Below are positions 1 through 64,000 of a stretch of 64,000 nucleotides of DNA, one piece after another. A program made the position numbers and the translations under genes. The notes under the pieces are model-generated. The model did no database searches and had not been told where the DNA came from. It saw only the letters and a list, made by a program, of their open reading frames with translations. Every line of letters begins with the position of its first letter. Position 1 is the first letter of the stretch. The DNA lies in the NCBI RefSeq assembly GCF_000308215.1, contig NZ_CAJE01000013.1, positions 124,001-188,000 on the forward strand. The letters are read 5' to 3'. This DNA comes from Methanomassiliicoccus luminyensis B10. Its GTDB lineage: Archaea; Thermoplasmatota; Thermoplasmata; Methanomassiliicoccales; Methanomassiliicoccaceae.

Positions 1-373
1 AGAACAGGACATCGCCTTCCGCGGGGCGCTCGCCGGCCTTTCGCTCGGGGAGCACCGTCCTCCCGGTCCGGTCCACGTTCTCCAGCATCCTGCGGTGCCC
101 TTCCGATAGGGGGCCGGGGCCGCTCAGCCGCTTCCTGACCTCCACCACCGCATCGGGGAGAGGGAGCCGGGAGGGGCACGCCGCCTCGCAGCGGGCGCAG
201 GTGGTGCACAGCGCCAGCGGGGACCTCAGGCCTTCGAGCTCGCGGTTGAAGCGGGGGCCCTCCACCGCCAGCTGCCTCGGCCCCGGGAAGACGCCGGGAC
301 CCTCCTGCCTCAGCACCGGGCATTCCCTCACGCAGGCGCCGCACTTGATGCAGCCGTCGAGGACCTTCGTCAC
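1..373 (-). CDS. glpC: Anaerobic glycerol-3-phosphate dehydrogenase subunit C (partial, N-terminal part)
   Basis: Iron-sulfur subunit thought to pass electrons from GlpAB to the membrane carrier pool. The visible 124 residues begin VTKVLDGCIKCGACVRECPV and hold two ferredoxin-type clusters, CxxCxxCxxxCP near residues 8-19 and a second CTTCARCEAACPS motif near residue 60; the CCG domains expected further on lie outside the window. The GTG start overlaps the glpB stop (GTGA), so translation is probably coupled. Third gene of a glpA-glpB-glpC operon. Truncated only by the window edge. The GlpC/HdrD-like family is broad, so the name depends on the glpAB context. Confidence 0.85.
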   Translation of the reverse strand, partial: MTKVLDGCIKCGACVRECPVLRQEGPGVFPGPRQLAVEGPRFNRELEGLRSPLALCTTCARCEAACPSRLPLPDAVVEVRKRLSGPGPLSEGHRRMLENVDRTGRTVLPERKAGERPAEGDVLF

Positions 374-1464
374 AGCGCCTCCCTTACCGCGCCGGCGGTC
401 TCCCATGCGTTCAGGATCACGGGGCCGAGCCCCTTTCCCAAGGGGTAGGACATCCCCGGGAGCATCGAGCCGGCGATGAATATGTTGCCCGATCTCCGCC
501 CTCCCGCCGCGACCGCCCTTCCTCCCCTGGCCTCCACCCCGGTGGCCAGAGCTGCCCGGAGAGCCTGCGATCCGATCCCTTTCCCCCGCGCCTCCCTGGT
601 GCCGAGGGCGAGCACGGGCTCCCGGACCATGGTGCCGTCGATGGCGAGGCCGCCCCCGATAAGGTTCCCGCACGCCATTACCAGGGCCTTGATCTCGAAC
701 CGGACCTCCCTGATGCCAGAGGCCGCCGTCGCCGACAGGGCGTCCCGGCCGTCCATCTCCACTTCGGCAAGCCAGCGGTCCTTGAGCAAGGTGACGCCGC
801 ACCTCGCCGCGGCCTCCTCCAGGCAGGACTGGGCCCTCTGCCCGGGGCAGGACAGCGGGGTCATGGGCTCGCGCATCTTCCGGCCGCTCTTCCTCTCCAG
901 CAGGCGGAGCGCGTCGGCCCCGCCGCGCCCCGGGAACAGGGGCGGCAGCACCACCGTCCCCTGCGGAACGTCCTTCAGGACCTCCGACAGCACATCGACG
1001 ATCTCGTCCCGGCCCATCGAGCGCCACGGACCGATGTCCGCCCAGTACGGGACCGCCCTGGCCTTCCGAGAACGCGCCGCCGCGCTGCACAGCAGGTCGG
1101 GGTCCAGGTCAGGGTGGCCCGCCAGCCCCAGGACCGCCGCGTCGGAGTCCTCCGAGAGCCAGTCATGGTCCGAGGAGAGGGACTGTGCTGACATCGTTCC
1201 CATGTTGGTCCATGCCTCCCGCCGGCCGACCGGCCCTTGGAACAGTCCCCAGGGCCCGCCGTGCTCCTTGAGGAACCTGATAGGCTCGCCGGCGCTCCCC
1301 AGCTCGCCATCGGTGAAGGAGACGCGCCCGGTGGACAGGGCGGTGGCGGTGGTGCCGCGGCCGATCAGCGAGACCCTGAGGCCGAGCGAGGCTAGGCGGG
1401 CGGCGGTGACGCACCCGGCCGCGCCGTGCCCGGCCACCAGGACGTCGCAGCTCTCCTCCCTCAA
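370..1464 (-). CDS. glpB: Anaerobic glycerol-3-phosphate dehydrogenase subunit B
   Basis: Flavoprotein subunit of the GlpABC complex, which oxidises sn-glycerol 3-phosphate to dihydroxyacetone phosphate. It starts with an FAD-binding Rossmann segment (CDVLVAGHGAAGCVTAARLA) and ends with a second dinucleotide-binding region (SGNIFIAGSMLPGMSYP, residues about 325-345) typical of GlpB. The reading frame stays open upstream inside glpA, but similarity begins right after the TTG that overlaps the glpA stop (ATTGA), so TTG at 1464 is chosen, giving 364 residues. It overlaps glpC by 4 bases. Use of a TTG start is a little unusual but fits the tightly packed operon. Confidence 0.88.
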   Translation of the reverse strand: MREESCDVLVAGHGAAGCVTAARLASLGLRVSLIGRGTTATALSTGRVSFTDGELGSAGEPIRFLKEHGGPWGLFQGPVGRREAWTNMGTMSAQSLSSDHDWLSEDSDAAVLGLAGHPDLDPDLLCSAAARSRKARAVPYWADIGPWRSMGRDEIVDVLSEVLKDVPQGTVVLPPLFPGRGGADALRLLERKSGRKMREPMTPLSCPGQRAQSCLEEAAARCGVTLLKDRWLAEVEMDGRDALSATAASGIREVRFEIKALVMACGNLIGGGLAIDGTMVREPVLALGTREARGKGIGSQALRAALATGVEARGGRAVAAGGRRSGNIFIAGSMLPGMSYPLGKGLGPVILNAWETAGAVREAL

Positions 1465-3026
1465 TGCCTCACCCCCCTGGAGTGATCGATGTCGTACACC
1501 TTGAACAGATGCGCCTTGAAGACCTCCTGCCGGAGCTGCTCGCCGCAGAGCACTGGCTCCACGCCCTTCCACCTCTCGCCGAGGTGCTCCCGCACGTCGG
1601 CGATGGGGTCCTGGGAGCCCAGCGCGGACACCAGCCTGAAGGCGCACAGGCCGGACTGGCAGAAGCCCATGCCCGCCCTGGTCCGCCTCATGAGGTCCCC
1701 GGGGGACGATACGTCGGGGGACGCGGCGAAATACTCCAGCTCTCCCTGGGAGACCCCCTCGCAGGAGCAGGCGTCCTCGGCGCCCCGCGGGGACGGGAAG
1801 GAGGCGATGATGTCGCCCGCCGAGCCGTACTTCACGAGGAGGAGCCTGGCGCGGAACGAACCCGCATCTTTGTTGCCAGGGGGCACGATCTCCTCCCTGG
1901 CGGTGCGGCACGCCGCCGACCGCCCGAGGTGCTCCATGACCGCGTCGGAGACCTTCTCGGCCATGAGCCGGTAGGTGGTCAGCTTCCCTCCCGCCACGCT
2001 GATTAGGTTGTCCACGCCGTCCTCGCGATGGTCCATCACCCTGAAGGTCCGGGAGGCCTCCCGGCCCTCCCCTCCTCCCGCCAGCAACGGGCGTACCCCC
2101 GCGTACGCCCTGACCGCGCGGGCGGAGCATATGCCGGGCATCACCCTGTTAGCCTGTGCGAGGAGACGCTCGACCTCTTCCTCGGTGGCCCGGATGCCAT
2201 CGAGGCGGCCGGGGCCGGAGGTCGTGCCCAGGATGGTGGCGGAGCGGTGCGGCACCAGGATGTCGCCGTCGGAGGGCGGCCTCAGGCGGTTGACCAGGCG
2301 GTTGACCAGGCGGCCGTTGAACACCACCATGGTGCCCTTGTCCACTTTCACCGGCAGCTCCGCGCCGGCGAGGGCGGCGACCCCGCCGGCCCATGCCCCC
2401 GCCGCGTTGACGACGATCTCCGGCCTCACCGTCCTACGTCCGCTCCCCGTCCCGATGACCGCTCTCTCGATCCGCCCGTCCCTCACCGTCATCGAGGCGA
2501 CCGGGCAATGATTGAGCACCGTCGCGCCGGCGTCCCGGGCCGATTCCACGTTCCCCCATACCAAGAAGAACGGGTCGACGGACGCGTCGTTCACCTCCAC
2601 CGCCCTGCGCACCTCCGGGTTGAGGAGGGGCTCCATGTCCGCGGCCTCCTCCGCGGCGATCTCCCCCGCCTCCACTCCGGCGGAGCGGCAGCAGGCCAGG
2701 AACCGGTCGGGATAGGTCTCGTCGTCCTCGGGCAGGGACACGAACAGGCCTCCGGTGTCCTCGATACAGAACCCGGCCACGCGCTTGAGCACCTTGTTCT
2801 CCGCGGCGCATTCCCTGGCGGACTCGGGGTCCTTCACCGCGTAGCGGGCCCCGCTGTGCAGCATGCCGTGATTGGAGCCGGAAGCTCCTGAAGAGAAGTC
2901 CCCGGACTCGGCCAGGAGGACCTTGGCCCCCCGCATGGCCAGGTCCCTGGCCACCCCGGCCCCGGTGGCGCCGCCCCCGATGACCAGGACCTCCACCGCG
3001 AGCGACTGCTTGGCTGTGCTACCCAT
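1461..3026 (-). CDS. glpA: Anaerobic glycerol-3-phosphate dehydrogenase subunit A
   Basis: Catalytic FAD subunit that oxidises sn-glycerol 3-phosphate. The N-terminus has the FAD fingerprint VLVIGGGATGAGVARDLAMRG; the middle has the DAO-fold substrate region (SGASGSNHGMLHSGARYAV), and the C-terminus has a BFD-like [2Fe-2S] domain with CSC and a distal CQSGLC motif (about residues 420-465), as in long anaerobic GlpA proteins. Start chosen at ATG 3026 because a TATA-like GATATTATC lies about 28 bases upstream (leaderless); a GTG at 3035 is possible. First gene of glpABC. No glycerol kinase or facilitator is next to it. Archaeal lipids use glycerol 1-phosphate, so a G3P dehydrogenase is probably catabolic here. 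Confidence 0.9.
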   Translation of the reverse strand: MGSTAKQSLAVEVLVIGGGATGAGVARDLAMRGAKVLLAESGDFSSGASGSNHGMLHSGARYAVKDPESARECAAENKVLKRVAGFCIEDTGGLFVSLPEDDETYPDRFLACCRSAGVEAGEIAAEEAADMEPLLNPEVRRAVEVNDASVDPFFLVWGNVESARDAGATVLNHCPVASMTVRDGRIERAVIGTGSGRRTVRPEIVVNAAGAWAGGVAALAGAELPVKVDKGTMVVFNGRLVNRLVNRLRPPSDGDILVPHRSATILGTTSGPGRLDGIRATEEEVERLLAQANRVMPGICSARAVRAYAGVRPLLAGGGEGREASRTFRVMDHREDGVDNLISVAGGKLTTYRLMAEKVSDAVMEHLGRSAACRTAREEIVPPGNKDAGSFRARLLLVKYGSAGDIIASFPSPRGAEDACSCEGVSQGELEYFAASPDVSSPGDLMRRTRAGMGFCQSGLCAFRLVSALGSQDPIADVREHLGERWKGVEPVLCGEQLRQEVFKAHLFKVYDIDHSRGVRH

Positions 3027-3080
3027 CGTGCCCACAGAACCGCATTAGCGGATAATATCTTTGCGAACGAGCATCGGGAA

Positions 3081-3449
3081 TCACGTGCGGTGGATGAACT
3101 CGTCCCTCTGCCGGTCGATGTCCTTGGTCTCCTGGGATAGTATGATGGTGAGCACTGTCCGGATCAGCACGATGGCCCCCAGGACCAGGACCTCGTTGAA
3201 GCCGGGGTTGCCGATGGTAGAGAGGATGTCGCTGGCGATGAGGAAATCGAGCCCCAGGATGATTCGGGAGGCGAACCCGCCCCTGATCTCCTTGAACGAT
3301 AAGTGCGCGGGGTGCTTCAGCTCCAGCCGCAATGACGATATCACTGCCCGCACCCCTCCGTAGGTGATGATGATAGCGCCGAAATATGCCAGCATCGTCT
3401 CCGCGATGTCGAAGGCCGCGGATATAAGGGGGGTGGAGAGGATCGCCAC
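3081..3449 (-). CDS. DUF1622-type small membrane protein
   Basis: Protein of 122 residues with three hydrophobic segments: near residues 5-30 (ISAAFDIAETMLAYFGAIII), 60-80 and 85-105. The order of a short membrane anchor, a charged loop (LRLELKHP) and a C-terminal helix pair fits the DUF1622 family, whose function is unknown. GTG start at 3449 with a TATA-like GGTTTATCC about 30 bases upstream, so probably leaderless and transcribed alone. It sits between glpA and the initiator tRNA and does not look co-transcribed with either. No catalytic motif is visible. Family assignment is from memory of the residue pattern. Confidence 0.7.
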   Translation of the reverse strand: MAILSTPLISAAFDIAETMLAYFGAIIITYGGVRAVISSLRLELKHPAHLSFKEIRGGFASRIILGLDFLIASDILSTIGNPGFNEVLVLGAIVLIRTVLTIILSQETKDIDRQRDEFIHRT

Positions 3450-3503
3450 GAGCGATAGATTTCGAACGTAACGAGGATAAACCTATTGATTTTGAAAAGA
3501 GAG

Positions 3504-3578
3504 TAGCGGGGGGTCGATTTGAACGACCGGTCTCCGGGTTATGAGCCCGACGGGATGTCCTGGCTACCCCACCCCGCT
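3504..3578 (-). tRNA. Initiator tRNA-Met (CAU)
   Basis: The minus strand folds as a 75-nt tRNA. The acceptor arm AGCGGGG pairs with CCCCGCT, the D-arm begins TGGGGTAGCCAGGA, the anticodon stem-loop is CGGGCTCATAACCCG and the T-arm contains TTCAAAT. The A1:U72 acceptor pair and three consecutive G:C pairs in the anticodon stem mark it as the initiator rather than the elongator. Discriminator A; CCA is not encoded. A TATA box (TTTATTA in tRNA sense, 3606-3612) lies about 30 bases upstream. No intron. Confidence 0.96.
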
Positions 3579-3667
3579 ATGTAGGCACCACTATTGCGAC
3601 GCCCCTAATAAACCTTTCCTGAGCTTAATTGTTCCAGAGCCCCGTCGTCTCTGGCGGCGGCACCGGC

Positions 3668-4000
3668 TCAGAACAGCTTCCGCAAGCGCAGGACGTCGTC
3701 TATGTTGCCCTTGATCTTTACTTTCCGCAACGCGAAGGCCTTCATGGGCTTGATCTTCCCCTCGATGATGCCCCGAAAGGTCTCGATGTCGGACATGACG
3801 GTGATATCAGGGGCGTCTATGCTCCCGGTGTTGAGGTTCTGGATCTTGCTGCTGGCAAGATGGAAGTTATAGACCTCGGTCTCCAGATCGACTAGCACCT
3901 TCTTGTCCATCCCGTTCAGCTCGGTGCGCAATTTCTCGTCGGTGTCCACCTTGTCGTTGAATCTGTTGATAAGGTCCTGAATGAGGGGTTCCACAGTCAT
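3668..4000 (-). CDS. SCP2 sterol-binding-domain protein
   Basis: Soluble 110-residue protein made of one SCP2-like domain. Recognisable features are the mid-domain strand pattern (VYNFHLASSKIQNLNTGSI), then APDITVMSDIETFRGIIEGKIKPMKAFALRKVKIKGNIDDVLRL, in which the 'GKIKPMKAF..KVKIKGN' section is typical of the family. SCP2 domains bind hydrophobic ligands such as lipids or acyl-CoA; the ligand here is unknown. Its start overlaps the stop of rnhB by 4 bases (ATGA), so both are probably translated from one transcript. The link to RNase HII suggests no shared function. Confidence 0.85.
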   Translation of the reverse strand: MTVEPLIQDLINRFNDKVDTDEKLRTELNGMDKKVLVDLETEVYNFHLASSKIQNLNTGSIDAPDITVMSDIETFRGIIEGKIKPMKAFALRKVKIKGNIDDVLRLRKLF

Positions 4001-4650
4001 CGGTTATCCGTCCAATCCGTTAATCTCGTTACACTGCTCAGGGAATATATTTCCTTGGCGGTCCTCCAGGACCTTCTGGTATGGGGCGGGAAATCCTTGT
4101 TCTCCCTTATCCACTTTTCCAGGAACGACCTGGTGGTCTCGTCGTTCGGGTACCCCGACCCTACTGGCTGGCCTAGCTCCTTCCCGATGTCGTCCATGAT
4201 GCCGTCCCTCACGGTCTTGGCTATGATGGAGGCCGCCGAGACGACCGGGTAGTTCACATCGGCCTTGTGCTTGCACACCATCTCCGGCCGGCACCGCATG
4301 TTGTCCATGATCATCTTGCCGAAGCGCTCCTCCACCACATCGGCGGCGTCCACGATGGCCAGGTCCGGCGACATGATCTCGATGAGTTCGGCGAAGGCCA
4401 TGGCCTCCAGCATATTGAGGGAGTCGTCGGTCCGGAACTTGTCGATGTGCTCCGCGGACAGCACTTTCACCTCCACCCTCGCCACCTCGCGGATGCGGGG
4501 GGCCAGTGCCTCCCTCTTCTGGCGGGTTAGAAGCTTGGAGTCCTTTACCTTCAGTTCCTTCAGCCCGGCGTCGGTGTCCACCATGACCGCCGCGATGACC
4601 AGGGGTCCCATCACCGGCCCCCGGCCCGCCTCGTCCACCCCGCAGATCAC
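3997..4650 (-). CDS. rnhB: Ribonuclease HII
   Basis: Cleaves the RNA strand of RNA-DNA hybrids and single ribonucleotides in DNA. The N-terminus has the DEAGRGPVMGP motif (metal-binding D6, E7), followed by VKDSKLLT, a distal acidic residue in DLAIVDAADV and the conserved KADVNYPVVSAASIIAK stretch, all in the expected order. Length of 217 residues matches archaeal RNase HII. GTG start at 4650; a TATA-like GGATTTATATC lies 20-30 bases upstream, so leaderless initiation is likely. Co-transcribed with the SCP2 protein downstream. The window also encodes an RNase HI (34.7 kb). Confidence 0.95.
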   Translation of the reverse strand: MICGVDEAGRGPVMGPLVIAAVMVDTDAGLKELKVKDSKLLTRQKREALAPRIREVARVEVKVLSAEHIDKFRTDDSLNMLEAMAFAELIEIMSPDLAIVDAADVVEERFGKMIMDNMRCRPEMVCKHKADVNYPVVSAASIIAKTVRDGIMDDIGKELGQPVGSGYPNDETTRSFLEKWIRENKDFPPHTRRSWRTAKEIYSLSSVTRLTDWTDNR

Positions 4651-4797
4651 GATGGCCCCATTTTTTCATTGATATAAATCCGTGTCGCCGGGACCGGCCG
4701 GCGGCATGGCCGGCAGCAATATGCGGTATCTACAATCATAGGGCGTAGCTACAATATCTTTATTGAGCACGGACGAATCATCGTAGCGTTCCCAGGA

Positions 4798-5676
4798 GTG
4801 ATTCGTATTCAGACTGATGTTCAGAACCGCAAGCTGACCAACGGGTTCATGCTGACCCGGGTCGGCGTCACCGATGTCAAGAAGCCGGTCAGGGTCACCA
4901 GGGGAGGGAGGACCACCACGTTGTTCTGCTCCATCGACGTGTTCGTGGACCTGCCCTCCACCCAGAAGGGCTCGCACCTGTCCCGGAACCTCGAGGCCAT
5001 CAATGAGGCGGTGTCCCGCAGCAACAAGGAAGAGGTGGCGGGCATAGAGGTCATCGCCGCGGAGATCTGCCGCACCCTCCGGGATAAGCATGAATACTCC
5101 ACCTACGCCGAGGTGCACATGATCGCCGATTATTTCATGGAGCGGCCCGGTCCCAGCGGGAAGATCACCCTGGAACCGTTCAAGATCATGGCCAAGGCCA
5201 CCAGCCGCAACTCCGACGGCCTGAAGAAGATGATCGGGGTGCAGGCCATCGGCATGACCGCCTGCCCCTGCGCCATGGAGACAGTGCGCGAGCTGTACAA
5301 AGGCAGCGTGGTGTTCGATGACGACCTACCCGTGATAACGCACAACCAGCGCAATGTGGCCACCGTGATGATCGAGGTGCCGGAGGAATTGGACGTGGAG
5401 GCCAACGACCTCCTCGACGTGGTGGAGGCGTCATTCTCCTCGCCCACCTTCGAGCTGCTGAAGCGGGCCGACGAGGCCAAGGTCGTGCTCAACGCCCACC
5501 AGAACCCCAAGTTCGTGGAGGATGTGGTCCGCGCGGTGCTGACCCGGCTCCTGGAGAAGTACACCGACCTGCCCGACGACGTGGTGGTGACGGTCAGAAG
5601 CGAGAGCGAGGAGTCCATCCACAAGCACAATGCCTTCGCCGAGAGGGTGACCACCCTCGGCGACCTCAGAAAGTGA
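4798..5676 (+). CDS. mptA: GTP cyclohydrolase IV (MptA/FolE2 family)
   Basis: Converts GTP to 7,8-dihydroneopterin 2',3'-cyclic phosphate, the first step of archaeal pterin synthesis leading to tetrahydromethanopterin or folate-type cofactors. Of the COG1469/FolE2 type: start motif TDVQNR, the central ADYFMERPGPSGK segment, and the metal-binding cysteine region GMTACPCAMETV near residue 155; length of 292 residues fits. GTG start at 4798 preceded by AGGA; a TATA-like CTTTATT lies about 38 bases upstream. Convergent with the histidine kinase, the two stop codons being adjacent. Supports an organism making methanopterin-type cofactors but does not prove methanogenesis. Confidence 0.92.
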   Translation: MIRIQTDVQNRKLTNGFMLTRVGVTDVKKPVRVTRGGRTTTLFCSIDVFVDLPSTQKGSHLSRNLEAINEAVSRSNKEEVAGIEVIAAEICRTLRDKHEYSTYAEVHMIADYFMERPGPSGKITLEPFKIMAKATSRNSDGLKKMIGVQAIGMTACPCAMETVRELYKGSVVFDDDLPVITHNQRNVATVMIEVPEELDVEANDLLDVVEASFSSPTFELLKRADEAKVVLNAHQNPKFVEDVVRAVLTRLLEKYTDLPDDVVVTVRSESEESIHKHNAFAERVTTLGDLRK

Positions 5677-8037
5677 TCACATCGCCGAACGCGGGTCGGT
5701 GGTGACAGAAGGCAGCAGGACCGCGAATCTAGCCCCCTTGGAATAATCCCCGGGGACCCTGTCCTCCACCCACACCCTGCCGTTCGACTCCTCCACCAGC
5801 TTCTTCACCAGGTAGAGGCCCAGGCCAGTGCCGGTCGCTTTCGTCTTTCCCCTTTGCTTTCTCTGGAACAGCTTGACCTTCAGGTCGTCGGGTATGCCCG
5901 GCCCGTCGTCCTCCACTACAACCTTGTAGTACTCCCTGCCGTCCTCGAAGGCCTTGGTCATGACGATGGCGATCTCCACCGGCCCTACGGAGTGCTTGAT
6001 GGAGTTGCTGACCAGGTTCACGAACACGTCCTTGAGCAGGTCGCTGCCCATAACGAACCTCTTGATGGAGGGCTTGTAGGTGATCTTGACGTCCCTGCCG
6101 GGGTAGTGCTCGTACTCCATCCTCACATCCTCCAGGAGCCAGCCCAGGTCCACCAGCCCGTGCTTGGACTCATGGCTCTCCACCTGCTGGATCTTGCGGA
6201 CGTTCTCGATGAGGCGGCTGCTGTTCTCCAGGATGTCCAGCGGCTTGATGAAGTACTGCTTGTTGGCCTCCGAGATGTCCATCTTGTCCAGCGCCATCTG
6301 GAGATATCCTGCGATAGCGGTGTTCATATTGCTGATATCGTGGGACAGCAGATCGATGTACAGCTCCGCCTGCTCCTTGGCCTCGATGGCATCGTGCTCC
6401 AGCTTTCTCTGCCGGGTGATGTCCTGCATGACCGCGACCCCGCCCAGGAGCCTGCCGCCGGCGTCCCGTATGGGGGACGCGGAGCTGAGGATGGTGCCTC
6501 TGGTCCCGTCGAACCGCAGGATGTCCATGGTCTCGCCAACTGGGGTCTCCCCCTTGCTGAGGGCGCGGGAGATGGCCCACTCCTCCGGTCGGACGTTCAT
6601 GCCGGTGTCGGCCCACCATGCCTTGAAATCGCGGTACCCCTTGATGCTCTCCGGCAGAGGGGCGCGTCCTCCCCAGATCTTGTCCACGATCTCGTTCTTC
6701 TCGATGGTGCGGCCCGAGGCGTCGGCGACGATGACGCCGACCGGCAGGCTGTCGAGGATCGTCTTAAGCCGCCTCCTTTCCGCGTCCGACCTCGCCGCCA
6801 TCTCCTCCATGCGCCGGCGGGCGTTGACCTGCTCGGTCATGTCTACGACGGTCAGCATCACGTCCTGGAGCGGCCCGCCGGAAGATATGGGGACCACCGT
6901 CAGATGCCAGAAGGTGCTGTTCCCGTCGGCGGGGTCTTTGAACTCCATCTCGGTGCTGACGCTGGACCTCTGGTCGTTCATCACCGATTGTATCAGGGCG
7001 GTGATGCTGCTCCCGTTCGCCCACTCGATGACGTCCTGCAGCGGCCTGCCGATCAGGTCGGGCACGGGCAAAGGCCTCTTGCGGCCCTGCGGGAAGGAGC
7101 CGTTGACCCACTTGATCCCCAATGTCATCCCGCTGAGGACCAGGATGCCCGCTGGAGTGTTGTCGATCATGGCCTTAAGCAGGTTGCTCTGCCGCTCCAT
7201 CTCCCTGGCCAGCCGCTCCCTCTCCTCCTCGGCCCTCTTGCGGTCGGTGATGTCGTGGACGATCGAGTACAGGAGCGTCTTGCTGTGAAGGGCGATCGGG
7301 CCGGTGTAGACCTCCACGTCCCTCACCTGCCCGTTGGCCAGGCGGTGTCGGAAGAAGAAGTGGTTCTGGTCGCGGGAGGAGGCCAGCCCCATTCTCTCGT
7401 ATGCCTGCTCGGGGGGCAGCTGGTTGATCTCGGTGATCTTCATGGTCCGCAGGGTGCTTAGGTCGTACCCGTAGAAGTCAGAGGCCGCCTGGTTCGCGTC
7501 GACGATGAACGAGGTCACAGGGTCCACGATGATCATGACGGCGCCGTTATCCTGGAACAGGCTGGTGTACCGCCGGTTGCTCTCCCTGATCTCCTCCATC
7601 GCCTTCTTGCGCTGGATGGCGTACCTTATGGACCGCTCGAGGCCGTCCCGCTCCACCTGGCCCTTGACAAGGTAGTCCTGGGCGCCCATCTTCATGGCCT
7701 CGGCGACCACGCCCTCGTCGGCGACGCCGGTGAGGACCACGATGGGGATGTCGAGAGAGCGGCCTACCATCTTTCCCAATGTTCCCAGGCCGCGGGAGTC
7801 CGGCAGGCCGAGGTCCAGCAGGATTACGTCCGGCTGCCATTCCGTCGTCCTCTCCAGCGCTTCCTGCAAGCGGGAGACCGAAACGATCTCGAACCGGGGC
7901 GGGCGGCTGGCCTCCAGCATCTCCCTCATGAACGCCGTGTCCCCCTGGTTGTCCTCGACCAGCAGGACCTTGATGACCCCGCCTTCCTCACCGTCGACCC
8001 GGGAGGTGTTCACCTCGACGTTATCGGACCGGCTCAT
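5677..8037 (-). CDS. Hybrid sensor histidine kinase: receiver + three PAS + kinase
   Basis: Cytoplasmic signalling protein of 786 residues with no membrane segment. Order: receiver domain (about 21-145, phospho-acceptor D75 in VILLDLGLPDS), PAS (about 152-275), PAS (about 290-410), PAS (about 430-560, with FKAWWADTG and RFDGTRGTIL), then the histidine kinase core. The kinase has the H-box LLSHDISNMNTA, N-box NLVSNSIKHS, G1 DDGPGIP and G2 GTGLGLYLV, all intact. The receiver is N-terminal, as in many archaeal kinases, so it may be input as well as output. No partner regulator is adjacent. A gene-less 450-bp stretch lies upstream. The third PAS closely resembles one in the second kinase at 55.7 kb. 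Confidence 0.93.
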   Translation of the reverse strand: MSRSDNVEVNTSRVDGEEGGVIKVLLVEDNQGDTAFMREMLEASRPPRFEIVSVSRLQEALERTTEWQPDVILLDLGLPDSRGLGTLGKMVGRSLDIPIVVLTGVADEGVVAEAMKMGAQDYLVKGQVERDGLERSIRYAIQRKKAMEEIRESNRRYTSLFQDNGAVMIIVDPVTSFIVDANQAASDFYGYDLSTLRTMKITEINQLPPEQAYERMGLASSRDQNHFFFRHRLANGQVRDVEVYTGPIALHSKTLLYSIVHDITDRKRAEEERERLAREMERQSNLLKAMIDNTPAGILVLSGMTLGIKWVNGSFPQGRKRPLPVPDLIGRPLQDVIEWANGSSITALIQSVMNDQRSSVSTEMEFKDPADGNSTFWHLTVVPISSGGPLQDVMLTVVDMTEQVNARRRMEEMAARSDAERRRLKTILDSLPVGVIVADASGRTIEKNEIVDKIWGGRAPLPESIKGYRDFKAWWADTGMNVRPEEWAISRALSKGETPVGETMDILRFDGTRGTILSSASPIRDAGGRLLGGVAVMQDITRQRKLEHDAIEAKEQAELYIDLLSHDISNMNTAIAGYLQMALDKMDISEANKQYFIKPLDILENSSRLIENVRKIQQVESHESKHGLVDLGWLLEDVRMEYEHYPGRDVKITYKPSIKRFVMGSDLLKDVFVNLVSNSIKHSVGPVEIAIVMTKAFEDGREYYKVVVEDDGPGIPDDLKVKLFQRKQRGKTKATGTGLGLYLVKKLVEESNGRVWVEDRVPGDYSKGARFAVLLPSVTTDPRSAM

Positions 8038-8487
8038 AACGGTCCGTCCTCCCGCACCTCACGGCTGCGCGCTGGATCACTTGCCCCACCACTCGTGCCA
8101 AGGCGGCCGACCCCTTTCTCAGGCTGTGCTCCGCACCCAGGCTTCCGGTCGCACCATCTCTTGGAACCAGCCTGATTTAACTGTTGCGGCAAGCACGTGG
8201 CCTGGTCCCCTGATACCGTTCCCGCCGGACCAGATGCACCGCGGGTGCGAGCATTCTCCTCCGTTCCTATCAATAGCATCCCTTCGGTTGGTGACCTTAT
8301 GCCGACAGGTACTTCTCCATCACCCATCGACCTCGGTCGCGTTTGAAAAGGGTTCGGGGGTCGAGCGTTCGACCGAGCGTATAGCCTATTCTCGATATAT
8401 ATAATTAGCAACCAATTATTGGACGCTCGAAACAGATAACACTATTTACGGCGTCACCGCATAACGCCCCGCCATCCGAGGGATCGC
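8038..8487. other. 450-bp divergent intergenic region
   Basis: No convincing gene. The part next to 8487 has an AT-rich core (CTCGATATATATAATTAG, 8391-8408) that can serve as TATA box for the leftward kinase gene, which would give it a leader of more than 300 nt. Another TATA-like CTATTTACG (8441-8449) serves the rightward phosphatase. Flanking inverted repeats TCGAGCGT (8361-8368) and ACGCTCGA (8423-8430), plus CCAAT-T-ATTGG (8412-8422), may be operators. The 8040-8340 part holds nothing recognised. Confidence 0.5.
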
Positions 8488-9162
8488 ATGGCGGAGATCA
8501 AGGCCGTAGTCGTGGACGTGGACGGTACGCTGACCGACCGGAACAAGGTCATGTTCGTCAGCGCCGTCGAGGCGCTCAGGAAGGTCCAGGACAAAGGCAC
8601 CATCGTCAGCGTGGTCACGGGCAACGTCCTCCCAGTGGCGCTGGGCATCTCCACGTACGTGGGGCTGAGAGGGCCGATCATCGCCGAGAACGGCGGGATG
8701 GTATGCTACCAGGAGAAGATCTACCAGCTGTTCGACGGGGAGCTTCCCTGGAAGGCGTATGAGCACCTCCGGACGGTCATGCCGGTAGAGAGGCTGTTCA
8801 CCGATAACTGGCGCAAGACCGAGGTCGGGCTGAAGCGGAGCAATGACCTGGACAAGGTGCTGGAGGCCTTGAAGGGATGGGACCTCAACATCGAGGCCAC
8901 CGGGTTCGCCATCCACATCATGAACAAAGGCCACGGCAAGATCGCCGGGGTCAGGAAGATGGCTGAGATCATGGGCCTGAAGATCGAGGAGATCGCCGCG
9001 TTCGGCGACTCCGACAACGACGTCTGCACGCTGAGCCAATGCGGGTACGGGGTGGCGGTGGCCAACGCCTCCGAGGCTGCCAAGAAGGCGGCCAAGTACG
9101 TGGCCTCGAAGCCTCATGCCGACGGCGTGATAGAGGGCCTGGAACTGCTGGGATTGCTGTAG
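8488..9162 (+). CDS. pgp: Phosphoglycolate phosphatase, archaeal HAD type
   Basis: HAD-superfamily hydrolase of 224 residues that dephosphorylates 2-phosphoglycolate, formed for example during repair of oxidised DNA ends. Motif I is VVDVDGTLTDRN (nucleophile D, acid/base D), motif II is SVVTGN, a lysine follows in KGHGKIAG, and motif IV is FGDSDNDVCTL. The cap domain between motifs II and III and the overall length match the archaeal TA0175-type phosphatases. TATA-like CTATTTACG at 8441-8449 about 40 bases upstream of ATG. Ends in TAG, one of only four amber stops in the window. Substrate is inferred from the family; sugar phosphates are possible. Confidence 0.88.
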   Translation: MAEIKAVVVDVDGTLTDRNKVMFVSAVEALRKVQDKGTIVSVVTGNVLPVALGISTYVGLRGPIIAENGGMVCYQEKIYQLFDGELPWKAYEHLRTVMPVERLFTDNWRKTEVGLKRSNDLDKVLEALKGWDLNIEATGFAIHIMNKGHGKIAGVRKMAEIMGLKIEEIAAFGDSDNDVCTLSQCGYGVAVANASEAAKKAAKYVASKPHADGVIEGLELLGLL

Positions 9163-9357
9163 CCCCCATCAGCCCTTTTTCGTCCGGTGTCCTGGCGCCC
9201 GGGTCGACCCTGAAGTATGCCGCGCAGGCGCCCTGTAGCCGGCTCGGCGGGCCCGGAGGAGGGGGACACCAGATTATATTGACGGCGCGCTCGCGCGGCA
9301 AGGTCATTTCATAGTAAAGATGTCGCTCCTCCTGATGTTCTGTGACTGCCCATTCCC

Positions 9358-10473
9358 TCACCGTTCGCTAGCCAAGCTCTCGAGCATCAATTGGGAGGGG
9401 GTGCGGATCCTTAACGGGCCCTCCGTACCATTCTGGACCCCGCTCATATGGTGCATGCAAAAAGGGCAACCTACCCCGACCTGATCGACACCTTTGGAAC
9501 TGGCTTCCTTGAGAAGCTTTCCTGCCAGCTCGTTCGCCACCTCCGGATAAAGTGGCTTTACCCCCGCAGGGGCCCCGCAGCAAACGGCCTCCGCCCCGTG
9601 CTCTTCGAATTCAACGACCTCGGCAACATGGCCCAGGACCTCTCGGGCAGCCTTCGTCATGTCGTATCTCCTGGCCAGGGGGCAGGGGTCCTTGTAGATG
9701 ACCTTTCTTCCAGAATGCTTGACCTCGATGTTGCCGTGCTCGACGATGTCCTTTAAGATGTCCGCGATGTAGATCACTTCGTAGTTCGGCTCTCTAAAAA
9801 GGGCCGGATAGACCCTTTTATAAACATCATAACAACCGGGGCATTCGGTGATGACCGTCTTGGCGGATGTCGATTCCAGCAGCAAGGTGTTCTTTTCGGC
9901 GAGCTCCCTAGCCTCGTCCATCAACCCATTGTCGATCAGGAACAGGCCGCAACACCTCTCCTTCTCCCCGAGGGTGGTGATGTCCAATCCGGCCTTCGTA
10001 AGCAATTGGAAGGACGCCCTGGCGACCTCAGGGAGCCTGACGCTGGCCCAGCACCCCGGAACATACAGGTATTCTGCCTTTTCCCGTACATTATGGTCTT
10101 TGCCCAGATAGGTGATCCGGTCCTGGGGAGGCGCGGCCATGGGAGAGCCGTGCTCGATGATGGCGTTGGCGATGTTAGAGCATTTTTGGGGCCACTGTCC
10201 TCTTCTTCTGAGTTCGGCCCTGGCGCTCTGAACGATGTCTGGTACTGAAATACCGACGGGGCAAGTCGATACGCATCGATCGCAACGAGTGCATAGCCAA
10301 AGGGTCTTGAGACCCTCTTCCGTGAGTCCCTCTCCGGCAAAGAGGGACCTGGCGGCCCCCACTTTGGCCATGGCCCCATAGCTCGGGTTTCCCGTTGCTT
10401 TGTAGAAGGGGCAGACCTCGACGCATTCTCCGCATTGCACGCATGTCTCGATCATACCCTGCACGTTCGTCAT
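9358..10473 (-). CDS. HdrD-like iron-sulfur protein with two CCG domains
   Basis: Redox protein of 371 residues. Two [4Fe-4S] ferredoxin motifs (C11/C14/C17/C21 and C61/C64/C67/C71) precede two complete CCG motifs: C141-x32-C174 C175-x35-C211xxC214, and C264-x33-C298 C299-x36-C336xxC339. This is the architecture of heterodisulfide reductase HdrD and of GlpC-like electron carriers. In Methanomassiliicoccales HdrD works without HdrE and is proposed to couple to an Fpo-like complex; this gene fits that description but could also be one of the related FeS oxidoreductases. A GGAGGT ribosome site sits 8 bases before ATG 10473. Monocistronic, with gaps on both sides. No membrane segment. Confidence 0.8.
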   Translation of the reverse strand: MTNVQGMIETCVQCGECVEVCPFYKATGNPSYGAMAKVGAARSLFAGEGLTEEGLKTLWLCTRCDRCVSTCPVGISVPDIVQSARAELRRRGQWPQKCSNIANAIIEHGSPMAAPPQDRITYLGKDHNVREKAEYLYVPGCWASVRLPEVARASFQLLTKAGLDITTLGEKERCCGLFLIDNGLMDEARELAEKNTLLLESTSAKTVITECPGCYDVYKRVYPALFREPNYEVIYIADILKDIVEHGNIEVKHSGRKVIYKDPCPLARRYDMTKAAREVLGHVAEVVEFEEHGAEAVCCGAPAGVKPLYPEVANELAGKLLKEASSKGVDQVGVGCPFCMHHMSGVQNGTEGPLRIRTPSQLMLESLASER

Positions 10474-10795
10474 GTTCGCAAACCTCCGACTTTTTCATCT
10501 CAAGATAGCTGGACAGGGTCCGTCTTTCATTTGACCGCCGACGGGACCAGATCCCTTTACCCCGTTTAAGAGCATCGGCCCCTTATTTCACGATTATGCC
10601 TTTCTGGCGCAAAACGTTAGCTTGGCCGCTCAGACCTCATCGATGGGTTTCCGCCCCGCTCCCCTCATTCCTATCTTCCGCTATGTGAGACCGAACGACC
10701 ATAAGAGAAAATATGACTCCCCCATACGGCGGGGCCAGCATCCACCGGCCAATGGGTGCGATGAAAGATGAGGAAAGGAAGATATTGTGCAGGGC
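10474..10795. other. Intergenic region upstream of the HdrD-like gene
   Basis: No gene found in 322 bp between two leftward genes. It must hold the HdrD-like promoter; candidate TATA elements on the minus strand are GAAATAAGG (around 10585) and CTTAAACGG (around 10565). No repeat, tRNA or strong hairpin was noticed. A short frame beginning about 10713 on the plus strand has no family features. Confidence 0.4.
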
Positions 10796-11302
10796 TCACT
10801 TGCGCTGCAGGAGCTCCAGCGCTCCGGCCTCATCGAGCCCGATGGACAGCAGGAGATACTTCAAGGACTTCTTGATGACCATTTCCTCGGTCTTGTCGTC
10901 CATGTATGCCTCCATGACCACCGGCGCGCGCTTGAAGTACTCCACCGCGAACTCCGAGTAGTAGTACGGGGCGTTGTCGGGGTCGATCTCGGCGGCCTTC
11001 TTGTACGCGCCCTCGGCGTCGTTGAACAGTCCGGCCTCCACGCAGAACGAGCCCATGGAGCTGTGATACATGGGGTTCTTGGGGTCCAGCTCCGCGGCCT
11101 TCTTGTACGCGGCGAGGATGTCCTCGGTCTTGGCCTTGGGCACCAGAACCGATGCCTCAGCCTTTCCGAACCATGCCTCCGCGTTGTTCGCGTCGGTCTT
11201 GGTCACCTTGTCGAATTTGGATAGCGCCTTGGAATAATCGCCCTCTTCGAGCGCTTGGTAAGCCTGCTTCATAAGCTTGTCAGTCTCTTCCAACCGAATC
11301 AC
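10796..11302 (-). CDS. Tetratricopeptide repeat protein
   Basis: Small soluble protein of about 168 residues built of TPR units. Repeats are visible at about 10-43 (YQALEEGDYSKALSKFDKV), 44-80 (NNAEAWFGKAEASV...EDILAAYKKAAEL), 81-110 (PKNPMYHSSMGSFCVEAGLFNDAEGAY) and 111-140 (KKAAEIDPDNAPYYYSEFAVEYF). TPRs mediate protein contacts; the partner is unknown. GTG at 11302 chosen because a TATA-like ATTATAACTTGG lies about 27 bases upstream (TTG at 11305 also possible). Divergent from gatCAB. The non-repeat C-terminal part (MDDKTEEMVIKKSLKYLLLSIG) looks helical. Confidence 0.85.
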   Translation of the reverse strand: MIRLEETDKLMKQAYQALEEGDYSKALSKFDKVTKTDANNAEAWFGKAEASVLVPKAKTEDILAAYKKAAELDPKNPMYHSSMGSFCVEAGLFNDAEGAYKKAAEIDPDNAPYYYSEFAVEYFKRAPVVMEAYMDDKTEEMVIKKSLKYLLLSIGLDEAGALELLQRK

Positions 11303-11439
11303 CAAGCCTAGTAATTCTGACCAAGTTATAATGGTTTTTGCTAACTAGCTTCGGTGCATGAAGTGACCGGGCACCGCCGTGCCCAACAAAACATTATATG
11401 CCCCGCGCTTAATCCAGATTGTCCTTTTGAGGTCGCATC

Positions 11440-11718
11440 ATGGCAATGGACGAGCAGACCGTTCTGAGAGTGGCCCGGGTGGCCAGGCTCAAGCTCACCG
11501 AGGAGGAGCTGAAGCAGTATTCCGCGGACCTTGAAGATATTCTTAGCGCTTTTTCCGTTCTCGACGAGGCGCCGTCGGTCGGGGAGTTCGACTTCAATCC
11601 GGTGAAGATCGAAGATGCCCTAAGGGAGGACGAGGTGGAGAGGGACAGCGAGCCCTCCGAGCTGCGGGACCTGATTCGCACGGAGGACGACAGAGTGAGG
11701 GGGCCGAGGGTCCAATGA
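11440..11718 (+). CDS. gatC: Asp/Glu-tRNA amidotransferase subunit C
   Basis: Small stabilising subunit of GatCAB, wrapping around GatA and GatB. The 92 residues show the family start (VLRVARVARLKLTEEELKQYSADLEDILSAFSVLDE) and the later proline/acid-rich segment with LREDEV. Overlaps gatA by 4 bases (ATGA). TATA-like ACATTATATG at about 11389-11399; a GAGGT site precedes the ATG. First gene of gatC-gatA-gatB, which faces an aspartyl-tRNA synthetase of bacterial type, so the complex probably amidates Asp-tRNA(Asn). Archaea usually make Gln-tRNA with GatDE instead. Confidence 0.93.
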   Translation: MAMDEQTVLRVARVARLKLTEEELKQYSADLEDILSAFSVLDEAPSVGEFDFNPVKIEDALREDEVERDSEPSELRDLIRTEDDRVRGPRVQ

Positions 11719-13037
11719 CCTCCCTCACCGATCTGGTGGACGCAGCGGACCGGCGCCACAGCGTGTTCGCTGACAGGCTCCAGGATCCTCTGGCGTTCGA
11801 GCAGGGGCACAAGTTCCACTTCTCCGCCAAGGACAACCTCTGCTCCAGGGAGTTCCAGGCCCGCGCCGGCAGCAAGATACTGGAAGGATATCGCCCCCCC
11901 TTCGACGCCACGCCCATACGGAAGCTGCGCGAGGCGGGCGGACTGCTGATCGGCAAGACCAACATGGACGAGTTCGGGTTCGGGACCTTCAGCACCAACT
12001 CCGGGTACGGCGTGCCGAAGAACCCCTTCGACGTGGACAGGAGCTGCGGCGGTTCCTCGGGAGGAGCGGCCGCGGCGGCCTGCCTGATCCCCGGGCACGT
12101 GGCGCTCGGCGTCAGCACCGGCGGCTCCATCTCCTGTCCCGCATCGTTCTGCGGCGTGGTCGGCCTCACCCCCACATATGGCAGGGTATCGAGGTACGGC
12201 CTCATCGACTACGGCAACTCGCTCGACAAGGTGGGCATACTGTCGCGCACCGCCAAGGACCTGGGGAGGTACTTTCCGGCCATCGCCGGACCCGACGCCA
12301 AGGACCCCACTTCACAGGCGCAGCCCGCCCTGGACATGAGCGGGAAAGTTAGCTCAGTGGCGGTGCCCGAGGAGGCGCTGAACGGCCTAAGCCCGGAGGT
12401 CCGCAAGGCCTTCGACGCCGCGCTCGGGAAGCTGAAGGAGATGGGGGTGGAGACACATGAGGTCAACATGCCCTCCCTGAAGTACGCCATCTCATCGTAC
12501 TACATACTGGCGACCTCGGAAGCGTCGACCAACCTGGCGCGCTACTGCGGCATGCGGTTCGGGGTGATGAACGACAAGTTCGACCAGGGGTTCAACGAGT
12601 TCTTCTCCGAGACCAGGTCCGAGGACTTCGGCGCGGAGGCCAAGAGGCGCATACTGCTCGGCACGTTCTCCAGGATGGTGGGCTTCCGGAACCGCTACTA
12701 CATGAAAGCGCTCCAGGTCCGCCAGCTCATCATACGCGAGTACCAGAAGGTGTTCGGGGACCACGACGTGGTGCTGACCCCGACCATGCCGTTCACCCCT
12801 CCGCGCTTCGACGAGATCGCCAGGATGAAGCCGCTGGAAATGTACCAGGCCGACTTCCTGACGGTGCCGCCGAACCTGGCGGGGATGCCGCACCTGTCCA
12901 TCCCATGCGGCTATCATGAGGGCCTCCCTGTCGGCATGCAGGCGGTGGCCCCGCACTGGCAAGAGGGCCGATTGATATGCCTGGCCAAGATGTGGGAGGA
13001 CGAGTTCACTTATATCTTCCCGGAGGTGAGCGAATGA
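11715..13037 (+). CDS. gatA: Asp/Glu-tRNA amidotransferase subunit A
   Basis: Amidase subunit that releases ammonia from glutamine. The amidase signature is intact: catalytic Lys in HFSAKDNLC, IGKTNMDEFGFG, then SCGGSSGGAAAA and VSTGGSISCPASFCGVVGLTPTYGRVSRYG, which supply the Ser-cisSer-Lys triad. Length 440 residues is slightly short for GatA (about 475), mainly because the N-terminal helix region is reduced. Starts within the gatC stop (ATGA) and overlaps gatB in the same way, so the three subunits are translationally coupled. Function in the Asn-tRNA route is inferred from the neighbouring AspRS; Gln-tRNA formation from Glu-tRNA is the alternative. Confidence 0.94.
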   Translation: MTSLTDLVDAADRRHSVFADRLQDPLAFEQGHKFHFSAKDNLCSREFQARAGSKILEGYRPPFDATPIRKLREAGGLLIGKTNMDEFGFGTFSTNSGYGVPKNPFDVDRSCGGSSGGAAAAACLIPGHVALGVSTGGSISCPASFCGVVGLTPTYGRVSRYGLIDYGNSLDKVGILSRTAKDLGRYFPAIAGPDAKDPTSQAQPALDMSGKVSSVAVPEEALNGLSPEVRKAFDAALGKLKEMGVETHEVNMPSLKYAISSYYILATSEASTNLARYCGMRFGVMNDKFDQGFNEFFSETRSEDFGAEAKRRILLGTFSRMVGFRNRYYMKALQVRQLIIREYQKVFGDHDVVLTPTMPFTPPRFDEIARMKPLEMYQADFLTVPPNLAGMPHLSIPCGYHEGLPVGMQAVAPHWQEGRLICLAKMWEDEFTYIFPEVSE

Positions 13038-14386
13038 AGATTGGTCTGGAGATACACGTTCAGCTGCCGACGAGATCGAAGCTGTTCTGCTCCTGCTCTA
13101 CGTCGAGCGACAGCCCCAACAGCTCCATCTGCCCGGTGTGCCTGGGATTCCCAGGCTCCCGGCCGAGGCTTAACCGCAGGGCCCTGGAGATGGGCGTGCT
13201 CATCGCCAAGTACCTGCAGTGCAAGGTCGCGGACACGGTATGGTTCTCCCGCAAGACCTACTTTTATCCGGACCTGCCGAAGAACTTCCAGATCACCCAG
13301 TATGATTCGCCGCTCGGCACCGACGGCAAGTTCATGATTGGCCAGAAGCCCATAGGCATATGGAGGGCCCATCTCGAGGAGGACCCCGGCCGCATCAAGA
13401 GGGTGGGGCGTTCCGGCGAGGAGCTGGCGCTGATCGACTACGACAGATCTGGCATACCGCTCGTGGAGATAGTGACCGCGCCGGACATGAGCTCGCCCGC
13501 GGAGGCGAGGGATTTCCTCACCGACCTGCTCATCGAGATGCGCAGCCTCATCGGGGTCTCCGGAGAGGATACCTCTATCCGGGCCGACGCCAACATCTCC
13601 GTCGGCGAGGAGAGGGTGGAGGTAAAGAACATTACCGGGATCCGCAACGTGGAGAAGGCGCTGAAGTTCGAGGCCACCCGGCAATCCAAGCTCATCGCCG
13701 CCGGGAAGAAGATCGTGAGGGAGACCCGCCACTACGACGAGGAGAGGGGCGTCACCATGCCCGGTCGGGAGAAGGAGTTCGAGGAGGACTATGGGTACAT
13801 CGGCGAGCCGGACCTCGGGGTATTCCACATCGGGGAGATTGCCGCCCGCATGGCCGTGCCCGAGACCCCTCTGGCCCGCGCCGCCAGGCTGGAAGGGCAG
13901 TACGCCGTCCCCGCCGCCGCGGCGAGGCAGATGGTCCTCACCTCCATGGAGCTGACGGACATGTTCGAGCGCCTCGCCTACACGGCGGGGGTTGAGGCGG
14001 CCACGAGCTGGACCCTAGGTCCGCTGTCCGCCAACTGGAAGGGGCTCTCGCCCCGCATGTCCCCGGAGCTTCGCTCCTCTGTCGAGGAGATCGTGGTCTC
14101 GGTATCCAAGGGCCCCATGACCGACAGCGAGGGCAAGCTGCGCATCGCCGCCCTTGCGGAAGGGAGAGAACTGGAGGCGGGAGCGGCGCCCGAAGCGGGC
14201 GGCTCCGACCTGGACCAGCTCATCGCAACCCTCGTCGACGCCCACCCCGAGGTGGTCAGGGACTTCAAAACGAACGAGAAGGCGGCCAACTTCCTCATCG
14301 GACAGGCCATGAAGGGGACCAGGGGCCGGTACTCGTCGAAAGAGATAGCGGAAAAGATGAGGAAGGAATTGGGAAAGAGAGTGTGA
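13034..14386 (+). CDS. gatB: Asp/Glu-tRNA amidotransferase subunit B
   Basis: tRNA-binding, kinase-like subunit that activates the carboxyl group of Asp- or Glu-tRNA. The N-terminus has the hallmark KIGLEIHVQLPTRSKLFC with CSCS and CPVCLGFPG cysteines for zinc, followed by YFYPDLPKNFQITQYD, LEEDPGRIKR, DYDRSGIPLVEIVT and IRADANISV, all canonical. The C-terminal YqeY-like tail is present (residues about 380-450, ending AMKGTRGRYSSKEIAEKMRKEL). ATG 13034 overlaps the gatA stop; longer upstream reading is inside gatA. 450 residues. Stop codon lies 4 bases from the end of the convergent aspS. Confidence 0.95.
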   Translation: MKIGLEIHVQLPTRSKLFCSCSTSSDSPNSSICPVCLGFPGSRPRLNRRALEMGVLIAKYLQCKVADTVWFSRKTYFYPDLPKNFQITQYDSPLGTDGKFMIGQKPIGIWRAHLEEDPGRIKRVGRSGEELALIDYDRSGIPLVEIVTAPDMSSPAEARDFLTDLLIEMRSLIGVSGEDTSIRADANISVGEERVEVKNITGIRNVEKALKFEATRQSKLIAAGKKIVRETRHYDEERGVTMPGREKEFEEDYGYIGEPDLGVFHIGEIAARMAVPETPLARAARLEGQYAVPAAAARQMVLTSMELTDMFERLAYTAGVEAATSWTLGPLSANWKGLSPRMSPELRSSVEEIVVSVSKGPMTDSEGKLRIAALAEGRELEAGAAPEAGGSDLDQLIATLVDAHPEVVRDFKTNEKAANFLIGQAMKGTRGRYSSKEIAEKMRKELGKRV

Positions 14387-14389
14387 GGC

Positions 14390-16222
14390 TCACTCGTTCT
14401 TCTCTTCCTCGTCCCCCGCCAGGCACAGCAGCTGGAGCTCGGCGAGCCTTGCCTCCTCCACTGTGTCAGGGCAGCCGTCCATTAACGACTGGAACTTCTT
14501 GTTCTTGGGGAACGCGATGACCTCGCGGATGGATTCGCAGCCCAGGAGTATCGATACCAGGCGGTCCACCCCCAGCGCGATGCCGCCGTGGGGCGGCGCT
14601 CCGAAGCCCAGAGCTTCGAGGAAGTAGCCGAACTCCCTCTCGATCTTCTCATCGCTCATGCCCATGAGCTTGAAGATCCTGCGCTGCACCGCGGGGTCGT
14701 GGCAACGAACCGAGCCGGAGCCTATTTCGGAGCCGTCCAGCACCAGATCGTAGCTCATGCCCTGGATGGCCCATATGTCCTCGTCCTCGCCGATGTGCCC
14801 GGCGGTCGGGCACACGAAGGCGTGGTGGAACGGTTCCAGCTGCCCGGTGAGGGAGTCCTTCTGGAACAGGGGGCAGCCGACCAGCCACACGAACTGGTGG
14901 TCCTTGCCCTCGGTGAGCTTGAGGTCCCTTGCGAGTTTGCGGCGCAGCTCCCCGCCGGCCTTCAGCGCGGCTATCTCGGAGCCGGCCAGGAACAGCAGGA
15001 GGTCGCCATCCTCGGCGCCCAGCTTGGCCTCCAACGCCTGCGTGACCTCCTTGGGGAAGTACTTGACGATGTTGCTCTGCAGGCCGTCCTTGGTCATCCT
15101 CATCCAGGTGAGGCCGCCCATGCCCTGGGACTTGGCCCATTCGATAAGGCGGTCGACCTCGTTGCGGCCGACCGCGCTCTCGTCGGTGGGGGTGGCCTTG
15201 GTCAGTTCCGCCTTGACATTGACGCCCACGACCCTTCCGCCCTTGCCCAGGATCCTCTGGAAGATCTCGTACTTGGCATCCTTGACAATGTCGGTGACGT
15301 CGTTCAGCTCCAGCCCGTACCGCGTGTCCGGCGCGTCGGTGCCGTAGCGGTGCATGGCGTCGTAGAAAGTGATGCGGGGGAACGGGGTCTTCAGCTCCTT
15401 CCCGTAGACGGACCTCCATACGCTGGCCAAGATCTTCTCCACAACGGCCTGCACGTCCTTATCGTCGACGAAGGATTGCTCGATATCGAGCTGGGTGAAC
15501 TCGGGCTGCCGGTCCGCCCGGGAATCCTCATCGCGGAAGCACCGAGCGACCTGGTAGTACTTGTCCATACCGCCGACCATCAGCATCTGCTTGTACAGCT
15601 GGGGCGACTGGGGCAGAGCGTAGAAGGAACCGGGAGATATCCTGGACGGGACGATGAACGACCTCGCCCCTTCGGGCGACTCCTTCACCAGCACCGGCGT
15701 CTCGATCTCCACGAAGCCTTCCGCGTCCAGCGCCCTTCTCGCCGCCGATAGGAGGCGATGGCGGAAGCGCAGGTTGTTGCCCATCTGCACCCTCCTGAGG
15801 TCCAGGTAGCGGTACCTCAGGCGAAGGTCCTCCGACGGGAGCAAGGATCCCTTCTGCTCGGCGATCTCGAAGGGGAGCGGCTTGGAGGAGTTGAGGAGCT
15901 TGGAGTCCTCGATCATGACCTCCACCTGGCCGGTGGGGTTCCTGGCGTCCTCGGTGCCGGGGACACGATTCCTGACCACGCCGTGGACCGAGATTACAGA
16001 CTCTCGGCCGAAGGACTTGAACAGCTTTTCCAGGCGCTCGCGGTCCGCTCCTTCCGATATGCCCTCGGGGTCGTAGACCACCTGGGTGGTCCCGTACGCG
16101 TCGGCCACATCGAAGAAGAGCACCCCGCCATGGTCTCGGGAGAACCTGATCCAGCCTGCCAGCTCGACATGCTTGCCGATATCCTCGGCCCTAAGTTCTC
16201 CGCAGGTGTGTGTCCTCATCAT
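14390..16222 (-). CDS. aspS: Aspartyl-tRNA synthetase, bacterial type with GAD domain (probably non-discriminating)
   Basis: Class II synthetase of 610 residues. It has the long bacterial architecture: N-terminal OB-fold anticodon domain, catalytic core with FRDEDSRADRQPEFTQLDIE (motif 2 region), a GAD insertion (about 300-420) and GGIALGVDRLVSILLG (motif 3). Archaeal AspRS is normally about 430 residues without GAD, so this looks acquired from bacteria. The OB-fold carries RDHGGVLF; the His in RDHGG is the residue reported in non-discriminating enzymes such as that of Pseudomonas, where discriminating ones have RDLGS. Such an enzyme would also charge tRNA(Asn), supplying GatCAB encoded next door. 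ATG 16222 follows GAGGTC; TATA-like GGTTTATGTC at about 16271-16280. Confidence 0.93.
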   Translation of the reverse strand: MMRTHTCGELRAEDIGKHVELAGWIRFSRDHGGVLFFDVADAYGTTQVVYDPEGISEGADRERLEKLFKSFGRESVISVHGVVRNRVPGTEDARNPTGQVEVMIEDSKLLNSSKPLPFEIAEQKGSLLPSEDLRLRYRYLDLRRVQMGNNLRFRHRLLSAARRALDAEGFVEIETPVLVKESPEGARSFIVPSRISPGSFYALPQSPQLYKQMLMVGGMDKYYQVARCFRDEDSRADRQPEFTQLDIEQSFVDDKDVQAVVEKILASVWRSVYGKELKTPFPRITFYDAMHRYGTDAPDTRYGLELNDVTDIVKDAKYEIFQRILGKGGRVVGVNVKAELTKATPTDESAVGRNEVDRLIEWAKSQGMGGLTWMRMTKDGLQSNIVKYFPKEVTQALEAKLGAEDGDLLLFLAGSEIAALKAGGELRRKLARDLKLTEGKDHQFVWLVGCPLFQKDSLTGQLEPFHHAFVCPTAGHIGEDEDIWAIQGMSYDLVLDGSEIGSGSVRCHDPAVQRRIFKLMGMSDEKIEREFGYFLEALGFGAPPHGGIALGVDRLVSILLGCESIREVIAFPKNKKFQSLMDGCPDTVEEARLAELQLLCLAGDEEEKNE

Positions 16223-16364
16223 GTTAAAGACCTCATATGAAGTCGCGATTCCGCCGAATGGGTGCAATCGACATAAACCATTCGGTGGCCGCTCGGCGCG
16301 GGACGTTACGCTGATCGCGGAACGCCCGCTCAGCTATTGACGAGAAAATCAGCGGGGCCGAGGC

Positions 16365-16838
16365 TCATCCCTCGCTCGGCCCCCCGATGACGTTCATCTC
16401 AGGGATGAACTGGTACGGGTCCTTGATAAGGTTCAGGACGACATAGGTGTTGGTCTTCTTGACGCCGTGGATGGCCACCATGCGCTTGATGAGCTCGGAG
16501 AACTCGTTGCGGCTCTTGCAGGCGACCCAGGCGATGGAGTCGCACTCCCCGGTGACGTCGAAGATGGCCAGCACGTTGTCCATCGCTTTGATCTTCCCCT
16601 GCACGTCCAGAACGTCGCCCTCGACATAGATGTGCACCAGGGCCATGAACTCGTAGCCGAGCTTGAGGTAGTCGACGTTGGCCCGGTAGCCTCTAATGAT
16701 CCCCAGGTCCTCGAGGCTCTTCACCCTCTGGATCAGAGTGGTGGGGTGCACCCCCAGCCTCTTGGCGATCTGCCGGTAGGAGCCCTGGCTGGAGATGCAG
16801 AGCTCTTCTACAATGCGCTTGTCGAGTTCGTCTAGCAT
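16365..16838 (-). CDS. Lrp/AsnC-family transcriptional regulator
   Basis: DNA-binding regulator of 157 residues. The N-terminal winged helix-turn-helix (LDELDKRIVEELCISSQGSYRQIAKRLGVHPTTLIQRVKSLEDLGIIRGYRANVD) is followed by the RAM ligand-binding domain (residues about 70-145: YEFMALVHIYVEGDVLDV...FDVTGECDSIAWVACKSRNEFSELI), which usually senses amino acids. A 14-bp palindrome TAGACA-AA-TGTCTA at its own promoter suggests autoregulation. ATG 16838; TATA-like ACTTATAG at about 16885-16892. Targets and ligand are unknown; glutamine synthetase nearby is a possible target but no matching palindrome was found there. Confidence 0.92.
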   Translation of the reverse strand: MLDELDKRIVEELCISSQGSYRQIAKRLGVHPTTLIQRVKSLEDLGIIRGYRANVDYLKLGYEFMALVHIYVEGDVLDVQGKIKAMDNVLAIFDVTGECDSIAWVACKSRNEFSELIKRMVAIHGVKKTNTYVVLNLIKDPYQFIPEMNVIGGPSEG

Positions 16839-16859
16839 TACAATTACCTTCGTATAAGA

Positions 16860-16873
16860 TAGACAAATGTCTA
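16860..16873. promoter_or_regulatory. Palindromic operator at the lrp-like promoter
   Basis: TAGACA-AA-TGTCTA is a perfect inverted repeat with a 2-bp centre, placed near the expected transcription start of the Lrp-family gene (TATA-like element about 16885-16892 on the minus strand). A further half-site TTGTCTA lies at 16898-16904, on the other side of the TATA element. The arrangement fits autoregulation by an Lrp dimer or octamer. Binding is inference. Confidence 0.6.
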
Positions 16874-16968
16874 ATCACTATGGGACTATAAGTAATTTTG
16901 TCTATAGAATGAGGCTCAAGCCCCCGCGGGAGCTTCTAAACACCCCAAAGCCTTCGGTAGATATTAAC

Positions 16969-17223
16969 TTATCGCGTGCGGACCGCGGTCCTCGCCATCT
17001 CCGGCTGCGCGGCGGCCTTCACGCGCTGCACCAGCTCCCTCTTCATGCCCTTGTCCTCGGCGATCTGCGAGCCCGCCTCCCGCAATACCGCCGAGCACCT
17101 CCCCACTGAGGAGTTGTTCTCTACGTAGTCCTGAATGACCTTGTCGATGCGTTCCCTGTTCTCCTCGGTGACCTCCACTCCCGCCTCGTCCAGGACGGTG
17201 TTGAACCATTTCCAGCAGGACAT
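16969..17223 (-). CDS. Conserved-looking hypothetical protein, 84 residues
   Basis: Begins MSCWKWFNTVLDEAGVEVTEENRERIDKVIQDY and continues with SVGRCSAVLREAGSQIAEDKGMKRELVQRVKAA, a mostly helical, charged, soluble sequence with two cysteines. The amino acid mix is that of a real protein, and a TATA-like TTGTATTAA lies about 28 bases upstream of the ATG, consistent with a leaderless transcript. No domain or catalytic motif is recognised and no function is proposed. It is divergent from alaX, with 98 bases between the starts. Confidence 0.75.
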   Translation of the reverse strand: MSCWKWFNTVLDEAGVEVTEENRERIDKVIQDYVENNSSVGRCSAVLREAGSQIAEDKGMKRELVQRVKAAAQPEMARTAVRTR

Positions 17224-17321
17224 GGTGGCATTATCTCGAACATGACGTTAATACAATTATTGCCGCGGCGCGGGAGCGCGTTCGAGAAGGTTTATACGGC
17301 CCCGTTCGCTTGTCATGGGGC

Positions 17322-18512
17322 ATGACCCAACGGTTGTACATGGTCGACCCGTACCTCGCAGAGTTCTCCGCTACCGTGACCGAGGCCAAGGGAGATTGGG
17401 TCGCCCTTGACCGGACCGCCTTCTACCCCGGGGGCGGGGGGCAGGACCCCGACCGGGGAGAGCTGGGCGGAGGGAGGGTCATCGACGTCAAGCAGGAGGG
17501 CGGGAAGGTCCTGCACAAGGTCACCGGAGCGGCGCTCTCGGTCGGGCAGCACGTACAGGCGAAGATAGACTGGTCCCGCCGGTACGATCTCATGCAGGGG
17601 CATACCGGCGAGCACTTGCTGTTCTCCCGGCTGAAGCTCCTAAGCCCCGACCTGGAGCTGGTGAAGATCGCCATCACCCCGGAGAGGAAGAGCTTCGTGC
17701 TCAAGGGGCCGCTGGACTGGGACGCCGTCGCCAATGCCCAGGAGATGGCCCGCCAGGCCATCGAGGCCTCCCTCCCCATCACCGAATCGGTAGTAAGGAA
17801 GGGCGATCCCATACTGGAGCGGACCAGGGTCAAGCTGGACCGCATACCGGGCGACGAGGTCCGCGTCGTCTCCATCGGAGACATCGATCGGGCCGCCTGC
17901 GCAGGGGTCCACGTGCGCAACACCGGCGAGCTGGGTCTGCTGCTCATCACCAAGTTCACCTCCGCCCGGCCGGCCGCCGACTACGAGGTGGAGTTCGAGG
18001 TGGGCGCCAAGGCGAGAGCTAGGGCCCTGGAGCTTTCCGCGGCCGCGCTGCAGGCCGCCGGGTCGGTGGGCTCCCGCCCCCAGGACCTCCTGTCGGCCGT
18101 GGCCAACCTGAAAGCGGCCAAGGAGCGGGCCGAGGCGTCCCTGCGCTCCTACTCAGCGCAGGCGCTGAGGGGCCTGATCCCTTCGGAGGTCGGCGGGGTG
18201 AAGCTGTACTCCGGCATCTTCGAGGGAGTGGACAAGAAGGTGCTCATGGATGCGGCCAACGAGTTCACCGCCGAGGAGGCGGTGTGCGTTCTTGGCTCCG
18301 CCGGCGAGAGGTTCCTTCTCGTGGTGGCCTGCCACCCCTCGGTGGGCATCGACTGCGTGGCCGCGCTCAACGAGGCCCTCGCTACGGTGGGCGGGAAGGG
18401 AGGCGGCAAGCCGAACTTTGCCACCGGAGGCTCGCCCTCACCGGAAAAGGCGGAAGAGGCCATGGTAGGCGCCATCGTGGCGGTCCGGAAGGCCCTGGAA
18501 GCGAGGCTCTGA
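17322..18512 (+). CDS. alaX: Alanyl-tRNA editing protein, long AlaX type
   Basis: Trans-acting editing enzyme that deacylates mischarged tRNA(Ala) (Ser or Gly). N-terminal AlaRS-like editing segment with FYPGGGGQDPDRGEL, zinc ligands in HTGEHLLF (HxxxH) and CAGVHV (CxxxH), then a C-terminal DHHA1-like domain (residues about 250-396, ending with GGGKPNFATGGS). The 396 residues and presence of DHHA1 mark the long class. ATG 17322 chosen: AAGGTTTATACGG lies about 30 bases upstream, fitting a leaderless start. Monocistronic or loosely linked to glnA 67 bases later. Confidence 0.9.
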   Translation: MTQRLYMVDPYLAEFSATVTEAKGDWVALDRTAFYPGGGGQDPDRGELGGGRVIDVKQEGGKVLHKVTGAALSVGQHVQAKIDWSRRYDLMQGHTGEHLLFSRLKLLSPDLELVKIAITPERKSFVLKGPLDWDAVANAQEMARQAIEASLPITESVVRKGDPILERTRVKLDRIPGDEVRVVSIGDIDRAACAGVHVRNTGELGLLLITKFTSARPAADYEVEFEVGAKARARALELSAAALQAAGSVGSRPQDLLSAVANLKAAKERAEASLRSYSAQALRGLIPSEVGGVKLYSGIFEGVDKKVLMDAANEFTAEEAVCVLGSAGERFLLVVACHPSVGIDCVAALNEALATVGGKGGGKPNFATGGSPSPEKAEEAMVGAIVAVRKALEARL

Positions 18513-18579
18513 CGGGGCCTCCGCCCCCTTACGGCATCAGGCACAACAATTCAATACCTATTCTCTCATAAGGTGGGAC

Positions 18580-19926
18580 ATGCCTGCGAAAGCGGTCACC
18601 TCCAAAGAGGATATTATCAAAGAGGTCAAGGAAAAGGACATCAAGTTCATCGAGATGCAGTTCTCGGACATCCTGGGGACCGTCAAGACGGTCGCCATCC
18701 CCGCCCACAACCTGGAGAAAGCGCTGGACGAGGGAGTGTACATCGACGGCTCGTCAATACTCGGCTACGCCACCATCGAGGAATCGGACATGCGGGCGCA
18801 GCCCATCTTATCATCGTTCCAGATATACCCGTGGACCCTGGACGGGAAGCTCAGGACGGCCCGGCTGTTGTGCCAGATCTACGACCACTCCGGGAACCGC
18901 TTCAAGGGCGATCCCCGCTGGGTCCTGGAAAGGATGGTGGAGAAGGCCAAGAAGAAGGGGTTCGGCTGCAACATGGGGCCGGAGTTCGAGTTCTTCCTCT
19001 TCAAACTGGACGCTAACGGGGACCCCATCCCCGCGCCGTCCGATTCCGCAGGCTACTTTGACCTCATGGCCCTGGACAAGGGAGAGGAGGTGCGCAAGGA
19101 CATTACCCTGAACCTCGACGACATGGGATTCGGGGTCGAGGCCTCGCACCATGAGGTGGCCCCGGGGCAGCACGAAGTGGGAATGCGGTACAACGATGCC
19201 CTGACGGTGGCGGACCGGATCATGACGCTGAAGCTGACGGTGAAGACCATCGCCCTCCGCCATGGCATGTACGCCAGCTTCATGCCCAAGCCCCTGTTCG
19301 GGACCAACGGCTCCGGGATGCACGTACACCAGAGCCTGGTGGCGGCGGACGGGAAGAACGCCTTCGATGAACCTTCCGGCAGGTTCGGACTGAGCGAGAA
19401 CGCCTTCCAGTACCTGGGAGGCCTGCTGGCTCATTCGAGGGAGACCTGCGCCATCCTGGCCCCTCACGTGAACTCCTACAAGCGCCTGGTCCCCGGCTAC
19501 GAGGCGCCGGTATACATTTCCTGGGCCAACATGAACCGCAGCGCGCTCATCAGGGTGCCCGCGGGAAGGGGCGGAAGGACCAGGATCGAGCTTCGCAACC
19601 CCGACCCCTCCGGGAACCCCTATCTGCAGTTCGCGGTCATGCTGGCCTCCGGCCTGGACGGCATGGAGAAGGGGATCGTTCCGCCGGAGCCGGTGGAGAA
19701 GGACATCTATCACATGTGCACGGAGGAGAGGGACAGCAACGGCATCGGCTCCCTGCCGGAGAACCTGGGGGCGGCCCTGGACAGGATGTCCGAGAGCCAG
19801 CTGATGAAGGACACCCTGGGGGACCACATATTCCACCACTACATCAATATTAAAGGCCAGGAGTGGGACGAGTTCCGCACCTTCGTCACGGACTGGGAGC
19901 TGAAGAGGTACTTGAAAGTGCTGTAA
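18580..19926 (+). CDS. glnA: Glutamine synthetase, type I
   Basis: Makes glutamine from glutamate, ammonia and ATP; main ammonia assimilation enzyme. Contains the beta-grasp N-domain (FIEMQFSDILGTVKTVAIP, YIDGSSILGYATIEESDM), catalytic metal ligands in GPEFEFFLF, VEASHHEVAPGQHEV, GSGMHVHQSL and the NPDPSGNPYLQFA segment near the end. 448 residues is the short GSI-alpha size, and no adenylylation-loop insert is apparent, so regulation by adenylylation is unlikely. GGTGGG precedes the ATG. The glutamine it makes would also feed GatCAB. Confidence 0.97.
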   Translation: MPAKAVTSKEDIIKEVKEKDIKFIEMQFSDILGTVKTVAIPAHNLEKALDEGVYIDGSSILGYATIEESDMRAQPILSSFQIYPWTLDGKLRTARLLCQIYDHSGNRFKGDPRWVLERMVEKAKKKGFGCNMGPEFEFFLFKLDANGDPIPAPSDSAGYFDLMALDKGEEVRKDITLNLDDMGFGVEASHHEVAPGQHEVGMRYNDALTVADRIMTLKLTVKTIALRHGMYASFMPKPLFGTNGSGMHVHQSLVAADGKNAFDEPSGRFGLSENAFQYLGGLLAHSRETCAILAPHVNSYKRLVPGYEAPVYISWANMNRSALIRVPAGRGGRTRIELRNPDPSGNPYLQFAVMLASGLDGMEKGIVPPEPVEKDIYHMCTEERDSNGIGSLPENLGAALDRMSESQLMKDTLGDHIFHHYINIKGQEWDEFRTFVTDWELKRYLKVL

Positions 19927-20008
19927 TCAGCGCTCTGGAACGTCTCGGAACTTCCGCGGCGTTCCCCGAAAACCTTTAACTACCGCGGGGGCATCACACA
20001 GCGCTACT

Positions 20009-20386
20009 ATGATGCCGGGCATGCGCGGAGTGAACCCCCGCCAGATGAAACAGGCCATGAAGCGCCTTGGTATCACCACCGAGGAGCTTAGCGGGGTGGA
20101 AGAGGTCATCATCAGGACCAGGGACAAGGAGTACGTCGTAAAGGACGCCGCGGTCACCATGATGGACATGCAGGGCCAGAGGACCTTCCAGGTCGTCGGC
20201 GAGGCTGTCGTGCAGGACCGGAAGGCTTCCGCATCCTCCGCCAAGCCCGCCGAGGCTTCCGTGCCCGATGAGGATATCCAGCTGGTGATGGACCAGACCG
20301 GGGCTACCAGGGAAGCTGCCATCAAGGCGCTCAAAGAGACAGGCGGTCAGCCTGCCGAGGCCATCATCAAGATCATTTCATCGTGA
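20009..20386 (+). CDS. nac: Nascent polypeptide-associated complex protein (archaeal alpha-NAC)
   Basis: Ribosome-bound chaperone that contacts emerging peptides; in archaea it forms a homodimer. Start MMPGMRGVNPRQMKQAMKRLGI is the archaeal NAC signature; the NAC beta-barrel follows (VEEVIIRTRDKEYVVKDAAVTMMDMQGQRTFQVVGEA), and a C-terminal UBA domain (residues about 88-125, DIQLVMDQTGATREAAIKALKETGGQPAEAIIKI). 125 residues. TATA-like ACCTTTAACTACC lies about 30 bases upstream of the ATG. HypC starts 6 bases after its stop, so the two may be co-transcribed. Confidence 0.95.
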   Translation: MMPGMRGVNPRQMKQAMKRLGITTEELSGVEEVIIRTRDKEYVVKDAAVTMMDMQGQRTFQVVGEAVVQDRKASASSAKPAEASVPDEDIQLVMDQTGATREAAIKALKETGGQPAEAIIKIISS

Positions 20387-20392
20387 TTTGCC

Positions 20393-20626
20393 ATGTGTCT
20401 TGCAGTACCGGGAAAGGTAGTATCGATCGAGGGGCACCAGGCCGACGTCGACTTCGGCGGGGTGCTCAGAAAGGTGAACGTCTCTCTGGTGGAGGCCGCC
20501 CCCGGCGAGTGGGTGGTCGTCCACGCCGGCTTCGCCATCGAGAAGATGGACGAGGACGAGGCCAAGGAGACCCTCCGCATGTGGGAGGAGCTCCTGGACC
20601 AGGAAGAGAAAGAAGAGGTCCAGTAA
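20393..20626 (+). CDS. hypC: Hydrogenase maturation chaperone HypC/HupF
   Basis: Chaperone that works with HypD to deliver the Fe(CN)2CO group to [NiFe]-hydrogenase large subunits. Starts MCLAVPGKVVSI, with the essential Cys2; continues ADVDFGGVLRKVNVSLVEAAPGEWVVVHAGFAIEKMDEDEA, the standard OB-fold pattern. 77 residues. Its presence implies the organism makes a [NiFe]-hydrogenase, but no other hyp gene or hydrogenase lies in the window. Follows nac by 6 bases. Confidence 0.95.
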   Translation: MCLAVPGKVVSIEGHQADVDFGGVLRKVNVSLVEAAPGEWVVVHAGFAIEKMDEDEAKETLRMWEELLDQEEKEEVQ

Positions 20627-20652
20627 TTTTTAAGAGCCCTTTCCGCGCGTTC

Positions 20653-21351
20653 TCACAGCGGGCAGGTCTTGAGGCAGAGGCCGCACCGGAGCCCGCCCAG
20701 CTCCCCGAACATGTACTGGGCGCACTTCTCCCGATGGATCGTGCCATCCTTTTCGAGCGCGCCGACCGGACATATGTCCACGCACCGGCCGCAACTGGAG
20801 CACCCCTCATGCGCGAAATCCGAGGCGGGGACGCCAGGCTCCAGGGGGGCGTCGGTCAGTATCCCCATGAACCTTACCCTCGGGCCGTACTTCTCAGTGA
20901 CGAGGGAATGGTTCAGCCCGTACCGGCCCAGGCCGGCCAGGTAGGCGGCGTACCTCAGAGACACGTCCGCCCTCAGCGTTTCCCGGTCGGCGTACCAGAT
21001 GCCGAACTCGCTGCCCTCGGCCGGGACTATGGAAGCGAGGTACTCGGCATCCTCGATGCGCTTGGCGAGCTGGAACGACATGTATCTCAGCGTCACCGTC
21101 GCCGCCAGCAGGGAGTTGTGGTACTCCGCCCTGCCCTTGGGAAGCGCATCCATGGAGCCGCGCAGCAGGGGCACTCCGAGAACCACTACGGAGCGCACCG
21201 AGGGCATGACGTCCTGGGGGCGGTTCCCCTGATATTCGGGGCTCAGGAACCCTTTAGCGTCCGCCACCCCGTACAGGCTTACCTCCAGGTCGCCAGCGGC
21301 CCTTCTCAGCTCCTCTGAGAGCGATCTCATGCCATCGAACAGCGCGGTCAT
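20653..21351 (-). CDS. 4Fe-4S protein related to epoxyqueuosine reductase (QueG-like)
   Basis: About 232 residues. The N-terminal half (MTALFDGMRSLSEELRRAAGDLEVSLYGVADAKGF... RSVVVLGVPLL ... AAYLAGLGRYGLNHSLVTEKYGPRVRFMGILTD) resembles the cobalamin-binding part of QueG/reductive-dehalogenase-like proteins. The C-terminal part has a complete cluster motif CSSCGRCVDICP and then CAQYMFGELGGLRCGLCLKTCP. Usual QueG proteins are longer, with HEAT repeats, absent here, so the substrate is open. ATG 21351 chosen since the frame further upstream has no similarity. Downstream of the DUF1847 gene by 26 bases in the same direction, possibly one operon. Confidence 0.75.
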   Translation of the reverse strand: MTALFDGMRSLSEELRRAAGDLEVSLYGVADAKGFLSPEYQGNRPQDVMPSVRSVVVLGVPLLRGSMDALPKGRAEYHNSLLAATVTLRYMSFQLAKRIEDAEYLASIVPAEGSEFGIWYADRETLRADVSLRYAAYLAGLGRYGLNHSLVTEKYGPRVRFMGILTDAPLEPGVPASDFAHEGCSSCGRCVDICPVGALEKDGTIHREKCAQYMFGELGGLRCGLCLKTCPL

Positions 21352-21377
21352 GCTATCTAAGTTCGGCGGCCCCCCAC

Positions 21378-22025
21378 TCAGTACTTCTTGAGGATACCGC
21401 TGAAGAAGCCCGAGTAAAGTGGGCCCACCGGGTTGTTGGCGGTCATGCGGTCCTTGACCATCAGCGTGGTGACGTACGCATTGGAGTGCTTGTTGAACAG
21501 CATGTCGTGGCCGACGCACAGGCCCAGCACGATGTTAAGCTGGGTCCCCGCCTCGTTCAGCAGCTCGGCCTGGTAGACCGGGTTGCACACCGTCTCCGCC
21601 TCGCTCTTCAGGCAGTCCTCCTTGGCGATGCCGATCTCCCCCTTCTTCACGCCGAAGTTCCGGCAGATGATGGAGTGGACCTCGAAGCCCCGGGCCTCCA
21701 GGACCTTGGTCAATCTGAGCGCCTCGTCCCTGGCCGCCAGGCAGAACGCCACGCCGATCCTCTTCCAGCCCATCTCGTCGGCGAAGGCCATTATCTCCGA
21801 GATCCGGGGGCGGATAGGGGTCTGCACGCCGTTGACCTCCTGCAGGGTCCCCTTCTCGACCCTCGCGGCGGTCCTCATGATCCCCTGGACCTCGGGTTGC
21901 GAATAGCGCTCTATGATCTCCTCACGGGTGTGCTCGGAAACATTGCTCGGGCAGAACTGGAATTTCACGGGCTGGCCGGCCTTGCACCCGACCTCGCTGC
22001 ACATGTCGCATCTGGGACAGTCCAT
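21378..22025 (-). CDS. DUF1847-like cysteine-rich protein
   Basis: 215 residues. Starts MDCPRCDMCSEVGCKAG, a cysteine cluster (CxxCxxC...C) likely to bind a metal, then two Rossmann-like halves with WKRIGVAFCLAARDEALRLTKVLEARGFEVHSIICRNFGVKK and LNIVLGLCVGHDMLFNKHSNAYVTTLMVKDRMTANNP. This matches DUF1847 predicted metal-binding proteins seen in anaerobes; function unknown. An ideal GGTGAGG ribosome site stands right before ATG 22025. The neighbouring Fe-S gene may be its partner. Family assignment from memory, moderately sure. Confidence 0.75.
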   Translation of the reverse strand: MDCPRCDMCSEVGCKAGQPVKFQFCPSNVSEHTREEIIERYSQPEVQGIMRTAARVEKGTLQEVNGVQTPIRPRISEIMAFADEMGWKRIGVAFCLAARDEALRLTKVLEARGFEVHSIICRNFGVKKGEIGIAKEDCLKSEAETVCNPVYQAELLNEAGTQLNIVLGLCVGHDMLFNKHSNAYVTTLMVKDRMTANNPVGPLYSGFFSGILKKY

Positions 22026-22191
22026 AACCTCACCGCGCCGAAATCCTCGCAGGCGCTAATATAGTCTCCCCCGAAATGCACACTAATAATTGGATTAACG
22101 ATAGACAATGGCTTGAGAGAGAAAGAGGTCATGAGGATATAAAAAAAGAATGAAAAAAGAAAGGGGCCGGAGGCCCTTTCAATGCCGACGT

Positions 22192-23133
22192 TCACTGCTT
22201 GGAGAGGCGCAGGAGCTCTTCCCACTTGAAGTCGACATTTTCCTGTATCTCGTCGACGACCGAGCTCCATTTGGGGTCCTGCAGGTGCTTGAAGCGGCCC
22301 TGGGCCTTGATCCAGTCGGTCACCGGCCTCTTCTCCATGCTGCCCTCGGCGATGCGCTTGCTTTCGCCGGTGAGGGTCCACTTCCCCCTCTCGTACTCGT
22401 AGAGGGGCCACACGCAGGTCTCCACCGCCAGCTTGGCGATCTCGACGGTGAGCTGGGGCTCGTACCTCCATCCGCGCGGGCATGGCGTGATGGCGTTGAT
22501 GAACGCCGGACCTCCGCACTCGAAGCCCTTGCCGGCCTTCTCGACCATGTCCCTCCAGTTGTGGGGGGAGGCCTGGGCGGCGTACGGCAGCTCGTGAGCG
22601 GCGATGATCTTGGTGAAATCCTTGGGGAACTCCCTCTTGCCGGGGATGCATGTGCCCGAAGGGCAGGTGGTGGTGGCCGCCCCTCTCCCGGTGGCGCCGC
22701 TCCTCTGGATGCCGGTGTTCATGTAGGCCTCGTTGTTCAGGCAGACGAACAGGAACTGATGCCCCCGCTCGATCGCGCCCGACAGCGCCTGGAACCCAAT
22801 GTCGTAGGTGGCGCCGTCGCCGGCGAAGACGGCGAAGCGCATGTCGTCCTGCACCTTGCCCTTCTTCTTGAGCACGCGGTACGCGCTCTCCACGCCGGAT
22901 ATGGTGGCCGCGGCGTTCCCGAACGCGCTGTGTATCCATGGGATGTTCCATGCGGAGTAGGGATAGCCGGAGGTGGACACCTCGAAACACCCGGTGGCGT
23001 TGGAGACGACCACCGGCTTGTTGGTGGCCATCAGCACCTGCCTGACGGCGATCGGCTCCGAGCATCCCGCGCAAAGGCGGTGGCCCTCGGTCAGCTTCAC
23101 CGGCTGCTCCGCGAGTTCTTTGATGGTGATCAT
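22192..23133 (-). CDS. porB: Pyruvate:ferredoxin oxidoreductase, beta subunit
   Basis: Thiamine diphosphate-binding subunit. Contains the cysteine region EGHRLCAGCSEPIAVRQVL and a later CPSGT(C)IPG segment for the cluster, plus the ThDP motif FAGDGATYDIGFQALSGAIERG followed by CLNNEAYMNTGIQRSGAT. 313 residues, the usual size. Fourth gene of porC-porD-porA-porB; ATG overlaps the porA stop (ATGA). The complex makes pyruvate from acetyl-CoA, CO2 and reduced ferredoxin or runs in reverse. Specificity for pyruvate rather than other 2-oxoacids is judged from overall resemblance to PorB. Confidence 0.93.
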   Translation of the reverse strand: MITIKELAEQPVKLTEGHRLCAGCSEPIAVRQVLMATNKPVVVSNATGCFEVSTSGYPYSAWNIPWIHSAFGNAAATISGVESAYRVLKKKGKVQDDMRFAVFAGDGATYDIGFQALSGAIERGHQFLFVCLNNEAYMNTGIQRSGATGRGAATTTCPSGTCIPGKREFPKDFTKIIAAHELPYAAQASPHNWRDMVEKAGKGFECGGPAFINAITPCPRGWRYEPQLTVEIAKLAVETCVWPLYEYERGKWTLTGESKRIAEGSMEKRPVTDWIKAQGRFKHLQDPKWSSVVDEIQENVDFKWEELLRLSKQ

Positions 23134-24290
23134 TGCTTCACCCCCAGGTAGTTGATGGTCGCCGCGGTCCCGGTCTCCAGCTGCCGGTACACTTGCTTGA
23201 GGTCCTCCACTCCCACGTCCCTGCCGCCGAGGCCGTAGACGTAGTTGACGGTCCTGGGGTGGTTGCGGTTGTCGAACTCGGCGGAGCGGACCTCCGCGAA
23301 CAGCGGCCCGCAGGCCCCGAAGCTGATGGCGCGGTCCAGGACCGCGACCCCTTTCTTGCCTTCCATCACCTTGGCGACGGCGGCGTACGGGAAGGGACGG
23401 AACACCCGGAGCTTGATGCTGCCGACCTTGTGGCCTTCCTTCCTCATGTCGTCCACGACCTGCTTCAGGGTGCCGGCGGTGGAGCCGATGGCGATGGCGA
23501 CGTAGTCGGCGTCCTCGGTCCGGTAGGTCTCGATGAAATCATACTTGCGGCCGGTGAGCTTCTCGAAGTCCTTGTGGACCTCGTCGATCACCGACAGGAC
23601 GTTGTTCATGGCCATGGCCTGCGCGTACTTGTGCTCGTAATAGTACTCGGGCATGTCGAACGGGCCGAAGGTGTGGGGGTTTTTGTGATCGAGCAGGGGC
23701 ATGACCGGCTTGAACTCTCCCACGAACTTCTTGACGTCCTCGTCCGCTATGGGGCTGAGGGACTCGATGGCGTGGGTGACGATGAAGCCGTCCAGGCAGT
23801 TCATGACCGGCAGGCGGACCTTCATGTGCTCGGCGATGCGGAAGGACATGATGGAGTTGTCGTAAGCCTCCTGCACGTTCTCGGCGAAGATCTGCACCCA
23901 GCCGCTGTCCCTCGCGCCCATGGCGTCGGAGTGGTCGCAGTGGATGTTGATCGGTCCGGAGAGCGCCCTGTTGGCCACGGTCATGACGATGGGCATCCTC
24001 ATGGAGGCGGCGATGTACAGCACCTCCCACATGTACGCTAGGCCCGCGGAGGCGGTGGCGGTGACGGCCCTCGCGCCCGCGGCGGAGGCACCTATGCATA
24101 AGCTCATGGAGCTGTGCTCCGATTCGGTGCACACATATTCGGTGTCGACCTCGCCATCGGCGACGAAGTCGGAGAACGCCTCCACGATGATGGTCTGAGG
24201 AGTGATCGGATAGGACGCGCAGACGTCCGGGTTTATCTGCTTCCACGACAGGGCGACCGCCTGGTCACCGTTCATTGCCATTCGCTTCAT
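23130..24290 (-). CDS. porA: Pyruvate:ferredoxin oxidoreductase, alpha subunit
   Basis: Pyrimidine-binding half of the thiamine diphosphate site. N-terminus KRMAMNGDQAVALSWKQINPDVCASYPITPQT is the standard entry; TESEHSSMSLCIGASAAGARAVTATASAGLAYMWE and the IHCDHSDAMGARDSGWVQ segment follow. A C-terminal domain with AIGSTAGTLKQVVDDMRKEGHKVGSIKLRVFRPFP completes the fold. 386 residues from ATG 24290, which overlaps the porD stop (ATGA); the frame reads further upstream but only over porD. Part of porCDAB. Confidence 0.94.
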   Translation of the reverse strand: MKRMAMNGDQAVALSWKQINPDVCASYPITPQTIIVEAFSDFVADGEVDTEYVCTESEHSSMSLCIGASAAGARAVTATASAGLAYMWEVLYIAASMRMPIVMTVANRALSGPINIHCDHSDAMGARDSGWVQIFAENVQEAYDNSIMSFRIAEHMKVRLPVMNCLDGFIVTHAIESLSPIADEDVKKFVGEFKPVMPLLDHKNPHTFGPFDMPEYYYEHKYAQAMAMNNVLSVIDEVHKDFEKLTGRKYDFIETYRTEDADYVAIAIGSTAGTLKQVVDDMRKEGHKVGSIKLRVFRPFPYAAVAKVMEGKKGVAVLDRAISFGACGPLFAEVRSAEFDNRNHPRTVNYVYGLGGRDVGVEDLKQVYRQLETGTAATINYLGVKQ

Positions 24291-24553
24291 CTCTCTCCCT
24301 CCTCGACCATGGTGATGCAGTTCTTGGGACAGTGGTGCGCGCAGATGCCGCAACCCTTGCAGTGAGTAAGTCTGAAACCTTTCATCTCGCCGTTCTCCAC
24401 CAGCACGGAGTTGTCAGGACAGTACATCCAGCAGATGAGGCAGTCGATGCACTTCTCCTTGTCCACCACCGGGCGCTTGGAGCGCCATGAGCCGGTCTGG
24501 TACTCCCGGGCGGTGCCGGGATCGACTATGACGGGGATGCGCTCGGCCGCCAT
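24287..24553 (-). CDS. porD: Pyruvate:ferredoxin oxidoreductase, delta (ferredoxin) subunit
   Basis: Small protein of 88 residues carrying two [4Fe-4S] clusters: CIDCLICWMYCP and CKGCGICAHHCP. It moves electrons from the thiamine site to ferredoxin. The N-terminal part (TAREYQTGSWRSKRPVVDKEKC) matches the PorD lead-in. ATG overlaps the porC stop by one base (TGATG), and its own stop overlaps porA. Separate delta subunits are typical for archaeal enzymes. Confidence 0.95.
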   Translation of the reverse strand: MAAERIPVIVDPGTAREYQTGSWRSKRPVVDKEKCIDCLICWMYCPDNSVLVENGEMKGFRLTHCKGCGICAHHCPKNCITMVEEGER

Positions 24554-25113
24554 CAGTCCACCTCCTGGTAGGCCCTCTCCACGCTGAGCACGTTCTTCTC
24601 CACGACCTTCTGGGGGAGCTTACCCCCCAGCTTGGCCCGCAGTTCATCCTTCACGCTGTCCAGCTCCACGATGCCGGAGACCTTGACCAGAGCGCCCAGC
24701 ATGGCGGTGTTGGCCAGGGGCCTGCCCACGGTCTCGAGGGCGATCTTGGTGCCGTCCACGACATGGACCTCCAGATCGGTGGCCAACGCCTTCCTGAGGT
24801 GGTCCTTGCCGTCAGGGTAGTTGACGATCAGTCCGCCATCGGCCTTCATCCCCTCGAGCACGTTCACGTTGCCGATAAGGGTGGGGTCCAGGACGATCAC
24901 GTAATCGGGAAAGTAGACCTGACTGTGCACTTTGATAGGCTCATCGGATACTCTGGCGAAAGCGCGTATGGGGGCGCCCATTCTCTCTGGGCCGAACTCC
25001 GGGAAGGCCTTCATGTATTTGCCTTCCTGGAGAGCGGCACCGGCCAGGATCTCGTTCGCGGTGACAACTCCTTGACCGCCTCTGCCGTGCCATCTGATTT
25101 CCAATGTCCTCAA
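24553..25113 (-). CDS. porC: Pyruvate:ferredoxin oxidoreductase, gamma subunit
   Basis: Structural subunit of 186 residues. Starts LRTLEIRWHGRGGQGVVTANEILAGAALQEGKY, the hallmark of the gamma subunit, with FPEFGPERMGAPIRAFARVS, DYVIVLDPTLI and VGRPLANTAMLGALVKV later. Start is TTG at 25113, which is the only sensible codon before the conserved region; GGGAGG lies about 17 bases before it. TATA-like TTTATAGGATAATC at about 25160-25175. First gene of porCDAB and divergent from ppsA, which uses the product pyruvate. Confidence 0.93.
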   Translation of the reverse strand: MRTLEIRWHGRGGQGVVTANEILAGAALQEGKYMKAFPEFGPERMGAPIRAFARVSDEPIKVHSQVYFPDYVIVLDPTLIGNVNVLEGMKADGGLIVNYPDGKDHLRKALATDLEVHVVDGTKIALETVGRPLANTAMLGALVKVSGIVELDSVKDELRAKLGGKLPQKVVEKNVLSVERAYQEVD

Positions 25114-25738
25114 TCAATTCCCTCGCTTTGGCCTCCCTGTAATCTTGAAATTATTTAAGATTATCCTATAAACGCCCCATTCAGGTCGTTAAATCTGCGA
25201 ATAATCAATAATTTTCTGGCGAGATTCGAAATCTGTTGAAGGAATTCGAACGAAAACGCAGTCCGTTGCGTTGCGGCACAGGGGGTGAGGCCGCCCCTCT
25301 GGCATTATTACTTCATCCTCGGGATGCCGAGGCGCGGGGCGAAAGGATGCGCCGCGGTCATGCTGGCCGAGGCCGCTGCCGATCCGGTCCCTGTTCCCTG
25401 AGGGGCGCTCCGCGACGTGGTTCTGAAAACCGCAGGGATGCGCCGGGGCAGGGCGTTGGCCCGCCGTTCGGCCGGACCTGAAGGGGCGTGACAGATAAGT
25501 GATGCGAGGAACGGCCGATCCTCCGACCGGCTCAGCGGCGCAGAGGTCGGCGGCATCCTTTGCCGGACCTTCGCCACTTCTACTTCTTTTTTAAGATATG
25601 ATAGGCCGGGCCAGTCGATCGTTGTAGGAGGCATGCTCGCTCCGCGTTCCCAGCAGGATGGTAGGTTTTAATACCAACGACTTTATCTGACATTTGCTCC
25701 ATGTTAGCGATAGAGCGGAGCATTCCGGTGATTGTGAT
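25114..25738. other. 625-bp divergent intergenic region between porC and ppsA
   Basis: Holds the por promoter (AT-rich, 25140-25215) and the ppsA promoter (GGTTTTAATACC at about 25662-25673, roughly 65 bases before the start). The middle 25236-25600 is GC-rich and has no frame with protein-like composition on either strand; I see no tRNA, known RNA or repeat. A long untranslated leader or an unrecognised RNA is possible but not supported. Confidence 0.5.
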
Positions 25739-28045
25739 ATGAAGCGTATTATGAGCATCAAGAATCTTGGAGTAGACGATATACCAATCGCGGGCGGAAA
25801 GGCGGCCAACCTCGGGGAGCTAACGGGAGCAGGCTTCGACGTCCCTCCCGGGTTCGTGCTGACCACCGAATCATATGACTATTTCATGGAACACAATGAC
25901 CTGACCGGCGTCCTGGAGTCCACTATGAAGGATCTGGACGTCAACTCCGATGCCGCGCTACAGGAGGCCTCGCACACCATCCGCACCGCCTTCGAGAAGG
26001 GGACCATCCCCAAGGACCTGGAGGTCGAGATCGTGGAGGAGTACAAGAAGCTGGGGAAGGGCAAGTATCCCCTGGTGGCGGTCCGCTCCAGCGCCACCGC
26101 GGAGGACCTTCCGACCGCCTCGTTCGCCGGTCAGCAGGACACCTACCTGAACGTGTCCGAACCCAAGTCACTCCTGATCTGCGTCAAGAAGTGCTGGTCC
26201 TCCCTGTACACCCCCAGGGCCATCTCTTATCGCGCCTCCAAGGACTTCGACCACAGCAAGGTCAAGCTGGCGGTGGTGGTGCAACGCATGATCAATTCCG
26301 AGCAGTCGGGCATCATGTTCACCATAGACCCCAATTCCGAGCTGCCGCACATCATCATCGAGGCCGGCTACGGCCTGGGGGAGGCATTGGTGGGAGGAAA
26401 GGTCACCCCTGACACTTACGTGGTGGACAAGTTCCACCGCAAGATCCTGAACAAGCGCATCTCCAACCAGTCCTGGAAGCTGGTGCGGGGCGAGAGCGGG
26501 GAGTGCGTCCGCTGCGACGTTCCCGTGGACAAAGCCAAGGGCCAGAAGCTCACCGACGAGCAGATCCTGGAGCTTGCGGAGATCGGTAACCGCATCGAGA
26601 TGCACTATGATCGCCCCATGGACATCGAGTGGGCCATGGAGGGCGGGGAGATGTACGTCGTGCAGGCCCGCCCCATCACCACTGTTTCCGTCGGCAACGA
26701 CAGCAAGGGAAGCAAGGAGGAGGACAACAAGATGGAGTCGAGCCGCACCATCCTGGTGAAGGGACTGGGGGCCAGCCCCGGGACCGCCGGAGGCGTCGTC
26801 CGGATATACAACGAGGGAATGAGCCTGGACATCGTGAAGCAAGGTGACGTGCTGGTCACTCAGATGACCACGCCGGACATGGTGCCGGCCATGACCCGGG
26901 CCGCCGCCATCGTTACGGATGAGGGCGGGATGACCTGCCACGCCGCCATCGTCGCCAGGGAACTAGGCATCCCCTGCGTCGTCGGCGCTACCGACGCCAC
27001 CACCTCCCTGAAGGAAGGGATGGAGGTCACCGTGCACGGGCAGATGGGCGTAGTGTACGAAGGAGTGGAGAAGAACGAGGAGAAACCTGCCGCAGTGGCG
27101 GTGGCGACCTCCGTTTCTGTCCCGGTAACCGCGACCAAGATCATGCTCAACGTCGGAGTGCCCCAGAAGGCCACGGAGTACGCGGACCTGCCAGTGCAGG
27201 GGGTCGGACTGATGCGCATCGAGTTCCTCTTCACCTCCTATGTCCAGGAGCACCCCTGCGCCCTCATCGAACAGGGCCGGGAGGACGAGCTCGTGAACAA
27301 GCTGGCCCAGGGCATCGGGATCGTGGGGAAGGCTTTCTTCCCCCGGCCCGTGATACTGCGCACCTCCGACTTCAAGACCAACGAGTACCACGACATGAAG
27401 GGCGGGGCCAAGTACGAGCCGAAGGAGCAGAACCCCATGATCGGGTGGCGCGGCTGCTCCAGGTACGTCACCGATTCTTACCGCGCGGCGTTCGTGGCCG
27501 AGCTGAAGGCCATCAAGAAGGCCCGCGACGAGATGGGGCTGAAGAACGTGTGGGTCATGCTGCCGTTCGTCCGCACCGTCGACGAGGTCAAGAAGATCGA
27601 GAAGATGATGAACGAGGTGGGCCTCTATCGCAGCCGGGACTTCAAGCTCTATCTGATGGCCGAAGTTCCGGCCATCATCTTCATGGCCGAGGAGTTCGCG
27701 GAGGTGTGCGACGGCTTCTCCATCGGATCCAATGACCTTACCCAGCTGACCATGGGCGCGGACCGCGACTCCGACATCCTGGGCAAGATGGGATACTTCG
27801 ATGAGAGGAACGATGCGATAAAGCGCGCCATAGGCCACCTTATCAAGCACGCCCACAAGAAGGGAGTCCCGGTGGGCATCTGCGGCCAGGGCCCCTCCGT
27901 GTACCCTGAGTTCGCGGAGTTCCTGGTGCGCGAAGGCATCGACTCCATCTCCCTGAACCCCGATACCGTGGTCAAGAGCATCAGCAACATCGCGGCGGCG
28001 GAGCAGAGGCTCCTGCTGGAAGCGGTCAGAAGTCAGAAGCGGTAA
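25739..28045 (+). CDS. ppsA: Phosphoenolpyruvate synthase
   Basis: Converts pyruvate, ATP and water to PEP, AMP and phosphate, entry to gluconeogenesis. N-terminal ATP-grasp-like domain (GGKAANLGELTGAGFDVPPGFVLT, AVRSSATAEDLPTASFAGQQDTYLNV), central phosphohistidine domain with GGMTCHAAIVARELGIPCVVG, and C-terminal PEP-binding barrel ending with the catalytic Cys in GICGQGPS and SLNPDTVV. 768 residues from ATG 25739, in line with the family (about 760-800). Divergent from the por operon; the pair would turn acetyl-CoA into PEP. No regulatory PSRP gene nearby. Confidence 0.95.
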   Translation: MKRIMSIKNLGVDDIPIAGGKAANLGELTGAGFDVPPGFVLTTESYDYFMEHNDLTGVLESTMKDLDVNSDAALQEASHTIRTAFEKGTIPKDLEVEIVEEYKKLGKGKYPLVAVRSSATAEDLPTASFAGQQDTYLNVSEPKSLLICVKKCWSSLYTPRAISYRASKDFDHSKVKLAVVVQRMINSEQSGIMFTIDPNSELPHIIIEAGYGLGEALVGGKVTPDTYVVDKFHRKILNKRISNQSWKLVRGESGECVRCDVPVDKAKGQKLTDEQILELAEIGNRIEMHYDRPMDIEWAMEGGEMYVVQARPITTVSVGNDSKGSKEEDNKMESSRTILVKGLGASPGTAGGVVRIYNEGMSLDIVKQGDVLVTQMTTPDMVPAMTRAAAIVTDEGGMTCHAAIVARELGIPCVVGATDATTSLKEGMEVTVHGQMGVVYEGVEKNEEKPAAVAVATSVSVPVTATKIMLNVGVPQKATEYADLPVQGVGLMRIEFLFTSYVQEHPCALIEQGREDELVNKLAQGIGIVGKAFFPRPVILRTSDFKTNEYHDMKGGAKYEPKEQNPMIGWRGCSRYVTDSYRAAFVAELKAIKKARDEMGLKNVWVMLPFVRTVDEVKKIEKMMNEVGLYRSRDFKLYLMAEVPAIIFMAEEFAEVCDGFSIGSNDLTQLTMGADRDSDILGKMGYFDERNDAIKRAIGHLIKHAHKKGVPVGICGQGPSVYPEFAEFLVREGIDSISLNPDTVVKSISNIAAAEQRLLLEAVRSQKR

Positions 28046-28105
28046 ACCCCTTCGCGATGCGAGGCGGGCGGAGCACGAGCTGCCCGCCTGCCGGCCTTTT
28101 ACTTT

Positions 28106-28561
28106 TTATGACCTGTCCGAAAGCAGCTTCAGCCATTTCCTTTGCCGGTGGCGATAGAAGGACCTGCTCCAGAGGTATACTAGGCCGGTCAGTCGGCCGG
28201 CATAGATCTCCACCTCGTCGGTATAGCGTGTGGACGACGAGTCGATAGGGACGAGAGCGATCTTGTGGTTCCAGACCGGCACGGTCTTGTTGCCCTCAAC
28301 GGTCTGAACGGCAAGGCTGGCCTTGTCGAACTTTTTCACCTTGACGGTGTGCATCCCCATAGGAATTATCCCACAGACGCGCAGGCGGAAGCGAAGGACG
28401 GCGCCCTCTTCCCACGCGGTGCCCTCCTCAGGGTCGACGGGCGAGAACGCGGCATAGGGGGCCGCGACATATTGCAGTGTTTCCACTTGGACTAGCCGTG
28501 CCCATATCTCATCCGGCGTGGCCGGGAACACCGATGAAACGGTAATGACCTTCATCCTCAT
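28106..28561 (-). CDS. SRPBCC-fold (START/Bet v1-like) protein
   Basis: About 151 residues. Begins MRMKVITVSSVFPATPDEIWARLVQVETLQYVAAPYAAFSPVD, the usual opening of a polyketide cyclase/START-like domain, and ends with VPIDSSSTRYTDEVEIYAGRLTGLVYLWSRSFYRHRQRKWLKLL, the long C-terminal helix. Such folds bind hydrophobic ligands; no ligand can be named. ATG 28561 is preferred over ATG 28588 because a TATA-like CATATAACC is near 28610. Monocistronic, convergent with ppsA. Confidence 0.8.
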   Translation of the reverse strand: MRMKVITVSSVFPATPDEIWARLVQVETLQYVAAPYAAFSPVDPEEGTAWEEGAVLRFRLRVCGIIPMGMHTVKVKKFDKASLAVQTVEGNKTVPVWNHKIALVPIDSSSTRYTDEVEIYAGRLTGLVYLWSRSFYRHRQRKWLKLLSDRS

Positions 28562-28670
28562 TGAACGTCCCCGGGTGGATGCGCCCATGTTAAATTAAGT
28601 ATTGGTTATATGATCTATAGATGTTTCATTGTCCCAAAACAGTGGGAGATAGTGGAGCGGGCCTCGATCG

Positions 28671-29480
28671 TCACCGCGAGCTCACTTTCTCATCGTCCTT
28701 CATCAGCCGGGTGGCGACCCTCACCAGCGGGTGGTGATCGCCCTCGATGACCTTCACATCGTCCAGGGTCCTGACCCCCAGCTCCTCGGCCGATCTCTCC
28801 ATCCCCAGCTCGACGTCCCGGTCGAGCTCCAGCACGAAGGCCTGGAACTGCCGCACCCCCATGTCCCTGGCCGCCAGCACGCGGTGGTGCCCGTCCACCA
28901 GGACATAGTGGCTGTTCTTCTGGATCACGATGAGAGGCTCCACCAGACCCTTCCTTATCTCATACTGCCGCCCGCGGAGCTCGTCGGCGTAGACCTCATG
29001 CTGTGTGGGCCTTAGAGATTCGATGGGTATGATCCTCCGCTTCACCGCGATCTTGATGCCGTGCTTCTGCTCCAGGAAGGTCTTGAGCATGTTGATCTTA
29101 TTAGGGGTGGCCTTCTCGATGGCGGACCGTATTATGTCGATGTTGGAGAGCATCCCCACGGCCTTGCCGTCGGTGTCCACCACCGGCACGTTGCGCAGGC
29201 CGTAGCGGAACAGCACCCTGGAGGCATCGTCGATGTCCATGTCCGGGGTGACGGTAATGGTACCGACCCGGATGATGTCGCGTACCTTGACATCAGGGCG
29301 GTCGATGGCCCGCAGCAGCTCCTTGGCGGTGACGAAACCTATGATGTGGTCTCCTTCCGCCACCGGAAGCCCATGGAACTCGCTGTTGATCAGCTCCTGT
29401 CTGGCCTGTCCTACGGTATAATCCGGAGGGATCGACACTATCTCCGTGGCCATGTAGTCGCTGACCTTCTTTCCATCCAT
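28671..29480 (-). CDS. CBS-domain pair fused to a ParB/Srx-like domain
   Basis: 269 residues. Two CBS domains (about 8-60, VSDYMATEIVSIPPDYTVGQARQEL..., and 67-125, VRDIIRVGTITVTPDMDIDDASRVLFRYGLRNVPVVDTDGKAVGMLS) which usually bind adenine nucleotides, then a ParB-like domain (about 148-255) with VYADELRGRQYEIRKGLVEPLIVI and the VDGHHRVLAARDMGV motif. The DGHHR motif is the catalytic region in ParB/sulfiredoxin folds and also in the archaeal free serine kinase SerK, so a small-molecule kinase controlled by nucleotide level is as plausible as DNA partitioning. No ParA homologue is near. Confidence 0.82.
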   Translation of the reverse strand: MDGKKVSDYMATEIVSIPPDYTVGQARQELINSEFHGLPVAEGDHIIGFVTAKELLRAIDRPDVKVRDIIRVGTITVTPDMDIDDASRVLFRYGLRNVPVVDTDGKAVGMLSNIDIIRSAIEKATPNKINMLKTFLEQKHGIKIAVKRRIIPIESLRPTQHEVYADELRGRQYEIRKGLVEPLIVIQKNSHYVLVDGHHRVLAARDMGVRQFQAFVLELDRDVELGMERSAEELGVRTLDDVKVIEGDHHPLVRVATRLMKDDEKVSSR

Positions 29481-29530
29481 GGTGAAGCTCCTCGGCTATT
29501 ATCCAAGGACGCCCACATAAAGGTGATGTG

Positions 29531-29845
29531 ATGATTCGTGCGGCGGTAGAGAGGCCGGCAATCTTTTTCCGACCCCACGGCGATGGGGCGTCCCGGTCCA
29601 AGATGAAGCGCGAGGCCAGAAGCAAAGCGGAGGAACGGGCGACCTCGGTCCTCTATTACGAGGCCAGGTCGACCATCGCCGGGCCGTGCGGCCATCGACA
29701 CGGCACCAAGGAGGCCGCGGAGAAATGCGCCCGGAGCTTCGCTGCCAAGCACCGGAGGTTGCACCCCCTGAACAAGCATACCTACTGGCACGTGGCCGCG
29801 GTAGGGGAACGCGGGGTCCGCCGGCGGGTGACCGAGGACCTCTGA
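29531..29845 (+). CDS. Small basic hypothetical protein, 104 residues
   Basis: Preceded by AGGTGAT at 29521-29527, close to a perfect anti-SSU match, 3-4 bases before ATG 29531 (GTG 29528 also in frame). The C-terminal part AGPCGHRHGTKEAAEKCARSFAAKHRRLHPLNKHTYWHVAAVGE is regular and looks like a small folded unit with two Cys and five His that might bind zinc. The first 45 residues are less protein-like, so a later start (MKRE, 29603) cannot be excluded. Function unknown. Divergent from the CBS-ParB gene, 50 bases apart. Confidence 0.6.
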   Translation: MIRAAVERPAIFFRPHGDGASRSKMKREARSKAEERATSVLYYEARSTIAGPCGHRHGTKEAAEKCARSFAAKHRRLHPLNKHTYWHVAAVGERGVRRRVTEDL

Positions 29846-29987
29846 ACGGCCCACAGGGGGCGCGTCGGCCGGGATAAGGAAGCGCCAAGACCGTCGGATG
29901 TTGGACGGCCGCATCTCCCAGCATCTCCAGCAAGTGGTCCGGTTAGAAAAGCCATATATAGGACTTACATATTGTGGTCGAATGCAA

Positions 29988-30060
29988 GCCCTGGTAGTGT
30001 AGCGGCCTATCATGAAGCCCTGTCGAGGCTTCGACTCGGGTTCAAATCCCGACCAGGGCG
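29988..30060 (+). tRNA. tRNA-Asp (GUC)
   Basis: 73 nt, cloverleaf intact: acceptor GCCCTGG/CCAGGGC, anticodon stem-loop AAGCC-CTGTCGA-GGCTT with GTC at 30022-30024, T-arm CTCGGGTTCAAATCCCGA, discriminator G, followed by an encoded CCA at 30061-30063. A TATA box (CATATATAG, 29953-29961) lies about 30 bases upstream. No intron. Convergent with the AcuC-like gene. Confidence 0.97.
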
Positions 30061-30098
30061 CCACTCACGAATTCTCGACGTTTTTAAGCGCTGCGAAC

Positions 30099-31196
30099 TC
30101 AAGCGAAGCGTACCATCTCTTCTAAAAGGGGCAGCGAGTTCTTTCCGAGCGCCTCTATCGTCTCGTCCACCTTGACCTCGATCTCCCGGCCCGAGCGGGG
30201 ACCGCCGTGGTCATGCAGGCCCTCCAGCATATCGCGCACATCCTCATTCGCCCCTGCCAGGATGGAGAACATAATCGACCATGTTCGCCTGGTGGCGTCG
30301 ATGTCATAGCCTCCTCCGCCCACCACCAGGTACTTGCCGCCGCACAGCTCGTGCGCCAGCCCATGGGTCAGGCGGGCGATCTCCTCGTAGCCGCGGGTGG
30401 TGAGGCCCAGCCCGACCAGCGGGTCCTTGTAGTGGCCGTCCGCCCCGAACTGGTGTATGATCAGCTGCGGCCGGTACGCGCGCAGGGCGGGGACGGCGAT
30501 AGCCCGATACGCCTTCAGATACAGCTCGTCATCCGTCCCGGAGGGCAGGGGGACGTTGATGTTGCAGCCCTCCCCCTCGCCCTCCCCGATCTCCCCGGTG
30601 CTGCCGGACCCTGGAAAGAAGTAGCGTCCGAACCGGTGCAGGGAGATCGTCAGCACCCTTTCCCCATAGAAGATCTCCTGGGTCCCGTCGCCGTGGTGAC
30701 CGTCGATGTCCACCACCGCGATGCGCCGGAGCCCATACTCCTCCTGAAGGGCCCGCACGGCCACGGCGATGTCGTGGAAAACACAGAAGCCCGAAGCCCT
30801 ACCGGGGTGAGCATGGTGCAGCCCGCCCCCGGGATTGAAGGCGTGGTCGAACTCCCCCTCCATGATGCCCTTGGCGCCGCGAAGGGTCCCCCCGACCACA
30901 GACAGGGCGCCTTCGTACAGTCCCGGGACGGCGGGAGTGTCGCCGCGGTCCAGCTCGCCGCCCGCGGCACAGGTCCTCTCCACGAAGCGGACGTACTCGG
31001 GAGGGTGGACGGCGTTCAGGCGCCTCATGTCCACCGGGGTGGGGTCGATCACCCTAGCGCCGCATTTGTCGAAAACTCCCAGGGAGGCGACGGTGTCCAG
31101 GGTCAGCTTCTCCCGCACCGGCTGGAACGGGTGGCGTGGTCCGAACTGATAGCGCATGTAATCATCGCCATACAGGAACGCAGCGTTGCTGCTCAA
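30099..31196 (-). CDS. AcuC/histone deacetylase-family hydrolase
   Basis: Zinc hydrolase removing acyl groups from lysines or small molecules. Motifs: FNPGGGLHHAHPGRASGFCVFHDIA (double His charge relay), VVDIDGHHGDGTQEIFY (zinc ligands D and H), and HQFGADGHYKDPLVGLGLT (zinc Asp), closing with VVGGGGYD. 365 residues, close to AcuC of bacteria. In archaea likely substrates include acetylated chromatin proteins or acetyl-CoA synthetase; context gives no hint. ATG 31196. Stands alone between tRNA-Asp and the importer genes. Confidence 0.92.
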   Translation of the reverse strand: MSSNAAFLYGDDYMRYQFGPRHPFQPVREKLTLDTVASLGVFDKCGARVIDPTPVDMRRLNAVHPPEYVRFVERTCAAGGELDRGDTPAVPGLYEGALSVVGGTLRGAKGIMEGEFDHAFNPGGGLHHAHPGRASGFCVFHDIAVAVRALQEEYGLRRIAVVDIDGHHGDGTQEIFYGERVLTISLHRFGRYFFPGSGSTGEIGEGEGEGCNINVPLPSGTDDELYLKAYRAIAVPALRAYRPQLIIHQFGADGHYKDPLVGLGLTTRGYEEIARLTHGLAHELCGGKYLVVGGGGYDIDATRRTWSIMFSILAGANEDVRDMLEGLHDHGGPRSGREIEVKVDETIEALGKNSLPLLEEMVRFA

Positions 31197-31247
31197 GTCC
31201 CTCTCCCAGAGCGCTAGGGCCAGTCATCGCTAATAAAAGTGACCGCG

Positions 31248-32057
31248 TCAGACCGGAACGTCGGCGCCGCTGCAGGGGTAGGACCGCAGCACCGTCACGC
31301 CGTACGCGCCGGTGCGCTGGTCGAATTGCAGCTCGGCCTCGATGGAGAACACCTTCCTCATGTTGTCAGAGGTAAGGACCTCCGGCACCGCCCCCGCCGC
31401 CTGGACCGACCCGCCCTTCATCAGCACGATGTGATCGCAGTACCTCGCCGCCAGGCCGAGGTCGTGGGTGACGATGATCACCACCATCTTCTGCTTCTTG
31501 GCCAGGGAGTGGATCAGGTCCAGGATGTCCAGCTGGTGATTGATGTCCAGGTGGAGGGTCGGCTCGTCCAGGAGCATTATCCGGGGCCTCTGCGCCAGCG
31601 CCCTGGCGATGATGACCCTCTGCATCTCCCCGCCGCTGATGTCGCTGACCGGCCGGCCGGCGAGGTGCACCACGTTGGCCTTCTCCATGGCCTCCTTCAC
31701 GATGTCGATGTCCTGTTCGGTCTCCGGCTCGAACCTCTTCAGCGCCGGAGTGCGGCCCATCATGACGACGTCCAGGACCGTGAACGGGAAGTTCACGCCG
31801 CCGTTCTGCGGTACGACCCCTACTTGGAGCGCGATCTCCTTCTTTGACATCTTGGAGTGGTCCTTGCCCTCGATGAGCACCGTCCCCGAACTGGGGGAGA
31901 GGGCGCGGTTCATGCACTTCAGCAGGGTGGTCTTTCCCGACCCGTTGGGCCCCAGGATGCCGATGATCTCGCCCTCCCGGGCCTCCATGCTCACCCCGGA
32001 AAGCACTTCGGAGCTGTTGTAGCTGAATCGGACGCCGTTGACGGCGATCTGCACCAT
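31248..32057 (-). CDS. btuD: ABC importer ATPase (BtuD/FecE type)
   Basis: ATPase of a metal-chelate or cobalamin importer. Walker A GPNGSGKTT, Q-loop VGVVPQNGG, signature ISGGEMQR, Walker B IMLLDEP, H-loop IVTHD. A C-terminal extension of about 50 residues (after MKGGSVQAAGAVPEVLT, with FDQRTGAYGVTVLRS) is common in this subfamily. Follows the permease gene by one base. Substrate is either a corrinoid or an iron chelate; corrinoid is attractive for a methyl-using methanogen but unproven. Gene symbol is therefore provisional. Confidence 0.88.
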   Translation of the reverse strand: MVQIAVNGVRFSYNSSEVLSGVSMEAREGEIIGILGPNGSGKTTLLKCMNRALSPSSGTVLIEGKDHSKMSKKEIALQVGVVPQNGGVNFPFTVLDVVMMGRTPALKRFEPETEQDIDIVKEAMEKANVVHLAGRPVSDISGGEMQRVIIARALAQRPRIMLLDEPTLHLDINHQLDILDLIHSLAKKQKMVVIIVTHDLGLAARYCDHIVLMKGGSVQAAGAVPEVLTSDNMRKVFSIEAELQFDQRTGAYGVTVLRSYPCSGADVPV

Positions 32058-32058
32058 C

Positions 32059-33111
32059 TTACCACCCCATGGTCCGCTTGCGGGTCATCAACAGGTAAAT
32101 GAAGAACGGCGCGCCCAGCAGGGAGGTGATGATGCCCACCGGCAGCTCCGCGGGCGCGATGATAATCCGGGCCAGGGTGTCGGTCAGGACCAGGAACAGC
32201 GCCCCGCCCACTATGGAGCAGGGCAGCAGGATGCGGTGGTCCGGCCCCACCAGGGTGCGTATCACGTGCGGGATGATTAGGCCGACGAAACCGATGACCC
32301 CGGACACGGAAACGGCCATGGCGGTGACCAAGGACGCTGCCAGAAGCAGGACGATACGCACCTGGTTGACATTGATGCCCAGGTTCCCGGCCTGCTCCTC
32401 GCCGACCATCATGGCGTTGAGGTCGCGAGACAGCACCATCATCACCGAGCAGCCCAAGATTATAGCGGGAAGGGACACCAGTACCTGGTCCCAGGTGGCA
32501 TTGTTGAGCCCGCCCATGAGCCAGAACACCACTCCCGATAGCTGCTCCCCGGCGAAGTACTGCATCGCCGATACCAGGGCGCTGAACAGCGATCCGACGG
32601 CGATGCCGGCCAGGAGTAGGGTCTCCACCGGAACGTACCCATTGCGGGTGCGGGAGATGGAGTAGACCAGGAACAGCGTGACGAAAGAGAACACAAAGGC
32701 CATCGCGGGGATGGCGAAAGAGCCCCCGATCCACGATATGCCCAGCACCATCGCCAGGGCCGCGCCGAAGGCTGCGCCGGATGATATGCCCAGGACGGAC
32801 GGGGAGGCCATAGGGTTCCTGAACAAGCCCTGCATGGTCGCCCCGGCCACGGCGAGAGAGGCGCCCACCAGGCAAGCCAAGAGGATGCGCGGCAATCGAA
32901 GATTGACCACGATCCACCGGTCCGTGTCGGAGGCCCCTCCGATCAGGGACGCCAGGACATCATGGAACGGGATGGATACCGCGCCTATCCCCAGGCAGAC
33001 CATGATGGTGGCCGCTAGCACTAGGACCAGGCCGACCAGTGTGATGGCCCACTTTAGAGCCCTGGTGCTCTGGAGCTCTGCGATGTTTAGTGCCTCCGTG
33101 CTAGTGGTCAC
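32059..33111 (-). CDS. btuC: ABC importer permease (BtuC/FecCD type)
   Basis: Integral membrane subunit of 350 residues with about ten hydrophobic helices. Family motifs are clear: LRLPRILLACLVGASLAVAGATMQGLFRNPMASPSVLGISSGAAFGAALA and, near the end, GFVGLIIPHVIRTLVGPDHRILLPCS and ELPVGIITSLLGAPFFIYLL. Works as a homodimer with the ATPase encoded next, receiving substrate from the binding protein encoded upstream. Sits 58 bases after the binding-protein gene. Confidence 0.93.
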   Translation of the reverse strand: MTTSTEALNIAELQSTRALKWAITLVGLVLVLAATIMVCLGIGAVSIPFHDVLASLIGGASDTDRWIVVNLRLPRILLACLVGASLAVAGATMQGLFRNPMASPSVLGISSGAAFGAALAMVLGISWIGGSFAIPAMAFVFSFVTLFLVYSISRTRNGYVPVETLLLAGIAVGSLFSALVSAMQYFAGEQLSGVVFWLMGGLNNATWDQVLVSLPAIILGCSVMMVLSRDLNAMMVGEEQAGNLGINVNQVRIVLLLAASLVTAMAVSVSGVIGFVGLIIPHVIRTLVGPDHRILLPCSIVGGALFLVLTDTLARIIIAPAELPVGIITSLLGAPFFIYLLMTRKRTMGW

Positions 33112-33169
33112 GTTGTCCGTTCCTCCAATGTATCCTAGGTCCGCCCTGTGGCCGCCTCGGCTGAAGGGG

Positions 33170-34102
33170 TCAATCGAACAGCTCCGGGTGGAACCATTTC
33201 GCCAAGTTCTCCAGGGCGTCCACCATGCTTGGGCTGGTGGTTATGGTCCCATCGGCGATGCGATATATCTGGTTCTTGGATACGGCCGTCACGCTTGGCG
33301 ACAGAAACGAGACCAGGTCGGCGGTGGCCCTGCCGCCGTTCTCGATGACGATTATATCTGGGTCCCTATCATTGATGATGGATTCCTGGACGTCCCAGGT
33401 ACCGGACACGTCGTTACATATATTGATCCCGCCAGCCATGACCATTAGCTCATCGGATATTGTGCCGCTACCGGCAGCCCGTCCTCCCATGGTCTTGAGC
33501 TCGAGGTAGACCCGGGGCTTTTGCGAGTCGGAAAGGGTTGACGTCATCGCGGTGATGGTGTCAATGCGTTCCTGCATGCCGCTCACTAAGGCAGTGGCGT
33601 TCGCCTCTTCCCCAATAGCCGTGCCAAGGCGGGAGATGGTGCTCAGTACGGTGTCGACGTTCGTTGGGTTAAACGCCAGGACAGTTATGTTGGCCTTCTC
33701 CATGTTGCCGATGAAGGACTGGTACATATTATAGTTCCAGATTATTACGAGGTCCGGATCATGGGCGAGGATCGATTCCACGTTCAGGCTGCTTACCTGG
33801 TTTAGATTGATGATGCCGCTCGCGGCATACGGTGCCAGCCACATGCTGGAATAATCCGCCGCCACGACAGCGTCGATGCGGCCCAGGTCAAAGATTATCT
33901 CAGTGAACGAGGAGCCCAGCGAGACTATCCTTTCAGGAGCCTTAGCCAAGGTCACGTTCTTGCCCCGGTCATCTATGATCGATATGCCGTCCCCGCCAGG
34001 GCCATCGTCCGGGCTGCCGCCCAAGAGCGCAAACGCCGCCGCCATGCTGGCCACGAGCAGCACGGCCACGATAAAAATCGCTATCAGTCCTCTTCTTGCC
34101 AT
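33170..34102 (-). CDS. btuF: Substrate-binding protein of BtuF/FecB-type importer
   Basis: Extracellular binding protein of about 310 residues, tethered by an N-terminal hydrophobic helix (LIAIFIVAVLLVASMAAAFALL) that lacks a lipobox Cys. The two-lobed class III fold shows in APERIVSLGSSFTEIIFDLGRIDAVVAADYSS, NVESILAHDPDLVII, IINDRDPDIIVIENG and the C-terminal NQIYRI section. ATG 34102 gives a clean signal/anchor; upstream codons in frame precede the RBS region. First gene of the importer operon, with a palindrome CGTAAC-AA-GTTACG just upstream of its TATA box. Confidence 0.88.
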   Translation of the reverse strand: MARRGLIAIFIVAVLLVASMAAAFALLGGSPDDGPGGDGISIIDDRGKNVTLAKAPERIVSLGSSFTEIIFDLGRIDAVVAADYSSMWLAPYAASGIINLNQVSSLNVESILAHDPDLVIIWNYNMYQSFIGNMEKANITVLAFNPTNVDTVLSTISRLGTAIGEEANATALVSGMQERIDTITAMTSTLSDSQKPRVYLELKTMGGRAAGSGTISDELMVMAGGINICNDVSGTWDVQESIINDRDPDIIVIENGGRATADLVSFLSPSVTAVSKNQIYRIADGTITTSPSMVDALENLAKWFHPELFD

Positions 34103-34179
34103 TGAAATCCCCTTGTCCGTCCCGGGGCCGTTCGGCGGACCGGAACGAGTGTAAATGGTAAGCGGCATAAATAGATTGG

Positions 34180-34193
34180 CGTAACAAGTTACG
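34180..34193. promoter_or_regulatory. Palindromic operator upstream of the importer operon
   Basis: CGTAAC-AA-GTTACG is a perfect 14-bp inverted repeat located just upstream of the minus-strand TATA element (complement of CATAAATA, 34166-34173). One more half-site CGTAAC lies at 34201-34206, two helical turns away from the first half-site. It differs from the TTTAGG iron-type box seen at feo and at the ABC pair, so a separate regulator is likely. No matching regulator gene is nearby. Confidence 0.6.
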
Positions 34194-34285
34194 ATACCCC
34201 CGTAACACTATGCCCCCTCCAGGCGCTTCGACACCGCGTATGCCGCATTAACAAAATTTTTTAACTAGCTCTCTATGCTCTATTC

Positions 34286-34645
34286 ATGCGTTGCCTGCTG
34301 CGCGGCAAGATCCACCGCGCCGTCATCACCGACGCCAACCCCGAGTACGTGGGGAGCATCACCATCGACCAGGACCTCCTGGAAAAGTCCGACATCTGGG
34401 AAGGGGAGAAGGTCCTGATAGCCGATGTCGACAACGGTGCCAGGTTCGAAACATACACCGTGGTAGGCAAGCGCGGCTCCGGAGTCATATGCGTCAACGG
34501 CGCCGCGGCCAAGCTGGTGAAGCAGGGCGATCGCATTATAATCATGGCCTTCGAGTATTCCGACAAGCCCATCGCGCCCAGGATAGTACTGGTCAACGAC
34601 AAGAACCAGTGCGTAGAGCTCCGGCGGTCCATCGTGTCGGATTGA
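34286..34645 (+). CDS. panD: Aspartate 1-decarboxylase, pyruvoyl type
   Basis: Makes beta-alanine for coenzyme A from aspartate. The self-cleavage site is the Gly-Ser in [11 protein letters not shown] (S25), which forms the pyruvoyl group; the preceding [12 protein letters not shown] and later [19 protein letters not shown] are standard for bacterial PanD. 119 residues. Many archaea instead use a PLP-dependent decarboxylase (MfnA-like), so this looks like a gene acquired from bacteria. ACAAAATTTTTTAACTAG upstream (34251-34268) provides a TATA element about 25 bases before ATG: leaderless. Confidence 0.93.
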
Positions 34646-34694
34646 GAGCGTTCATTTTATACAGACCATTGAGATTGAGGGACCAGGCGGTCCA

Positions 34695-35132
34695 ATGAAG
34701 CTCATCATCTACACCGACGGAGGGGCCCGCGGCAATCCCGGCCCTTCCGCGTTCGCCGTCGTCGTGACCGACGAGAGCGGCAAGGTCATCAAGGAGTTCG
34801 CCAGGTACGCCGGCAAGATCACCAACAACGAGGCCGAGTACAACGGGGCCATCGCCGGGCTGAACGAGGCGAAGGTCCTGGGCGCCGACGAGGTGGAGAT
34901 GGTGATGGACTCCGAGCTGGTGGTCAAGCATGTCAACGGCCAGTATGCCTGCAAGGCCTCCAACCTTAGGCCGAAGCTGGAGGAGGTCAGGAGGCTCATG
35001 GCCGGGTTCAGGAAGGCCACCTTTCGCCACGTCCCGCGGGAGAACAAGATGGTCTCGCGGGCCGACGCGCTTTTGAACCAGGAGCTGGACGTCATGTCCT
35101 CCCTCACCCCGCGAGGCGTCCCGAACAAATAA
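34695..35132 (+). CDS. rnhA: Ribonuclease HI
   Basis: Degrades RNA in RNA-DNA hybrids. Catalytic acids in YTDGGARGNPG (D), TNNEAEYNGAIAGL (E) and VMDSELVVKHVNGQY (D), with a final acid in SRADALLNQELD. 145 residues; resembles the compact archaeal/Bacillus YpdQ-like type with a short basic region. Starts 49 bases after panD in the same direction and 21 bases before the dodecin gene, possibly one transcript. A separate RNase HII is also encoded in the window. Confidence 0.94.
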   Translation: MKLIIYTDGGARGNPGPSAFAVVVTDESGKVIKEFARYAGKITNNEAEYNGAIAGLNEAKVLGADEVEMVMDSELVVKHVNGQYACKASNLRPKLEEVRRLMAGFRKATFRHVPRENKMVSRADALLNQELDVMSSLTPRGVPNK

Positions 35133-35153
35133 GAACCCCCGCCTGCCATTGAT

Positions 35154-35369
35154 ATGGCGGGTGTTGAGATGGTCGAGAAGGTACTGGAAATAGTGGGCGT
35201 GTCCAACGAGAGCTTCGACAAGGCCGCGCAGGACGCGGTGAACGAAACGGCCAAGACCGTGCGCAACATACGGTGGGCGACCGTCAAGGAGCTGGACTGC
35301 AAGGTGGAAGGCAACAAGATCGTGGAGTACCACACCTTGATGCGCATCTATTTCGACGTGGAGAGATAG
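35154..35369 (+). CDS. Dodecin-family flavin-binding protein
   Basis: 71 residues; begins VEMVEKVLEIVGVSNESFDKAAQDAVNETAKTVRNIRWATVKEL and ends MRIYFDVER, the standard dodecin helix-and-sheet pattern, including the Trp (IRWATV) that stacks on flavin in the dodecameric hollow sphere. Probably stores riboflavin or FMN/FAD or CoA-related ligands. ATG 35154 or ATG 35169. Ends with TAG, one of few amber stops here. Confidence 0.92.
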   Translation: MAGVEMVEKVLEIVGVSNESFDKAAQDAVNETAKTVRNIRWATVKELDCKVEGNKIVEYHTLMRIYFDVER

Positions 35370-35465
35370 ACTGGCCTGGCGGGGGCCGGAGCGGCGCGCC
35401 CCATCCTACGGGGCGTGTTCAAGAAAATAGCACATCTTTATATAGAAGAACAGAATTAGGCAGGA

Positions 35466-35548
35466 TTAGTGCCTGAGGTCGGCGGCTCAACTCTCCTCCT
35501 AAGTAGTTTTCCTCCGAATCCCCACCAAGCTCCGGCCTCGGGCATCAC
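35466..35548 (+). ncRNA. Candidate small structured RNA with anti-SD-like loop
   Basis: A strong TATA box (TTTATATA, 35437-35444) has no gene after it; instead, starting near the expected initiation point, TGCCTGAGGTCGG (35470-35482) pairs with CCGGCCTCGGGCA (35532-35544), giving a 13-bp stem with two G-U pairs. The 49-nt loop contains UCCUCC twice (35494-35499 and 35510-35515), which could pair with GGAGG-type ribosome sites. It fills the gap between dodecin and the convergent hisS stop (35545). Not a tRNA or 5S RNA. It could also just be a terminator for hisS, or be chance. Confidence 0.4.
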
Positions 35549-36810
35549 TTATTCGCCCGTTCAATCTCCGGCAGCAGTTCTTCCAGCTTTACCATCTTCT
35601 GCTCCCCGGAGGTCATGTCCCTCACCGCCACCGAGCCGGAGGCCAGCTCCTTCTCGCCCACGATGACGGCATTCCTGGCGTTGATGGCGGCGGCATACTT
35701 GAAGTTCTTGGACATGTTCCTGCCCATCAGGTCCACTTCGGCGCTGACGCCCGCGCCGCGGAGCTGGCCGGCGATCCTGAAGGCTTGGTCCTTCACCGCC
35801 TCGGTGACCGGTATGACGTACGCGTCAACAGCGTGGGCGGGGGCTTGGAACCCTTCTTTCTCCAAAGCCAGAAGGGTCCTGTCGAACCCTATGCCGAAAC
35901 CGGTGGAGAATGTCCTCTCCCCGCCGAACAGCTCGGTGAGAGAATAGGAGCCGCCGCCGCAGATCTGCTTCTCCGCTCCCAGGGACGGCGCGTCCATCTC
36001 GAACACCATGCCGGTGTAGTAGTCCAGCCCTCTGACGACCCCCAGGTCGACCTCGACATTGGTGATGCCATAGTCGGCCAGGATGCGGAAGATGGCCTGC
36101 AGGTGCGCCTTGGCGTCGCCCCCGATCTTGTCCAGCGTACCGATCGGACCGACCGTTCGGGTGATCTCAATGACCCTCTCGATCTGCTCGGGGACCATTC
36201 CGGCGCCGGCCATGCGGAGGCGGGCCTCATCGTACTCCTTCTTGTCCAGCTTCTGCAGGATGGGGGGAGCGTTCTCCGCGGTTACGCCGGCCTCGGCCAG
36301 CATTCCCCGGAGCACTCCGATGTGCCCGATGCGGATGTTGTACTCCTTGATCCCGATGCGCTTCATTATGGAGGCTGCCAGGGCGATGACTTCAGCGTCC
36401 GACTCGGGGCCGAGGTTGCCGATGAGCTCGGCGCCGAACTGGAAGAACTCGCGGTACCGGCCGGACTGCGGCCGCTCGTACCTGAAGCACTGCCCGAAGT
36501 AGAACATCTTCAGCGGCCGGGGGGAGGTGGAGAGGTCGTTCACGAAGAACCGCATCACCGGAGCGGTGAGCTCGGGACGCAGCGAGATGTCCCTTCCGCC
36601 CTTGTCCTGGAACGCGTAGATCTCCTCCACCACGTTCGGTCCGGACTTGAGGGTGAAAAGCTCGGTGTGCTCGAAGATGGGGGTCGCGACCTCGCGAAAG
36701 CCGAACACCGCGGCCTCGGCGCGCATCAGGCCTTCCAGGTACCGCCTCTTCTCCATCTCCTCGGGGCCGAAGTCCCGGGTCCCCCTTGGCCTTTGGATCA
36801 TCCCTGCCAC
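35545..36810 (-). CDS. hisS: Histidyl-tRNA synthetase
   Basis: Class II synthetase of 421 residues. Motif 1 region RGTRDFGPEE and FREVATPIFEHTELF, motif 2 FYFGQCFRYERPQSGRYREFFQFGAELIG, the HisRS-specific GLDYYTGMVFE and motif 3 FSTGFGIGFDRTLLALE, then a C-terminal anticodon domain (residues about 330-415). Everything expected is present. ATG 36810 (alternative ATG 36801). Its 3' end touches the candidate RNA hairpin. Transcribed alone or after drg. Confidence 0.96.
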   Translation of the reverse strand: MAGMIQRPRGTRDFGPEEMEKRRYLEGLMRAEAAVFGFREVATPIFEHTELFTLKSGPNVVEEIYAFQDKGGRDISLRPELTAPVMRFFVNDLSTSPRPLKMFYFGQCFRYERPQSGRYREFFQFGAELIGNLGPESDAEVIALAASIMKRIGIKEYNIRIGHIGVLRGMLAEAGVTAENAPPILQKLDKKEYDEARLRMAGAGMVPEQIERVIEITRTVGPIGTLDKIGGDAKAHLQAIFRILADYGITNVEVDLGVVRGLDYYTGMVFEMDAPSLGAEKQICGGGSYSLTELFGGERTFSTGFGIGFDRTLLALEKEGFQAPAHAVDAYVIPVTEAVKDQAFRIAGQLRGAGVSAEVDLMGRNMSKNFKYAAAINARNAVIVGEKELASGSVAVRDMTSGEQKMVKLEELLPEIERANK

Positions 36811-36877
36811 ATTGGGAACGCGTTATAAAACTATTTGCGATGCCGTTCCAGGAGCGTCCAGCAATAAGCTGGGGAGC

Positions 36878-37993
36878 TCACTCCCCGCCCCTCTTGACCA
36901 CCACGGTCACGATATCCCCGTCCATGAGCACATGGTCCACCCCGACGGTCTGCCCGGGGAACTTGGCGCTCTTCCCCCATACGATGGCGTAGCGGAAGTT
37001 CTTCCTGAAGGCGCGGTGGATGCGGTCGGCGAGGTCCCCGACGGTGGAGCCGTTCATTATGACCATCGGCTCATCCATGTCAGCGTCCTGCCCCTGGGGT
37101 TTGAGGAACACGTGGATGAAGTCGAGCTTGCGGTAGATCGCCTCCTTCAGATCGTCGATGTGCATCATCTTGTTGGCGGACACGAACACGGGGTTCCAGC
37201 CAGCCAGCTTCTTCTTGACGTTGGCGACGAGTTTTTCGTCCGCCAGGTCGATCTTGTTGACCACCGCCATGGCCTTGAGATACACGCGGTTCCCGGTGAG
37301 GGCGTCGATGAGCTGCTCCTCGTCCACGTCCTCGCGGATGATCACTTCCGCGTTCACGTACCCGTACGCGCCGACCATGTCGGCGGCCATCTCCGAGGTG
37401 ATCTTGGTCAGCGTGACGGTGGGCTTGACCTCGATGCCGCCCTTGTCCGTCTTGGTGATGACCACGTTGGGAGGGCGGGTGTTCAGCCGGATGCCGGTGT
37501 TGTACAGCTCAGCGGCCAGCACGTCGATGTTCGTTTCGTACACGTCGATGACGAACATGACCAGGTCGGAGGTGCGCACCACCGCCAGCACCTCTCTGCC
37601 GCGCCCCTTGCCCTTGGAGGCGTCGCGGATAAGACCAGGCATGTCCAGGATCTGGATCTTGGCGTACTTGTGGTAAAGGATGCCGGGGATGACGTCCAGG
37701 GTGGTGAAGGCGTATGCGGCCACGTCGCTCTTGGCGTCGGTGAGCTTGTTGAGAAGGGTTGACTTCCCGACGCTCGGGAATCCCACCAGCGCGACGGTGG
37801 CGTTGCCGGACTTCTTGACCGAGTATCCCTGGCCCCCGCCCCCCGACGCGGCGCGGCGCTTCTCCTGCTCCATCTTCAGCCGGGCGATCTTGGCCTTGAG
37901 GAGACCTATGTGACCCTCGGTCTTCTTGTTTTTCTGGGTCTTAAGGATCTCGTCCTCGATCGCCTTGATCTGCTCATCTATGGTCAGGGCCAC
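36878..37993 (-). CDS. drg: DRG-type GTPase with TGS domain
   Basis: Obg-related GTPase linked to ribosome function. N-terminal helical region (residues 1-50), G1 VGFPSVGKSTLLNKLT, G2 region AAYAFTTLDVIPG, G3 DMPGLIRDASKGKGRGREVL, G4 NKIDL (about residue 235) and a C-terminal TGS domain (about 295-371, FLKPQGQDADMDEPMVIMNGSTVGDLADRIH). 371 residues, close to archaeal/eukaryotic DRG. Ends four bases after the arcC start region in the minus direction (37993 vs 37998), so it is downstream of carbamate kinase, probably by read-through. Confidence 0.95.
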   Translation of the reverse strand: MALTIDEQIKAIEDEILKTQKNKKTEGHIGLLKAKIARLKMEQEKRRAASGGGGQGYSVKKSGNATVALVGFPSVGKSTLLNKLTDAKSDVAAYAFTTLDVIPGILYHKYAKIQILDMPGLIRDASKGKGRGREVLAVVRTSDLVMFVIDVYETNIDVLAAELYNTGIRLNTRPPNVVITKTDKGGIEVKPTVTLTKITSEMAADMVGAYGYVNAEVIIREDVDEEQLIDALTGNRVYLKAMAVVNKIDLADEKLVANVKKKLAGWNPVFVSANKMMHIDDLKEAIYRKLDFIHVFLKPQGQDADMDEPMVIMNGSTVGDLADRIHRAFRKNFRYAIVWGKSAKFPGQTVGVDHVLMDGDIVTVVVKRGGE

Positions 37994-37997
37994 TTGT

Positions 37998-38942
37998 TCA
38001 CCTGGGAAGTATCTGAGTTCCCGCCTTACTCGCCAAAGCCTTATGTATACATTGCGGTTGAGCTATAAGCGCCCTTTTCCCGCCTGAACGGAGGAACCGC
38101 ACCGCCGCCTCGATCTTGGGCCCCATGGTGCCGGGCGGGAACTGGCCCTCCCGGAGGTACTTTTCCGCCTCGTCCGCGGTCATCGAGGATATCGGCCTCT
38201 GCCTCGCAGTGCCGTAGTCCAGGTACACCTGCTCCACGTCGGTGAGGAACACCATCAGCGATGCCCGGGCGCTCCTCGCCAGGCACGCCGCCGAGAGGTC
38301 CTTGTCCACCACCGCCTCCACCCCCTCCAGCCTGCCGCCCCTTTCCACCACGGGAACGCCGCCCCCGCCCGCGGCGATCACGACCTCGTCCCCGCCGGAC
38401 ACCAGCCGATGGATCGCGGACGCCTCCACGATGCTCACCGGCCGGGGCGAGGGGACCACGCGCCGCCACCCGCCCCGGGCGCGGTCCTCCACCATGACCC
38501 AACCCTTTTCATCCCTCAGGGTCCGGGCCTCCTCCTCGCGGTAGTACGGACCGATGGGCTTGGACGGCGCCTTGAACGCCTCGTCCGCTTCGTCGACCAG
38601 CACCCTGGTGAGCACGCAAGTGACGGTGTTCCGGCAGCCCTCCGACCTCAGCGCTTCGGTAAGGGTCTGCTGCATCATGTAGCCAATGAGGCCCTGGGAC
38701 TCCGCCACGCACGCGTCCAGGGGCATGGGCGGGACCTCCCGGGCGGCCAGCTCGTTCTGGAGCAGTATGCTCCCCACCTGGGGCCCGTTGCCGTGGGTCA
38801 GCACCACCTCATGCCCGTCGCGGACCAGCCGGGCGATCTGCGCCGAGGTCGCCCTCAGGTTCCCCATCTGGTCCTCCAGAGTGGCCTTCTGGCCCCTCCC
38901 CAGGATGGCATTGCCCCCCACGGCCACCAGTATGGTCGTCAT
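37998..38942 (-). CDS. arcC: Carbamate kinase
   Basis: Interconverts carbamoyl phosphate + ADP with carbamate + ATP. Amino acid kinase fold: VAVGGNAILGRGQ, VLTHGNGPQVGSILLQNE, MPLDACVAESQGLIGYMMQQ, VIAAGGGGVPVV, DKDLSAACLA and GTMGPKIEAAVRFL near the end. 314 residues. No arginine deiminase or ornithine carbamoyltransferase is adjacent, so whether it serves arginine breakdown or carbamoyl phosphate supply is open. A TATA-like CTAAATATCC precedes ATG by about 35 bases. Confidence 0.94.
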   Translation of the reverse strand: MTTILVAVGGNAILGRGQKATLEDQMGNLRATSAQIARLVRDGHEVVLTHGNGPQVGSILLQNELAAREVPPMPLDACVAESQGLIGYMMQQTLTEALRSEGCRNTVTCVLTRVLVDEADEAFKAPSKPIGPYYREEEARTLRDEKGWVMVEDRARGGWRRVVPSPRPVSIVEASAIHRLVSGGDEVVIAAGGGGVPVVERGGRLEGVEAVVDKDLSAACLARSARASLMVFLTDVEQVYLDYGTARQRPISSMTADEAEKYLREGQFPPGTMGPKIEAAVRFLRSGGKRALIAQPQCIHKALASKAGTQILPR

Positions 38943-39130
38943 CTTTCCCTCGGCCTCAACCCCATCTCTCCTGCGGGGATATTTAGACTATCGCCGGCGA
39001 TGGCCCGGACCGGCGGAACGCAATCGAAAACACTATCGTGGGTGAGAGGATACGGAAGTCGAGCGAAGGTCCTTTAGCATAGACATGCGGCCCCAGCGGG
39101 GCGGTCCGGACCTCACAAATCAACGAACAG

Positions 39131-39358
39131 GTGAATGAATTGGGAGAGCTTATACTGGCCGCATCGGAAGAACCGCGGAAGCTGAGCGTCATGCTCCTCG
39201 ACGAGGTGGACGAGAAGATGCTCAAGGCGAACAAGAAGGTCCGCAAGGAGAAAGAGATAGCGGAGCGCAGCTTGAGGGACGAGACGATCATCGAGGTGCC
39301 TGCCGGGAAGAGGATCAGGATCGTAATGACCTCCTCCAAGGAACGAAAGGCCAAGTGA
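39131..39358 (+). CDS. Small charged hypothetical protein, 75 residues
   Basis: Starts with GTG at 39131 (NELGELILAASEEPRKLSVMLLDEVDEKMLKANKKVRKEKEIAERSLRDETIIEVPAGKRIRIVMTSS...). Predominantly helical and rich in Lys and Glu; the tail looks like two beta strands. TATA-like CTTTAGCATAG around 39071-39081. No family is recognised. Composition on this strand is protein-like, the opposite strand is not. TTG at 39140 is an alternative start. Confidence 0.55.
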   Translation: MNELGELILAASEEPRKLSVMLLDEVDEKMLKANKKVRKEKEIAERSLRDETIIEVPAGKRIRIVMTSSKERKAK

Positions 39359-39444
39359 CGCCGCCAGGGCAGGCCATTCCTGCCTGACGGACATGGTCGA
39401 AAGCGAGGGCACAAGATTTAAAGCCAGCATTGCCATGCCGAGCG

Positions 39445-40449
39445 ATGATGTCATCGCCTGACGACCTCAAGAGCCGCTTCAACAGGTTCCGGGAGAAGAA
39501 GTACGCTCTCCCCCTTGCGCTGCTGCTCACTTTCATCGTATGTTCTGTGCTGCTGATGTACTCGGCCAACCTGTGCTTCGGGTACTTGCTCGTGGCAGTG
39601 GTCGCCTACTATCTGCCCTACTATTTCGGGCTGAAGGACCGCAGGAAGCTGGCGGTCTTCGGCGCGGTGCTGATGGTCGCCATCGCCATTCCGTTCGGGC
39701 TGATGATCGCTTCCGACTACCAGGGGTTCGAAGGCTCGACGGTGAGTACCGACGACCGATCCATGTTCGACGGCGGCGTCACTCCGTTCAGCGACGTGGA
39801 CGGCAGGACCCACAATTACACTGTCACCGTCAGCGACCCGGCGATAACCAACGTTTCGGTCGCCATCAACGATTGGTGGACGAACACGAACATCAACTCA
39901 CCGAACTTCAATTACACCATGACCCAGTACGTGGACGTGGAGGGAGGCCGTCAGTTCTACCTGGAGGTCCAGCTGCCCGAGCAATCCATGTACGCATTCC
40001 ACTTCAGCGCGCTCAACGGCACCGAGTGGATAAGGACCGACGTGACCGTCGGGCCCATCGACATGCCCTCCGGCGATTTCTACACGAAGATCATCACGGG
40101 GACCATCCTGAGCACATTCATGACGGTGGGCATCCTGTTCTACCTGCTGCTGGTCCTGACCTGGTTCGCCGATAGGTCCAGGAAGAAGGCCATTGAGATG
40201 CAGAAGAACATGAACTTCCCGCCGGCCGGAGATCAGAAGAGCAAGGAGAAGTTCATATGCTCGGAATGCCGGGCAGAGGTGCCTGCCGATGCCAAGACCT
40301 GCCCGCAGTGCGGAGAAAGGTTCGACGACGAGCCTGAAGCCCCTGCCGCGGCCGCCAAGGAGGATGAGTATTACTGCACCGACTGCGGCGCCACCGTCCA
40401 GGAGTCGGACACAGTATGCCCGAACTGCGGGAAGAAGTTCGAGGACTGA
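39445..40449 (+). CDS. Membrane protein with C-terminal double zinc ribbon
   Basis: About 334 residues. Two or three N-terminal membrane helices (ALPLALLLTFIVCSVLLMYSA, LLVAVVAYYLPYYF, LAVFGAVLMVAIAIPFGLMI), a roughly 120-residue outer beta-rich segment with many Asn/Thr (NYTVTVSDPAITNVSVAIN), a further helix (ILSTFMTVGILFYLLLVLTWF), then two cytoplasmic zinc ribbons, CSECRAEVPADAKTCPQCG and CTDCGATVQESDTVCPNCG, joined by an Ala/Glu linker. Looks like an archaeal sensor or scaffold; function unknown. TATA-like GATTTAAAG sits about 28 bases before ATG 39445: leaderless. Confidence 0.82.
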   Translation: MMSSPDDLKSRFNRFREKKYALPLALLLTFIVCSVLLMYSANLCFGYLLVAVVAYYLPYYFGLKDRRKLAVFGAVLMVAIAIPFGLMIASDYQGFEGSTVSTDDRSMFDGGVTPFSDVDGRTHNYTVTVSDPAITNVSVAINDWWTNTNINSPNFNYTMTQYVDVEGGRQFYLEVQLPEQSMYAFHFSALNGTEWIRTDVTVGPIDMPSGDFYTKIITGTILSTFMTVGILFYLLLVLTWFADRSRKKAIEMQKNMNFPPAGDQKSKEKFICSECRAEVPADAKTCPQCGERFDDEPEAPAAAAKEDEYYCTDCGATVQESDTVCPNCGKKFED

Positions 40450-40510
40450 GCCGTTCTTCGGACATCTCCCCTAAACCCTTTTAAACTTCATTCAAATTTG
40501 AGGTAATGGG

Positions 40511-42505
40511 ATGCCCTCAACAGCCATAGCCAATAAGCTGGCCAAGAGCCAAAAGGAGATATCTGTCTCCGAGTTCTTCGAGAAGAACCGCCAGATCCTG
40601 GGATTCGATTCCCCGATCAAGAGCCTCATCATGGGGGTCAAGGAGGCGGTGGATAACGCCCTCGACGCCTGCGAGGAGGCGCAGATCCTGCCCGACATAG
40701 TCGTCAAGATCGACCGGGTGGACCAGAAGGAGTTCCGGGTGACCGTCGAAGATAACGGCCCCGGTATAGTCCCGTCGTCCATGCCCAACGTGTTCGGGCG
40801 CCTGCTGTACGGCTCCCGGTTCCACGCCGTCCGCCAATCCAGAGGGCAGCAGGGCATCGGGATCTCGGCCACCATCATGTTCGGCCAGATCACTACGGGA
40901 AAGGCCGCGACCGCCCGCTCCAAGGTGGAGGGGGCCGAGGCGGCCAAGGAGATCGACATCATTATCGACACCAAGAAGAACGCCCCGGTAATTCTGAGAG
41001 AGTCCTACACCCCCTGGGACGAGAAGCCCCACGGCACCAGGGTGGAGTACTACATGAACGGGAGGTACGTTACCGGAAAGCAGTCCGTGCTGGAGTACCT
41101 CCGGCAGACCGCCATCGTCAACCCCCACGCCACCGTCACGTTCATAGACCCTGATGGGAAGAGGTACGTGTTCGAGCGGGCCACCGAGCAGATGCCCCCG
41201 CCCACCAAGGAGATCAAGCCACATCCTGACGGCATCGAGCTGGGCACCTTGATGAACATGATCAAATCCACCAAGGAGAAGAGCCTGGTCAAGTTCCTGC
41301 AGAACGACTTCAACCGCGTCTCCGAGCGCGTGGCCAAGGAGATCTGCGCGGCCGCAGCCATGCCCGAGACCACCCGGCCGTCGAACCTGTCGCTGGAATC
41401 ATCCAAGCAGCTGCTGGAGGGCATCGGCAAGGTCAAGATCATGGCCCCCCAGGTCGATTGCCTTTCTCCGATCGGCGAGAGCCTCATACGGAAAGGGCTG
41501 AAGCATGTTCTGCTGGATCTAAAGCCGGAGTTCTATGCGCCCCCCGTCACCAGGGAGCCGAAGGTGCACTCCGGGAACCCGTTCCTGATCGAGGTCGGCA
41601 TCGTGTACGGCGGCGACCTCCCCGGGGACCAGCAGGTGCAGATACTTCGGTTCGCCAATCGCGTGCCCCTGCTGTACCAGCAAGGGGCCTGCGTGGTCAC
41701 CAAGGCTATCGAGAGCACCGACTGGAGGAGGTACGGCCTGGAACAGAGAGGGGGCTCCGGCATACCGTTCGGGCCGGCCATCATACTGGTGCACGTAGCC
41801 TCGACCAAGATCCCGTTCACCTCCGAGGCCAAGGAGGCCATCTCCTCTATACCATCAATACAAGAGGAGATCGAGCTCGCCCTCAAGGCCTGCGGACGGA
41901 GCCTGCGGACGCACCTCAACAAGAAGGAGCGGAAGGGGAAGACCAGGGCCAAGTTCGAGATCGTCCAGGTCATCATCCCCCTCATCGCCGAGAAGACCTC
42001 CCAGATCGTGGGGAAGCCGGTGCCGGACCTGCGGGGCACCATCACCAAGATCATGAACGTGGTGTGGATCGACGACGCGGTCACCTACGAGAAGGGGCGC
42101 CACAAGGTCAAGGTGTCCATTTACAACTACACCCCCAAGCAGCAGAAGTTCAAGCTGCACACCGTGCTGCCCAAGGGCGCGCTGGACCTCGGCACCTGCT
42201 CCATCAAGCCCTCCGAGATCAAGGAGGACGACAAGATCACCTGGGAGCTGCCCAAGATCGTCTCCACCGGCATCCTCGACCTCACCTTCGACCTCAATGG
42301 GCTGGACCAGGAAGCGTTCGAGGAGACCGAGATGTACATCTCCGGGATCAACCCAGTGGACGTCATGGGCGCCGATCCCCTGCCCGGGGACTGGGACCTG
42401 CAAGGGGTCAATTTCACCGAGACCGAGGCGGTCCCCGAGGCCAAGGAAGAGGAGGAAGAGGAGCCGGACTACGACGAGGAGGGAGAGGAACTCAATGAAG
42501 AGTAA
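40511..42505 (+). CDS. top6B: DNA topoisomerase VI subunit B
   Basis: ATPase and strand-passage gate of topoisomerase VI. GHKL motifs: [17 protein letters not shown] (N-box), VEDNGPGIV (G1), [16 protein letters not shown] (G2), and [11 protein letters not shown]; the H2TH and transducer domains follow, then a C-terminal Ig-like domain (about 540-625) and an acidic tail rich in Glu. 664 residues, the longer form seen in methanogens. A TATA-like CTTTTAAAC lies about 30 bases before ATG. Overlaps top6A by 11 bases. Confidence 0.97.
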
Positions 42506-43598
42506 TCAGCGCAACACCGAGGCCGTCAAGCGGCTCTACTCCATATCCGAGGACATCTACGACCAGCTCGACCAGGGCAAGGTGCCCAAGATGGTCCTTC
42601 CTCTCAGGACCAAGTCGAACATCAAGTTCGACCCCAAGACCCAGGTCTGGAAGTACGGCGGGGAGAAGGGCGCCAGGACCGCCAAGAAGGTCAAGGGCGC
42701 CATGATGCTGCTCCGCACCTCCTACATGCTCGAGCTTATCCAGGATATGATCGAGAACAACAAGTCCTCCACCTTGAGAGAAGCGTACTACATCTCCGAG
42801 GGGTGGGGCAAGGCCAAGTTCCATTCCCAGGACGAGTCGAACCTTCTCGCCGAGGACCTGGAGATCGTCACCCAGTGCCTTCGGGAGGACTTCAAGCTGA
42901 GGCCCGAGGAGTCCGGGGCCAGCATCATCGGCAACCTTGACATCGTCGAGACCGACAGGAAGGGAAAGCAGAAGAGGCTCAACTGCAGCGATGACGTCGG
43001 CGATTCAGGATATGGGATCCCCTACAACGTGGAAAAGGAGAAGATAGAGATCAAGGGGACCGGCGCGAAGTTCGTGGTGGCCATCGAGACCGGCGGTATG
43101 TTCGACCGTCTGGTGGAGAACGGCTTCGACGAGGAGTTCGACGCCCTGCTGGTGCACCTGAAGGGCCAGCCTGCCCGCTCGACCCGCCGGTTCATCAAGC
43201 GCCTCAACGAGGAGATGCACCTGCCGGTCATCGTGTTCACCGACGGCGACCCCTGGTCGTTCCGCATCTATGCCTCCGTGGCGTACGGCGCGATCAAGAC
43301 CGCTCACCTGTCCGAGTACCTTGCCACGCCTTCGGCGGAGTACATAGGCATCACCGCCTCGGACATCGTGAACTACGATCTGCCGACCGACAAGCTCACC
43401 GACATGGACACCAGAGCGCTGAACGCGGAGCTGAAGGACCCCCGGTTCAACACCTCCTTCTGGAGGGAGGAGATCGAGCTGATGCTCAAACTGAACCGCA
43501 AGGCCGAACAGCAGGCCCTGGCCAAATACGGCCTGGACTATGTCACTCAGACGTATCTTCCGGACAAGCTCAACGAGCTGGGCCTGATGAAGAAATAA
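42495..43598 (+). CDS. top6A: DNA topoisomerase VI subunit A
   Basis: Spo11-like cleavage subunit. The winged-helix CAP domain carries the catalytic tyrosine in the stretch [11 protein letters not shown] (about residue 97), and the TOPRIM domain has the acidic residues in [14 protein letters not shown] and [23 protein letters not shown]. 367 residues. ATG 42495 lies within the last codons of top6B; the frame extends upstream but without similarity. Convergent with the feo operon, 30 bases between stops. Confidence 0.97.
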
Positions 43599-43628
43599 TA
43601 GAAAAAGTAAGAGGTTTCCGGGCCGGGG

Positions 43629-43892
43629 TCAGGCCCGCCCCAGCATCTTCATTCCCTTCTCCGTTATGACGTAGGAAGCACCGCTGGGGGCCGAGCAGCC
43701 GGAGCAGTGGCAGCCCGCGCACGCGGCGGGCTGGCAACCACACGCGGCGGGGTCGCCGGCCTTCAGGACCAGGCCTTTCTCTTCCAGAAGGCCCAGCCTC
43801 TGCCGCACATCCTCCTGGCCGACCCCGAGCTTCTTGGCCATTTCCTCGATGGAGGTCGAGCTGCTCATGGCCTGCAGGGTCTCCCTGATCAT
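43629..43892 (-). CDS. FeoC-like winged-helix protein with Cys-rich segment
   Basis: 87 residues. N-terminal winged helix (IRETLQAMSSSTSIEEMAKKLGVGQEDVRQRLGLLEEKGLVLKA) followed by a cysteine-rich loop ACGCQPAACAGCHCSGCS (seven Cys in 18 residues) and a short wing (YVITEKGMKMLGRA). FeoC proteins have this plan: a winged helix with a cysteine wing that binds an iron-sulfur cluster and tunes FeoB. Last gene of the feo operon, overlapping the membrane protein gene by 4 bases. The Cys cluster is larger than in enteric FeoC. Confidence 0.8.
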   Translation of the reverse strand: MIRETLQAMSSSTSIEEMAKKLGVGQEDVRQRLGLLEEKGLVLKAGDPAACGCQPAACAGCHCSGCSAPSGASYVITEKGMKMLGRA

Positions 43893-44344
43893 TGCTTCAC
43901 CTCCGCTGCCTTTGCCTCAGGGGCGGCCCAGAAGGCCTTCAGCTGGCGGTACAGCAGGGCCAGGGCAGGGACCATCATCACTATGGTAGGGCTGAAGTCA
44001 TCGACCGGGGACCATTCCGCGAAGTCCTCGTTGCCCAGGAGGTACGCCTCAGAGGCGTTGGCGGCAAGAGTGAGCAGCGCCACCAGCCCGATGAACAGCG
44101 CGAGGCCGCAGCCCACCATGAGGAAGGCGTCGCCGTCCCGGCCGGACCTGAACCCCCGGGCCGCGAACAGGAACACCGCGCCTATCACCATGAGCACCAG
44201 GCCGAGCACGAAGTTCCCGCCGGCCGAGAGCCAGTTCATCCAGTCCTCCTTGATCCAACCGGCGGCTATCTCCAGGATGCCCAGGACTATGAATATCGCC
44301 CCCATCGCGAGGGACGCCGCGAACCCTTTGTTGTTGGAACTCAT
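43889..44344 (-). CDS. Membrane protein of the feo operon
   Basis: About 151 residues with four hydrophobic helices (AASLAMGAIFIVLGILEIAAG, GNFVLGLVLMVIGAVFLFAA, AFLMVGCGLALFIGLVALLTLAA, TIVMMVPALALLY) and a charged loop NEDFAEWSPVDDFSP. No family recognised. Lies between feoB and the FeoC-like gene with a 4-base overlap to the latter, so it is surely co-expressed with iron transport. GAGGTGAT just before two in-frame ATGs (44347, 44344). May be an accessory subunit of FeoB; this is inference from position. Confidence 0.75.
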   Translation of the reverse strand: MSSNNKGFAASLAMGAIFIVLGILEIAAGWIKEDWMNWLSAGGNFVLGLVLMVIGAVFLFAARGFRSGRDGDAFLMVGCGLALFIGLVALLTLAANASEAYLLGNEDFAEWSPVDDFSPTIVMMVPALALLYRQLKAFWAAPEAKAAEVKQ

Positions 44345-44354
44345 CATTATCACC

Positions 44355-46331
44355 TCACATCAGGGCGTTGCCCAGATTGAATACCACGAAGGCCACTAAA
44401 TAGGCCACGGCCAGGCTGTAGAACACATGGAACAGTGTCCACTTCCAGGAGCGCGTTTCCCTCCATAGCACGCCTAGCGCGGCGACGCACGGGGTATAGA
44501 TGAGCACGAAGGACATCAGGCCCAGCGCCACCGGGGCGGTCATGCTGGTCTCCAGGACCTCTTCCAGCCCGGCGCCTTCTTCGGCCCCATACAGTACGCC
44601 CAGGGCGCCGACCACGATCTCCTTGGCCAGGAAGCCGAACACCAGAGCGACGGCGATCCTCCAGTCAAAGCCTAGGGGGGCCAGGATAGGCACCAGCAGG
44701 TGGCCCAGCGCGCCGGCGTAGCTCGCCTCGCTGCCGTACTCGACGCCCCACGGGAAGCTGGCCAGGAGCCACACTATCAGCGCGCCCAGCAGGATGAAGG
44801 TACCGGCCTTCTTGATGTACTGGGAACCCCTCTCCCACATGTGGATCAGGGTGCCCTTGAAAATGGGCATGCGATAGGGGGGCAGCTCCATGATAAAGGG
44901 CGAGCTCTCGCCCTTGAGTATGGTGTGCCGGAACAGCAGCGCGGAGCCGATGGCGACCGCTATGCCGAGGATGTACATGCCGAACACCACGGTCCCTGCC
45001 ACGGCGGGGAAGAATATCCCTGCGAACAGGATGTACACGGGGAGCCTGGCAGAGCAGGACATGTACGGGGTCGTAAGTATCGTGATTAGGCGGCTGTTCT
45101 TGTCCTCGATGGTCCTTGAGGCCATTAGAGCGGGGACGTTGCAGCCGAAGCCAAGAAGCATGGGTATGAACGATTTGCCGTGCAGGCCGAGCTTGGACAT
45201 CGCGCGGTCCATGATGAAGGCGGCCCTGGCGAGATAGCCGGAGTCCTCCAGTATGGACAGCATGAGGAACATCACCAGGATGTTGGGGACGAACACCAGC
45301 ACGAAGCCGACGCCGCCGATGATGCCGTCGCCTAACAGGGAAGCGAGCCAGTCAGGCTGCACATTGGCGCCGATCCACTCGGCAAGCCAGGCGAACCCCA
45401 TATCAATGAGCGAGGCAAAGGGGGCCGCTACCGTGAAGGTGAGCTCGAATATGCCCCACATGAGAACAAGGAATATCGGAATGCCCAGCCACTTGTTCGT
45501 GACCACGCGGTCCAGGCTGTCCGAGATAGATCGCTTCTCGACCCCCCTGCGATAGACCTTCCCGAGGGTGGAGGTGATGGCCTCGTACCTCTTGTCCACG
45601 AAGTCCATCTCCATCCCTTCCTTGTCGACGCCGACCAGGGCCGCGTCGAGCTGCTGGGCCGCCGCGGCGTTCTGGGTAAGCTTGGAGGGCTCCTCCATGC
45701 CTTCCATGAGGCGGAGGGCGATCCACCGGAGGGTGGGGGTGTCGAACTGGTTCGCGTGCATGATGCCTTCCAGTTCAGCGACCTTCTTCTCGGCGGCCGC
45801 GCCGAAATCGGTGATCGGTCGCGGGACGGTCTCGTCCTTGAACGTCTTGATGATGGTGTCGAGCAGATCGTTGATGCCCGTCCTCTGCGTCGCGGAGATC
45901 GGTACAGCGGGAATGCCCCACGCCTGCGAGAACTTCTTTACGTCCAGTATGTCCCCGCGGCTTTCCGCCATGTCCGACATGTTGAGCGCGAGCACCACGT
46001 CGAGGCCCATGTCCATAAGCTGGGTGGTGAGGTACAGGTTCCTCTCCAGGTTGGTCGAGTCGACCACCTGCACCACAAGGTCGGGGTGCTCTTTCGTGAT
46101 GAAGTCGTTCGCCACAGCTTCGTCGGGGGACCGCGTGGCCAGGCTGTAAGTGCCCGGCAGGTCCGTGATCTGAAGGACGTAGCCCTTGTGGGGCCGCGAC
46201 CCAGTCTTCTTTTCTATGGTGACGCCGGGCCAATTGCCGACGTGCTGGCGGGAACCCGTCAGCACATTGAAAAGACTGGTCTTTCCGACGTTAGGGTTCC
46301 CTATCAATGCAATTCGAATCTCTTTCTCCAT
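44355..46331 (-). CDS. feoB: Ferrous iron transport protein B
   Basis: Main Fe(II) importer with an N-terminal GTPase. G1 GNPNVGKTSLFN, switch region NWPGVTIE, G3 DLPGTYSLA, G4 NMSD, G5 SATQRTG; then a helical GDI-like part, and two Gate domains with the NVPALMASRTIEDKNSRLITILTTPYMSCSARLPVY segment. 658 residues, slightly shorter than the usual 700-770. Second half has eight or more membrane helices. Follows two feoA genes by 12 bases; controlled by the operator cluster at 46823-46895. Confidence 0.97.
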   Translation of the reverse strand: MEKEIRIALIGNPNVGKTSLFNVLTGSRQHVGNWPGVTIEKKTGSRPHKGYVLQITDLPGTYSLATRSPDEAVANDFITKEHPDLVVQVVDSTNLERNLYLTTQLMDMGLDVVLALNMSDMAESRGDILDVKKFSQAWGIPAVPISATQRTGINDLLDTIIKTFKDETVPRPITDFGAAAEKKVAELEGIMHANQFDTPTLRWIALRLMEGMEEPSKLTQNAAAAQQLDAALVGVDKEGMEMDFVDKRYEAITSTLGKVYRRGVEKRSISDSLDRVVTNKWLGIPIFLVLMWGIFELTFTVAAPFASLIDMGFAWLAEWIGANVQPDWLASLLGDGIIGGVGFVLVFVPNILVMFLMLSILEDSGYLARAAFIMDRAMSKLGLHGKSFIPMLLGFGCNVPALMASRTIEDKNSRLITILTTPYMSCSARLPVYILFAGIFFPAVAGTVVFGMYILGIAVAIGSALLFRHTILKGESSPFIMELPPYRMPIFKGTLIHMWERGSQYIKKAGTFILLGALIVWLLASFPWGVEYGSEASYAGALGHLLVPILAPLGFDWRIAVALVFGFLAKEIVVGALGVLYGAEEGAGLEEVLETSMTAPVALGLMSFVLIYTPCVAALGVLWRETRSWKWTLFHVFYSLAVAYLVAFVVFNLGNALM

Positions 46332-46343
46332 AAACCCACCCGA

Positions 46344-46568
46344 TCAACAAACCATGATCTGGCTGGCCACGCCCCTGCTGAGGGCGAGGCGAGAACCGTT
46401 GACGCCCACGATAAGGCCCTTTCCGTCTGCCTTGAGGACCGTCACGCGAGCGTCGTTGACGAACCCCATCTCCCGGAGCCTAGTGGAGATGGGGTTGCTC
46501 CCGCGGACCTCCTGTACCATGCACTCAGCGCCTTCGGCGGCCATGGCAAGGGGCATCGAGGTGTTCAT
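46344..46568 (-). CDS. feoA: Ferrous iron transport protein A (second copy)
   Basis: 74 residues, SH3-like fold: MVQEVRGSNPISTRLREMGFVNDARVTVLKADGKGLIVGVNGSRLALSRGVASQIMV with the family motif RLREMGF. Cytosolic helper of FeoB. Its ATG overlaps the stop of the preceding feoA by 4 bases. Two tandem, diverged feoA genes before feoB are common in archaea and anaerobes. Confidence 0.93.
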   Translation of the reverse strand: MNTSMPLAMAAEGAECMVQEVRGSNPISTRLREMGFVNDARVTVLKADGKGLIVGVNGSRLALSRGVASQIMVC

Positions 46569-46810
46569 GCCTTGGCCTCCTTGACATTGACCACTATCGT
46601 GGCGGCATCGGCGTTCCGGAGAGAGATATTGTAGCCTCTTACCAGGAACTCCAGGGGATCGTTGAGAGGGGCCTTCCGGACCATGGTGATCTGAGCCCCT
46701 GGACAGAGCCCCATTTCGGCGATCCTGCGCCGCACCGGGCCTTTAGCCTCAACGCTGACGATGACCGCAGAATTGCCGGGCGCTAACTTGTCAAGGGTCG
46801 TGTTGCTCAT
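46565..46810 (-). CDS. feoA: Ferrous iron transport protein A (first copy)
   Basis: 81 residues: LDKLAPGNSAVIVSVEAKGPVRRRIAEMGLCPGAQITMVRKAPLNDPLEFLVRGYNISLRNADAATIVV, with the canonical RRRIAEMGL and the LNDPLEF..RGYNISLR pattern of FeoA. First gene of feoA-feoA-feoB-membrane-feoC. GGTGAG lies 3 bases before ATG. The leader from about 46847 contains degenerate copies of the TTTAGG-N4-CCTAAA palindrome. Confidence 0.95.
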   Translation of the reverse strand: MSNTTLDKLAPGNSAVIVSVEAKGPVRRRIAEMGLCPGAQITMVRKAPLNDPLEFLVRGYNISLRNADAATIVVNVKEAKA

Positions 46811-46822
46811 TTTCTCACCATT

Positions 46823-46895
46823 TTTCGGACTGCCTAAGCTTTTTCTTCGGATACCCTAAAACCCGATGAGGTATATAAATTTAGGCCTTCCTAAA
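46823..46895. promoter_or_regulatory. Three-site operator cluster at the feo promoter (iron-type box)
   Basis: The best site TTTAGG-CCTT-CCTAAA (46880-46895) directly abuts the minus-strand TATA box (TTTATATA, 46872-46879). A second, degenerate site CTTCGG-ATAC-CCTAAA (46845-46860) covers the expected transcription start, and a third TTTCGG-ACTG-CCTAAG (46823-46838) lies in the leader. All share 6-4-6 geometry, which resembles DtxR/IdeR boxes (TTAGG...CCTAA). The perfect form of the same box occurs at 59954. Iron repression by a DtxR-family protein is inferred; none is encoded in the window. Confidence 0.7.
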
Positions 46896-46979
46896 GAGTT
46901 TTTCACGAAGAGTGCCGCCTATAGAGAAATATATTAGATGAAAAACGTGAGAGCGGACCGCTCCGCGGCCCGGCGGGGC

Positions 46980-48524
46980 TTATTCCCCGGCTTCCTTGAT
47001 GCGGCCGAGCACGAAGTCCTTGTCCAAGGTGGACAGGAAGAAGCCCAGGCGGGGCCCCTTGGTCTGGTCGCAGAATATCTTATACAAGGCCTGGAAGCCG
47101 CCCTTGGCGCCTATCGCACTGCCCTTGGCGCAGGCATACATGGCATCGTGGATCCTCTCCCCCTGCCACTCCACCCCGCCCATGGCCACCAGGAGCTCGC
47201 GCAGGAAGGCCTTCTCCCCGTCGGAGAGTTCGCACTCGGGCATGGTCTCGCACACCGCGAACTTGACCTCGTCGGGAGCGAAGCCGTTGAGCCAATACTT
47301 CACGCAGTCGACCCTCTGTTTCAGGAGGGCGAGGTCCTCGGGGGTGGCGGAGTCATCGTACATGCCCATGCGCTCCAGGGTGCTGAGCACGCCCTCGAAG
47401 CCATCGGTGATCTGCACCATCGACACAAGATGGCGGTAAGGTATCTGCAGCGGCAGGCTGGGGCGCGCTCCCTCGGGCTGCGACAGCTCGTAGGCGCGCA
47501 GGAGGTCCTTGTCCCTCTCCTCGACCCCGCCGCAATAGTACATGTTCTCCACGCGGTCGTACTCGTCGACCATGTCCAGGATGCCCAGGCCGGAATCGTA
47601 GTCGATGTGCCGGTTGGGGTTCACACGCAATATGATATAGTTCATGACCGAGGCGGGGGTGATCTTCAGCGCGTCCACGCCGGTTACGGAAGAGCCGGTG
47701 GACTTGTGCATCTGGCCCTTGCCCTTCAGCTGCACGAACTCATAGGGTATGGGGTGAGGGGGATCGACGTGGAAGACCTCTTGCGCCAGGCGGACGCCGG
47801 TGTCGTAGGACCCGCCGGCGGCGGCGTGGTCCTTGCCGAACGGTTCGCAGGTGACCCCGAACACCGCCCACTTGGCCGCCCATTCCACCCTCCAAGGCAT
47901 CTTGCCGTCCGCTTTGCGTATGTCGGCCTTGCCCTCGTGGCCGCAGGCGCAGCGATAGTTGACGTAAGGTTTCTCGTACCCGGTGACCTTGGCGTGAGTG
48001 AGGCGCCCGCAGCTCTCGCAGCGGGGGGAGTAGGGGAAGAAGTCCTTGGCGATCTCGCGGCCGCTGACATCCTTCAGGATCGCAGCGACCTTGTCCTTCT
48101 CCCTGATGGCGGTGTCAATGACCTCGGCGAACTTGCCCTGCTCGTACTGCTCGTGGGTCCACAGAACCTGGCAGTGTATGCCCAGCTCCTGTATGGAATC
48201 AAGGAACGGCTGGATATAATGCTGGGCATAGTTGACGTGCTGGCCGCAGGGGCAGGGGATGTACGCCAAGGGCTTGCCGACCTCGGCCTCGAAGCTCTCG
48301 GGGAGGAAGGGATACTTCTTCCTGAGGGGGTCCCAGGAGTCCACCAGGTAGATCATGCGCACGCTGGCGCCCTGCTTCTCCAGGGACTTGCGGACCGCCT
48401 CCGCGGTGATCGCCTCCCTCAGCGTGCCGACATGAAGAGTGCCGGACGGGGTGATGCCGGTGGATATCAGGTGAACGCTGCCTTTCTCGAGAAGGGTATT
48501 GGCCTCTACGTCTGCCCAGTGCAT
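46980..48524 (-). CDS. lysS: Lysyl-tRNA synthetase, class I
   Basis: Rossmann-fold LysRS, the type used by most archaea. HIGH-like TPSGTLHVGTLREAI near residue 20, zinc-type cysteines (CPCG, CESCG, CACG), and a C-terminal alpha-helix cage domain. 514 residues from ATG 48524, which has GGTTTATATC about 33 bases upstream. The region aligned with the KMSKS loop reads GQMHKSTGSSVTG instead of the usual KMSSSKGN, so the first lysine is replaced and the second displaced. Otherwise complete. Pyrrolysine users often keep this enzyme alongside PylRS. Confidence 0.94.
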   Translation of the reverse strand: MHWADVEANTLLEKGSVHLISTGITPSGTLHVGTLREAITAEAVRKSLEKQGASVRMIYLVDSWDPLRKKYPFLPESFEAEVGKPLAYIPCPCGQHVNYAQHYIQPFLDSIQELGIHCQVLWTHEQYEQGKFAEVIDTAIREKDKVAAILKDVSGREIAKDFFPYSPRCESCGRLTHAKVTGYEKPYVNYRCACGHEGKADIRKADGKMPWRVEWAAKWAVFGVTCEPFGKDHAAAGGSYDTGVRLAQEVFHVDPPHPIPYEFVQLKGKGQMHKSTGSSVTGVDALKITPASVMNYIILRVNPNRHIDYDSGLGILDMVDEYDRVENMYYCGGVEERDKDLLRAYELSQPEGARPSLPLQIPYRHLVSMVQITDGFEGVLSTLERMGMYDDSATPEDLALLKQRVDCVKYWLNGFAPDEVKFAVCETMPECELSDGEKAFLRELLVAMGGVEWQGERIHDAMYACAKGSAIGAKGGFQALYKIFCDQTKGPRLGFFLSTLDKDFVLGRIKEAGE

Positions 48525-48664
48525 GCTATCAGCGGCCTGCGAACAGGCTCCCCTCGATATAAACCTAGCGGGGCGGCCAGATAATTCTGGTCGCCGGTCG
48601 GGCCCGGTCCACGGCAACTACGTGGTTCTCGGGTCAAGTGACTTATCGGTCCTGCACATATAGT

Positions 48665-49024
48665 ATGAGCATGACCTTGTCGACCGAAGTGAGGAGCATC
48701 GCCCATCAGCGGATCAGGGACATCAAAGAGGAGATGCCCGGGGCGGAGATATTGGAGGAATGGATGGAGGACCGGGTGGTGCTCTCCATCACGAAAGAGA
48801 ACCGCACGGTGGAGTGCGATTTTGTGGAATCGACCAGCTCCTGCCACCAGAGCAGGAGGATGAACGAGTACTATGACGTTCTAGGCAAAGGCTTCATGCT
48901 GAGGATCATCGTCCCCCAGGGAGACGTGAGCGGCGAGATCGTCCGGATGAAAAGGGTGAAAGACACATCCCGGTTCGCCATCCTCGGGTACGAGAACAAC
49001 GCCATAACCCCGGCAAGGACCTGA
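48665..49024 (+). CDS. Hypothetical protein, about 119 residues
   Basis: Starts MSMTLSTEVRSIAHQRIRDIKEEMPGAEILEEWMEDRVVLSITKENRTVECDFVESTSSCHQSRRMNEYYDVLGKGFMLRIIVPQGDVSGEIVRMKRVKD. Soluble, alpha/beta look; no motif recognised. The alternating hydrophobic pattern and codon use resemble those of the neighbours. CTTATC about 20 bases upstream may be its TATA element. Divergent from lysS and upstream of sec61B by 73 bases. Confidence 0.65.
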   Translation: MSMTLSTEVRSIAHQRIRDIKEEMPGAEILEEWMEDRVVLSITKENRTVECDFVESTSSCHQSRRMNEYYDVLGKGFMLRIIVPQGDVSGEIVRMKRVKDTSRFAILGYENNAITPART

Positions 49025-49097
49025 CGCGGAACGTCGGGGACGGCGAAGTATCGACAAAAAGTAAATAAGTCAGAGGGAGAATCAAGGCCCGATCAAG

Positions 49098-49268
49098 ATG
49101 CCCCCGCAGAAAAAGAAAGGCCAGGGATTCCAGTCCGCAGCCGGTCTCATCCGTTACTTCGACAGCGAGGTCGACAAGGGCCTGGTGCTGAAGCCCACGT
49201 ACATAGTCGGGGCCATCATCGCCACCGTGGTCGTGGTAACTCTTCTGAAGATCATATGGCCGGTTTGA
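49098..49268 (+). CDS. secG: Preprotein translocase subunit Sec61-beta
   Basis: Small single-span subunit of the archaeal SecYE-beta channel, 56 residues. Begins MPPQKKKGQGFQSAAGLIRYFD, the archaeal Sec61-beta signature (basic, then GLIRYF), and ends with one membrane helix PTYIVGAIIATVVVVTLLKIIW at the C-terminus. Its last 17 bases overlap the end of the convergent cupin gene. TATA-like AAGTAAATAAG about 30 bases before ATG. Easily missed because of its size. Confidence 0.93.
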   Translation: MPPQKKKGQGFQSAAGLIRYFDSEVDKGLVLKPTYIVGAIIATVVVVTLLKIIWPV

Positions 49269-49596
49269 GGCCGGTATCCCGATAGTCCTCGCGCGGCGGG
49301 GCGAACACATCGATCACCAGCGAATCTTCCAGGACATCCACCCCGTGTACCTCGCCAGGGGCGATGCTGTAGCCGTCGCCCGCCCCGATGGCGATGTTTT
49401 TACCGTTCATCTTCAGGACTATACTTCCCCTTACCACCGTCCCCACCTGCTCATTGGGGTGGGAATGGTCCGGTATCACGGATCCCTTCTCCAGGATGAA
49501 CTCGATGATCTGGCAGCCCTTCCCGCACGCCGCTTCCCGCCTTGTGATGCCCTCGGAAACGCGGCTCCGAGCCGAGCCCTTCTCGCGACATATCAT
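49252..49596 (-). CDS. Small cupin-fold protein
   Basis: 114 residues, single cupin barrel: EFILEKGSVIPDHSHPNEQVGTVVRGSIVLKMNGKNIAIGAGDGYSIAPGEVHGVDVLEDSLVIDVFAPPREDY. Metal ligands HSHPNEQ (two His, one Glu) and the later His in PGEVHGV fit motif 1 and 2. Substrate unknown. ATG 49596. The 3' end overlaps sec61-beta on the other strand. Likely monocistronic. Confidence 0.85.
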   Translation of the reverse strand: MICREKGSARSRVSEGITRREAACGKGCQIIEFILEKGSVIPDHSHPNEQVGTVVRGSIVLKMNGKNIAIGAGDGYSIAPGEVHGVDVLEDSLVIDVFAPPREDYRDTGLKPAI

Positions 49597-49708
49597 GGAC
49601 TCCCGGAGGCGTTAAGGGGATTAGGCTGTTTTCGTCATCCTCGCCTCCGGACTTTTCTGAGGAAAAACAGATAAATGAGGGCGTGCTCTGAACCGCCGGG
49701 TGAAAAAG

Positions 49709-50254
49709 ATGACTATGTGGACGAACCTCCCCGCCGGCAGGGACCCGCCGAACGTGGTGAATGTTATCATTGAGACGCCCAAGGGGAGCAAGAACAAGTA
49801 CGAGGTCTCCAAGGACTATGACGCCATCCTCCTGGACCGCGTGCTCCACTCCAGCGTGGTGTTCCCTCTGGAATACGGCATGATCCCCCGTACTTACTAT
49901 GAGGACGGCGACGCCCTCGATGCCATGGTGGTCATGTCCGAGCCGACCTTTACCGGGTGCGTGGTGGAGGCCCGTCCCATCGGCCTGCTGAGGATGAGGG
50001 ACGAGAAGGGCGCTGACGACAAGGTCCTGTGCGCCGCGGTGAAGGACCCCCGGAACCGCGAGTATCACGACCTCTCGGACCTGCCGACCCACTACCTGGA
50101 GGAGATCGCGGAGTTCTTCCGGACCTACAAGCACCTGGAGGAGGGGAAGAACACCGAGGTCATGGGATGGGAGGGCAGGGAGTCGGGACTGCAATGCGTC
50201 CTGAACGGCATGGACCTGTTCCAAAAGACCTTCGGCGATCTGGTGAAAAAATAA
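49709..50254 (+). CDS. ppa: Inorganic pyrophosphatase, soluble type I
   Basis: Hydrolyses pyrophosphate and drives biosynthetic reactions. VNVIIETPKGSKNKYEVSKDYDAILLDRVLHSSVVFPLEYGMIPRTYYEDGDALDAMVV contains the active-site Asp cluster DGDALD (family pattern usually D-x-D-P/E-x-D, here Ala at the fourth place) and VKDPRNREYHDLSDLP is the second acidic loop. 181 residues. ATG 49709 preferred since GGGTGA stands 5 bases before it; GTG 49700 overlaps that site. Membrane pyrophosphatase not seen here. Confidence 0.94.
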   Translation: MTMWTNLPAGRDPPNVVNVIIETPKGSKNKYEVSKDYDAILLDRVLHSSVVFPLEYGMIPRTYYEDGDALDAMVVMSEPTFTGCVVEARPIGLLRMRDEKGADDKVLCAAVKDPRNREYHDLSDLPTHYLEEIAEFFRTYKHLEEGKNTEVMGWEGRESGLQCVLNGMDLFQKTFGDLVKK

Positions 50255-50288
50255 GAAAGGAGGCGGGGGGCCGCCTTTTTACGCCCCT

Positions 50289-51794
50289 TTACCAATCCTC
50301 TTCCACTTTCTCTATCTTCCTTTTGGCGGTCGAACCGGTGCGCTTGGCCTTGGCGGAGGTGCTGGAGCTGGCCTTCTTAGCTGACGGCGCCCTCTTGGAG
50401 GGTGGGCGCTCCTCGACCTCGCCGTACTCGATCTCCCTGACCTCGCCGTAGGACTGGCGGGGGCGCACCCGGGCGGCCTCGCGGTGCCGGGCCTCTTCCT
50501 CCCGATATCTCTCGCGGGCCCGGTCCCGGCCTTCGTCCCATCTCTCCCGGGACTCTTCCCATTGGCGTTCGGGATACTCGTCGCCCATCCCCTCGCGGAA
50601 GCCCGAGCTGAGCTCCCTGCTCACCGATGCCATCCTGCGGAGGGCCCCCCCAATGGTCGCCCCGGCGCTGTAGGCGGTGTCCTCGGCATCGCGGCCGGAG
50701 GCGGACTCCCTGGCCCGTTCCTCGGCCTCTCTGCCCCATTCACCGGCCCGGTGGCTGGTCTCCCGGCCCCACTCACCGATCCGGTGGCCCCAGTCCCTGC
50801 TCCGGCTGACCGCTTCGGTGCCGTAGCGCTGGGCGCTCTCGGACCCGCGGCCCCAGGCGGCGTGGGCCTTGCCTCTGAAATGGCCCGCGGTCCGGGGGTC
50901 CACCCATTCCCTCTCGTCCTCGAAGACGCCCCTCTCCTCAACGCGCCTCCCGGGAGTGCTCTCCACGACCCGCCTCTCCGGCACGCTCTCTCCGGGGCCG
51001 ATGTACCTCTCGCCGAGGAACTTGTCAGGCTGTCCCGGCTTGATCTCCCATCTCTCCACGTACCTCTCCGGCACCGTTTCCTTGTAGGTCACCGTTTCGT
51101 ACAGAGGCTCCCGGCGCACGTCGAACGGCGAGGTCTTGGGCACGGGACGCTCCTCCGGCGCGTATGCTCTCGCCCGAGGCCGGTCGTGCACCAGCTCGCG
51201 GTGCACCGCAGCCTTGCGCGCCGGAACGGGCCTGGCCTCCTCAACATGGCGGACCGTCTTGGACTTCTTCACTGGATGGTGGCGCTCGGTGCGCTTGCGG
51301 TGCGTCTCCGGGGCCGCCTTCACCCGCCTCGCCGGGGGCTCCCTGTTCCGTATCGGCTCGTTCCAATAGCTTTCCGGACTGGCCCGGCCATACGGCTTTA
51401 CGAACGTCTCGGAATAATAGCTCCCCGTCCCGGCGGGGTAGTCGGTGCGGTCCGAGCCGCTCCTCCTCATCTCCTCCTCGGTGAGCTCCCTCGTATGGGC
51501 AGGAGGCTCCCGGTTGCGGAAGGGCTCGTTGAACTCGCTCTCGGGGCTGGCCCTCCCGACGGGCTTGACGAAGGTCTCCGAGTAGTAGCTGCCAGTCCCC
51601 GCGGGGTAATCAGTGCGGTCAGATCCAGTCCTCCGCATCTCATCTTCGGTCAGATCTCGCCTCCCCCACATCTTGCCTTCCGCTTCCCAGGGGACCCTCG
51701 GCTCGCTCTCGTATCCGGCCTCCTCGAGCCTGCGGAGCCTCTCCTCGTCATCCCGCTTCCTTTCGATGTTTCTCCTCTCTTCGTTCATCATCAT
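50289..51794 (-). CDS. Large charged repeat protein of unknown function
   Basis: 501 residues, no signal or membrane helix. A 56-residue unit occurs twice (about 47-98 and 103-154), each with GSDRTDYPAGTGSYYSETFV (57-76, 113-132) and RNREPPA. Then a basic linker (155-225), a region with tyrosine/glutamate pairs (YETVTYKETVPERYVERWEIKPG, 232-254), repeated WG[RH] motifs (335-356: DWGHRIGEWGRE, GEWGREAEE), a Gly/Ala segment (376-400) and a histone-H1-like tail (465-495, SAKKASSSTSAKAKR). Likely largely disordered. GAGGTGG 3-4 bases before ATG. Repeats differ by many silent changes but not in protein, so selection acts on the protein. Name and role unknown. Confidence 0.8.
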   Translation of the reverse strand: MMMNEERRNIERKRDDEERLRRLEEAGYESEPRVPWEAEGKMWGRRDLTEDEMRRTGSDRTDYPAGTGSYYSETFVKPVGRASPESEFNEPFRNREPPAHTRELTEEEMRRSGSDRTDYPAGTGSYYSETFVKPYGRASPESYWNEPIRNREPPARRVKAAPETHRKRTERHHPVKKSKTVRHVEEARPVPARKAAVHRELVHDRPRARAYAPEERPVPKTSPFDVRREPLYETVTYKETVPERYVERWEIKPGQPDKFLGERYIGPGESVPERRVVESTPGRRVEERGVFEDEREWVDPRTAGHFRGKAHAAWGRGSESAQRYGTEAVSRSRDWGHRIGEWGRETSHRAGEWGREAEERARESASGRDAEDTAYSAGATIGGALRRMASVSRELSSGFREGMGDEYPERQWEESRERWDEGRDRARERYREEEARHREAARVRPRQSYGEVREIEYGEVEERPPSKRAPSAKKASSSTSAKAKRTGSTAKRKIEKVEEDW

Positions 51795-52309
51795 GCCACC
51801 TCAGCATCGCTTGGGCCTTCCGCCGAAGCGCGGTCCGTCCGGCCTGCGGCGATGGTCCGTTCCGTTCTCGCGGAGCGGGGGCCCGGCTGTTCCCAGGGCT
51901 CCGTGGTCGTTCGCAATCTCCGGGTCCCACCCATCATTAACCCGTCACCGTCCCGCGATCCTTGGCTTTATTACGGAATCATGGGGTCTTTAGTGTTACC
52001 TCATATGATATTGCCACACCCAGCATAGAATTGCAAAATGAGCGGAAAACCGCGCCGAATGCCGCCGCGGCGCGCCCGTGGGCAATGTCGGCCGCCCCGG
52101 AACGGGCGCATCTGGCGGGGTTCCTGCCTCTTTGCGCTGGCGAAAGATGCGGGAGCCTGGCCCGGCGGGGGCAGGGCCGGTCGGACCGGGCAGGATAGCG
52201 GCGGGGACGCCGCCACCAGCGTGGACCGAGGCGGCCTCCCGCTGACGGAGCGGCCGCTGGGAAGGGGCCGCGAGAAGCAATGAAATAACCGTGGTCCGAT
52301 GGGGGACCG
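51795..52309. other. 515-bp divergent intergenic region
   Basis: Between the leftward repeat protein and the rightward ABC ATPase. AT-rich elements around 51963-52015 (CTTTATTACGG, CATATGATATTG) can supply TATA boxes for both directions, leaving leaders of about 150 nt (left) and 275 nt (right). A plus-strand frame 52038-52283 (Arg/Gly-rich, 81 residues) begins right where a leaderless transcript would start, but its composition is that of random GC-rich DNA. No RNA family recognised. Confidence 0.45.
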
Positions 52310-53095
52310 ATGCCCGGCGAAGCGATCGTGGAAATGCATGATGTCACCGTCACCGTGGGCCGCACCGCGCTCCTGAGGAATGTGGACCTTCGGATAGGGC
52401 AGGGCGAGAGGGTCGTCATCCTGGGTCCCAACGGGTCCGGGAAATCGACCCTCATCAAGACCATGACCGGCGACCTCAGGCACGACACCTCCGTCCCCGG
52501 CTCGTACGTCAGGATCAGGGGCGAGGAGCTGTGGGACCTGTTCGAGGTCCGCAGGGCCTTCGGCATAGTGTCCGGCGAGCTGCAGGTCGACCTCAGAAGG
52601 GACATGGAGGCGGCGGAAGCGGTCCTCTCCGGCTTCTTCGGCTCCATCGGGACCAATAGGTCGCAGAAGATGAGCGGGGAGATGGAGCGGAAGGCCCTGG
52701 ACGCACTGGCGCTGGTCGGCTCGGAGCACCTGGCCCGACGGAAGGTGAACACCCTATCTATGGGAGAGGGCCGCAGGGTGCTGATGGCCAGGGCGCTGGT
52801 CAGTGATCCCGAGGCGCTGATCCTGGACGAGCCGATGAACTCGCTTGACCTTACCGGGAAGCACCTCGTACGGCAGGCCATGAGCTCGCTGGCCCGCAGC
52901 GACAGGACCGTGGTCATGGTGACCCACGATCCCTCGGACATCGTCCCCGAGATGGAGCGGGTGGTCATGCTGAAGAACGGGCGGATCTTCAGGGACGGCG
53001 GGATGGACGTCCTGAACGAGGCGAACCTCTCCGAGCTGTTCGAGGTCCCGGTGAGGCTCGCGAGCCTGGACGGACACTATTTCTCGTGGTCCTAG
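52310..53095 (+). CDS. Stand-alone ABC ATPase (YlmA/ModF-like)
   Basis: 261 residues, one nucleotide-binding domain: Walker A LGPNGSGKSTLIK, a GIVSGEL Q-loop position, signature LSMGEGRRVLMARAL (LSMGE in place of LSGGQ), Walker B ALILDEPMNSLDLTG, H-loop VTHD. This set resembles YlmA/ModF-like ATPases of unclear role, without a permease next door. Start follows a 275-base leader. Ends with TAG. The neighbouring CBS gene starts within about 90 bases and may be co-transcribed. Confidence 0.85.
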   Translation: MPGEAIVEMHDVTVTVGRTALLRNVDLRIGQGERVVILGPNGSGKSTLIKTMTGDLRHDTSVPGSYVRIRGEELWDLFEVRRAFGIVSGELQVDLRRDMEAAEAVLSGFFGSIGTNRSQKMSGEMERKALDALALVGSEHLARRKVNTLSMGEGRRVLMARALVSDPEALILDEPMNSLDLTGKHLVRQAMSSLARSDRTVVMVTHDPSDIVPEMERVVMLKNGRIFRDGGMDVLNEANLSELFEVPVRLASLDGHYFSWS

Positions 53096-53181
53096 GCGGC
53101 GGGGCATTATTATCCATGCCCGGGGATGGAACGGGCCGGACCATAGCAACTATCAAGTACTCGCCCCCGGTTCTAACAGGC

Positions 53182-53670
53182 ATGGCCGACGATAAGAGGT
53201 TCTCCGACCTTCTGGTCGCCGATGTTTATGAGACCATGGTGAAGACGCCTTCCCGCATAAAGAAGGACGCTTCCATCCGCGACGCCATCGAACTGATGAT
53301 CCAGAACACCCTCTCCAGAAAGGTCTATGTCGTGGACGACGACGGCAAGTACCTCGGCACCGTCAACTCGGAGACCATTCTCCGCCTCATAGGGTACCGC
53401 GTGGGGGTCAGGGACTCCGGGGGATGGTCGTTCATACGCTTCCTGCGCGACGCGTTCAAGGAGGACGTGGGCAGCATAATGGTCAAGGGGCGGACCATAT
53501 CAAGGGACACGCCGCTGGTCAGGGCGACGGAGATCATGGTGACCGATCACCTCAACGACCTGCCGGTGGTGGACGAGGAAGGAAAACTCATCGGTGAGCT
53601 GGTGAGCCTGGAGCTGTTCATGCAGGGCCGGACGCTGTTCGAGCCGGGCGAGAAGCAGGTCGAACTGTGA
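53182..53670 (+). CDS. CBS-domain pair protein
   Basis: About 162 residues forming one Bateman module: CBS1 (VYETMVKTPSRIKKDASIRDAIELMIQNTLSRKVYVVDDDGKYLGTVNSETILRLI) and CBS2 (VGSIMVKGRTISRDTPLVRATEIMVTDHLNDLPVVDEEGKLIGELVSLELF), with an insert of about 30 residues containing GVRDSGGWSFIRFLRDAFKED. Such modules sense adenine nucleotides. Located directly upstream of the CPA2 antiporter, so it may regulate it. Start uncertain: ATG 53182, 53116 or GTG 53086. Confidence 0.82.
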   Translation: MADDKRFSDLLVADVYETMVKTPSRIKKDASIRDAIELMIQNTLSRKVYVVDDDGKYLGTVNSETILRLIGYRVGVRDSGGWSFIRFLRDAFKEDVGSIMVKGRTISRDTPLVRATEIMVTDHLNDLPVVDEEGKLIGELVSLELFMQGRTLFEPGEKQVEL

Positions 53671-53793
53671 CGCTCCCGGGACCGGCGGCCCTTCCCGGGC
53701 CCATAAAAAAATCTTTTTTTGTATATTCTTATGAATTTTATTTGTCGAGAAATAGAAATTATGGATTTTGATATTCGCAGCTCTACATATATC

Positions 53794-53808
53794 AATGCAA
53801 AATGCATT
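53794..53808. promoter_or_regulatory. AATGCA-AAA-TGCATT inverted repeat at antiporter promoter
   Basis: The 15-bp inverted repeat (also a direct repeat AATGCA-A-AATGCA) begins just after the TATA box ACATATATC (53785-53793), so a bound protein would block transcription start of the antiporter gene. It lies in a 100-base AT-rich island (53700-53810) that contrasts strongly with the surrounding GC-rich DNA and contains a T-run (CTTTTTTT, 53714-53721) that could end the CBS transcript. Confidence 0.5.
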
Positions 53809-53850
53809 CACTTCTAACCTGCCGCTAGAAATCGGGGGTCACGTGGTGAA

Positions 53851-55626
53851 ATGAGCGAGGAGATCCGGATAGTCACAGACATGACGCTGTTGCTTCTGGC
53901 CTCCGGCGTTTGCTCCATTGTTTTCGCCAAAATAAAGATGCCCCCCATCCTGGGCTACTTGGCCGCGGGCATCATCCTCGGCCCGACCATGTTCCCCGAC
54001 CTGTGGGTAGAGACTAGCACGGTCTCCTTGCTCTCCGGCATCGGCATCGTGCTCCTGATGTTCTACATCGGGCTGGAAACCGACATGACCAAACTGAGGA
54101 AGACCAGCATGAAACTGGTGTTCGTGGTCTGTTTCCAGATGCCCATAGTGGTAGCGATAGGCTACCTTTCCGGCATCATGATGGGGTTCGATTCCGTCCA
54201 GTCCATATTCCTGGGCGCCATCATCTCGGGCACATCCACCGCAGTGGTGGTCGGCGTTCTGAAGGAGACCAAGCACATCGATCACGATACGGCCAAGACC
54301 ATCATCACCATCACCATCTTCGAGGACGTGGGGCAGGTGCTCATCCTGACCATGGCCGCGCCTCTTCTGGCCGGCGACGCCCCCGCTCTCGGCTCGACGG
54401 TCAACATGATAATGGGCCTGATCCTGTTCCTCGGCCTGGCCATAGTCTTCGGCATGACCCTGGTGCCGCGCGCCCTCGACTACGTAGGCAGGAAGTACTC
54501 GGCGGAGATACTGCTCATCGTGGCGGTGGGGCTGTGCTTCGCCATGGCCACCATCTCCGCCACCATGGGAATGTCCATCGCCATCGGCGCGTTCATCATG
54601 GGCATGATGATCTCGCTGTCCAAGTACAGCGGGCAGATCGCCTTCAAGGTCGAGCCGGTCAAAGAGCTGTTCATGGCGGTGTTCTTCATCTCCATCGGGC
54701 TGCAGATAAGCCCCGCGCTGATCGTCCAGAACATCGGCCTCGCCGCCGCCATCGCCATCGTGTTCATCGTCAGCAAGATCGGCAGCGTGTGGCTGGGCTG
54801 CTACCTCGTAAACATGACCGCCCAGAAGAGCTTTGTAGTGGCCACCAGCCTGGTGGCCATGGGAGAGTTCGCCTTCATCATCGCCAAGCTCGCCCTGGAC
54901 GCCGGGATCGTCACCCAGGACTTCTACTCCGCGGTCATAGGCGCCGCGCTCATCACCATGGTATTCATGCCGCTGCTGGCCAAGGTGCAGCCCCAGGTGT
55001 TCCGCGAGCTTTCCAAGCGCACCCCCCAGAGGGTGCGCGATGCCATGGCCCGGATCGACGGCATCAAGCTGGTGGCGGCCAACCGCTTGCTCCTCCCCTC
55101 GCCGGCCAAGAGCAGCATCAAGCGGGGCCTCTCCCTGATCTTCGTCGATTTCATGGTCATCGTGGTGGTGATGCTGATATTCAGCACCCTCGGCAGCCCG
55201 CCCAGCTCCGCCGCCGATCCGAACCTCAACGTCCTGCCGCAGGAGATCCTGCTGCTCCTAGCCATAGTGGTGGTCAGCCCGGCCCTTCACAATGTGCACT
55301 ATCACATCAAGACCATTGCCAAGGCCCTCACCTCCCTGACCATGGGGTCGCGGAGGTACAGCAAGGGGAGCGAGAAGCACATCTACACCATCTATTCCAA
55401 CCTCGGGAACGCCACCATGTTCATCGCGTTCCTGTTCCTGATCATGCTGTTCATACCGGACCGGGGCATGATCAGCCTTCCGGGACTGGTGATTATCGGG
55501 GTCACCGCCGTCATCATCGTCTACCTGGCGTGGGACACCATCAGGCGCGGCTACGACAAGTTCTATGCCCTGGTGTCGAAGAACGAGTCGGAGCAGACCG
55601 TCGAGGAACGCCCCGACAAGGTCTGA
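53851..55626 (+). CDS. CPA2-family cation/proton antiporter (KefB/NapA type)
   Basis: 591 residues. N-terminal 390 residues form the transporter core with about 12 helices: IKMPPILGYLAAGIILGPTMFPDLW, GIGIVLLMFYIGLETDM (family GLE motif), FLGAIISGTSTAVVVGVL, ITIFEDVGQVL, and EPVKELFMAVFFISIGLQI. The C-terminus has no TrkA-N or TrkA-C domain; instead there are about four more helices (LSLIFVDFMVIVVVMLIFS, ILLLLAIVVVSPAL, MFIAFLFLIMLFI, LVIIGVTAVIIVYLA), an unusual tail. Ion could be Na+ or K+. GGTGA precedes the ATG by 5 bases. Confidence 0.9.
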   Translation: MSEEIRIVTDMTLLLLASGVCSIVFAKIKMPPILGYLAAGIILGPTMFPDLWVETSTVSLLSGIGIVLLMFYIGLETDMTKLRKTSMKLVFVVCFQMPIVVAIGYLSGIMMGFDSVQSIFLGAIISGTSTAVVVGVLKETKHIDHDTAKTIITITIFEDVGQVLILTMAAPLLAGDAPALGSTVNMIMGLILFLGLAIVFGMTLVPRALDYVGRKYSAEILLIVAVGLCFAMATISATMGMSIAIGAFIMGMMISLSKYSGQIAFKVEPVKELFMAVFFISIGLQISPALIVQNIGLAAAIAIVFIVSKIGSVWLGCYLVNMTAQKSFVVATSLVAMGEFAFIIAKLALDAGIVTQDFYSAVIGAALITMVFMPLLAKVQPQVFRELSKRTPQRVRDAMARIDGIKLVAANRLLLPSPAKSSIKRGLSLIFVDFMVIVVVMLIFSTLGSPPSSAADPNLNVLPQEILLLLAIVVVSPALHNVHYHIKTIAKALTSLTMGSRRYSKGSEKHIYTIYSNLGNATMFIAFLFLIMLFIPDRGMISLPGLVIIGVTAVIIVYLAWDTIRRGYDKFYALVSKNESEQTVEERPDKV

Positions 55627-55740
55627 GCGCGCGCATGTGCTTAGCCCCAGGCCTCCTTGCGGCCCCTGCAAATGTGGAGAACATATAAATGCAAAGGAGA
55701 GCGGTCGCGCTAACAATTCTCCGCTACGACGAAGGTTGGC

Positions 55741-57651
55741 ATGACCACCGCGAAAGGCATTTCCGTCCTCGTCGTCGATGACGAGCCTGCATCGCTCAGC
55801 TTGACAAAGGAGTATCTGGAGCGAAGCGGCTTCGCCGTGACCGGGGCCCCCTCCGCCGCTGCCGGGCGGGAGCTGGCCCGCTCCCGGCCCTTCGATGCCA
55901 TCGTAAGCGACTACATCATGCCGGAAATGAACGGCGTGGAGCTGCTGAAGGCCATAAGGGCCGAGGACATTGCCACGCCGTTCGTCCTGTTCACGGGAAG
56001 GGGGCGCGAGGAGGTGGCGGTGGAAGCCCTCAACAACGGCGCCGACTTCTATCTGCACAAGGGCTTCGAGCCAGAGTCTACCTATGCCCTTCTGAGCCGA
56101 GAAGTACAGAACGCCGTGCACAGGAGAAGGGCGGAGGAGGCCCTCAAGGAGAACGAGGCCAGGTTCCGCTCCCTCTTCGAGAACATCGATGACCGCTTCC
56201 AGCTCCTCAAGGTGCTGCGGGACGAGGACGGCGAGGTGCGGGACATGGTGATCCTGAACGTGAACCCGGCGTACGAGCGGTTCGTGGGGAAGAAGGCCGG
56301 GGAGCTTGTCGGGAAGAGCATCAGGACTGTCATCCCGGACCAGGACCCAGCCTGGATGGCGCTATTCGGGGAGATCGAAGAGAGCGGCACCCCCAAGAGG
56401 GGGCGGTCGTACGACAAGGCAAGGGACCGATACTATGACACGCTGATATTCCGCTCCGCCAAGGGGCAGGTGGGCACCATATGCCGGGACGTCACCGAGC
56501 AGGTGAAGGCGCAGGAGAGGGCCAGGAAGCTGATCGAAGAGACGGACCGGCAAAAGGCCCAGCTGGAGACCATTCTGGAGGCGCTGCCCGTGGGGATCGG
56601 CATCAGCGACGCTACTGGGAAGGTCATCATGCTCAACGATAACATCGATGTCATCTGGCGAGGAAAGGCGCCCCGGCCGAAGGGCTTCGAGGAGTACGGG
56701 GCCTACAAGGCATGGTGGGCCGATACCGGGAAGGAGCTCGCGCCGGAGGACTGGGGAGTGTACCGGGCCCTCAAGAACGGCGAGACCTCCCTGGGAGAGG
56801 TAATCCGCATACAGCGCTTCGACGGGACCCTGGGGACCATCCTTCACTCCGCCACCCCGACCAGGGACGGGGCCGGGCGCATCGAGGGCGCCATCGGCGT
56901 GATCCAGGACATCACCGACAAGGTCACCTCCGATAAGGCGCTGAGGGACCGGGCCGAGGAGCTGAGGCGCTCCAACGCGGAGCTGCAACAGTTCGCCTAC
57001 GTGGCCAGCCACGACCTCAAGGAGCCGCTGAGGATGGTCACGAGCTACCTGCAGCTGCTGGAGAAGAAGGACCGGGACAACCTGGACGAGAGGTCGAGGG
57101 GGTACCTCCGCTTCGCCGTGGACGGCGCCAAGCGGATGAACGATCTCATCGACGATCTGCTGGCGTACTCGCGGGTGGGGACGAACACGATGAAGATGGC
57201 CCCGACCGACATGAACGAGATCGTGGACATCGTGCTAGGGGACCTCAAGAGCGTGATCGACGAGAACGGGGCGGATATCGCTCATGATGAGCTGCCGACG
57301 ATCATGGCCGACCGGACCCAGATGGTGCAGCTGTTCTTAAACCTCGTCGGCAACGCCATCAAGTTCCGCGGGCTCGCGCCGCCGAGGGTGCGCGTTTCCG
57401 CCGAGGTCAGGGGGACGGAGTGGGTGTTCTCGGTGCAGGATAACGGGATAGGCATCCCCAAGGACCAGCAGGACCGCCTGTTCCAGATGTTCCAGCGCCT
57501 GCACACTCGAGAGGAGTACCCGGGGACGGGCATCGGACTGGCCATATGCAAGAAGATCGTGGAGCGCCACGGCGGGAACATCTGGGTGGAATCGGAGAGA
57601 GGGGAAGGCGCTACCTTCTCGTTCTCGATGGTGCGGGACTCCGGGATGTGA
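55741..57651 (+). CDS. Hybrid sensor histidine kinase: receiver + two PAS + kinase
   Basis: 636 residues, cytoplasmic. Receiver about 7-135 with phospho-acceptor D57 (FDAIVSDYIMPEMNGVEL), PAS about 142-262, PAS about 275-400 (LETILEALPVGIGISDATGKV, YKAWWADTG, RFDGTLGTILHSATP), a coiled linker, then the kinase: H-box FAYVASHDLKEPLRMV, N-box NLVGNAIKF, G1 VQDNGIGIP, F-box FQMFQRL, G2 GTGIGLAIC. All catalytic motifs intact. The second PAS is a close relative of the third PAS in the kinase at 5.7-8.0 kb, so both may sense the same signal. 114 bases after the antiporter. Confidence 0.94.
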   Translation: MTTAKGISVLVVDDEPASLSLTKEYLERSGFAVTGAPSAAAGRELARSRPFDAIVSDYIMPEMNGVELLKAIRAEDIATPFVLFTGRGREEVAVEALNNGADFYLHKGFEPESTYALLSREVQNAVHRRRAEEALKENEARFRSLFENIDDRFQLLKVLRDEDGEVRDMVILNVNPAYERFVGKKAGELVGKSIRTVIPDQDPAWMALFGEIEESGTPKRGRSYDKARDRYYDTLIFRSAKGQVGTICRDVTEQVKAQERARKLIEETDRQKAQLETILEALPVGIGISDATGKVIMLNDNIDVIWRGKAPRPKGFEEYGAYKAWWADTGKELAPEDWGVYRALKNGETSLGEVIRIQRFDGTLGTILHSATPTRDGAGRIEGAIGVIQDITDKVTSDKALRDRAEELRRSNAELQQFAYVASHDLKEPLRMVTSYLQLLEKKDRDNLDERSRGYLRFAVDGAKRMNDLIDDLLAYSRVGTNTMKMAPTDMNEIVDIVLGDLKSVIDENGADIAHDELPTIMADRTQMVQLFLNLVGNAIKFRGLAPPRVRVSAEVRGTEWVFSVQDNGIGIPKDQQDRLFQMFQRLHTREEYPGTGIGLAICKKIVERHGGNIWVESERGEGATFSFSMVRDSGM

Positions 57652-58186
57652 CGGGAGCGATGTGGGCGTCTTTCTGATACGGGCGATGTTCGGTCCGAGG
57701 GACCTCATCACCCCGACCATGCGTTAAAGGCCGTGCCCGGGCGCTGCCTGCCCCTCGCCACGGGGGAGCCCTCAGGCACTGAGGGACGAGGGAGATGCGT
57801 CCGCGATCTCGAAGCGGTCCCGGAGGTTGTTGCGGAAGGGAGCTTGCGCCGCCGGCCCCAGCGAGGCATGCTTTGCTGATGGCCTGCTGCTATGCACGAG
57901 GGCGATAACGGCGGCCATGCCGGCATAAGACGGGGAGCCTTGTTCTGAAGCATTGGTGAGCGAGCGGGATCTCGTGCCTCGCATTCTCCATTCTCATTAT
58001 ATTTCACTTAATCCAAGTTCTACCCCATAGCGGCAGGCTCGGAGAACGGGCCGGGCTCCGCGCTCATCGGTATGCCGGGGGAGAGGCGGCGAGACGGGAA
58101 GCACCGGGCGCGTCGCCCGATCTCGGGGAAGGGACGATATGAGGAGGCAGAGGGCCGGTGGCAACGCATCGCGGACATGACCGGCA
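57652..58186. other. 535-bp intergenic region before the permease gene
   Basis: A TATA-like TCATTATATTTCAC (57991-58004) would start a rightward transcript near 58025, giving the permease a leader of about 160 nt with several GC-rich hairpins (for example CGGGC-GCGTC-GCCCG near 58106-58120). 57660-57980 is GC-rich with no protein-like frame. I recognise no known riboswitch. Confidence 0.4.
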
Positions 58187-59701
58187 ATGGATGGACATCG
58201 AGGTGTCGGGTTGGAAAAGGTCACCATTCGAAGGAAGCTCAACACGTTCGACGTGACCAATCTGGTAGTGGGGTCGATCATAGGCGCGGACATCTATGTG
58301 GTCACGGCCATAAGCGCCAAGCTGGTGGGCCCCTCGTCCCTCCTGGCGTGGGTGGCCGGCGGCATCATCGCCATGGTCATAGCCATGTCCTTCGCATACT
58401 GCGTGATGATCCGCCCGCGGGTGGGAGGTCCCTATGCATACGTCACCGAGGTATCCAGCCAGTTCGTCGGCTTCGAGGTCGGGTGGGCCCTCCTCCTGGC
58501 CGAGTGGTTCTCCCTGTCGGTATTCCCAGTGGCATTTGCCCAGTACTTCACCGCGCTGGTCCCCGGCGTGGACGGCATGGGGCAGGTGCTGCTGAAGGCG
58601 GCGTTCATCGCCATCATCTTCTCCACCAACGTGGTGGGCACCATGACCGCCGGCCGATTGAACGACGGGCTGACCATCGCTAAGCTCACTCCCCTCGTCC
58701 TGATCGTATTGGGAGGCTTGGCCTTCATGTTCACCCAGCCAGCCACGGTGGCGTCCAACCTCACCCCCTTCTTCACCGGGGATGCCGCGGACTTCGGCCA
58801 CGCCCTGGTGCTGGTGTTCTGGGCCTTTGCCGGCTTCGAACTTAGCACGCTACCGGCCAATGAAGTGGAGGCCCCCGAGAGAACGGTGCCCAGGGCCATC
58901 GTGCTGGGCCTGTTCATCGTCATCGGGTTCTACCTCCTCACCAACCTGGTGGTCATCGGGGCGATGAGCGAGGCCAGCCTGGTGGCGTCGACCAGCCCCC
59001 TCATCGACTCGACCAGGGCGCTGTTCTCGCCGCTGGGGGCAGGGGCCGGCGCCGTCGTCCTGGTAGTGGGAGTGGGTGCCCTCCTGTCCATCCTGGGGGC
59101 GGACGAGTCGGGCACCATCGGAACTTCTCGCCTGGCCTATGCCATGTCCGCGGACGGCCTGCTGCCCCACCGCCTGAGCAGGCTGCATCCTCGCTACGGC
59201 ACCCCTTACCTGGCCCTCGCCGGGCTGTGCGCCACGGCCTTCGTGGCATCGCTGCTCGGCGGGCTGAACGCTCTCATCAACACCTCAGTGTTCCTGCTCA
59301 CCTTCGTCTATCTGGCCACCTGCATCTCGGCCATCCTGCTGGCCCGCCGGCACAAGGAGGAGGCCGCGCGGCTCCGGGTCCGCCCGTGGATCTGCGTCCT
59401 GGGCGCGGCATTGGCGGTCGGCCTCATGGTCATGGTCGAGCCCACGGAGATCCTGATAGCGCTGGTCCTGCTGGGCCTCGGGGTGCCGATCTACGCCTTC
59501 TTCTCGCCGCGGAAGGAACTCACCGAGGTGAAGCGGATGCTGCTGTCCCGGGAGAGCGTCGCCCGGCAGGCGCACCGGCAGACCAAGAGATTCCTCGCCC
59601 TCCCGGTACACGGCCTCCGGACACTGTACCAAAGGCATACCGGAACGGGAAATGCGTTCCGGTCCGATGAGGAGGCCGAGGACCGTCCGAACAAGCGCTG
59701 A
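58187..59701 (+). CDS. APC-family amino acid permease
   Basis: 504 residues with 12 predicted membrane helices. Starts with TFDVTNLVVGSIIGADIYVVTAISAKLVGPSSLLAWVAGGIIAMVIAMSFAYC (helix 1-2, with the IIGADIY version of the GSGIG motif), RVGGPYAYVTEVSSQFVGFEVGW, FWAFAGFELSTLPANEVEAPERTVPRAI and a charged C-terminal tail (EEAEDRPNKR) of about 60 residues. Imports amino acids or polyamines with protons or exchanges them. Substrate cannot be told. A GTG or TTG inside the first 10 codons could also be the start. Confidence 0.9.
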   Translation: MDGHRGVGLEKVTIRRKLNTFDVTNLVVGSIIGADIYVVTAISAKLVGPSSLLAWVAGGIIAMVIAMSFAYCVMIRPRVGGPYAYVTEVSSQFVGFEVGWALLLAEWFSLSVFPVAFAQYFTALVPGVDGMGQVLLKAAFIAIIFSTNVVGTMTAGRLNDGLTIAKLTPLVLIVLGGLAFMFTQPATVASNLTPFFTGDAADFGHALVLVFWAFAGFELSTLPANEVEAPERTVPRAIVLGLFIVIGFYLLTNLVVIGAMSEASLVASTSPLIDSTRALFSPLGAGAGAVVLVVGVGALLSILGADESGTIGTSRLAYAMSADGLLPHRLSRLHPRYGTPYLALAGLCATAFVASLLGGLNALINTSVFLLTFVYLATCISAILLARRHKEEAARLRVRPWICVLGAALAVGLMVMVEPTEILIALVLLGLGVPIYAFFSPRKELTEVKRMLLSRESVARQAHRQTKRFLALPVHGLRTLYQRHTGTGNAFRSDEEAEDRPNKR

Positions 59702-59953
59702 AGCGGGGATGGCCGATGATGCCTGACCATCCAAGCATCCCAATGAAAATAAGACATGGACGTAGATCGTTCCCCGGTCGGCGGCTTTGTCCCCGTCAAT
59801 GTCGTTATTTCGGAAGCCCCTCCCGCGCCCTGGCATCGGCCTGCAAGCTGCCGCCCATAGGTGGCACCAGCCCCAGGACCAGCTCTGCGGATGGCATACA
59901 ACCGGGTGCCCAGTAACAAGCCTTTTATAGAGGAAACATGCATCACCATTGAA

Positions 59954-59971
59954 ATTTAGGATATCCTAAAT
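59954..59971. promoter_or_regulatory. Perfect 18-bp palindrome (iron-type box) at the ABC operon promoter
   Basis: ATTTAGGATATCCTAAAT is a perfect palindrome and contains TTTAGG-N4-CCTAAA, the same as the main feo operator at 46880. It lies about 30 bases after a TATA box (CTTTTATAG, 59922-59930), so it covers the expected transcription start, and ends 17 bases before the ATG of the ABC gene. Repression by a DtxR-type protein with iron or manganese is inferred. Confidence 0.75.
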
Positions 59972-59987
59972 CTTCGAAGGGGAAATA

Positions 59988-61817
59988 ATGGAGAAGAAGT
60001 CCACGCTGGGACGATTGATGCAGTTCACTACGAACTGCCGGGGAAAGATCAATGCATCGGTATTGCTGGCCGTGATCGGCGTCGCCGCGGGGATGGTTCC
60101 CTACTTTGCCGCCGCCGAGATCGTGATCGCGCTCTTTGAAGGCGGAAGGGACACCGGGTTCTACGTGCTGTGGTGCGGCGTCGCGCTGGCAGGCCTCATC
60201 TCCAAGGTGGTCCTCATGAACGTGTCCACCGCGCTCTCTCACGCCGCGGCGTTCCAGACGCTGAAAGAGATACGACTGGCCATAGCTTCCAAGCTGACCA
60301 GGGTCCCCATGGGGTACCTCTTGGAAACCCCGTCGGGAAAGTTGAAGAACACCACGGTCGACAAGGTAGAAAGCCTGGAGATCACCCTGGCCCACATCCT
60401 TCCCGAGATGACCTCCAACATACTGGTCCCGATATTCATCATCGCGTACATGTTCACACTGGACTGGCGCATGGCCCTGGCCTCCCTGGCCACCCTGCCC
60501 CTGGGGCTCCTCTGTTTCATGCTCATGATGAGGGGGTACACGAAGAGATGGAACGAGTACACCGCCGCGAGGAACCACATGGAGTCGACGGTGGTGGAGT
60601 ACGTGAACGGCATCGAGGTCATCAAGGCGTTCAGCCAGTCCGCCAACTCGTACCAGAAGTTCACTGACGCGGTGAAGGGGAACGCCCGCGCCGCCCTGGA
60701 CTGGATGAAGGACATGCAGGTCTACTTCTCGCTGGGGCAGGCCATCTGGCCGTCCGTCCTGGTGGCAGTATTGCCGATAGGGTGCTGGCTGATGATTAAC
60801 GGAGCGCTGCCGGCCTGGACCTTCATAACCATAATGATCCTGTCCCTGGGCATAGTCGGCCCGATGGTCGCAGCGGTGTCGTTCACCGACCCCCTTGCCC
60901 AGGTGGGCACGGTCCTGGGGGAGATATTCGAGGTCCTGGACGAACCGGAGCTGGCCCGGCCCCAGGACGAGAAAGAACTGAAGGGCACCGAGATAGTGCT
61001 CAAGGATGTGACCTTCGCGTACAAGGACAAGCAGGTGCTGAAGGGCGTGGACCTTGCTGTCGAGCCCGGAACGGTCACCGCGCTGGTGGGCCCATCGGGC
61101 AGCGGGAAGTCCACCATCGCGAAGCTGATCGCCGGATTCTGGGACGTCCAGGGCGGCAGCGTCACCCTGGGCGGCGTGAACATCAAGGACATCCCCTCGC
61201 ACCAGCTCATGAACAATATCGCGTACGTGTCCCAGGACAGCTATCTCTTCGACGACACGGTCCGGGAGAACATCAGGATGGGCAGGACCGCCGCCACCGA
61301 CGAGGAGGTGGAGAAAGCGGCCAAGGCCTGCGGCTGCCACGACTTCATCATGGACCTGGAGAAAGGCTACGACACCAGGGTGGGCAGCTCCGGCGGACAG
61401 CTTTCGGGGGGCGAGAGGCAGAGGGTGGCCATCGCCCGGGCCATGCTCAAGAACGCGCCGATAGTCGTCTTCGATGAGGCCACCGCCTATACCGACCCGG
61501 AGAACGAGGCGCTGGTCCAGTCCGCCGTGGCCAAGCTCGTGCAGGGAAGGACGCTCATAGTCATCGCCCACCGGCTCTCCACCATCGTCGACTCCGACAA
61601 GATCGTGGTGGTGAACGACGGGAGCATCGCGGCCACGGGCACTCACGACGAGCTGCTCGAGAAGTGCGGTCTTTACCGGAGCATGTGGAAGTCGCACATC
61701 GGCGCGAGGGACAGCTCCGAGCCGGTGGCCGCGCCCCGGAGGAGCGCGAGCAAGGAAGGGGGATGCCTGGGTCCGAAGGACGCTTCCAAGGGGCGCCCGT
61801 ACCCGGGGGAGGCGTAG
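59988..61817 (+). CDS. ABC half-transporter, exporter fold (first of heterodimer)
   Basis: 609 residues: six membrane helices (about 20-300) then a nucleotide-binding domain (about 340-575). Walker A GPSGSGKSTIAKLIAGFW, Q-loop YVSQDSYLFDD, signature LSGGERQRVAIARAM, Walker B IVVFDEATAYTDPENE with catalytic Glu, H-loop IAHRLSTI. The DEATAYTDPENE wording, as I recall it, is like the YbtPQ/IrtAB group, exporter-fold proteins that import siderophores. A 30-residue Ser/Gly-rich tail follows. TAG stop is 2 bases before the next ATG. Under the iron-type palindrome at 59954. Confidence 0.9.
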   Translation: MEKKSTLGRLMQFTTNCRGKINASVLLAVIGVAAGMVPYFAAAEIVIALFEGGRDTGFYVLWCGVALAGLISKVVLMNVSTALSHAAAFQTLKEIRLAIASKLTRVPMGYLLETPSGKLKNTTVDKVESLEITLAHILPEMTSNILVPIFIIAYMFTLDWRMALASLATLPLGLLCFMLMMRGYTKRWNEYTAARNHMESTVVEYVNGIEVIKAFSQSANSYQKFTDAVKGNARAALDWMKDMQVYFSLGQAIWPSVLVAVLPIGCWLMINGALPAWTFITIMILSLGIVGPMVAAVSFTDPLAQVGTVLGEIFEVLDEPELARPQDEKELKGTEIVLKDVTFAYKDKQVLKGVDLAVEPGTVTALVGPSGSGKSTIAKLIAGFWDVQGGSVTLGGVNIKDIPSHQLMNNIAYVSQDSYLFDDTVRENIRMGRTAATDEEVEKAAKACGCHDFIMDLEKGYDTRVGSSGGQLSGGERQRVAIARAMLKNAPIVVFDEATAYTDPENEALVQSAVAKLVQGRTLIVIAHRLSTIVDSDKIVVVNDGSIAATGTHDELLEKCGLYRSMWKSHIGARDSSEPVAAPRRSASKEGGCLGPKDASKGRPYPGEA

Positions 61818-61819
61818 AC

Positions 61820-63565
61820 ATGCTCGGCTCGCTCCGTAAGATATATGATTTCGCGGGAAAGAACAGATACAGGCTGACCCGGAGCATCGTCTTCGGCGTA
61901 CTGAGCTCGTTCTTCAATGTGCTCATGCTCCTGGCCATCGCGGTGGTCCTCAGCGCGCTGATCGACGGCTCCATCGGAACGGGGACGGCGCTGCTGTCGC
62001 TGGCCGTAATGATCGTGAGCATATGCGGGAAGTTCGCGTTCGGCTATTTCGGGGACTACAACAAGAACGCGTCCGGCTGGCAGATGTGCGCCGACAAGCG
62101 CATTGAGATCGGGGACCGCATGAAGTACATGCCCATGGGGTACTTCAACCAGAACAACCTGGGCAAGATCTCTTCCGCCGTCACCACCACGATGTTCGAC
62201 ATCGAGGTCATCGCCCCCATGCTCATGGAGACCGTCATCCACGGCATCATTCACACCCTGATCCTGACCGCCGCCATCCTGGTGTTCGATTGGAGGATCG
62301 GGCTCATCGCGGTAGCAGGGATCGCCGCGTTCTCCGCCGTCAACTCGCTCATGCTGCGCAGGTCCCATATCTACGGGCCGCGGAGGCAGGCAGCGCAGGC
62401 CGATCTGGTGGAGACCACCCTGGAGTACATCCAGGGGATCAGCGTCCTCCGGTCGTTCAACCTGGCGGGCTCCAGGAACGAGAAGTTCCGCAATGCCGCG
62501 GATGGCAGCATGAACGGCAGCCTGCGCATGGAGAAGGCCATGATCCCGCTGGTAGCGCTCCAGCAATCGGTGCTGCGGGTCACCAGCGCGGCCATCATCC
62601 TGGCCTCGGTCCTGTTCTACCTGGACGGGACCATGGGCCTGGCGATATGCGTCATCATGGTCATCTCGTCGTTCATACTGTTCGAGCAGCTGGACCGGTC
62701 CGGCAGCAAGGCCTCCCTGCTCAGGGCCATCGACGTCTCCATCGATCGGGTCAGGGAGCTGGACAAGACCCCGGTCATGGATGTCGACGGCGAGGCCATT
62801 ACTCCGACGGATCATGACATCGTGATAAGGAACGTCGATTTCTCGTACGGGGAGAAGAGGGTGCTGCATGACATCAACATCAGGATCCCCGAGGGAACGA
62901 CCACGGCCATCGTGGGCCCCTCCGGCAGCGGGAAGTCCACGCTGTGCAAGCTCATCGCGAGGTTCTGGGATGTCAGCGGGGGAAGCATTACTCTCGGCGG
63001 CAGGAACGTGAAGGACTACACCCTGGACAGCCTGCTGAGCAACATCAGCATGGTATTCCAGAACGTGTACCTGTTCAACGACACCATCGCCAACAACATC
63101 AAGTTCGGCAAGCCCCACGCCACCATGGAGGAGGTCGTCGAAGCGGCCAGGAAGGCCTGCTGCCACGATTTCATCATGAGCCTGGATAACGGCTACGACG
63201 CCGTGATAGGGGAGGGAGGCGCCACCATCTCCGGCGGGGAGAAGCAGCGCATCTCCATCGCCCGGGCGATCCTGAAGGACGCGCCGATAATCTTACTTGA
63301 CGAGGCCACTGCGAACGTCGACCCCGAGAACGAGAGCAAGCTCCAGGAGGCCATCGCCGAGCTGACGCGGGACAAGACCATCATCATGATCGCGCACCGC
63401 CTGAACACGGTGAGGAACGCGGACCAGATAATCGTCCTGGACAACGGCGAGATCGTTCAGAGGGGCACCCACGACGAGCTCATGGGCCAGGAGGGGATCT
63501 ACGCGGACTTCGTCAACATCCGCAGGGAGGCCATTGGCTGGAAGCTCAAGGTGAGACCGGCCTGA
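61820..63565 (+). CDS. ABC half-transporter, exporter fold (second of heterodimer)
   Basis: 581 residues from ATG 61820 (reading upstream overlaps the previous gene without similarity). Six helices (NVLMLLAIAVVLSALI ..., IHTLILTAAILVFDW, LAICVIMVISSFILFEQL), NBD with Walker A GPSGSGKSTLCKLIARFW, Q-loop MVFQNVYLFND, signature ISGGEKQRISIARAI, Walker B IILLDEATANVDPENE, H-loop IAHRLNTV. Both ATP sites of the pair look intact. Partner of the preceding gene; followed 102 bases later by an ECF S-component, an arrangement known in Firmicutes and other gut anaerobes. Confidence 0.9.
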   Translation: MLGSLRKIYDFAGKNRYRLTRSIVFGVLSSFFNVLMLLAIAVVLSALIDGSIGTGTALLSLAVMIVSICGKFAFGYFGDYNKNASGWQMCADKRIEIGDRMKYMPMGYFNQNNLGKISSAVTTTMFDIEVIAPMLMETVIHGIIHTLILTAAILVFDWRIGLIAVAGIAAFSAVNSLMLRRSHIYGPRRQAAQADLVETTLEYIQGISVLRSFNLAGSRNEKFRNAADGSMNGSLRMEKAMIPLVALQQSVLRVTSAAIILASVLFYLDGTMGLAICVIMVISSFILFEQLDRSGSKASLLRAIDVSIDRVRELDKTPVMDVDGEAITPTDHDIVIRNVDFSYGEKRVLHDINIRIPEGTTTAIVGPSGSGKSTLCKLIARFWDVSGGSITLGGRNVKDYTLDSLLSNISMVFQNVYLFNDTIANNIKFGKPHATMEEVVEAARKACCHDFIMSLDNGYDAVIGEGGATISGGEKQRISIARAILKDAPIILLDEATANVDPENESKLQEAIAELTRDKTIIMIAHRLNTVRNADQIIVLDNGEIVQRGTHDELMGQEGIYADFVNIRREAIGWKLKVRPA

Positions 63566-63667
63566 TCTCGTCCGGGAGGGGGTTGCGCAAGGCGACCCTC
63601 GCTCCCGGGCCCTGGACGCTATTTCGAGGGCATTCGCGCCACATTTTGTCGAAGGAGAGTTGAGAAC

Positions 63668-64000
63668 ATGGAAAAACTGACAACGAAGGACTTGGTAACT
63701 ACGGGCATTTACTCGGCAATATTCTTCATCATCAATATGGCTATGATGATGCTCACGGGGATAGCTCCGATCCTGTGGCTGGCGATGGCGCCGGTCCTCG
63801 GGCTCCTGTGCGGCGTCATCTACATGATGCTGATAACCAAGGTGCAGAAGTTCGGCCCCGTGCTCATCATGGGCATGATCGTTGCGGTCATCTACTTCGC
63901 CACGGGCGGGTTCACCTGGATGATACTGGCCACCTTCGCGGTGTGCGGCCTGGTGGCCGAGCTCATACGATATGCGTTCGGATATCAGAGCTTCAAGGGC
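63668..64000 (+). CDS. ECF transporter S-component, MptD/Trep_Strep-like family (partial)
   Basis: The first 111 residues are visible: MEKLTTKDLVTTGIYSAIFFIINMAMMML, then helices around PILWLAMAPVLGLLCGVIYMML, GPVLIMGMIVAVIYFATGGFTWMIL and a final ATFAVCGLVAELIRY. The start LTTKDLVTTGIYSA and the helix pattern match the putative S-components of the MptD/Trep_Strep type, which bind a small substrate for an energy-coupling-factor importer. GGAG lies about 11 bases before ATG. EcfA/EcfT genes may follow beyond the window. Substrate unknown; iron-chelate or related is suggested by the upstream operator. Confidence 0.75.
   Translation, partial: MEKLTTKDLVTTGIYSAIFFIINMAMMMLTGIAPILWLAMAPVLGLLCGVIYMMLITKVQKFGPVLIMGMIVAVIYFATGGFTWMILATFAVCGLVAELIRYAFGYQSFKG

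Follow-up and report, generated by a model that had tools for sequence, protein, structure and literature searches.

The window, the whole 64,000-nucleotide stretch of DNA that was analyzed, carries a plus-strand gene for an RNase H-like protein (34695-35132; PF13456, 2.2e-19), followed on the same strand by a dodecin gene (35154-35369; PF07311, 1.7e-21), which is found in only some relatives. Facing them on the minus strand is hisS, encoding histidyl-tRNA synthetase (35545-36810; PF13393, 2.4e-55). Between dodecin and hisS, the first-pass annotation had described a TATA box, a 13-bp stem, and a 49-nt loop displaying UCCUCC at 35494 and 35510, and direct reading of the sequence confirms this description. 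The 13 pairs, two of them G-U, form between TGCCTGAGGTCGG (35470-35482) and CCGGCCTCGGGCA (35532-35544), and the 49-nt loop that they close contains TCCTCC at 35494-35499 and again at 35510-35515. A covariance model built for the family, which scores 78.3 bits at its match in the organism's own genome, places a small RNA at 35468-35546 of the plus strand. Both predicted ends come from this model, the start being the first base of the helix. The arms of the closing helix lie at 35469-35482 (5' arm) and 35532-35545 (3' arm) of the plus strand and belong to a helix that spans 17 pairs in the family as a whole. It had been proposed that the RNA exactly fills the space between dodecin and hisS (35370-35544). 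It does sit at the hisS end of this space, where it runs two bases into the hisS stop codon (35545-35547), but it does not occupy the whole of it; its putative promoter also lies inside the gap.

Folded by itself, the 79-nt RNA (35468-35546) has a predicted energy of -29.6 kcal/mol, compared with -19.9 kcal/mol for shuffled sequences (z -3.43, with none of 200 shuffles as good). When the plus strand was folded with its flanks (131 nt), z was only -1.69 and 13 of 200 shuffles were as good; thus, the lone sequence is modest evidence, and conservation has to decide. The fold of the minus strand at the hairpin is unremarkable (z -0.11). At gathering thresholds, Rfam identified two tRNAs in the window and no match to the hairpin, and permissive scans of the window copy and five other loci gave chance-level matches only. 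The RNA was not found described in the literature searched on the topic, and the family is apparently undescribed.

Covariation of the two arms was assessed in two alignments of related copies. The first is a plain, structure-free MAFFT alignment of 37 copies, from which we removed duplicate rows, copies of less than 75 nt, and a Polyangiaceae match (L047) that we attribute to chance. In this alignment, 86.4% of the cells of the 17-pair helix are paired, and 11 of the 17 pairs show two-sided change. The covariation score is 0.336; shuffles gave 0.228, with none of 500 reaching the score, and sliding gave 0.141 at most. The second alignment contains 62 copies fitted to the model. It omits eight of 70 matches (E up to 1), comprising five minus-strand echoes, one chance match (L010), and two weak but true-looking copies (L124 and L127). 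Here 92.4% of the cells are paired, two-sided change is seen at 15 of the 17 pairs, and the score of 0.492, versus 0.256 for shuffles, was reached by none of 500. Fitting to the model biases the pair counts of the second alignment in the model's favor; the first alignment is free of this bias, and covariation of the arms is present in both. The 62 loop lengths are spread evenly across the three reading frames (23, 20, and 19), which is not the behavior of coding sequence. By the standard definitions of C/D and H/ACA boxes, inspection of sequence and fold revealed neither a RUGAUGA nor a guide pocket inside the helix, and Rfam gave no match. As judged from comparative sequence evidence, it is close to certain that the hairpin represents a real RNA gene.

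Several features indicate the strand and the probable start of this gene. At the window copy, an A-rich region and TATA box occupy plus-strand positions 35432-35445, with TTTATATAG at 35437-35445 and the TATA box starting 31 nt before the RNA. The 50 nt upstream of the 62 copies include an A-rich element (approximately -36 to -34) and an A/T block; positions -27 and -26 are A or T in all 62, and in 48 the best TATA-like 8-mer begins between -28 and -33. This TATA/BRE-like pattern, held at a near-constant distance, predicts that the gene has its own promoter on the RNA strand. In archaea, transcription starts at a characteristic spacing from the TATA box, and this spacing puts the expected start at the initial base of the helix. 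Across the 62 copies, reading the helix on the plus strand gives 130 G-U cells, against 25 on the minus strand, an asymmetry indicating that the RNA is the plus strand. The earlier proposal of a plus-strand small RNA gene with its own promoter is thus supported; in addition, the arms covary, and the first UCCUCC loop is kept in 59 of 62 copies. Modeled RNA lengths among family copies range from 67 to 86 nt. Many have a pyrimidine-rich 3' flank, which in some consists of CCCCCC followed by T runs. Five copies (L063, L064, L049, L050, and L053) carry AACCCCCC, a third C-rich motif, directly 3' of the helix; in some of these it is followed by a T run that resembles an archaeal terminator.

The same data bear on the idea that the hairpin is only a terminator for hisS, which its position at the hisS stop codon and its convergent orientation might suggest. 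We rejected this explanation as extremely improbable, because 37 of the 62 copies lie away from hisS, and because the predicted promoter is on the opposite strand, the wobble asymmetry favors the plus strand, and the loops are conserved. A mere hisS terminator was one of the outcomes that the first-pass annotation had set against its own proposal. Another was a failure of relatives to keep the arms and loops, and neither of these is what we observe.

Every one of the 62 copies resides in one of two contexts. The 25 hisS-side copies, like that in the window, have a convergent hisS gene 3' of the RNA and a same-strand RNase H-like gene upstream (25 of 25). In three loci (L057, L058, and L071) an extra gene separates the RNA from hisS, with the RNase H-RNA-hisS order intact; the extra gene in L071 and L058/L025 is one that we take to be formyltransferase-like. 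The other 37 copies precede the gene for the CCA-adding enzyme (cca), which is 3' of the RNA on the same strand, the RNA lying 37-146 nt before the cca start. Eleven further loci also contain cca, and the CCA-adding enzyme of the organism itself matches PF09249 and PF21133.

Given this synteny, we seriously considered whether the RNA is a cis element, either a leader of the cca mRNA or an antisense or overlap element at the 3' end of hisS. The common strand and short distance in 37 of 37 cca-side copies would fit such a role, as would the position of most hisS-side copies, right against the hisS stop codon. However, the cca starts have their own TATA-like A/T peak (-34 to -26), and only two of 37 carry an SD-like motif, so cca probably has a separate promoter and a leaderless mRNA, and the RNA is probably not its leader. 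Moreover, only the convergent hisS follows the RNA in 22 of 25 hisS-side copies, and the same loops are retained in both contexts. For these reasons the cca leader was set aside, and a cis element of either kind seems very unlikely. A riboswitch or other cis leader is likewise at odds with a convergent hisS and with a cca gene that appears to have its own TATA-like signal. Taken together, these arrangements suggest, at the level of sequence, an RNA that is independent of its neighbors. In four loci (L118, L121, L122, and L137) cca is seemingly leaderless, and some 30 nt ahead of its start there is a conserved GGAAAGTGTTAT, probably the BRE/TATA of the gene. With SD motifs mostly missing from cca, there is mostly no SD at this gene on which the RNA could act.

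The organism's own genome encodes a second copy, on contig C4, that was 82% identical in a DNA search. When 61 genomes were searched, 14 of the 15 from the same family, its own included, matched at E < 1e-16. A loop-pattern scan of one collection recovered 29 stretches, of which 28 are labeled as coming from Methanomassiliicoccales, Thermoplasmata/Thermoplasmatota, or other euryarchaeal genomes; the sole bacterial stretch was taken as chance. A first model (R1) matched 18 of 389 genomes of the phylum with E up to 0.001, and a second (R2) matched 48 of 147 genomes of the order. The latter are distributed over the window's own family (f1, 15 of 15), f3 (21), f6 (6), f4 (1), and f2, where the five matches are weak and all from one genus. 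Of 400 genomes sampled across the class, 59 gave a match; families f11, f18, and f62, which lie outside the order, account for 26 of these. The phylum, order, and class counts are lower bounds owing to strict search filters. The best explanation for the two contexts is a pair of ancient paralogs, one beside hisS (the window copy) and one beside cca. The cca-side locus, with its wider spread over families and its presence outside the order, is probably the older of the two.

We also selected 30 genomes, 27 of them with cca, and inspected the region upstream of that gene. Diverged copies that retain the helix and a shortened core were found there in f5 (L127) and f2 (L138), the latter with CUCCUUC in place of UCCUCC. 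No RNA was visible upstream of cca in the other f2 genomes shown or in L126. Most genomes of f2, a large family, thus seem to have lost the RNA, with only one genus retaining a diverged copy, and the f2 genomes examined keep cca.

Conservation is strongest in the loop, where two segments stand out. Segment 1, CUCAACUCUCCUCCUAAG in the window copy (35486-35503, plus strand), includes UCCUCC, and segment 2, UCCUCCGAAUCCCCACC (35510-35526, plus strand), has AUCCCC as its general motif. The family consensus is CUCAACUYUCCUCCU, extending to CUCAACUYUCCUCCUAAG, together with AUCCCC, and both are conserved as sequence. Unpaired UCCUCC and CCCC motifs are maintained across copies (59 of 62 and 62 of 62, respectively), ATCCCC is present in 55 of 62, and the full CTCAACTYTCCTCCT is found in 42 of 62. 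Information content over the 62 copies is 1.6 bits per column in segment 1 and 1.47 in segment 2; the helix has 1.09, and the value falls to 0.6 between the two segments, in the spacer. Loops that are near-invariant on a helix that changes freely argue that activity resides in the loop sequence. The claim of two anti-Shine-Dalgarno loops holds for the first UCCUCC. The second, at 35510, is specific to the hisS-side copies of the window's family: two UCCUCC motifs occur in 13 of those 14 copies and in none of the 37 cca-side copies, and most copies share AUCCCC at the second place instead. All 14 of these family copies contain CCTCCGAATCCCC. Two cca-side copies from a single genus (L074:1501-1567 in G033 and L078:1501-1567 in G016) have lost UCCUCC and kept the helix and GAAUCCCC. 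Since G016 has a second RNA copy besides the one lacking UCCUCC, the paralogs may have divided the work. An inner hairpin, AACUYU..ARAGUU, was noted by eye in some copies and not in all.

By analogy with known small RNAs, the loops suggest a trans-acting RNA that masks ribosome-binding sites, a reading that is the best supported of those considered and to which we give roughly even chances. Transcription would begin from the RNA's own TATA promoter at the base of the long helix and end in the pyrimidine-rich tail. The helix would serve as a scaffold that presents the two unpaired C-rich segments, and these would pair in trans with G-rich (GGAGG-type) ribosome-binding sites of mRNAs, lowering their translation. 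GGAGG sites are the complement of the loop core, and the 3' end of the organism's 16S rRNA is GGAUCACCUCCU, so sites of this type fit its own ribosomes. This mRNA-binding function is a hypothesis, which we examined using 249 start regions from 284 kb of the organism's own contig, with ORFs and starts called by a simple SD-favoring script; no SD-like motif was present in 97 of the 249 ORFs. The loops of the two copies paired with the start regions at -17.2 and -15.5 kcal/mol and more weakly with gene-internal windows (-15.2 and -14.1 kcal/mol). Pairing with the 249 start regions was not above that of shuffled loops (-18.5 and -15.9 kcal/mol); because shuffled loops pair as well, there is no signal beyond C-richness, and the ranking of targets by duplex energy is dominated by base composition. 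A search of 15 genomes for the 18-nt complement, allowing up to three mismatches, identified no mRNA with long conserved complementarity. All matches with zero or one mismatch fall inside copies of the RNA, and those with three resemble background, their number being of the order of the reversed-pattern control. Two top-ranking candidate targets carrying GGAGGAGAG were rejected because neither proved to be conserved. One, a pyridoxamine-oxidase-like gene by Pfam, was matched in 14 of 15 family genomes, with off-locus matches at 28-40% identity that offer no close ortholog for comparison; the other, a 106-aa ORF, matches only itself, in one of 15 genomes.

These results leave some room for a different use of the C-rich segments, namely as a platform for a protein, such as a KH-type or Sm-like C/U-rich binder, with the RNA acting as a sponge, a scaffold, or a stable RNP. 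Anti-SD pairing would require only part of the conserved segment, which keeps a protein-binding role in play. Loop conservation reaches well beyond UCCUCC (at the 1.6 bits per column of segment 1), and neither an rRNA match above shuffles nor a conserved mRNA target emerged. Against this stands the perfect complementarity of the core to a widespread type of ribosome-binding site. We know of no protein partner of the RNA, and we regard the platform as a tentative, somewhat unlikely account.

The RNA might instead be a guide or partner of the translation or tRNA machinery, interacting with rRNA or tRNA. This would explain why 62 of 62 copies adjoin hisS or cca, both genes for tRNA enzymes. However, the longest complementarities of the loops to the organism's own 16S and 23S rRNA are at the shuffle level, the best being 9 nt (23S), with a frequency of 0.15 among shuffles, and rRNA pairing was rejected on this basis. 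Most of f2 also lacks the RNA, yet the f2 genomes examined retain cca. Thus, such a role appears quite improbable. It is also unlikely, if marginally less so, that this ancient RNA family competes globally with the ribosomal anti-Shine-Dalgarno, selectively damping SD-led mRNAs while leaderless ones such as cca escape, with the cca and hisS loci coupling its expression to tRNA pool status.

Masking of ribosome-binding sites by small RNAs has precedents. Gram-positive bacteria possess C-rich-loop sRNAs of the LhrC, RsaE, and FsrA type. Compared with these, the RNA described here has an archaeal host and promoter and has one long closing helix with one large loop. Rfam scans showed no sequence relation to them, and its targets are putative. 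According to the portion of its description drawn on here, LhrC occurs in several copies per genome and has redundant CU-rich motifs able to pair with the SD, and the likeness is that of a small intergenic RNA present in more than one copy with repeated unpaired UCCC or CU-rich motifs (PMC4132741). Two further precedents are sRNA154 and sRNA41 of Methanosarcina mazei, which are described, in the part of the source used, as intergenic archaeal sRNAs that mask ribosome-binding sites (PMC5867862). The comparison with these is by description only, and masking by the RNA of the window is proposed by analogy. In the same account sRNA154 is conserved in Methanosarcina, whereas the RNA here is found in families of another class at two fixed loci. 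A third M. mazei RNA, sRNA162, masks a ribosome-binding site by means of an unpaired region; as far as the cited description goes, just two close relatives have homologs of it, and the linker is its most variable part (PMC3510493), in contrast to the RNA here, in which the loops are most conserved.

Overall, the RNA constitutes a well-supported new archaeal family of a known general kind, unusual in its reach and in its two loci beside tRNA-enzyme genes. It has been kept, with near-invariant loops and in two fixed neighborhoods, across several families of one class that includes methanogens. To our knowledge, few archaeal regulatory RNAs are known, and for this one a covariance model and exact coordinates are ready for use. 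Its loss in f2 could reveal genes that depend on it. If it does act on ribosome-binding sites, SD-led versus leaderless translation in archaea would become directly testable.

Follow-up and report, generated by a model that had tools for sequence, protein, structure and literature searches.

Predicted single-dimer DtxR-type operators at the feo promoter of Methanomassiliicoccus luminyensis and across its order

Leyn and Rodionov are said to have described archaeal DtxR regulons by comparative genomics in 2015, pairing, as here, a DtxR-family motif with a metal-gene regulon. In Archaeoglobus fulgidus, the repressor MDR1 is likewise a DtxR-type, metal-dependent protein at an archaeal metal-transport promoter, where it acts at RNA polymerase recruitment (the step at which we propose that the present system would act; PMC2995911, PMC4158304); it reportedly uses more than one operator, as appears to be the case at the promoter studied here. 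Unlike the MDR1 system, however, the array described below also places one site over the BRE/TATA region, and the regulon covers feo, Fec-type and haem genes, and flavodoxin. Halobacterium Idr1 and Idr2 and Haloferax Idr, SirR, and TroR are archaeal DtxR-family iron regulators as well, but those organisms carry several DtxR paralogues, whereas a single DtxR is found here (PMC11349517). The closest counterpart of the operator itself is the 14-bp single-dimer (half) site of IdeR in Saccharopolyspora erythraea, with the consensus TTAGGNNNNCCTAA (PMC8464063). That site shares its core motif, its spacer length, and an iron-type DtxR protein with the present system; in S. erythraea it is an exception among 19-bp two-dimer boxes, whereas here it serves as the standard operator, and separate copies of it often surround an archaeal TATA box. 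The role of the single-dimer site in IdeR species has been listed as an open question (PMC10317159); the analysis that follows presents it as the predicted standard operator of an archaeal order, and provides a methanogen lineage with a concrete iron regulon that can be put to the test.

We considered a stretch of 64,000 nucleotides from M. luminyensis B10 (hereafter, the window), taken from a genome whose gene content is archaeal (topoisomerase VI, class I lysyl-tRNA synthetase) and which carries mcrA, marking it as that of a methanogen. An initial annotation had proposed three palindromes of the type TTTAGG-N4-CCTAAA at the feo promoter, spaced by 35 and 22 bp and placed against the TATA box, over the start, and in the leader of feoA. 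All three are present at those coordinates (Table 1), with centre-to-centre distances of 35 bp between operators 1 and 2 and 22 bp between operators 2 and 3. Read toward feoA on the minus strand, the order is operator 1, TATA box, operator 2, operator 3, and the feoA ATG at 46810. Operator 1 abuts the TATA box, so that its downstream half, CCTAAA, occupies the position of the BRE, and operator 3 falls within the feoA leader. An archaeal start is expected approximately 26–27 bp below the TATA box (PMC4158304), which, counted from the centre of the box, puts the predicted feo start at about 46849, inside operator 2; the proposed placement thus agrees with the minus-strand positions, the start being a predicted one. 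The operon closes with a small winged-helix protein that, judging from its position, may be FeoC-like. The claim that the best site is common to feo and the ABC/ECF operon is likewise borne out by a second perfect copy in the window, and behind the two ABC proteins downstream of that copy come genes for Trep_Strep, CbiQ, and an ATPase component, of which the first starts at 63668 and the others lie past the end of the window.

Table 1. Coordinates, in the window, of the features of the feo and ABC/ECF operons.
Feature	Position	Strand	Basis or description
Operator 1 (position B)	46880..46895	-	TTTAGGCCTTCCTAAA, 0 mismatches to TTTAGG-N4-CCTAAA
TATA box of the feo promoter	46872..46879	-	TTTATATA, assigned from sequence
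Operator 2 (position S)	46845..46860	-	CTTCGGATACCCTAAA / TTTAGGGTATCCGAAG, 2 mismatches
Operator 3 (leader)	46823..46838	-	TTTCGGACTGCCTAAG / CTTAGGCAGTCCGAAA, 2 mismatches
feoA1, FeoA domain protein	46565..46810	-	Pfam PF04023, E 1e-21
feoA2, FeoA domain protein	46344..46568	-	Pfam PF04023, E 9e-18
feoB, ferrous iron transporter	44355..46331	-	Pfam PF02421, PF07670, PF07664
Membrane-type protein, apparently a feo operon member	43889..44353	-	Without Pfam match
Small winged-helix protein, end of the feo operon	43629..43892	-	Cys-rich stretch CGCQPAACAGCHCSGC; sub-threshold HTH match only
Perfect operator preceding the ABC/ECF operon	59955..59970	+	TTTAGGATATCCTAAA, ~25 bp below a TATA-like box
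ABC transporter protein 1	59988..61817	+	Membrane and ATPase domains (Pfam)
ABC transporter protein 2	61820..63565	+	Pfam

Because counts within the window at up to three mismatches are not significant (11 sites found versus 7.2 expected, with 9 of 100 shuffles as high), we relied on genome-wide tests. In the 2.62-Mb genome the perfect motif, which matches the IdeR single-dimer consensus, occurs 12 times versus approximately 0.05 expected from composition, and the reversed-pattern control has no perfect match anywhere in the genome. Rather than being equally frequent at random intergenic regions, the perfect motif is confined to eight upstream regions, most of them before iron, metal, or redox genes. 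The initial annotation had described a small regulon visible within the window; the shared operator stands, but the regulon extends well beyond the window to all 12 perfect sites. Sites with two mismatches form a background elsewhere in the genome that is not visibly associated with metal genes.

Since operators 2 and 3 carry two mismatches each, and the window holds no clear excess of sites at up to three mismatches, one might suppose that only the perfect operator 1 works and that the two weaker copies reflect chance or decay. We regard this as highly improbable: When the perfect site is set aside and the feo intergenic region is shuffled 20,000 times, no shuffled version contains two sites of two or fewer mismatches, the same 35-bp pair recurs at the fec promoter with both sites perfect, and the position and spacing of the sites are kept in orthologous promoters, one of which (in genome G012) carries three perfect copies. 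Nor does the earlier description of the weaker sites as degenerate fit their sequences: The half-site variant that they carry (TTCGG/CCGAA) is conserved, being present in genomes G014 and G011 as well, and does not reflect decay.

The family comparison drew on the feo promoters of five other genomes, located through FeoB orthologues that are 67–72% identical. Operators 1 and 2 are present in all six family promoters, flanking a TATA-like box, and lie 35 bp apart in five and 33 bp apart in the sixth. Operator 3 is found in four of the six, including that of M. luminyensis, at 22 bp below operator 2 (21 bp in G012), and is absent from genus g2 among these six promoters. On the scale of the order, a scan of 147 genomes for the perfect motif returned 183 occurrences in 81 genomes versus 14 for the reversed control, and M. 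luminyensis, with its 12, has the most. Perfect pairs occur in 14 genomes of the order (control, 0), and the genes behind them include FeoA, a FeoB operon, flavodoxin, DUF3793, and DtxR. The gap of each pair contains an A+T-rich, TATA-like box, except in a 19-bp flavodoxin pair of M. luminyensis and a 21-bp pair of G012. Pairs are spaced by 26–31 bp in other families and by 35 or 44 bp in the family of M. luminyensis. The motif also stands upstream of dtxR itself, in seven genomes of genus g16, where 50–52 bp separate it from the DtxR match, and in G132, where a perfect pair directly precedes the gene, and its presence there in these eight listed genomes ties the motif to its regulator.

These spacings do not support the description of the copies as phased. 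At feo, 35 bp corresponds to 3.33 helical turns and 22 bp to 2.10, and helical phase was set aside as the cause of the spacing, as distances across the order run from 1.8 to 5.1 turns and cover all phases. The constraint looks instead like one imposed by the core promoter, and the pairs across the order leave space for a TATA box between the sites. The classical 19-bp two-dimer DtxR/IdeR box (TTAGGTTAGSCTAACCTAA, in which palindromes overlap with a 5-bp offset) was also considered and rejected: The spacers lack inner repeats, and the sites are separate, at 19, 22, 35, 44, or 54 bp from one another.

In the M. luminyensis genome, perfect sites precede feoA-feoA-feoB and two Fec-type loci. The first of these (C14:53768/53803) has two perfect sites 35 bp apart, as at feo, with a TATA box between them, and encodes a secreted protein, Peripla_BP_2, FecCD, a radical SAM protein, an ATPase, and ChuX/HutX; the second (Peripla_BP_2-FecCD-ATPase and further ABC proteins) has two perfect sites 44 bp apart. 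A perfect site also lies upstream of the ABC/ECF operon (the second site of the window), of another ABC pair on contig C17, and of a ZIP transporter, while two, 19 bp apart, precede a flavodoxin gene that is followed by DUF3793. Operators thus precede genes for iron uptake and iron sparing, as in a DtxR/IdeR-type regulon, with one region unexplained: a pair of perfect sites 54 bp apart (C14:68367/68421) with no recognisable gene near, which counts against a DtxR assignment. Sites with one mismatch stand directly before a methyltransferase gene and, at C19:19545, approximately 90 bp before a CDF cation-efflux gene; the latter runs into the 3' part of the gene before it and could be a chance occurrence.

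Exactly one protein in the genome carries both DtxR domains above cut-off (PF01325 and PF02742; C14:53123-53503, minus strand), so the absence of a DtxR-family protein, the other finding that could have spoken against the proposed dimer, does not apply. Its gene adjoins, and is divergent from, the two-site fec operon, and the protein bears a C-terminal FeoA/SH3 domain. When it is aligned to DtxR, Met10, His79, Glu83, His98, Cys102, Glu105, and His106 are all present, the iron-type ligand set. Autoregulation of dtxR in M. luminyensis is not supported, as the sites closest to the gene are those of the divergent fec promoter, approximately 270–320 bp upstream. One could envisage a regulator that senses Mn(II) instead of Fe(II), or both, and a general divalent-metal regulon, given the ZIP transporter among the targets and the near-perfect site before the CDF gene; we consider this unlikely, as Met10 and Cys102 are iron-type ligands like those of DtxR and IdeR, and the majority of the targets are genes for iron, haem, or iron sparing.

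The genome also encodes two Fur-family proteins (on contig C20), which counts against assigning the sites to DtxR, as Fur commonly controls iron uptake and could be what reads otherwise genuine operators. The motif is one that we take to be unlike a Fur box. Together with its agreement with the published single-dimer IdeR/DtxR consensus (PMC8464063) and its position just upstream of dtxR elsewhere in the order, this makes a Fur-family reader very improbable. The three palindromes at feo are instead, very probably, operators of the genome's single DtxR-family iron sensor, predicted to control a regulon of iron-uptake and iron-sparing genes. The DtxR-type dimer first suggested for them is supported by the restricted distribution of the motif, the presence of one DtxR, the array kept in relatives, the motif before dtxR in relatives, and the match to the IdeR consensus. 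Taken as a whole, the system is well supported as an ordinary DtxR iron regulon, a new example of a known form of control with an informative promoter layout.

We infer Fe(II)-dependent binding, occlusion of the BRE/TATA and start regions, and repression. With ample Fe(II), DtxR dimers loaded with metal would bind the 16-bp sites separately, covering the BRE/TATA region, the start region, and a stretch of the leader with one dimer each, and would block TFB/TBP and RNA polymerase, turning feoA-feoA-feoB off; when iron is scarce, the dimers would be released. The same operator would control Fec-type uptake, the haem genes, the ABC/ECF operon, ZIP, and flavodoxin. Several dimers on sites of differing strength would be expected to tighten the repression of feo or to grade it more finely, and graded repression by multiple sites is plausible. 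MDR1, a relative of DtxR in archaea, is cited as repressing through the exclusion of RNA polymerase (PMC2995911, PMC4158304), although sites upstream of the BRE can activate for other archaeal regulators (PMC2995911), which counts against a purely repressive role. DtxR might accordingly bind as proposed, with position B activating (or the array acting in both directions) and only position S and the leader site repressing: Archaeal Lrp-type activators have a dimer site just upstream of the BRE (PMC2995911), and mycobacterial genes activated by IdeR typically have several IdeR boxes (PMC10317159). We think this quite unlikely, as the site at position B extends over the BRE position itself and is not placed ahead of it, and as iron sensors act as repressors of uptake genes, to which the targets here belong.

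The M. luminyensis DtxR is only approximately 45% identical (best segment) to the usual DtxR of its own family and is not its orthologue, which counts against the DtxR assignment; it is 68–74% identical to proteins of other families (genomes G025, G126, and G136), with which a tree groups it at support 1.0 (the outgroup DtxR letters in this tree were partly typed by hand, and ligand positions were checked against the DtxR alignment). The usual family protein (loci L149-L161) is encoded beside a second feoB (feoB2) and has Asp10/Met102, an unusual pair, in place of Met10/Cys102, and this dtxR-feoB2 arrangement is absent from the M. luminyensis genome, which is 99.7% complete. Both DtxR types share the recognition-helix motif SPASVTE. 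The simplest reading of this distribution is that dtxR was replaced, by transfer or differential loss, while the operators were kept, which would offer a natural case of operators outliving a change of regulator; this apparent swap and the order-wide TATA-bracketing pairs give the locus added interest. We tentatively suggest, as a possibility somewhat short of even, that single-dimer DtxR sites across the order, arranged as TATA-bracketing pairs or triplets with lineage-specific spacing, form a core-promoter clamp, and that the feo array persisted when its cognate DtxR gave way to a distant one (approximately 69% identical to proteins of other families and 45% to those of its own) that bears the same SPASVTE motif.

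Several further observations concern genes near these operators. The radical SAM and ChuX/HutX proteins lie within a methanogen Fec-type operon (L021:10314-13028, G000 C14), a gene set that looks like one for anaerobic haem use. DUF3793 is found repeatedly behind DtxR-type operators, after flavodoxin in M. luminyensis (L023:6321-6902, G000 C12) and directly behind pairs in G078 and G113 (loci L270 and L277), which suggests a role in iron starvation. At the pair without a recognisable gene (L022:4368-4437; G000 C14:68367-68436), the first operator adjoins a TATA-like box, and an ORF of 81–97 aa with no Pfam match starts approximately 220–270 bp downstream; an unannotated small gene or RNA behind this pair is possible. 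At loci L272, L274, and L269, operator pairs also occur close to a gene for an AAA ATPase (in G094, where it matches Pfam ATPase_2, and similarly in G090) and before a dockerin-containing secreted protein in G066.
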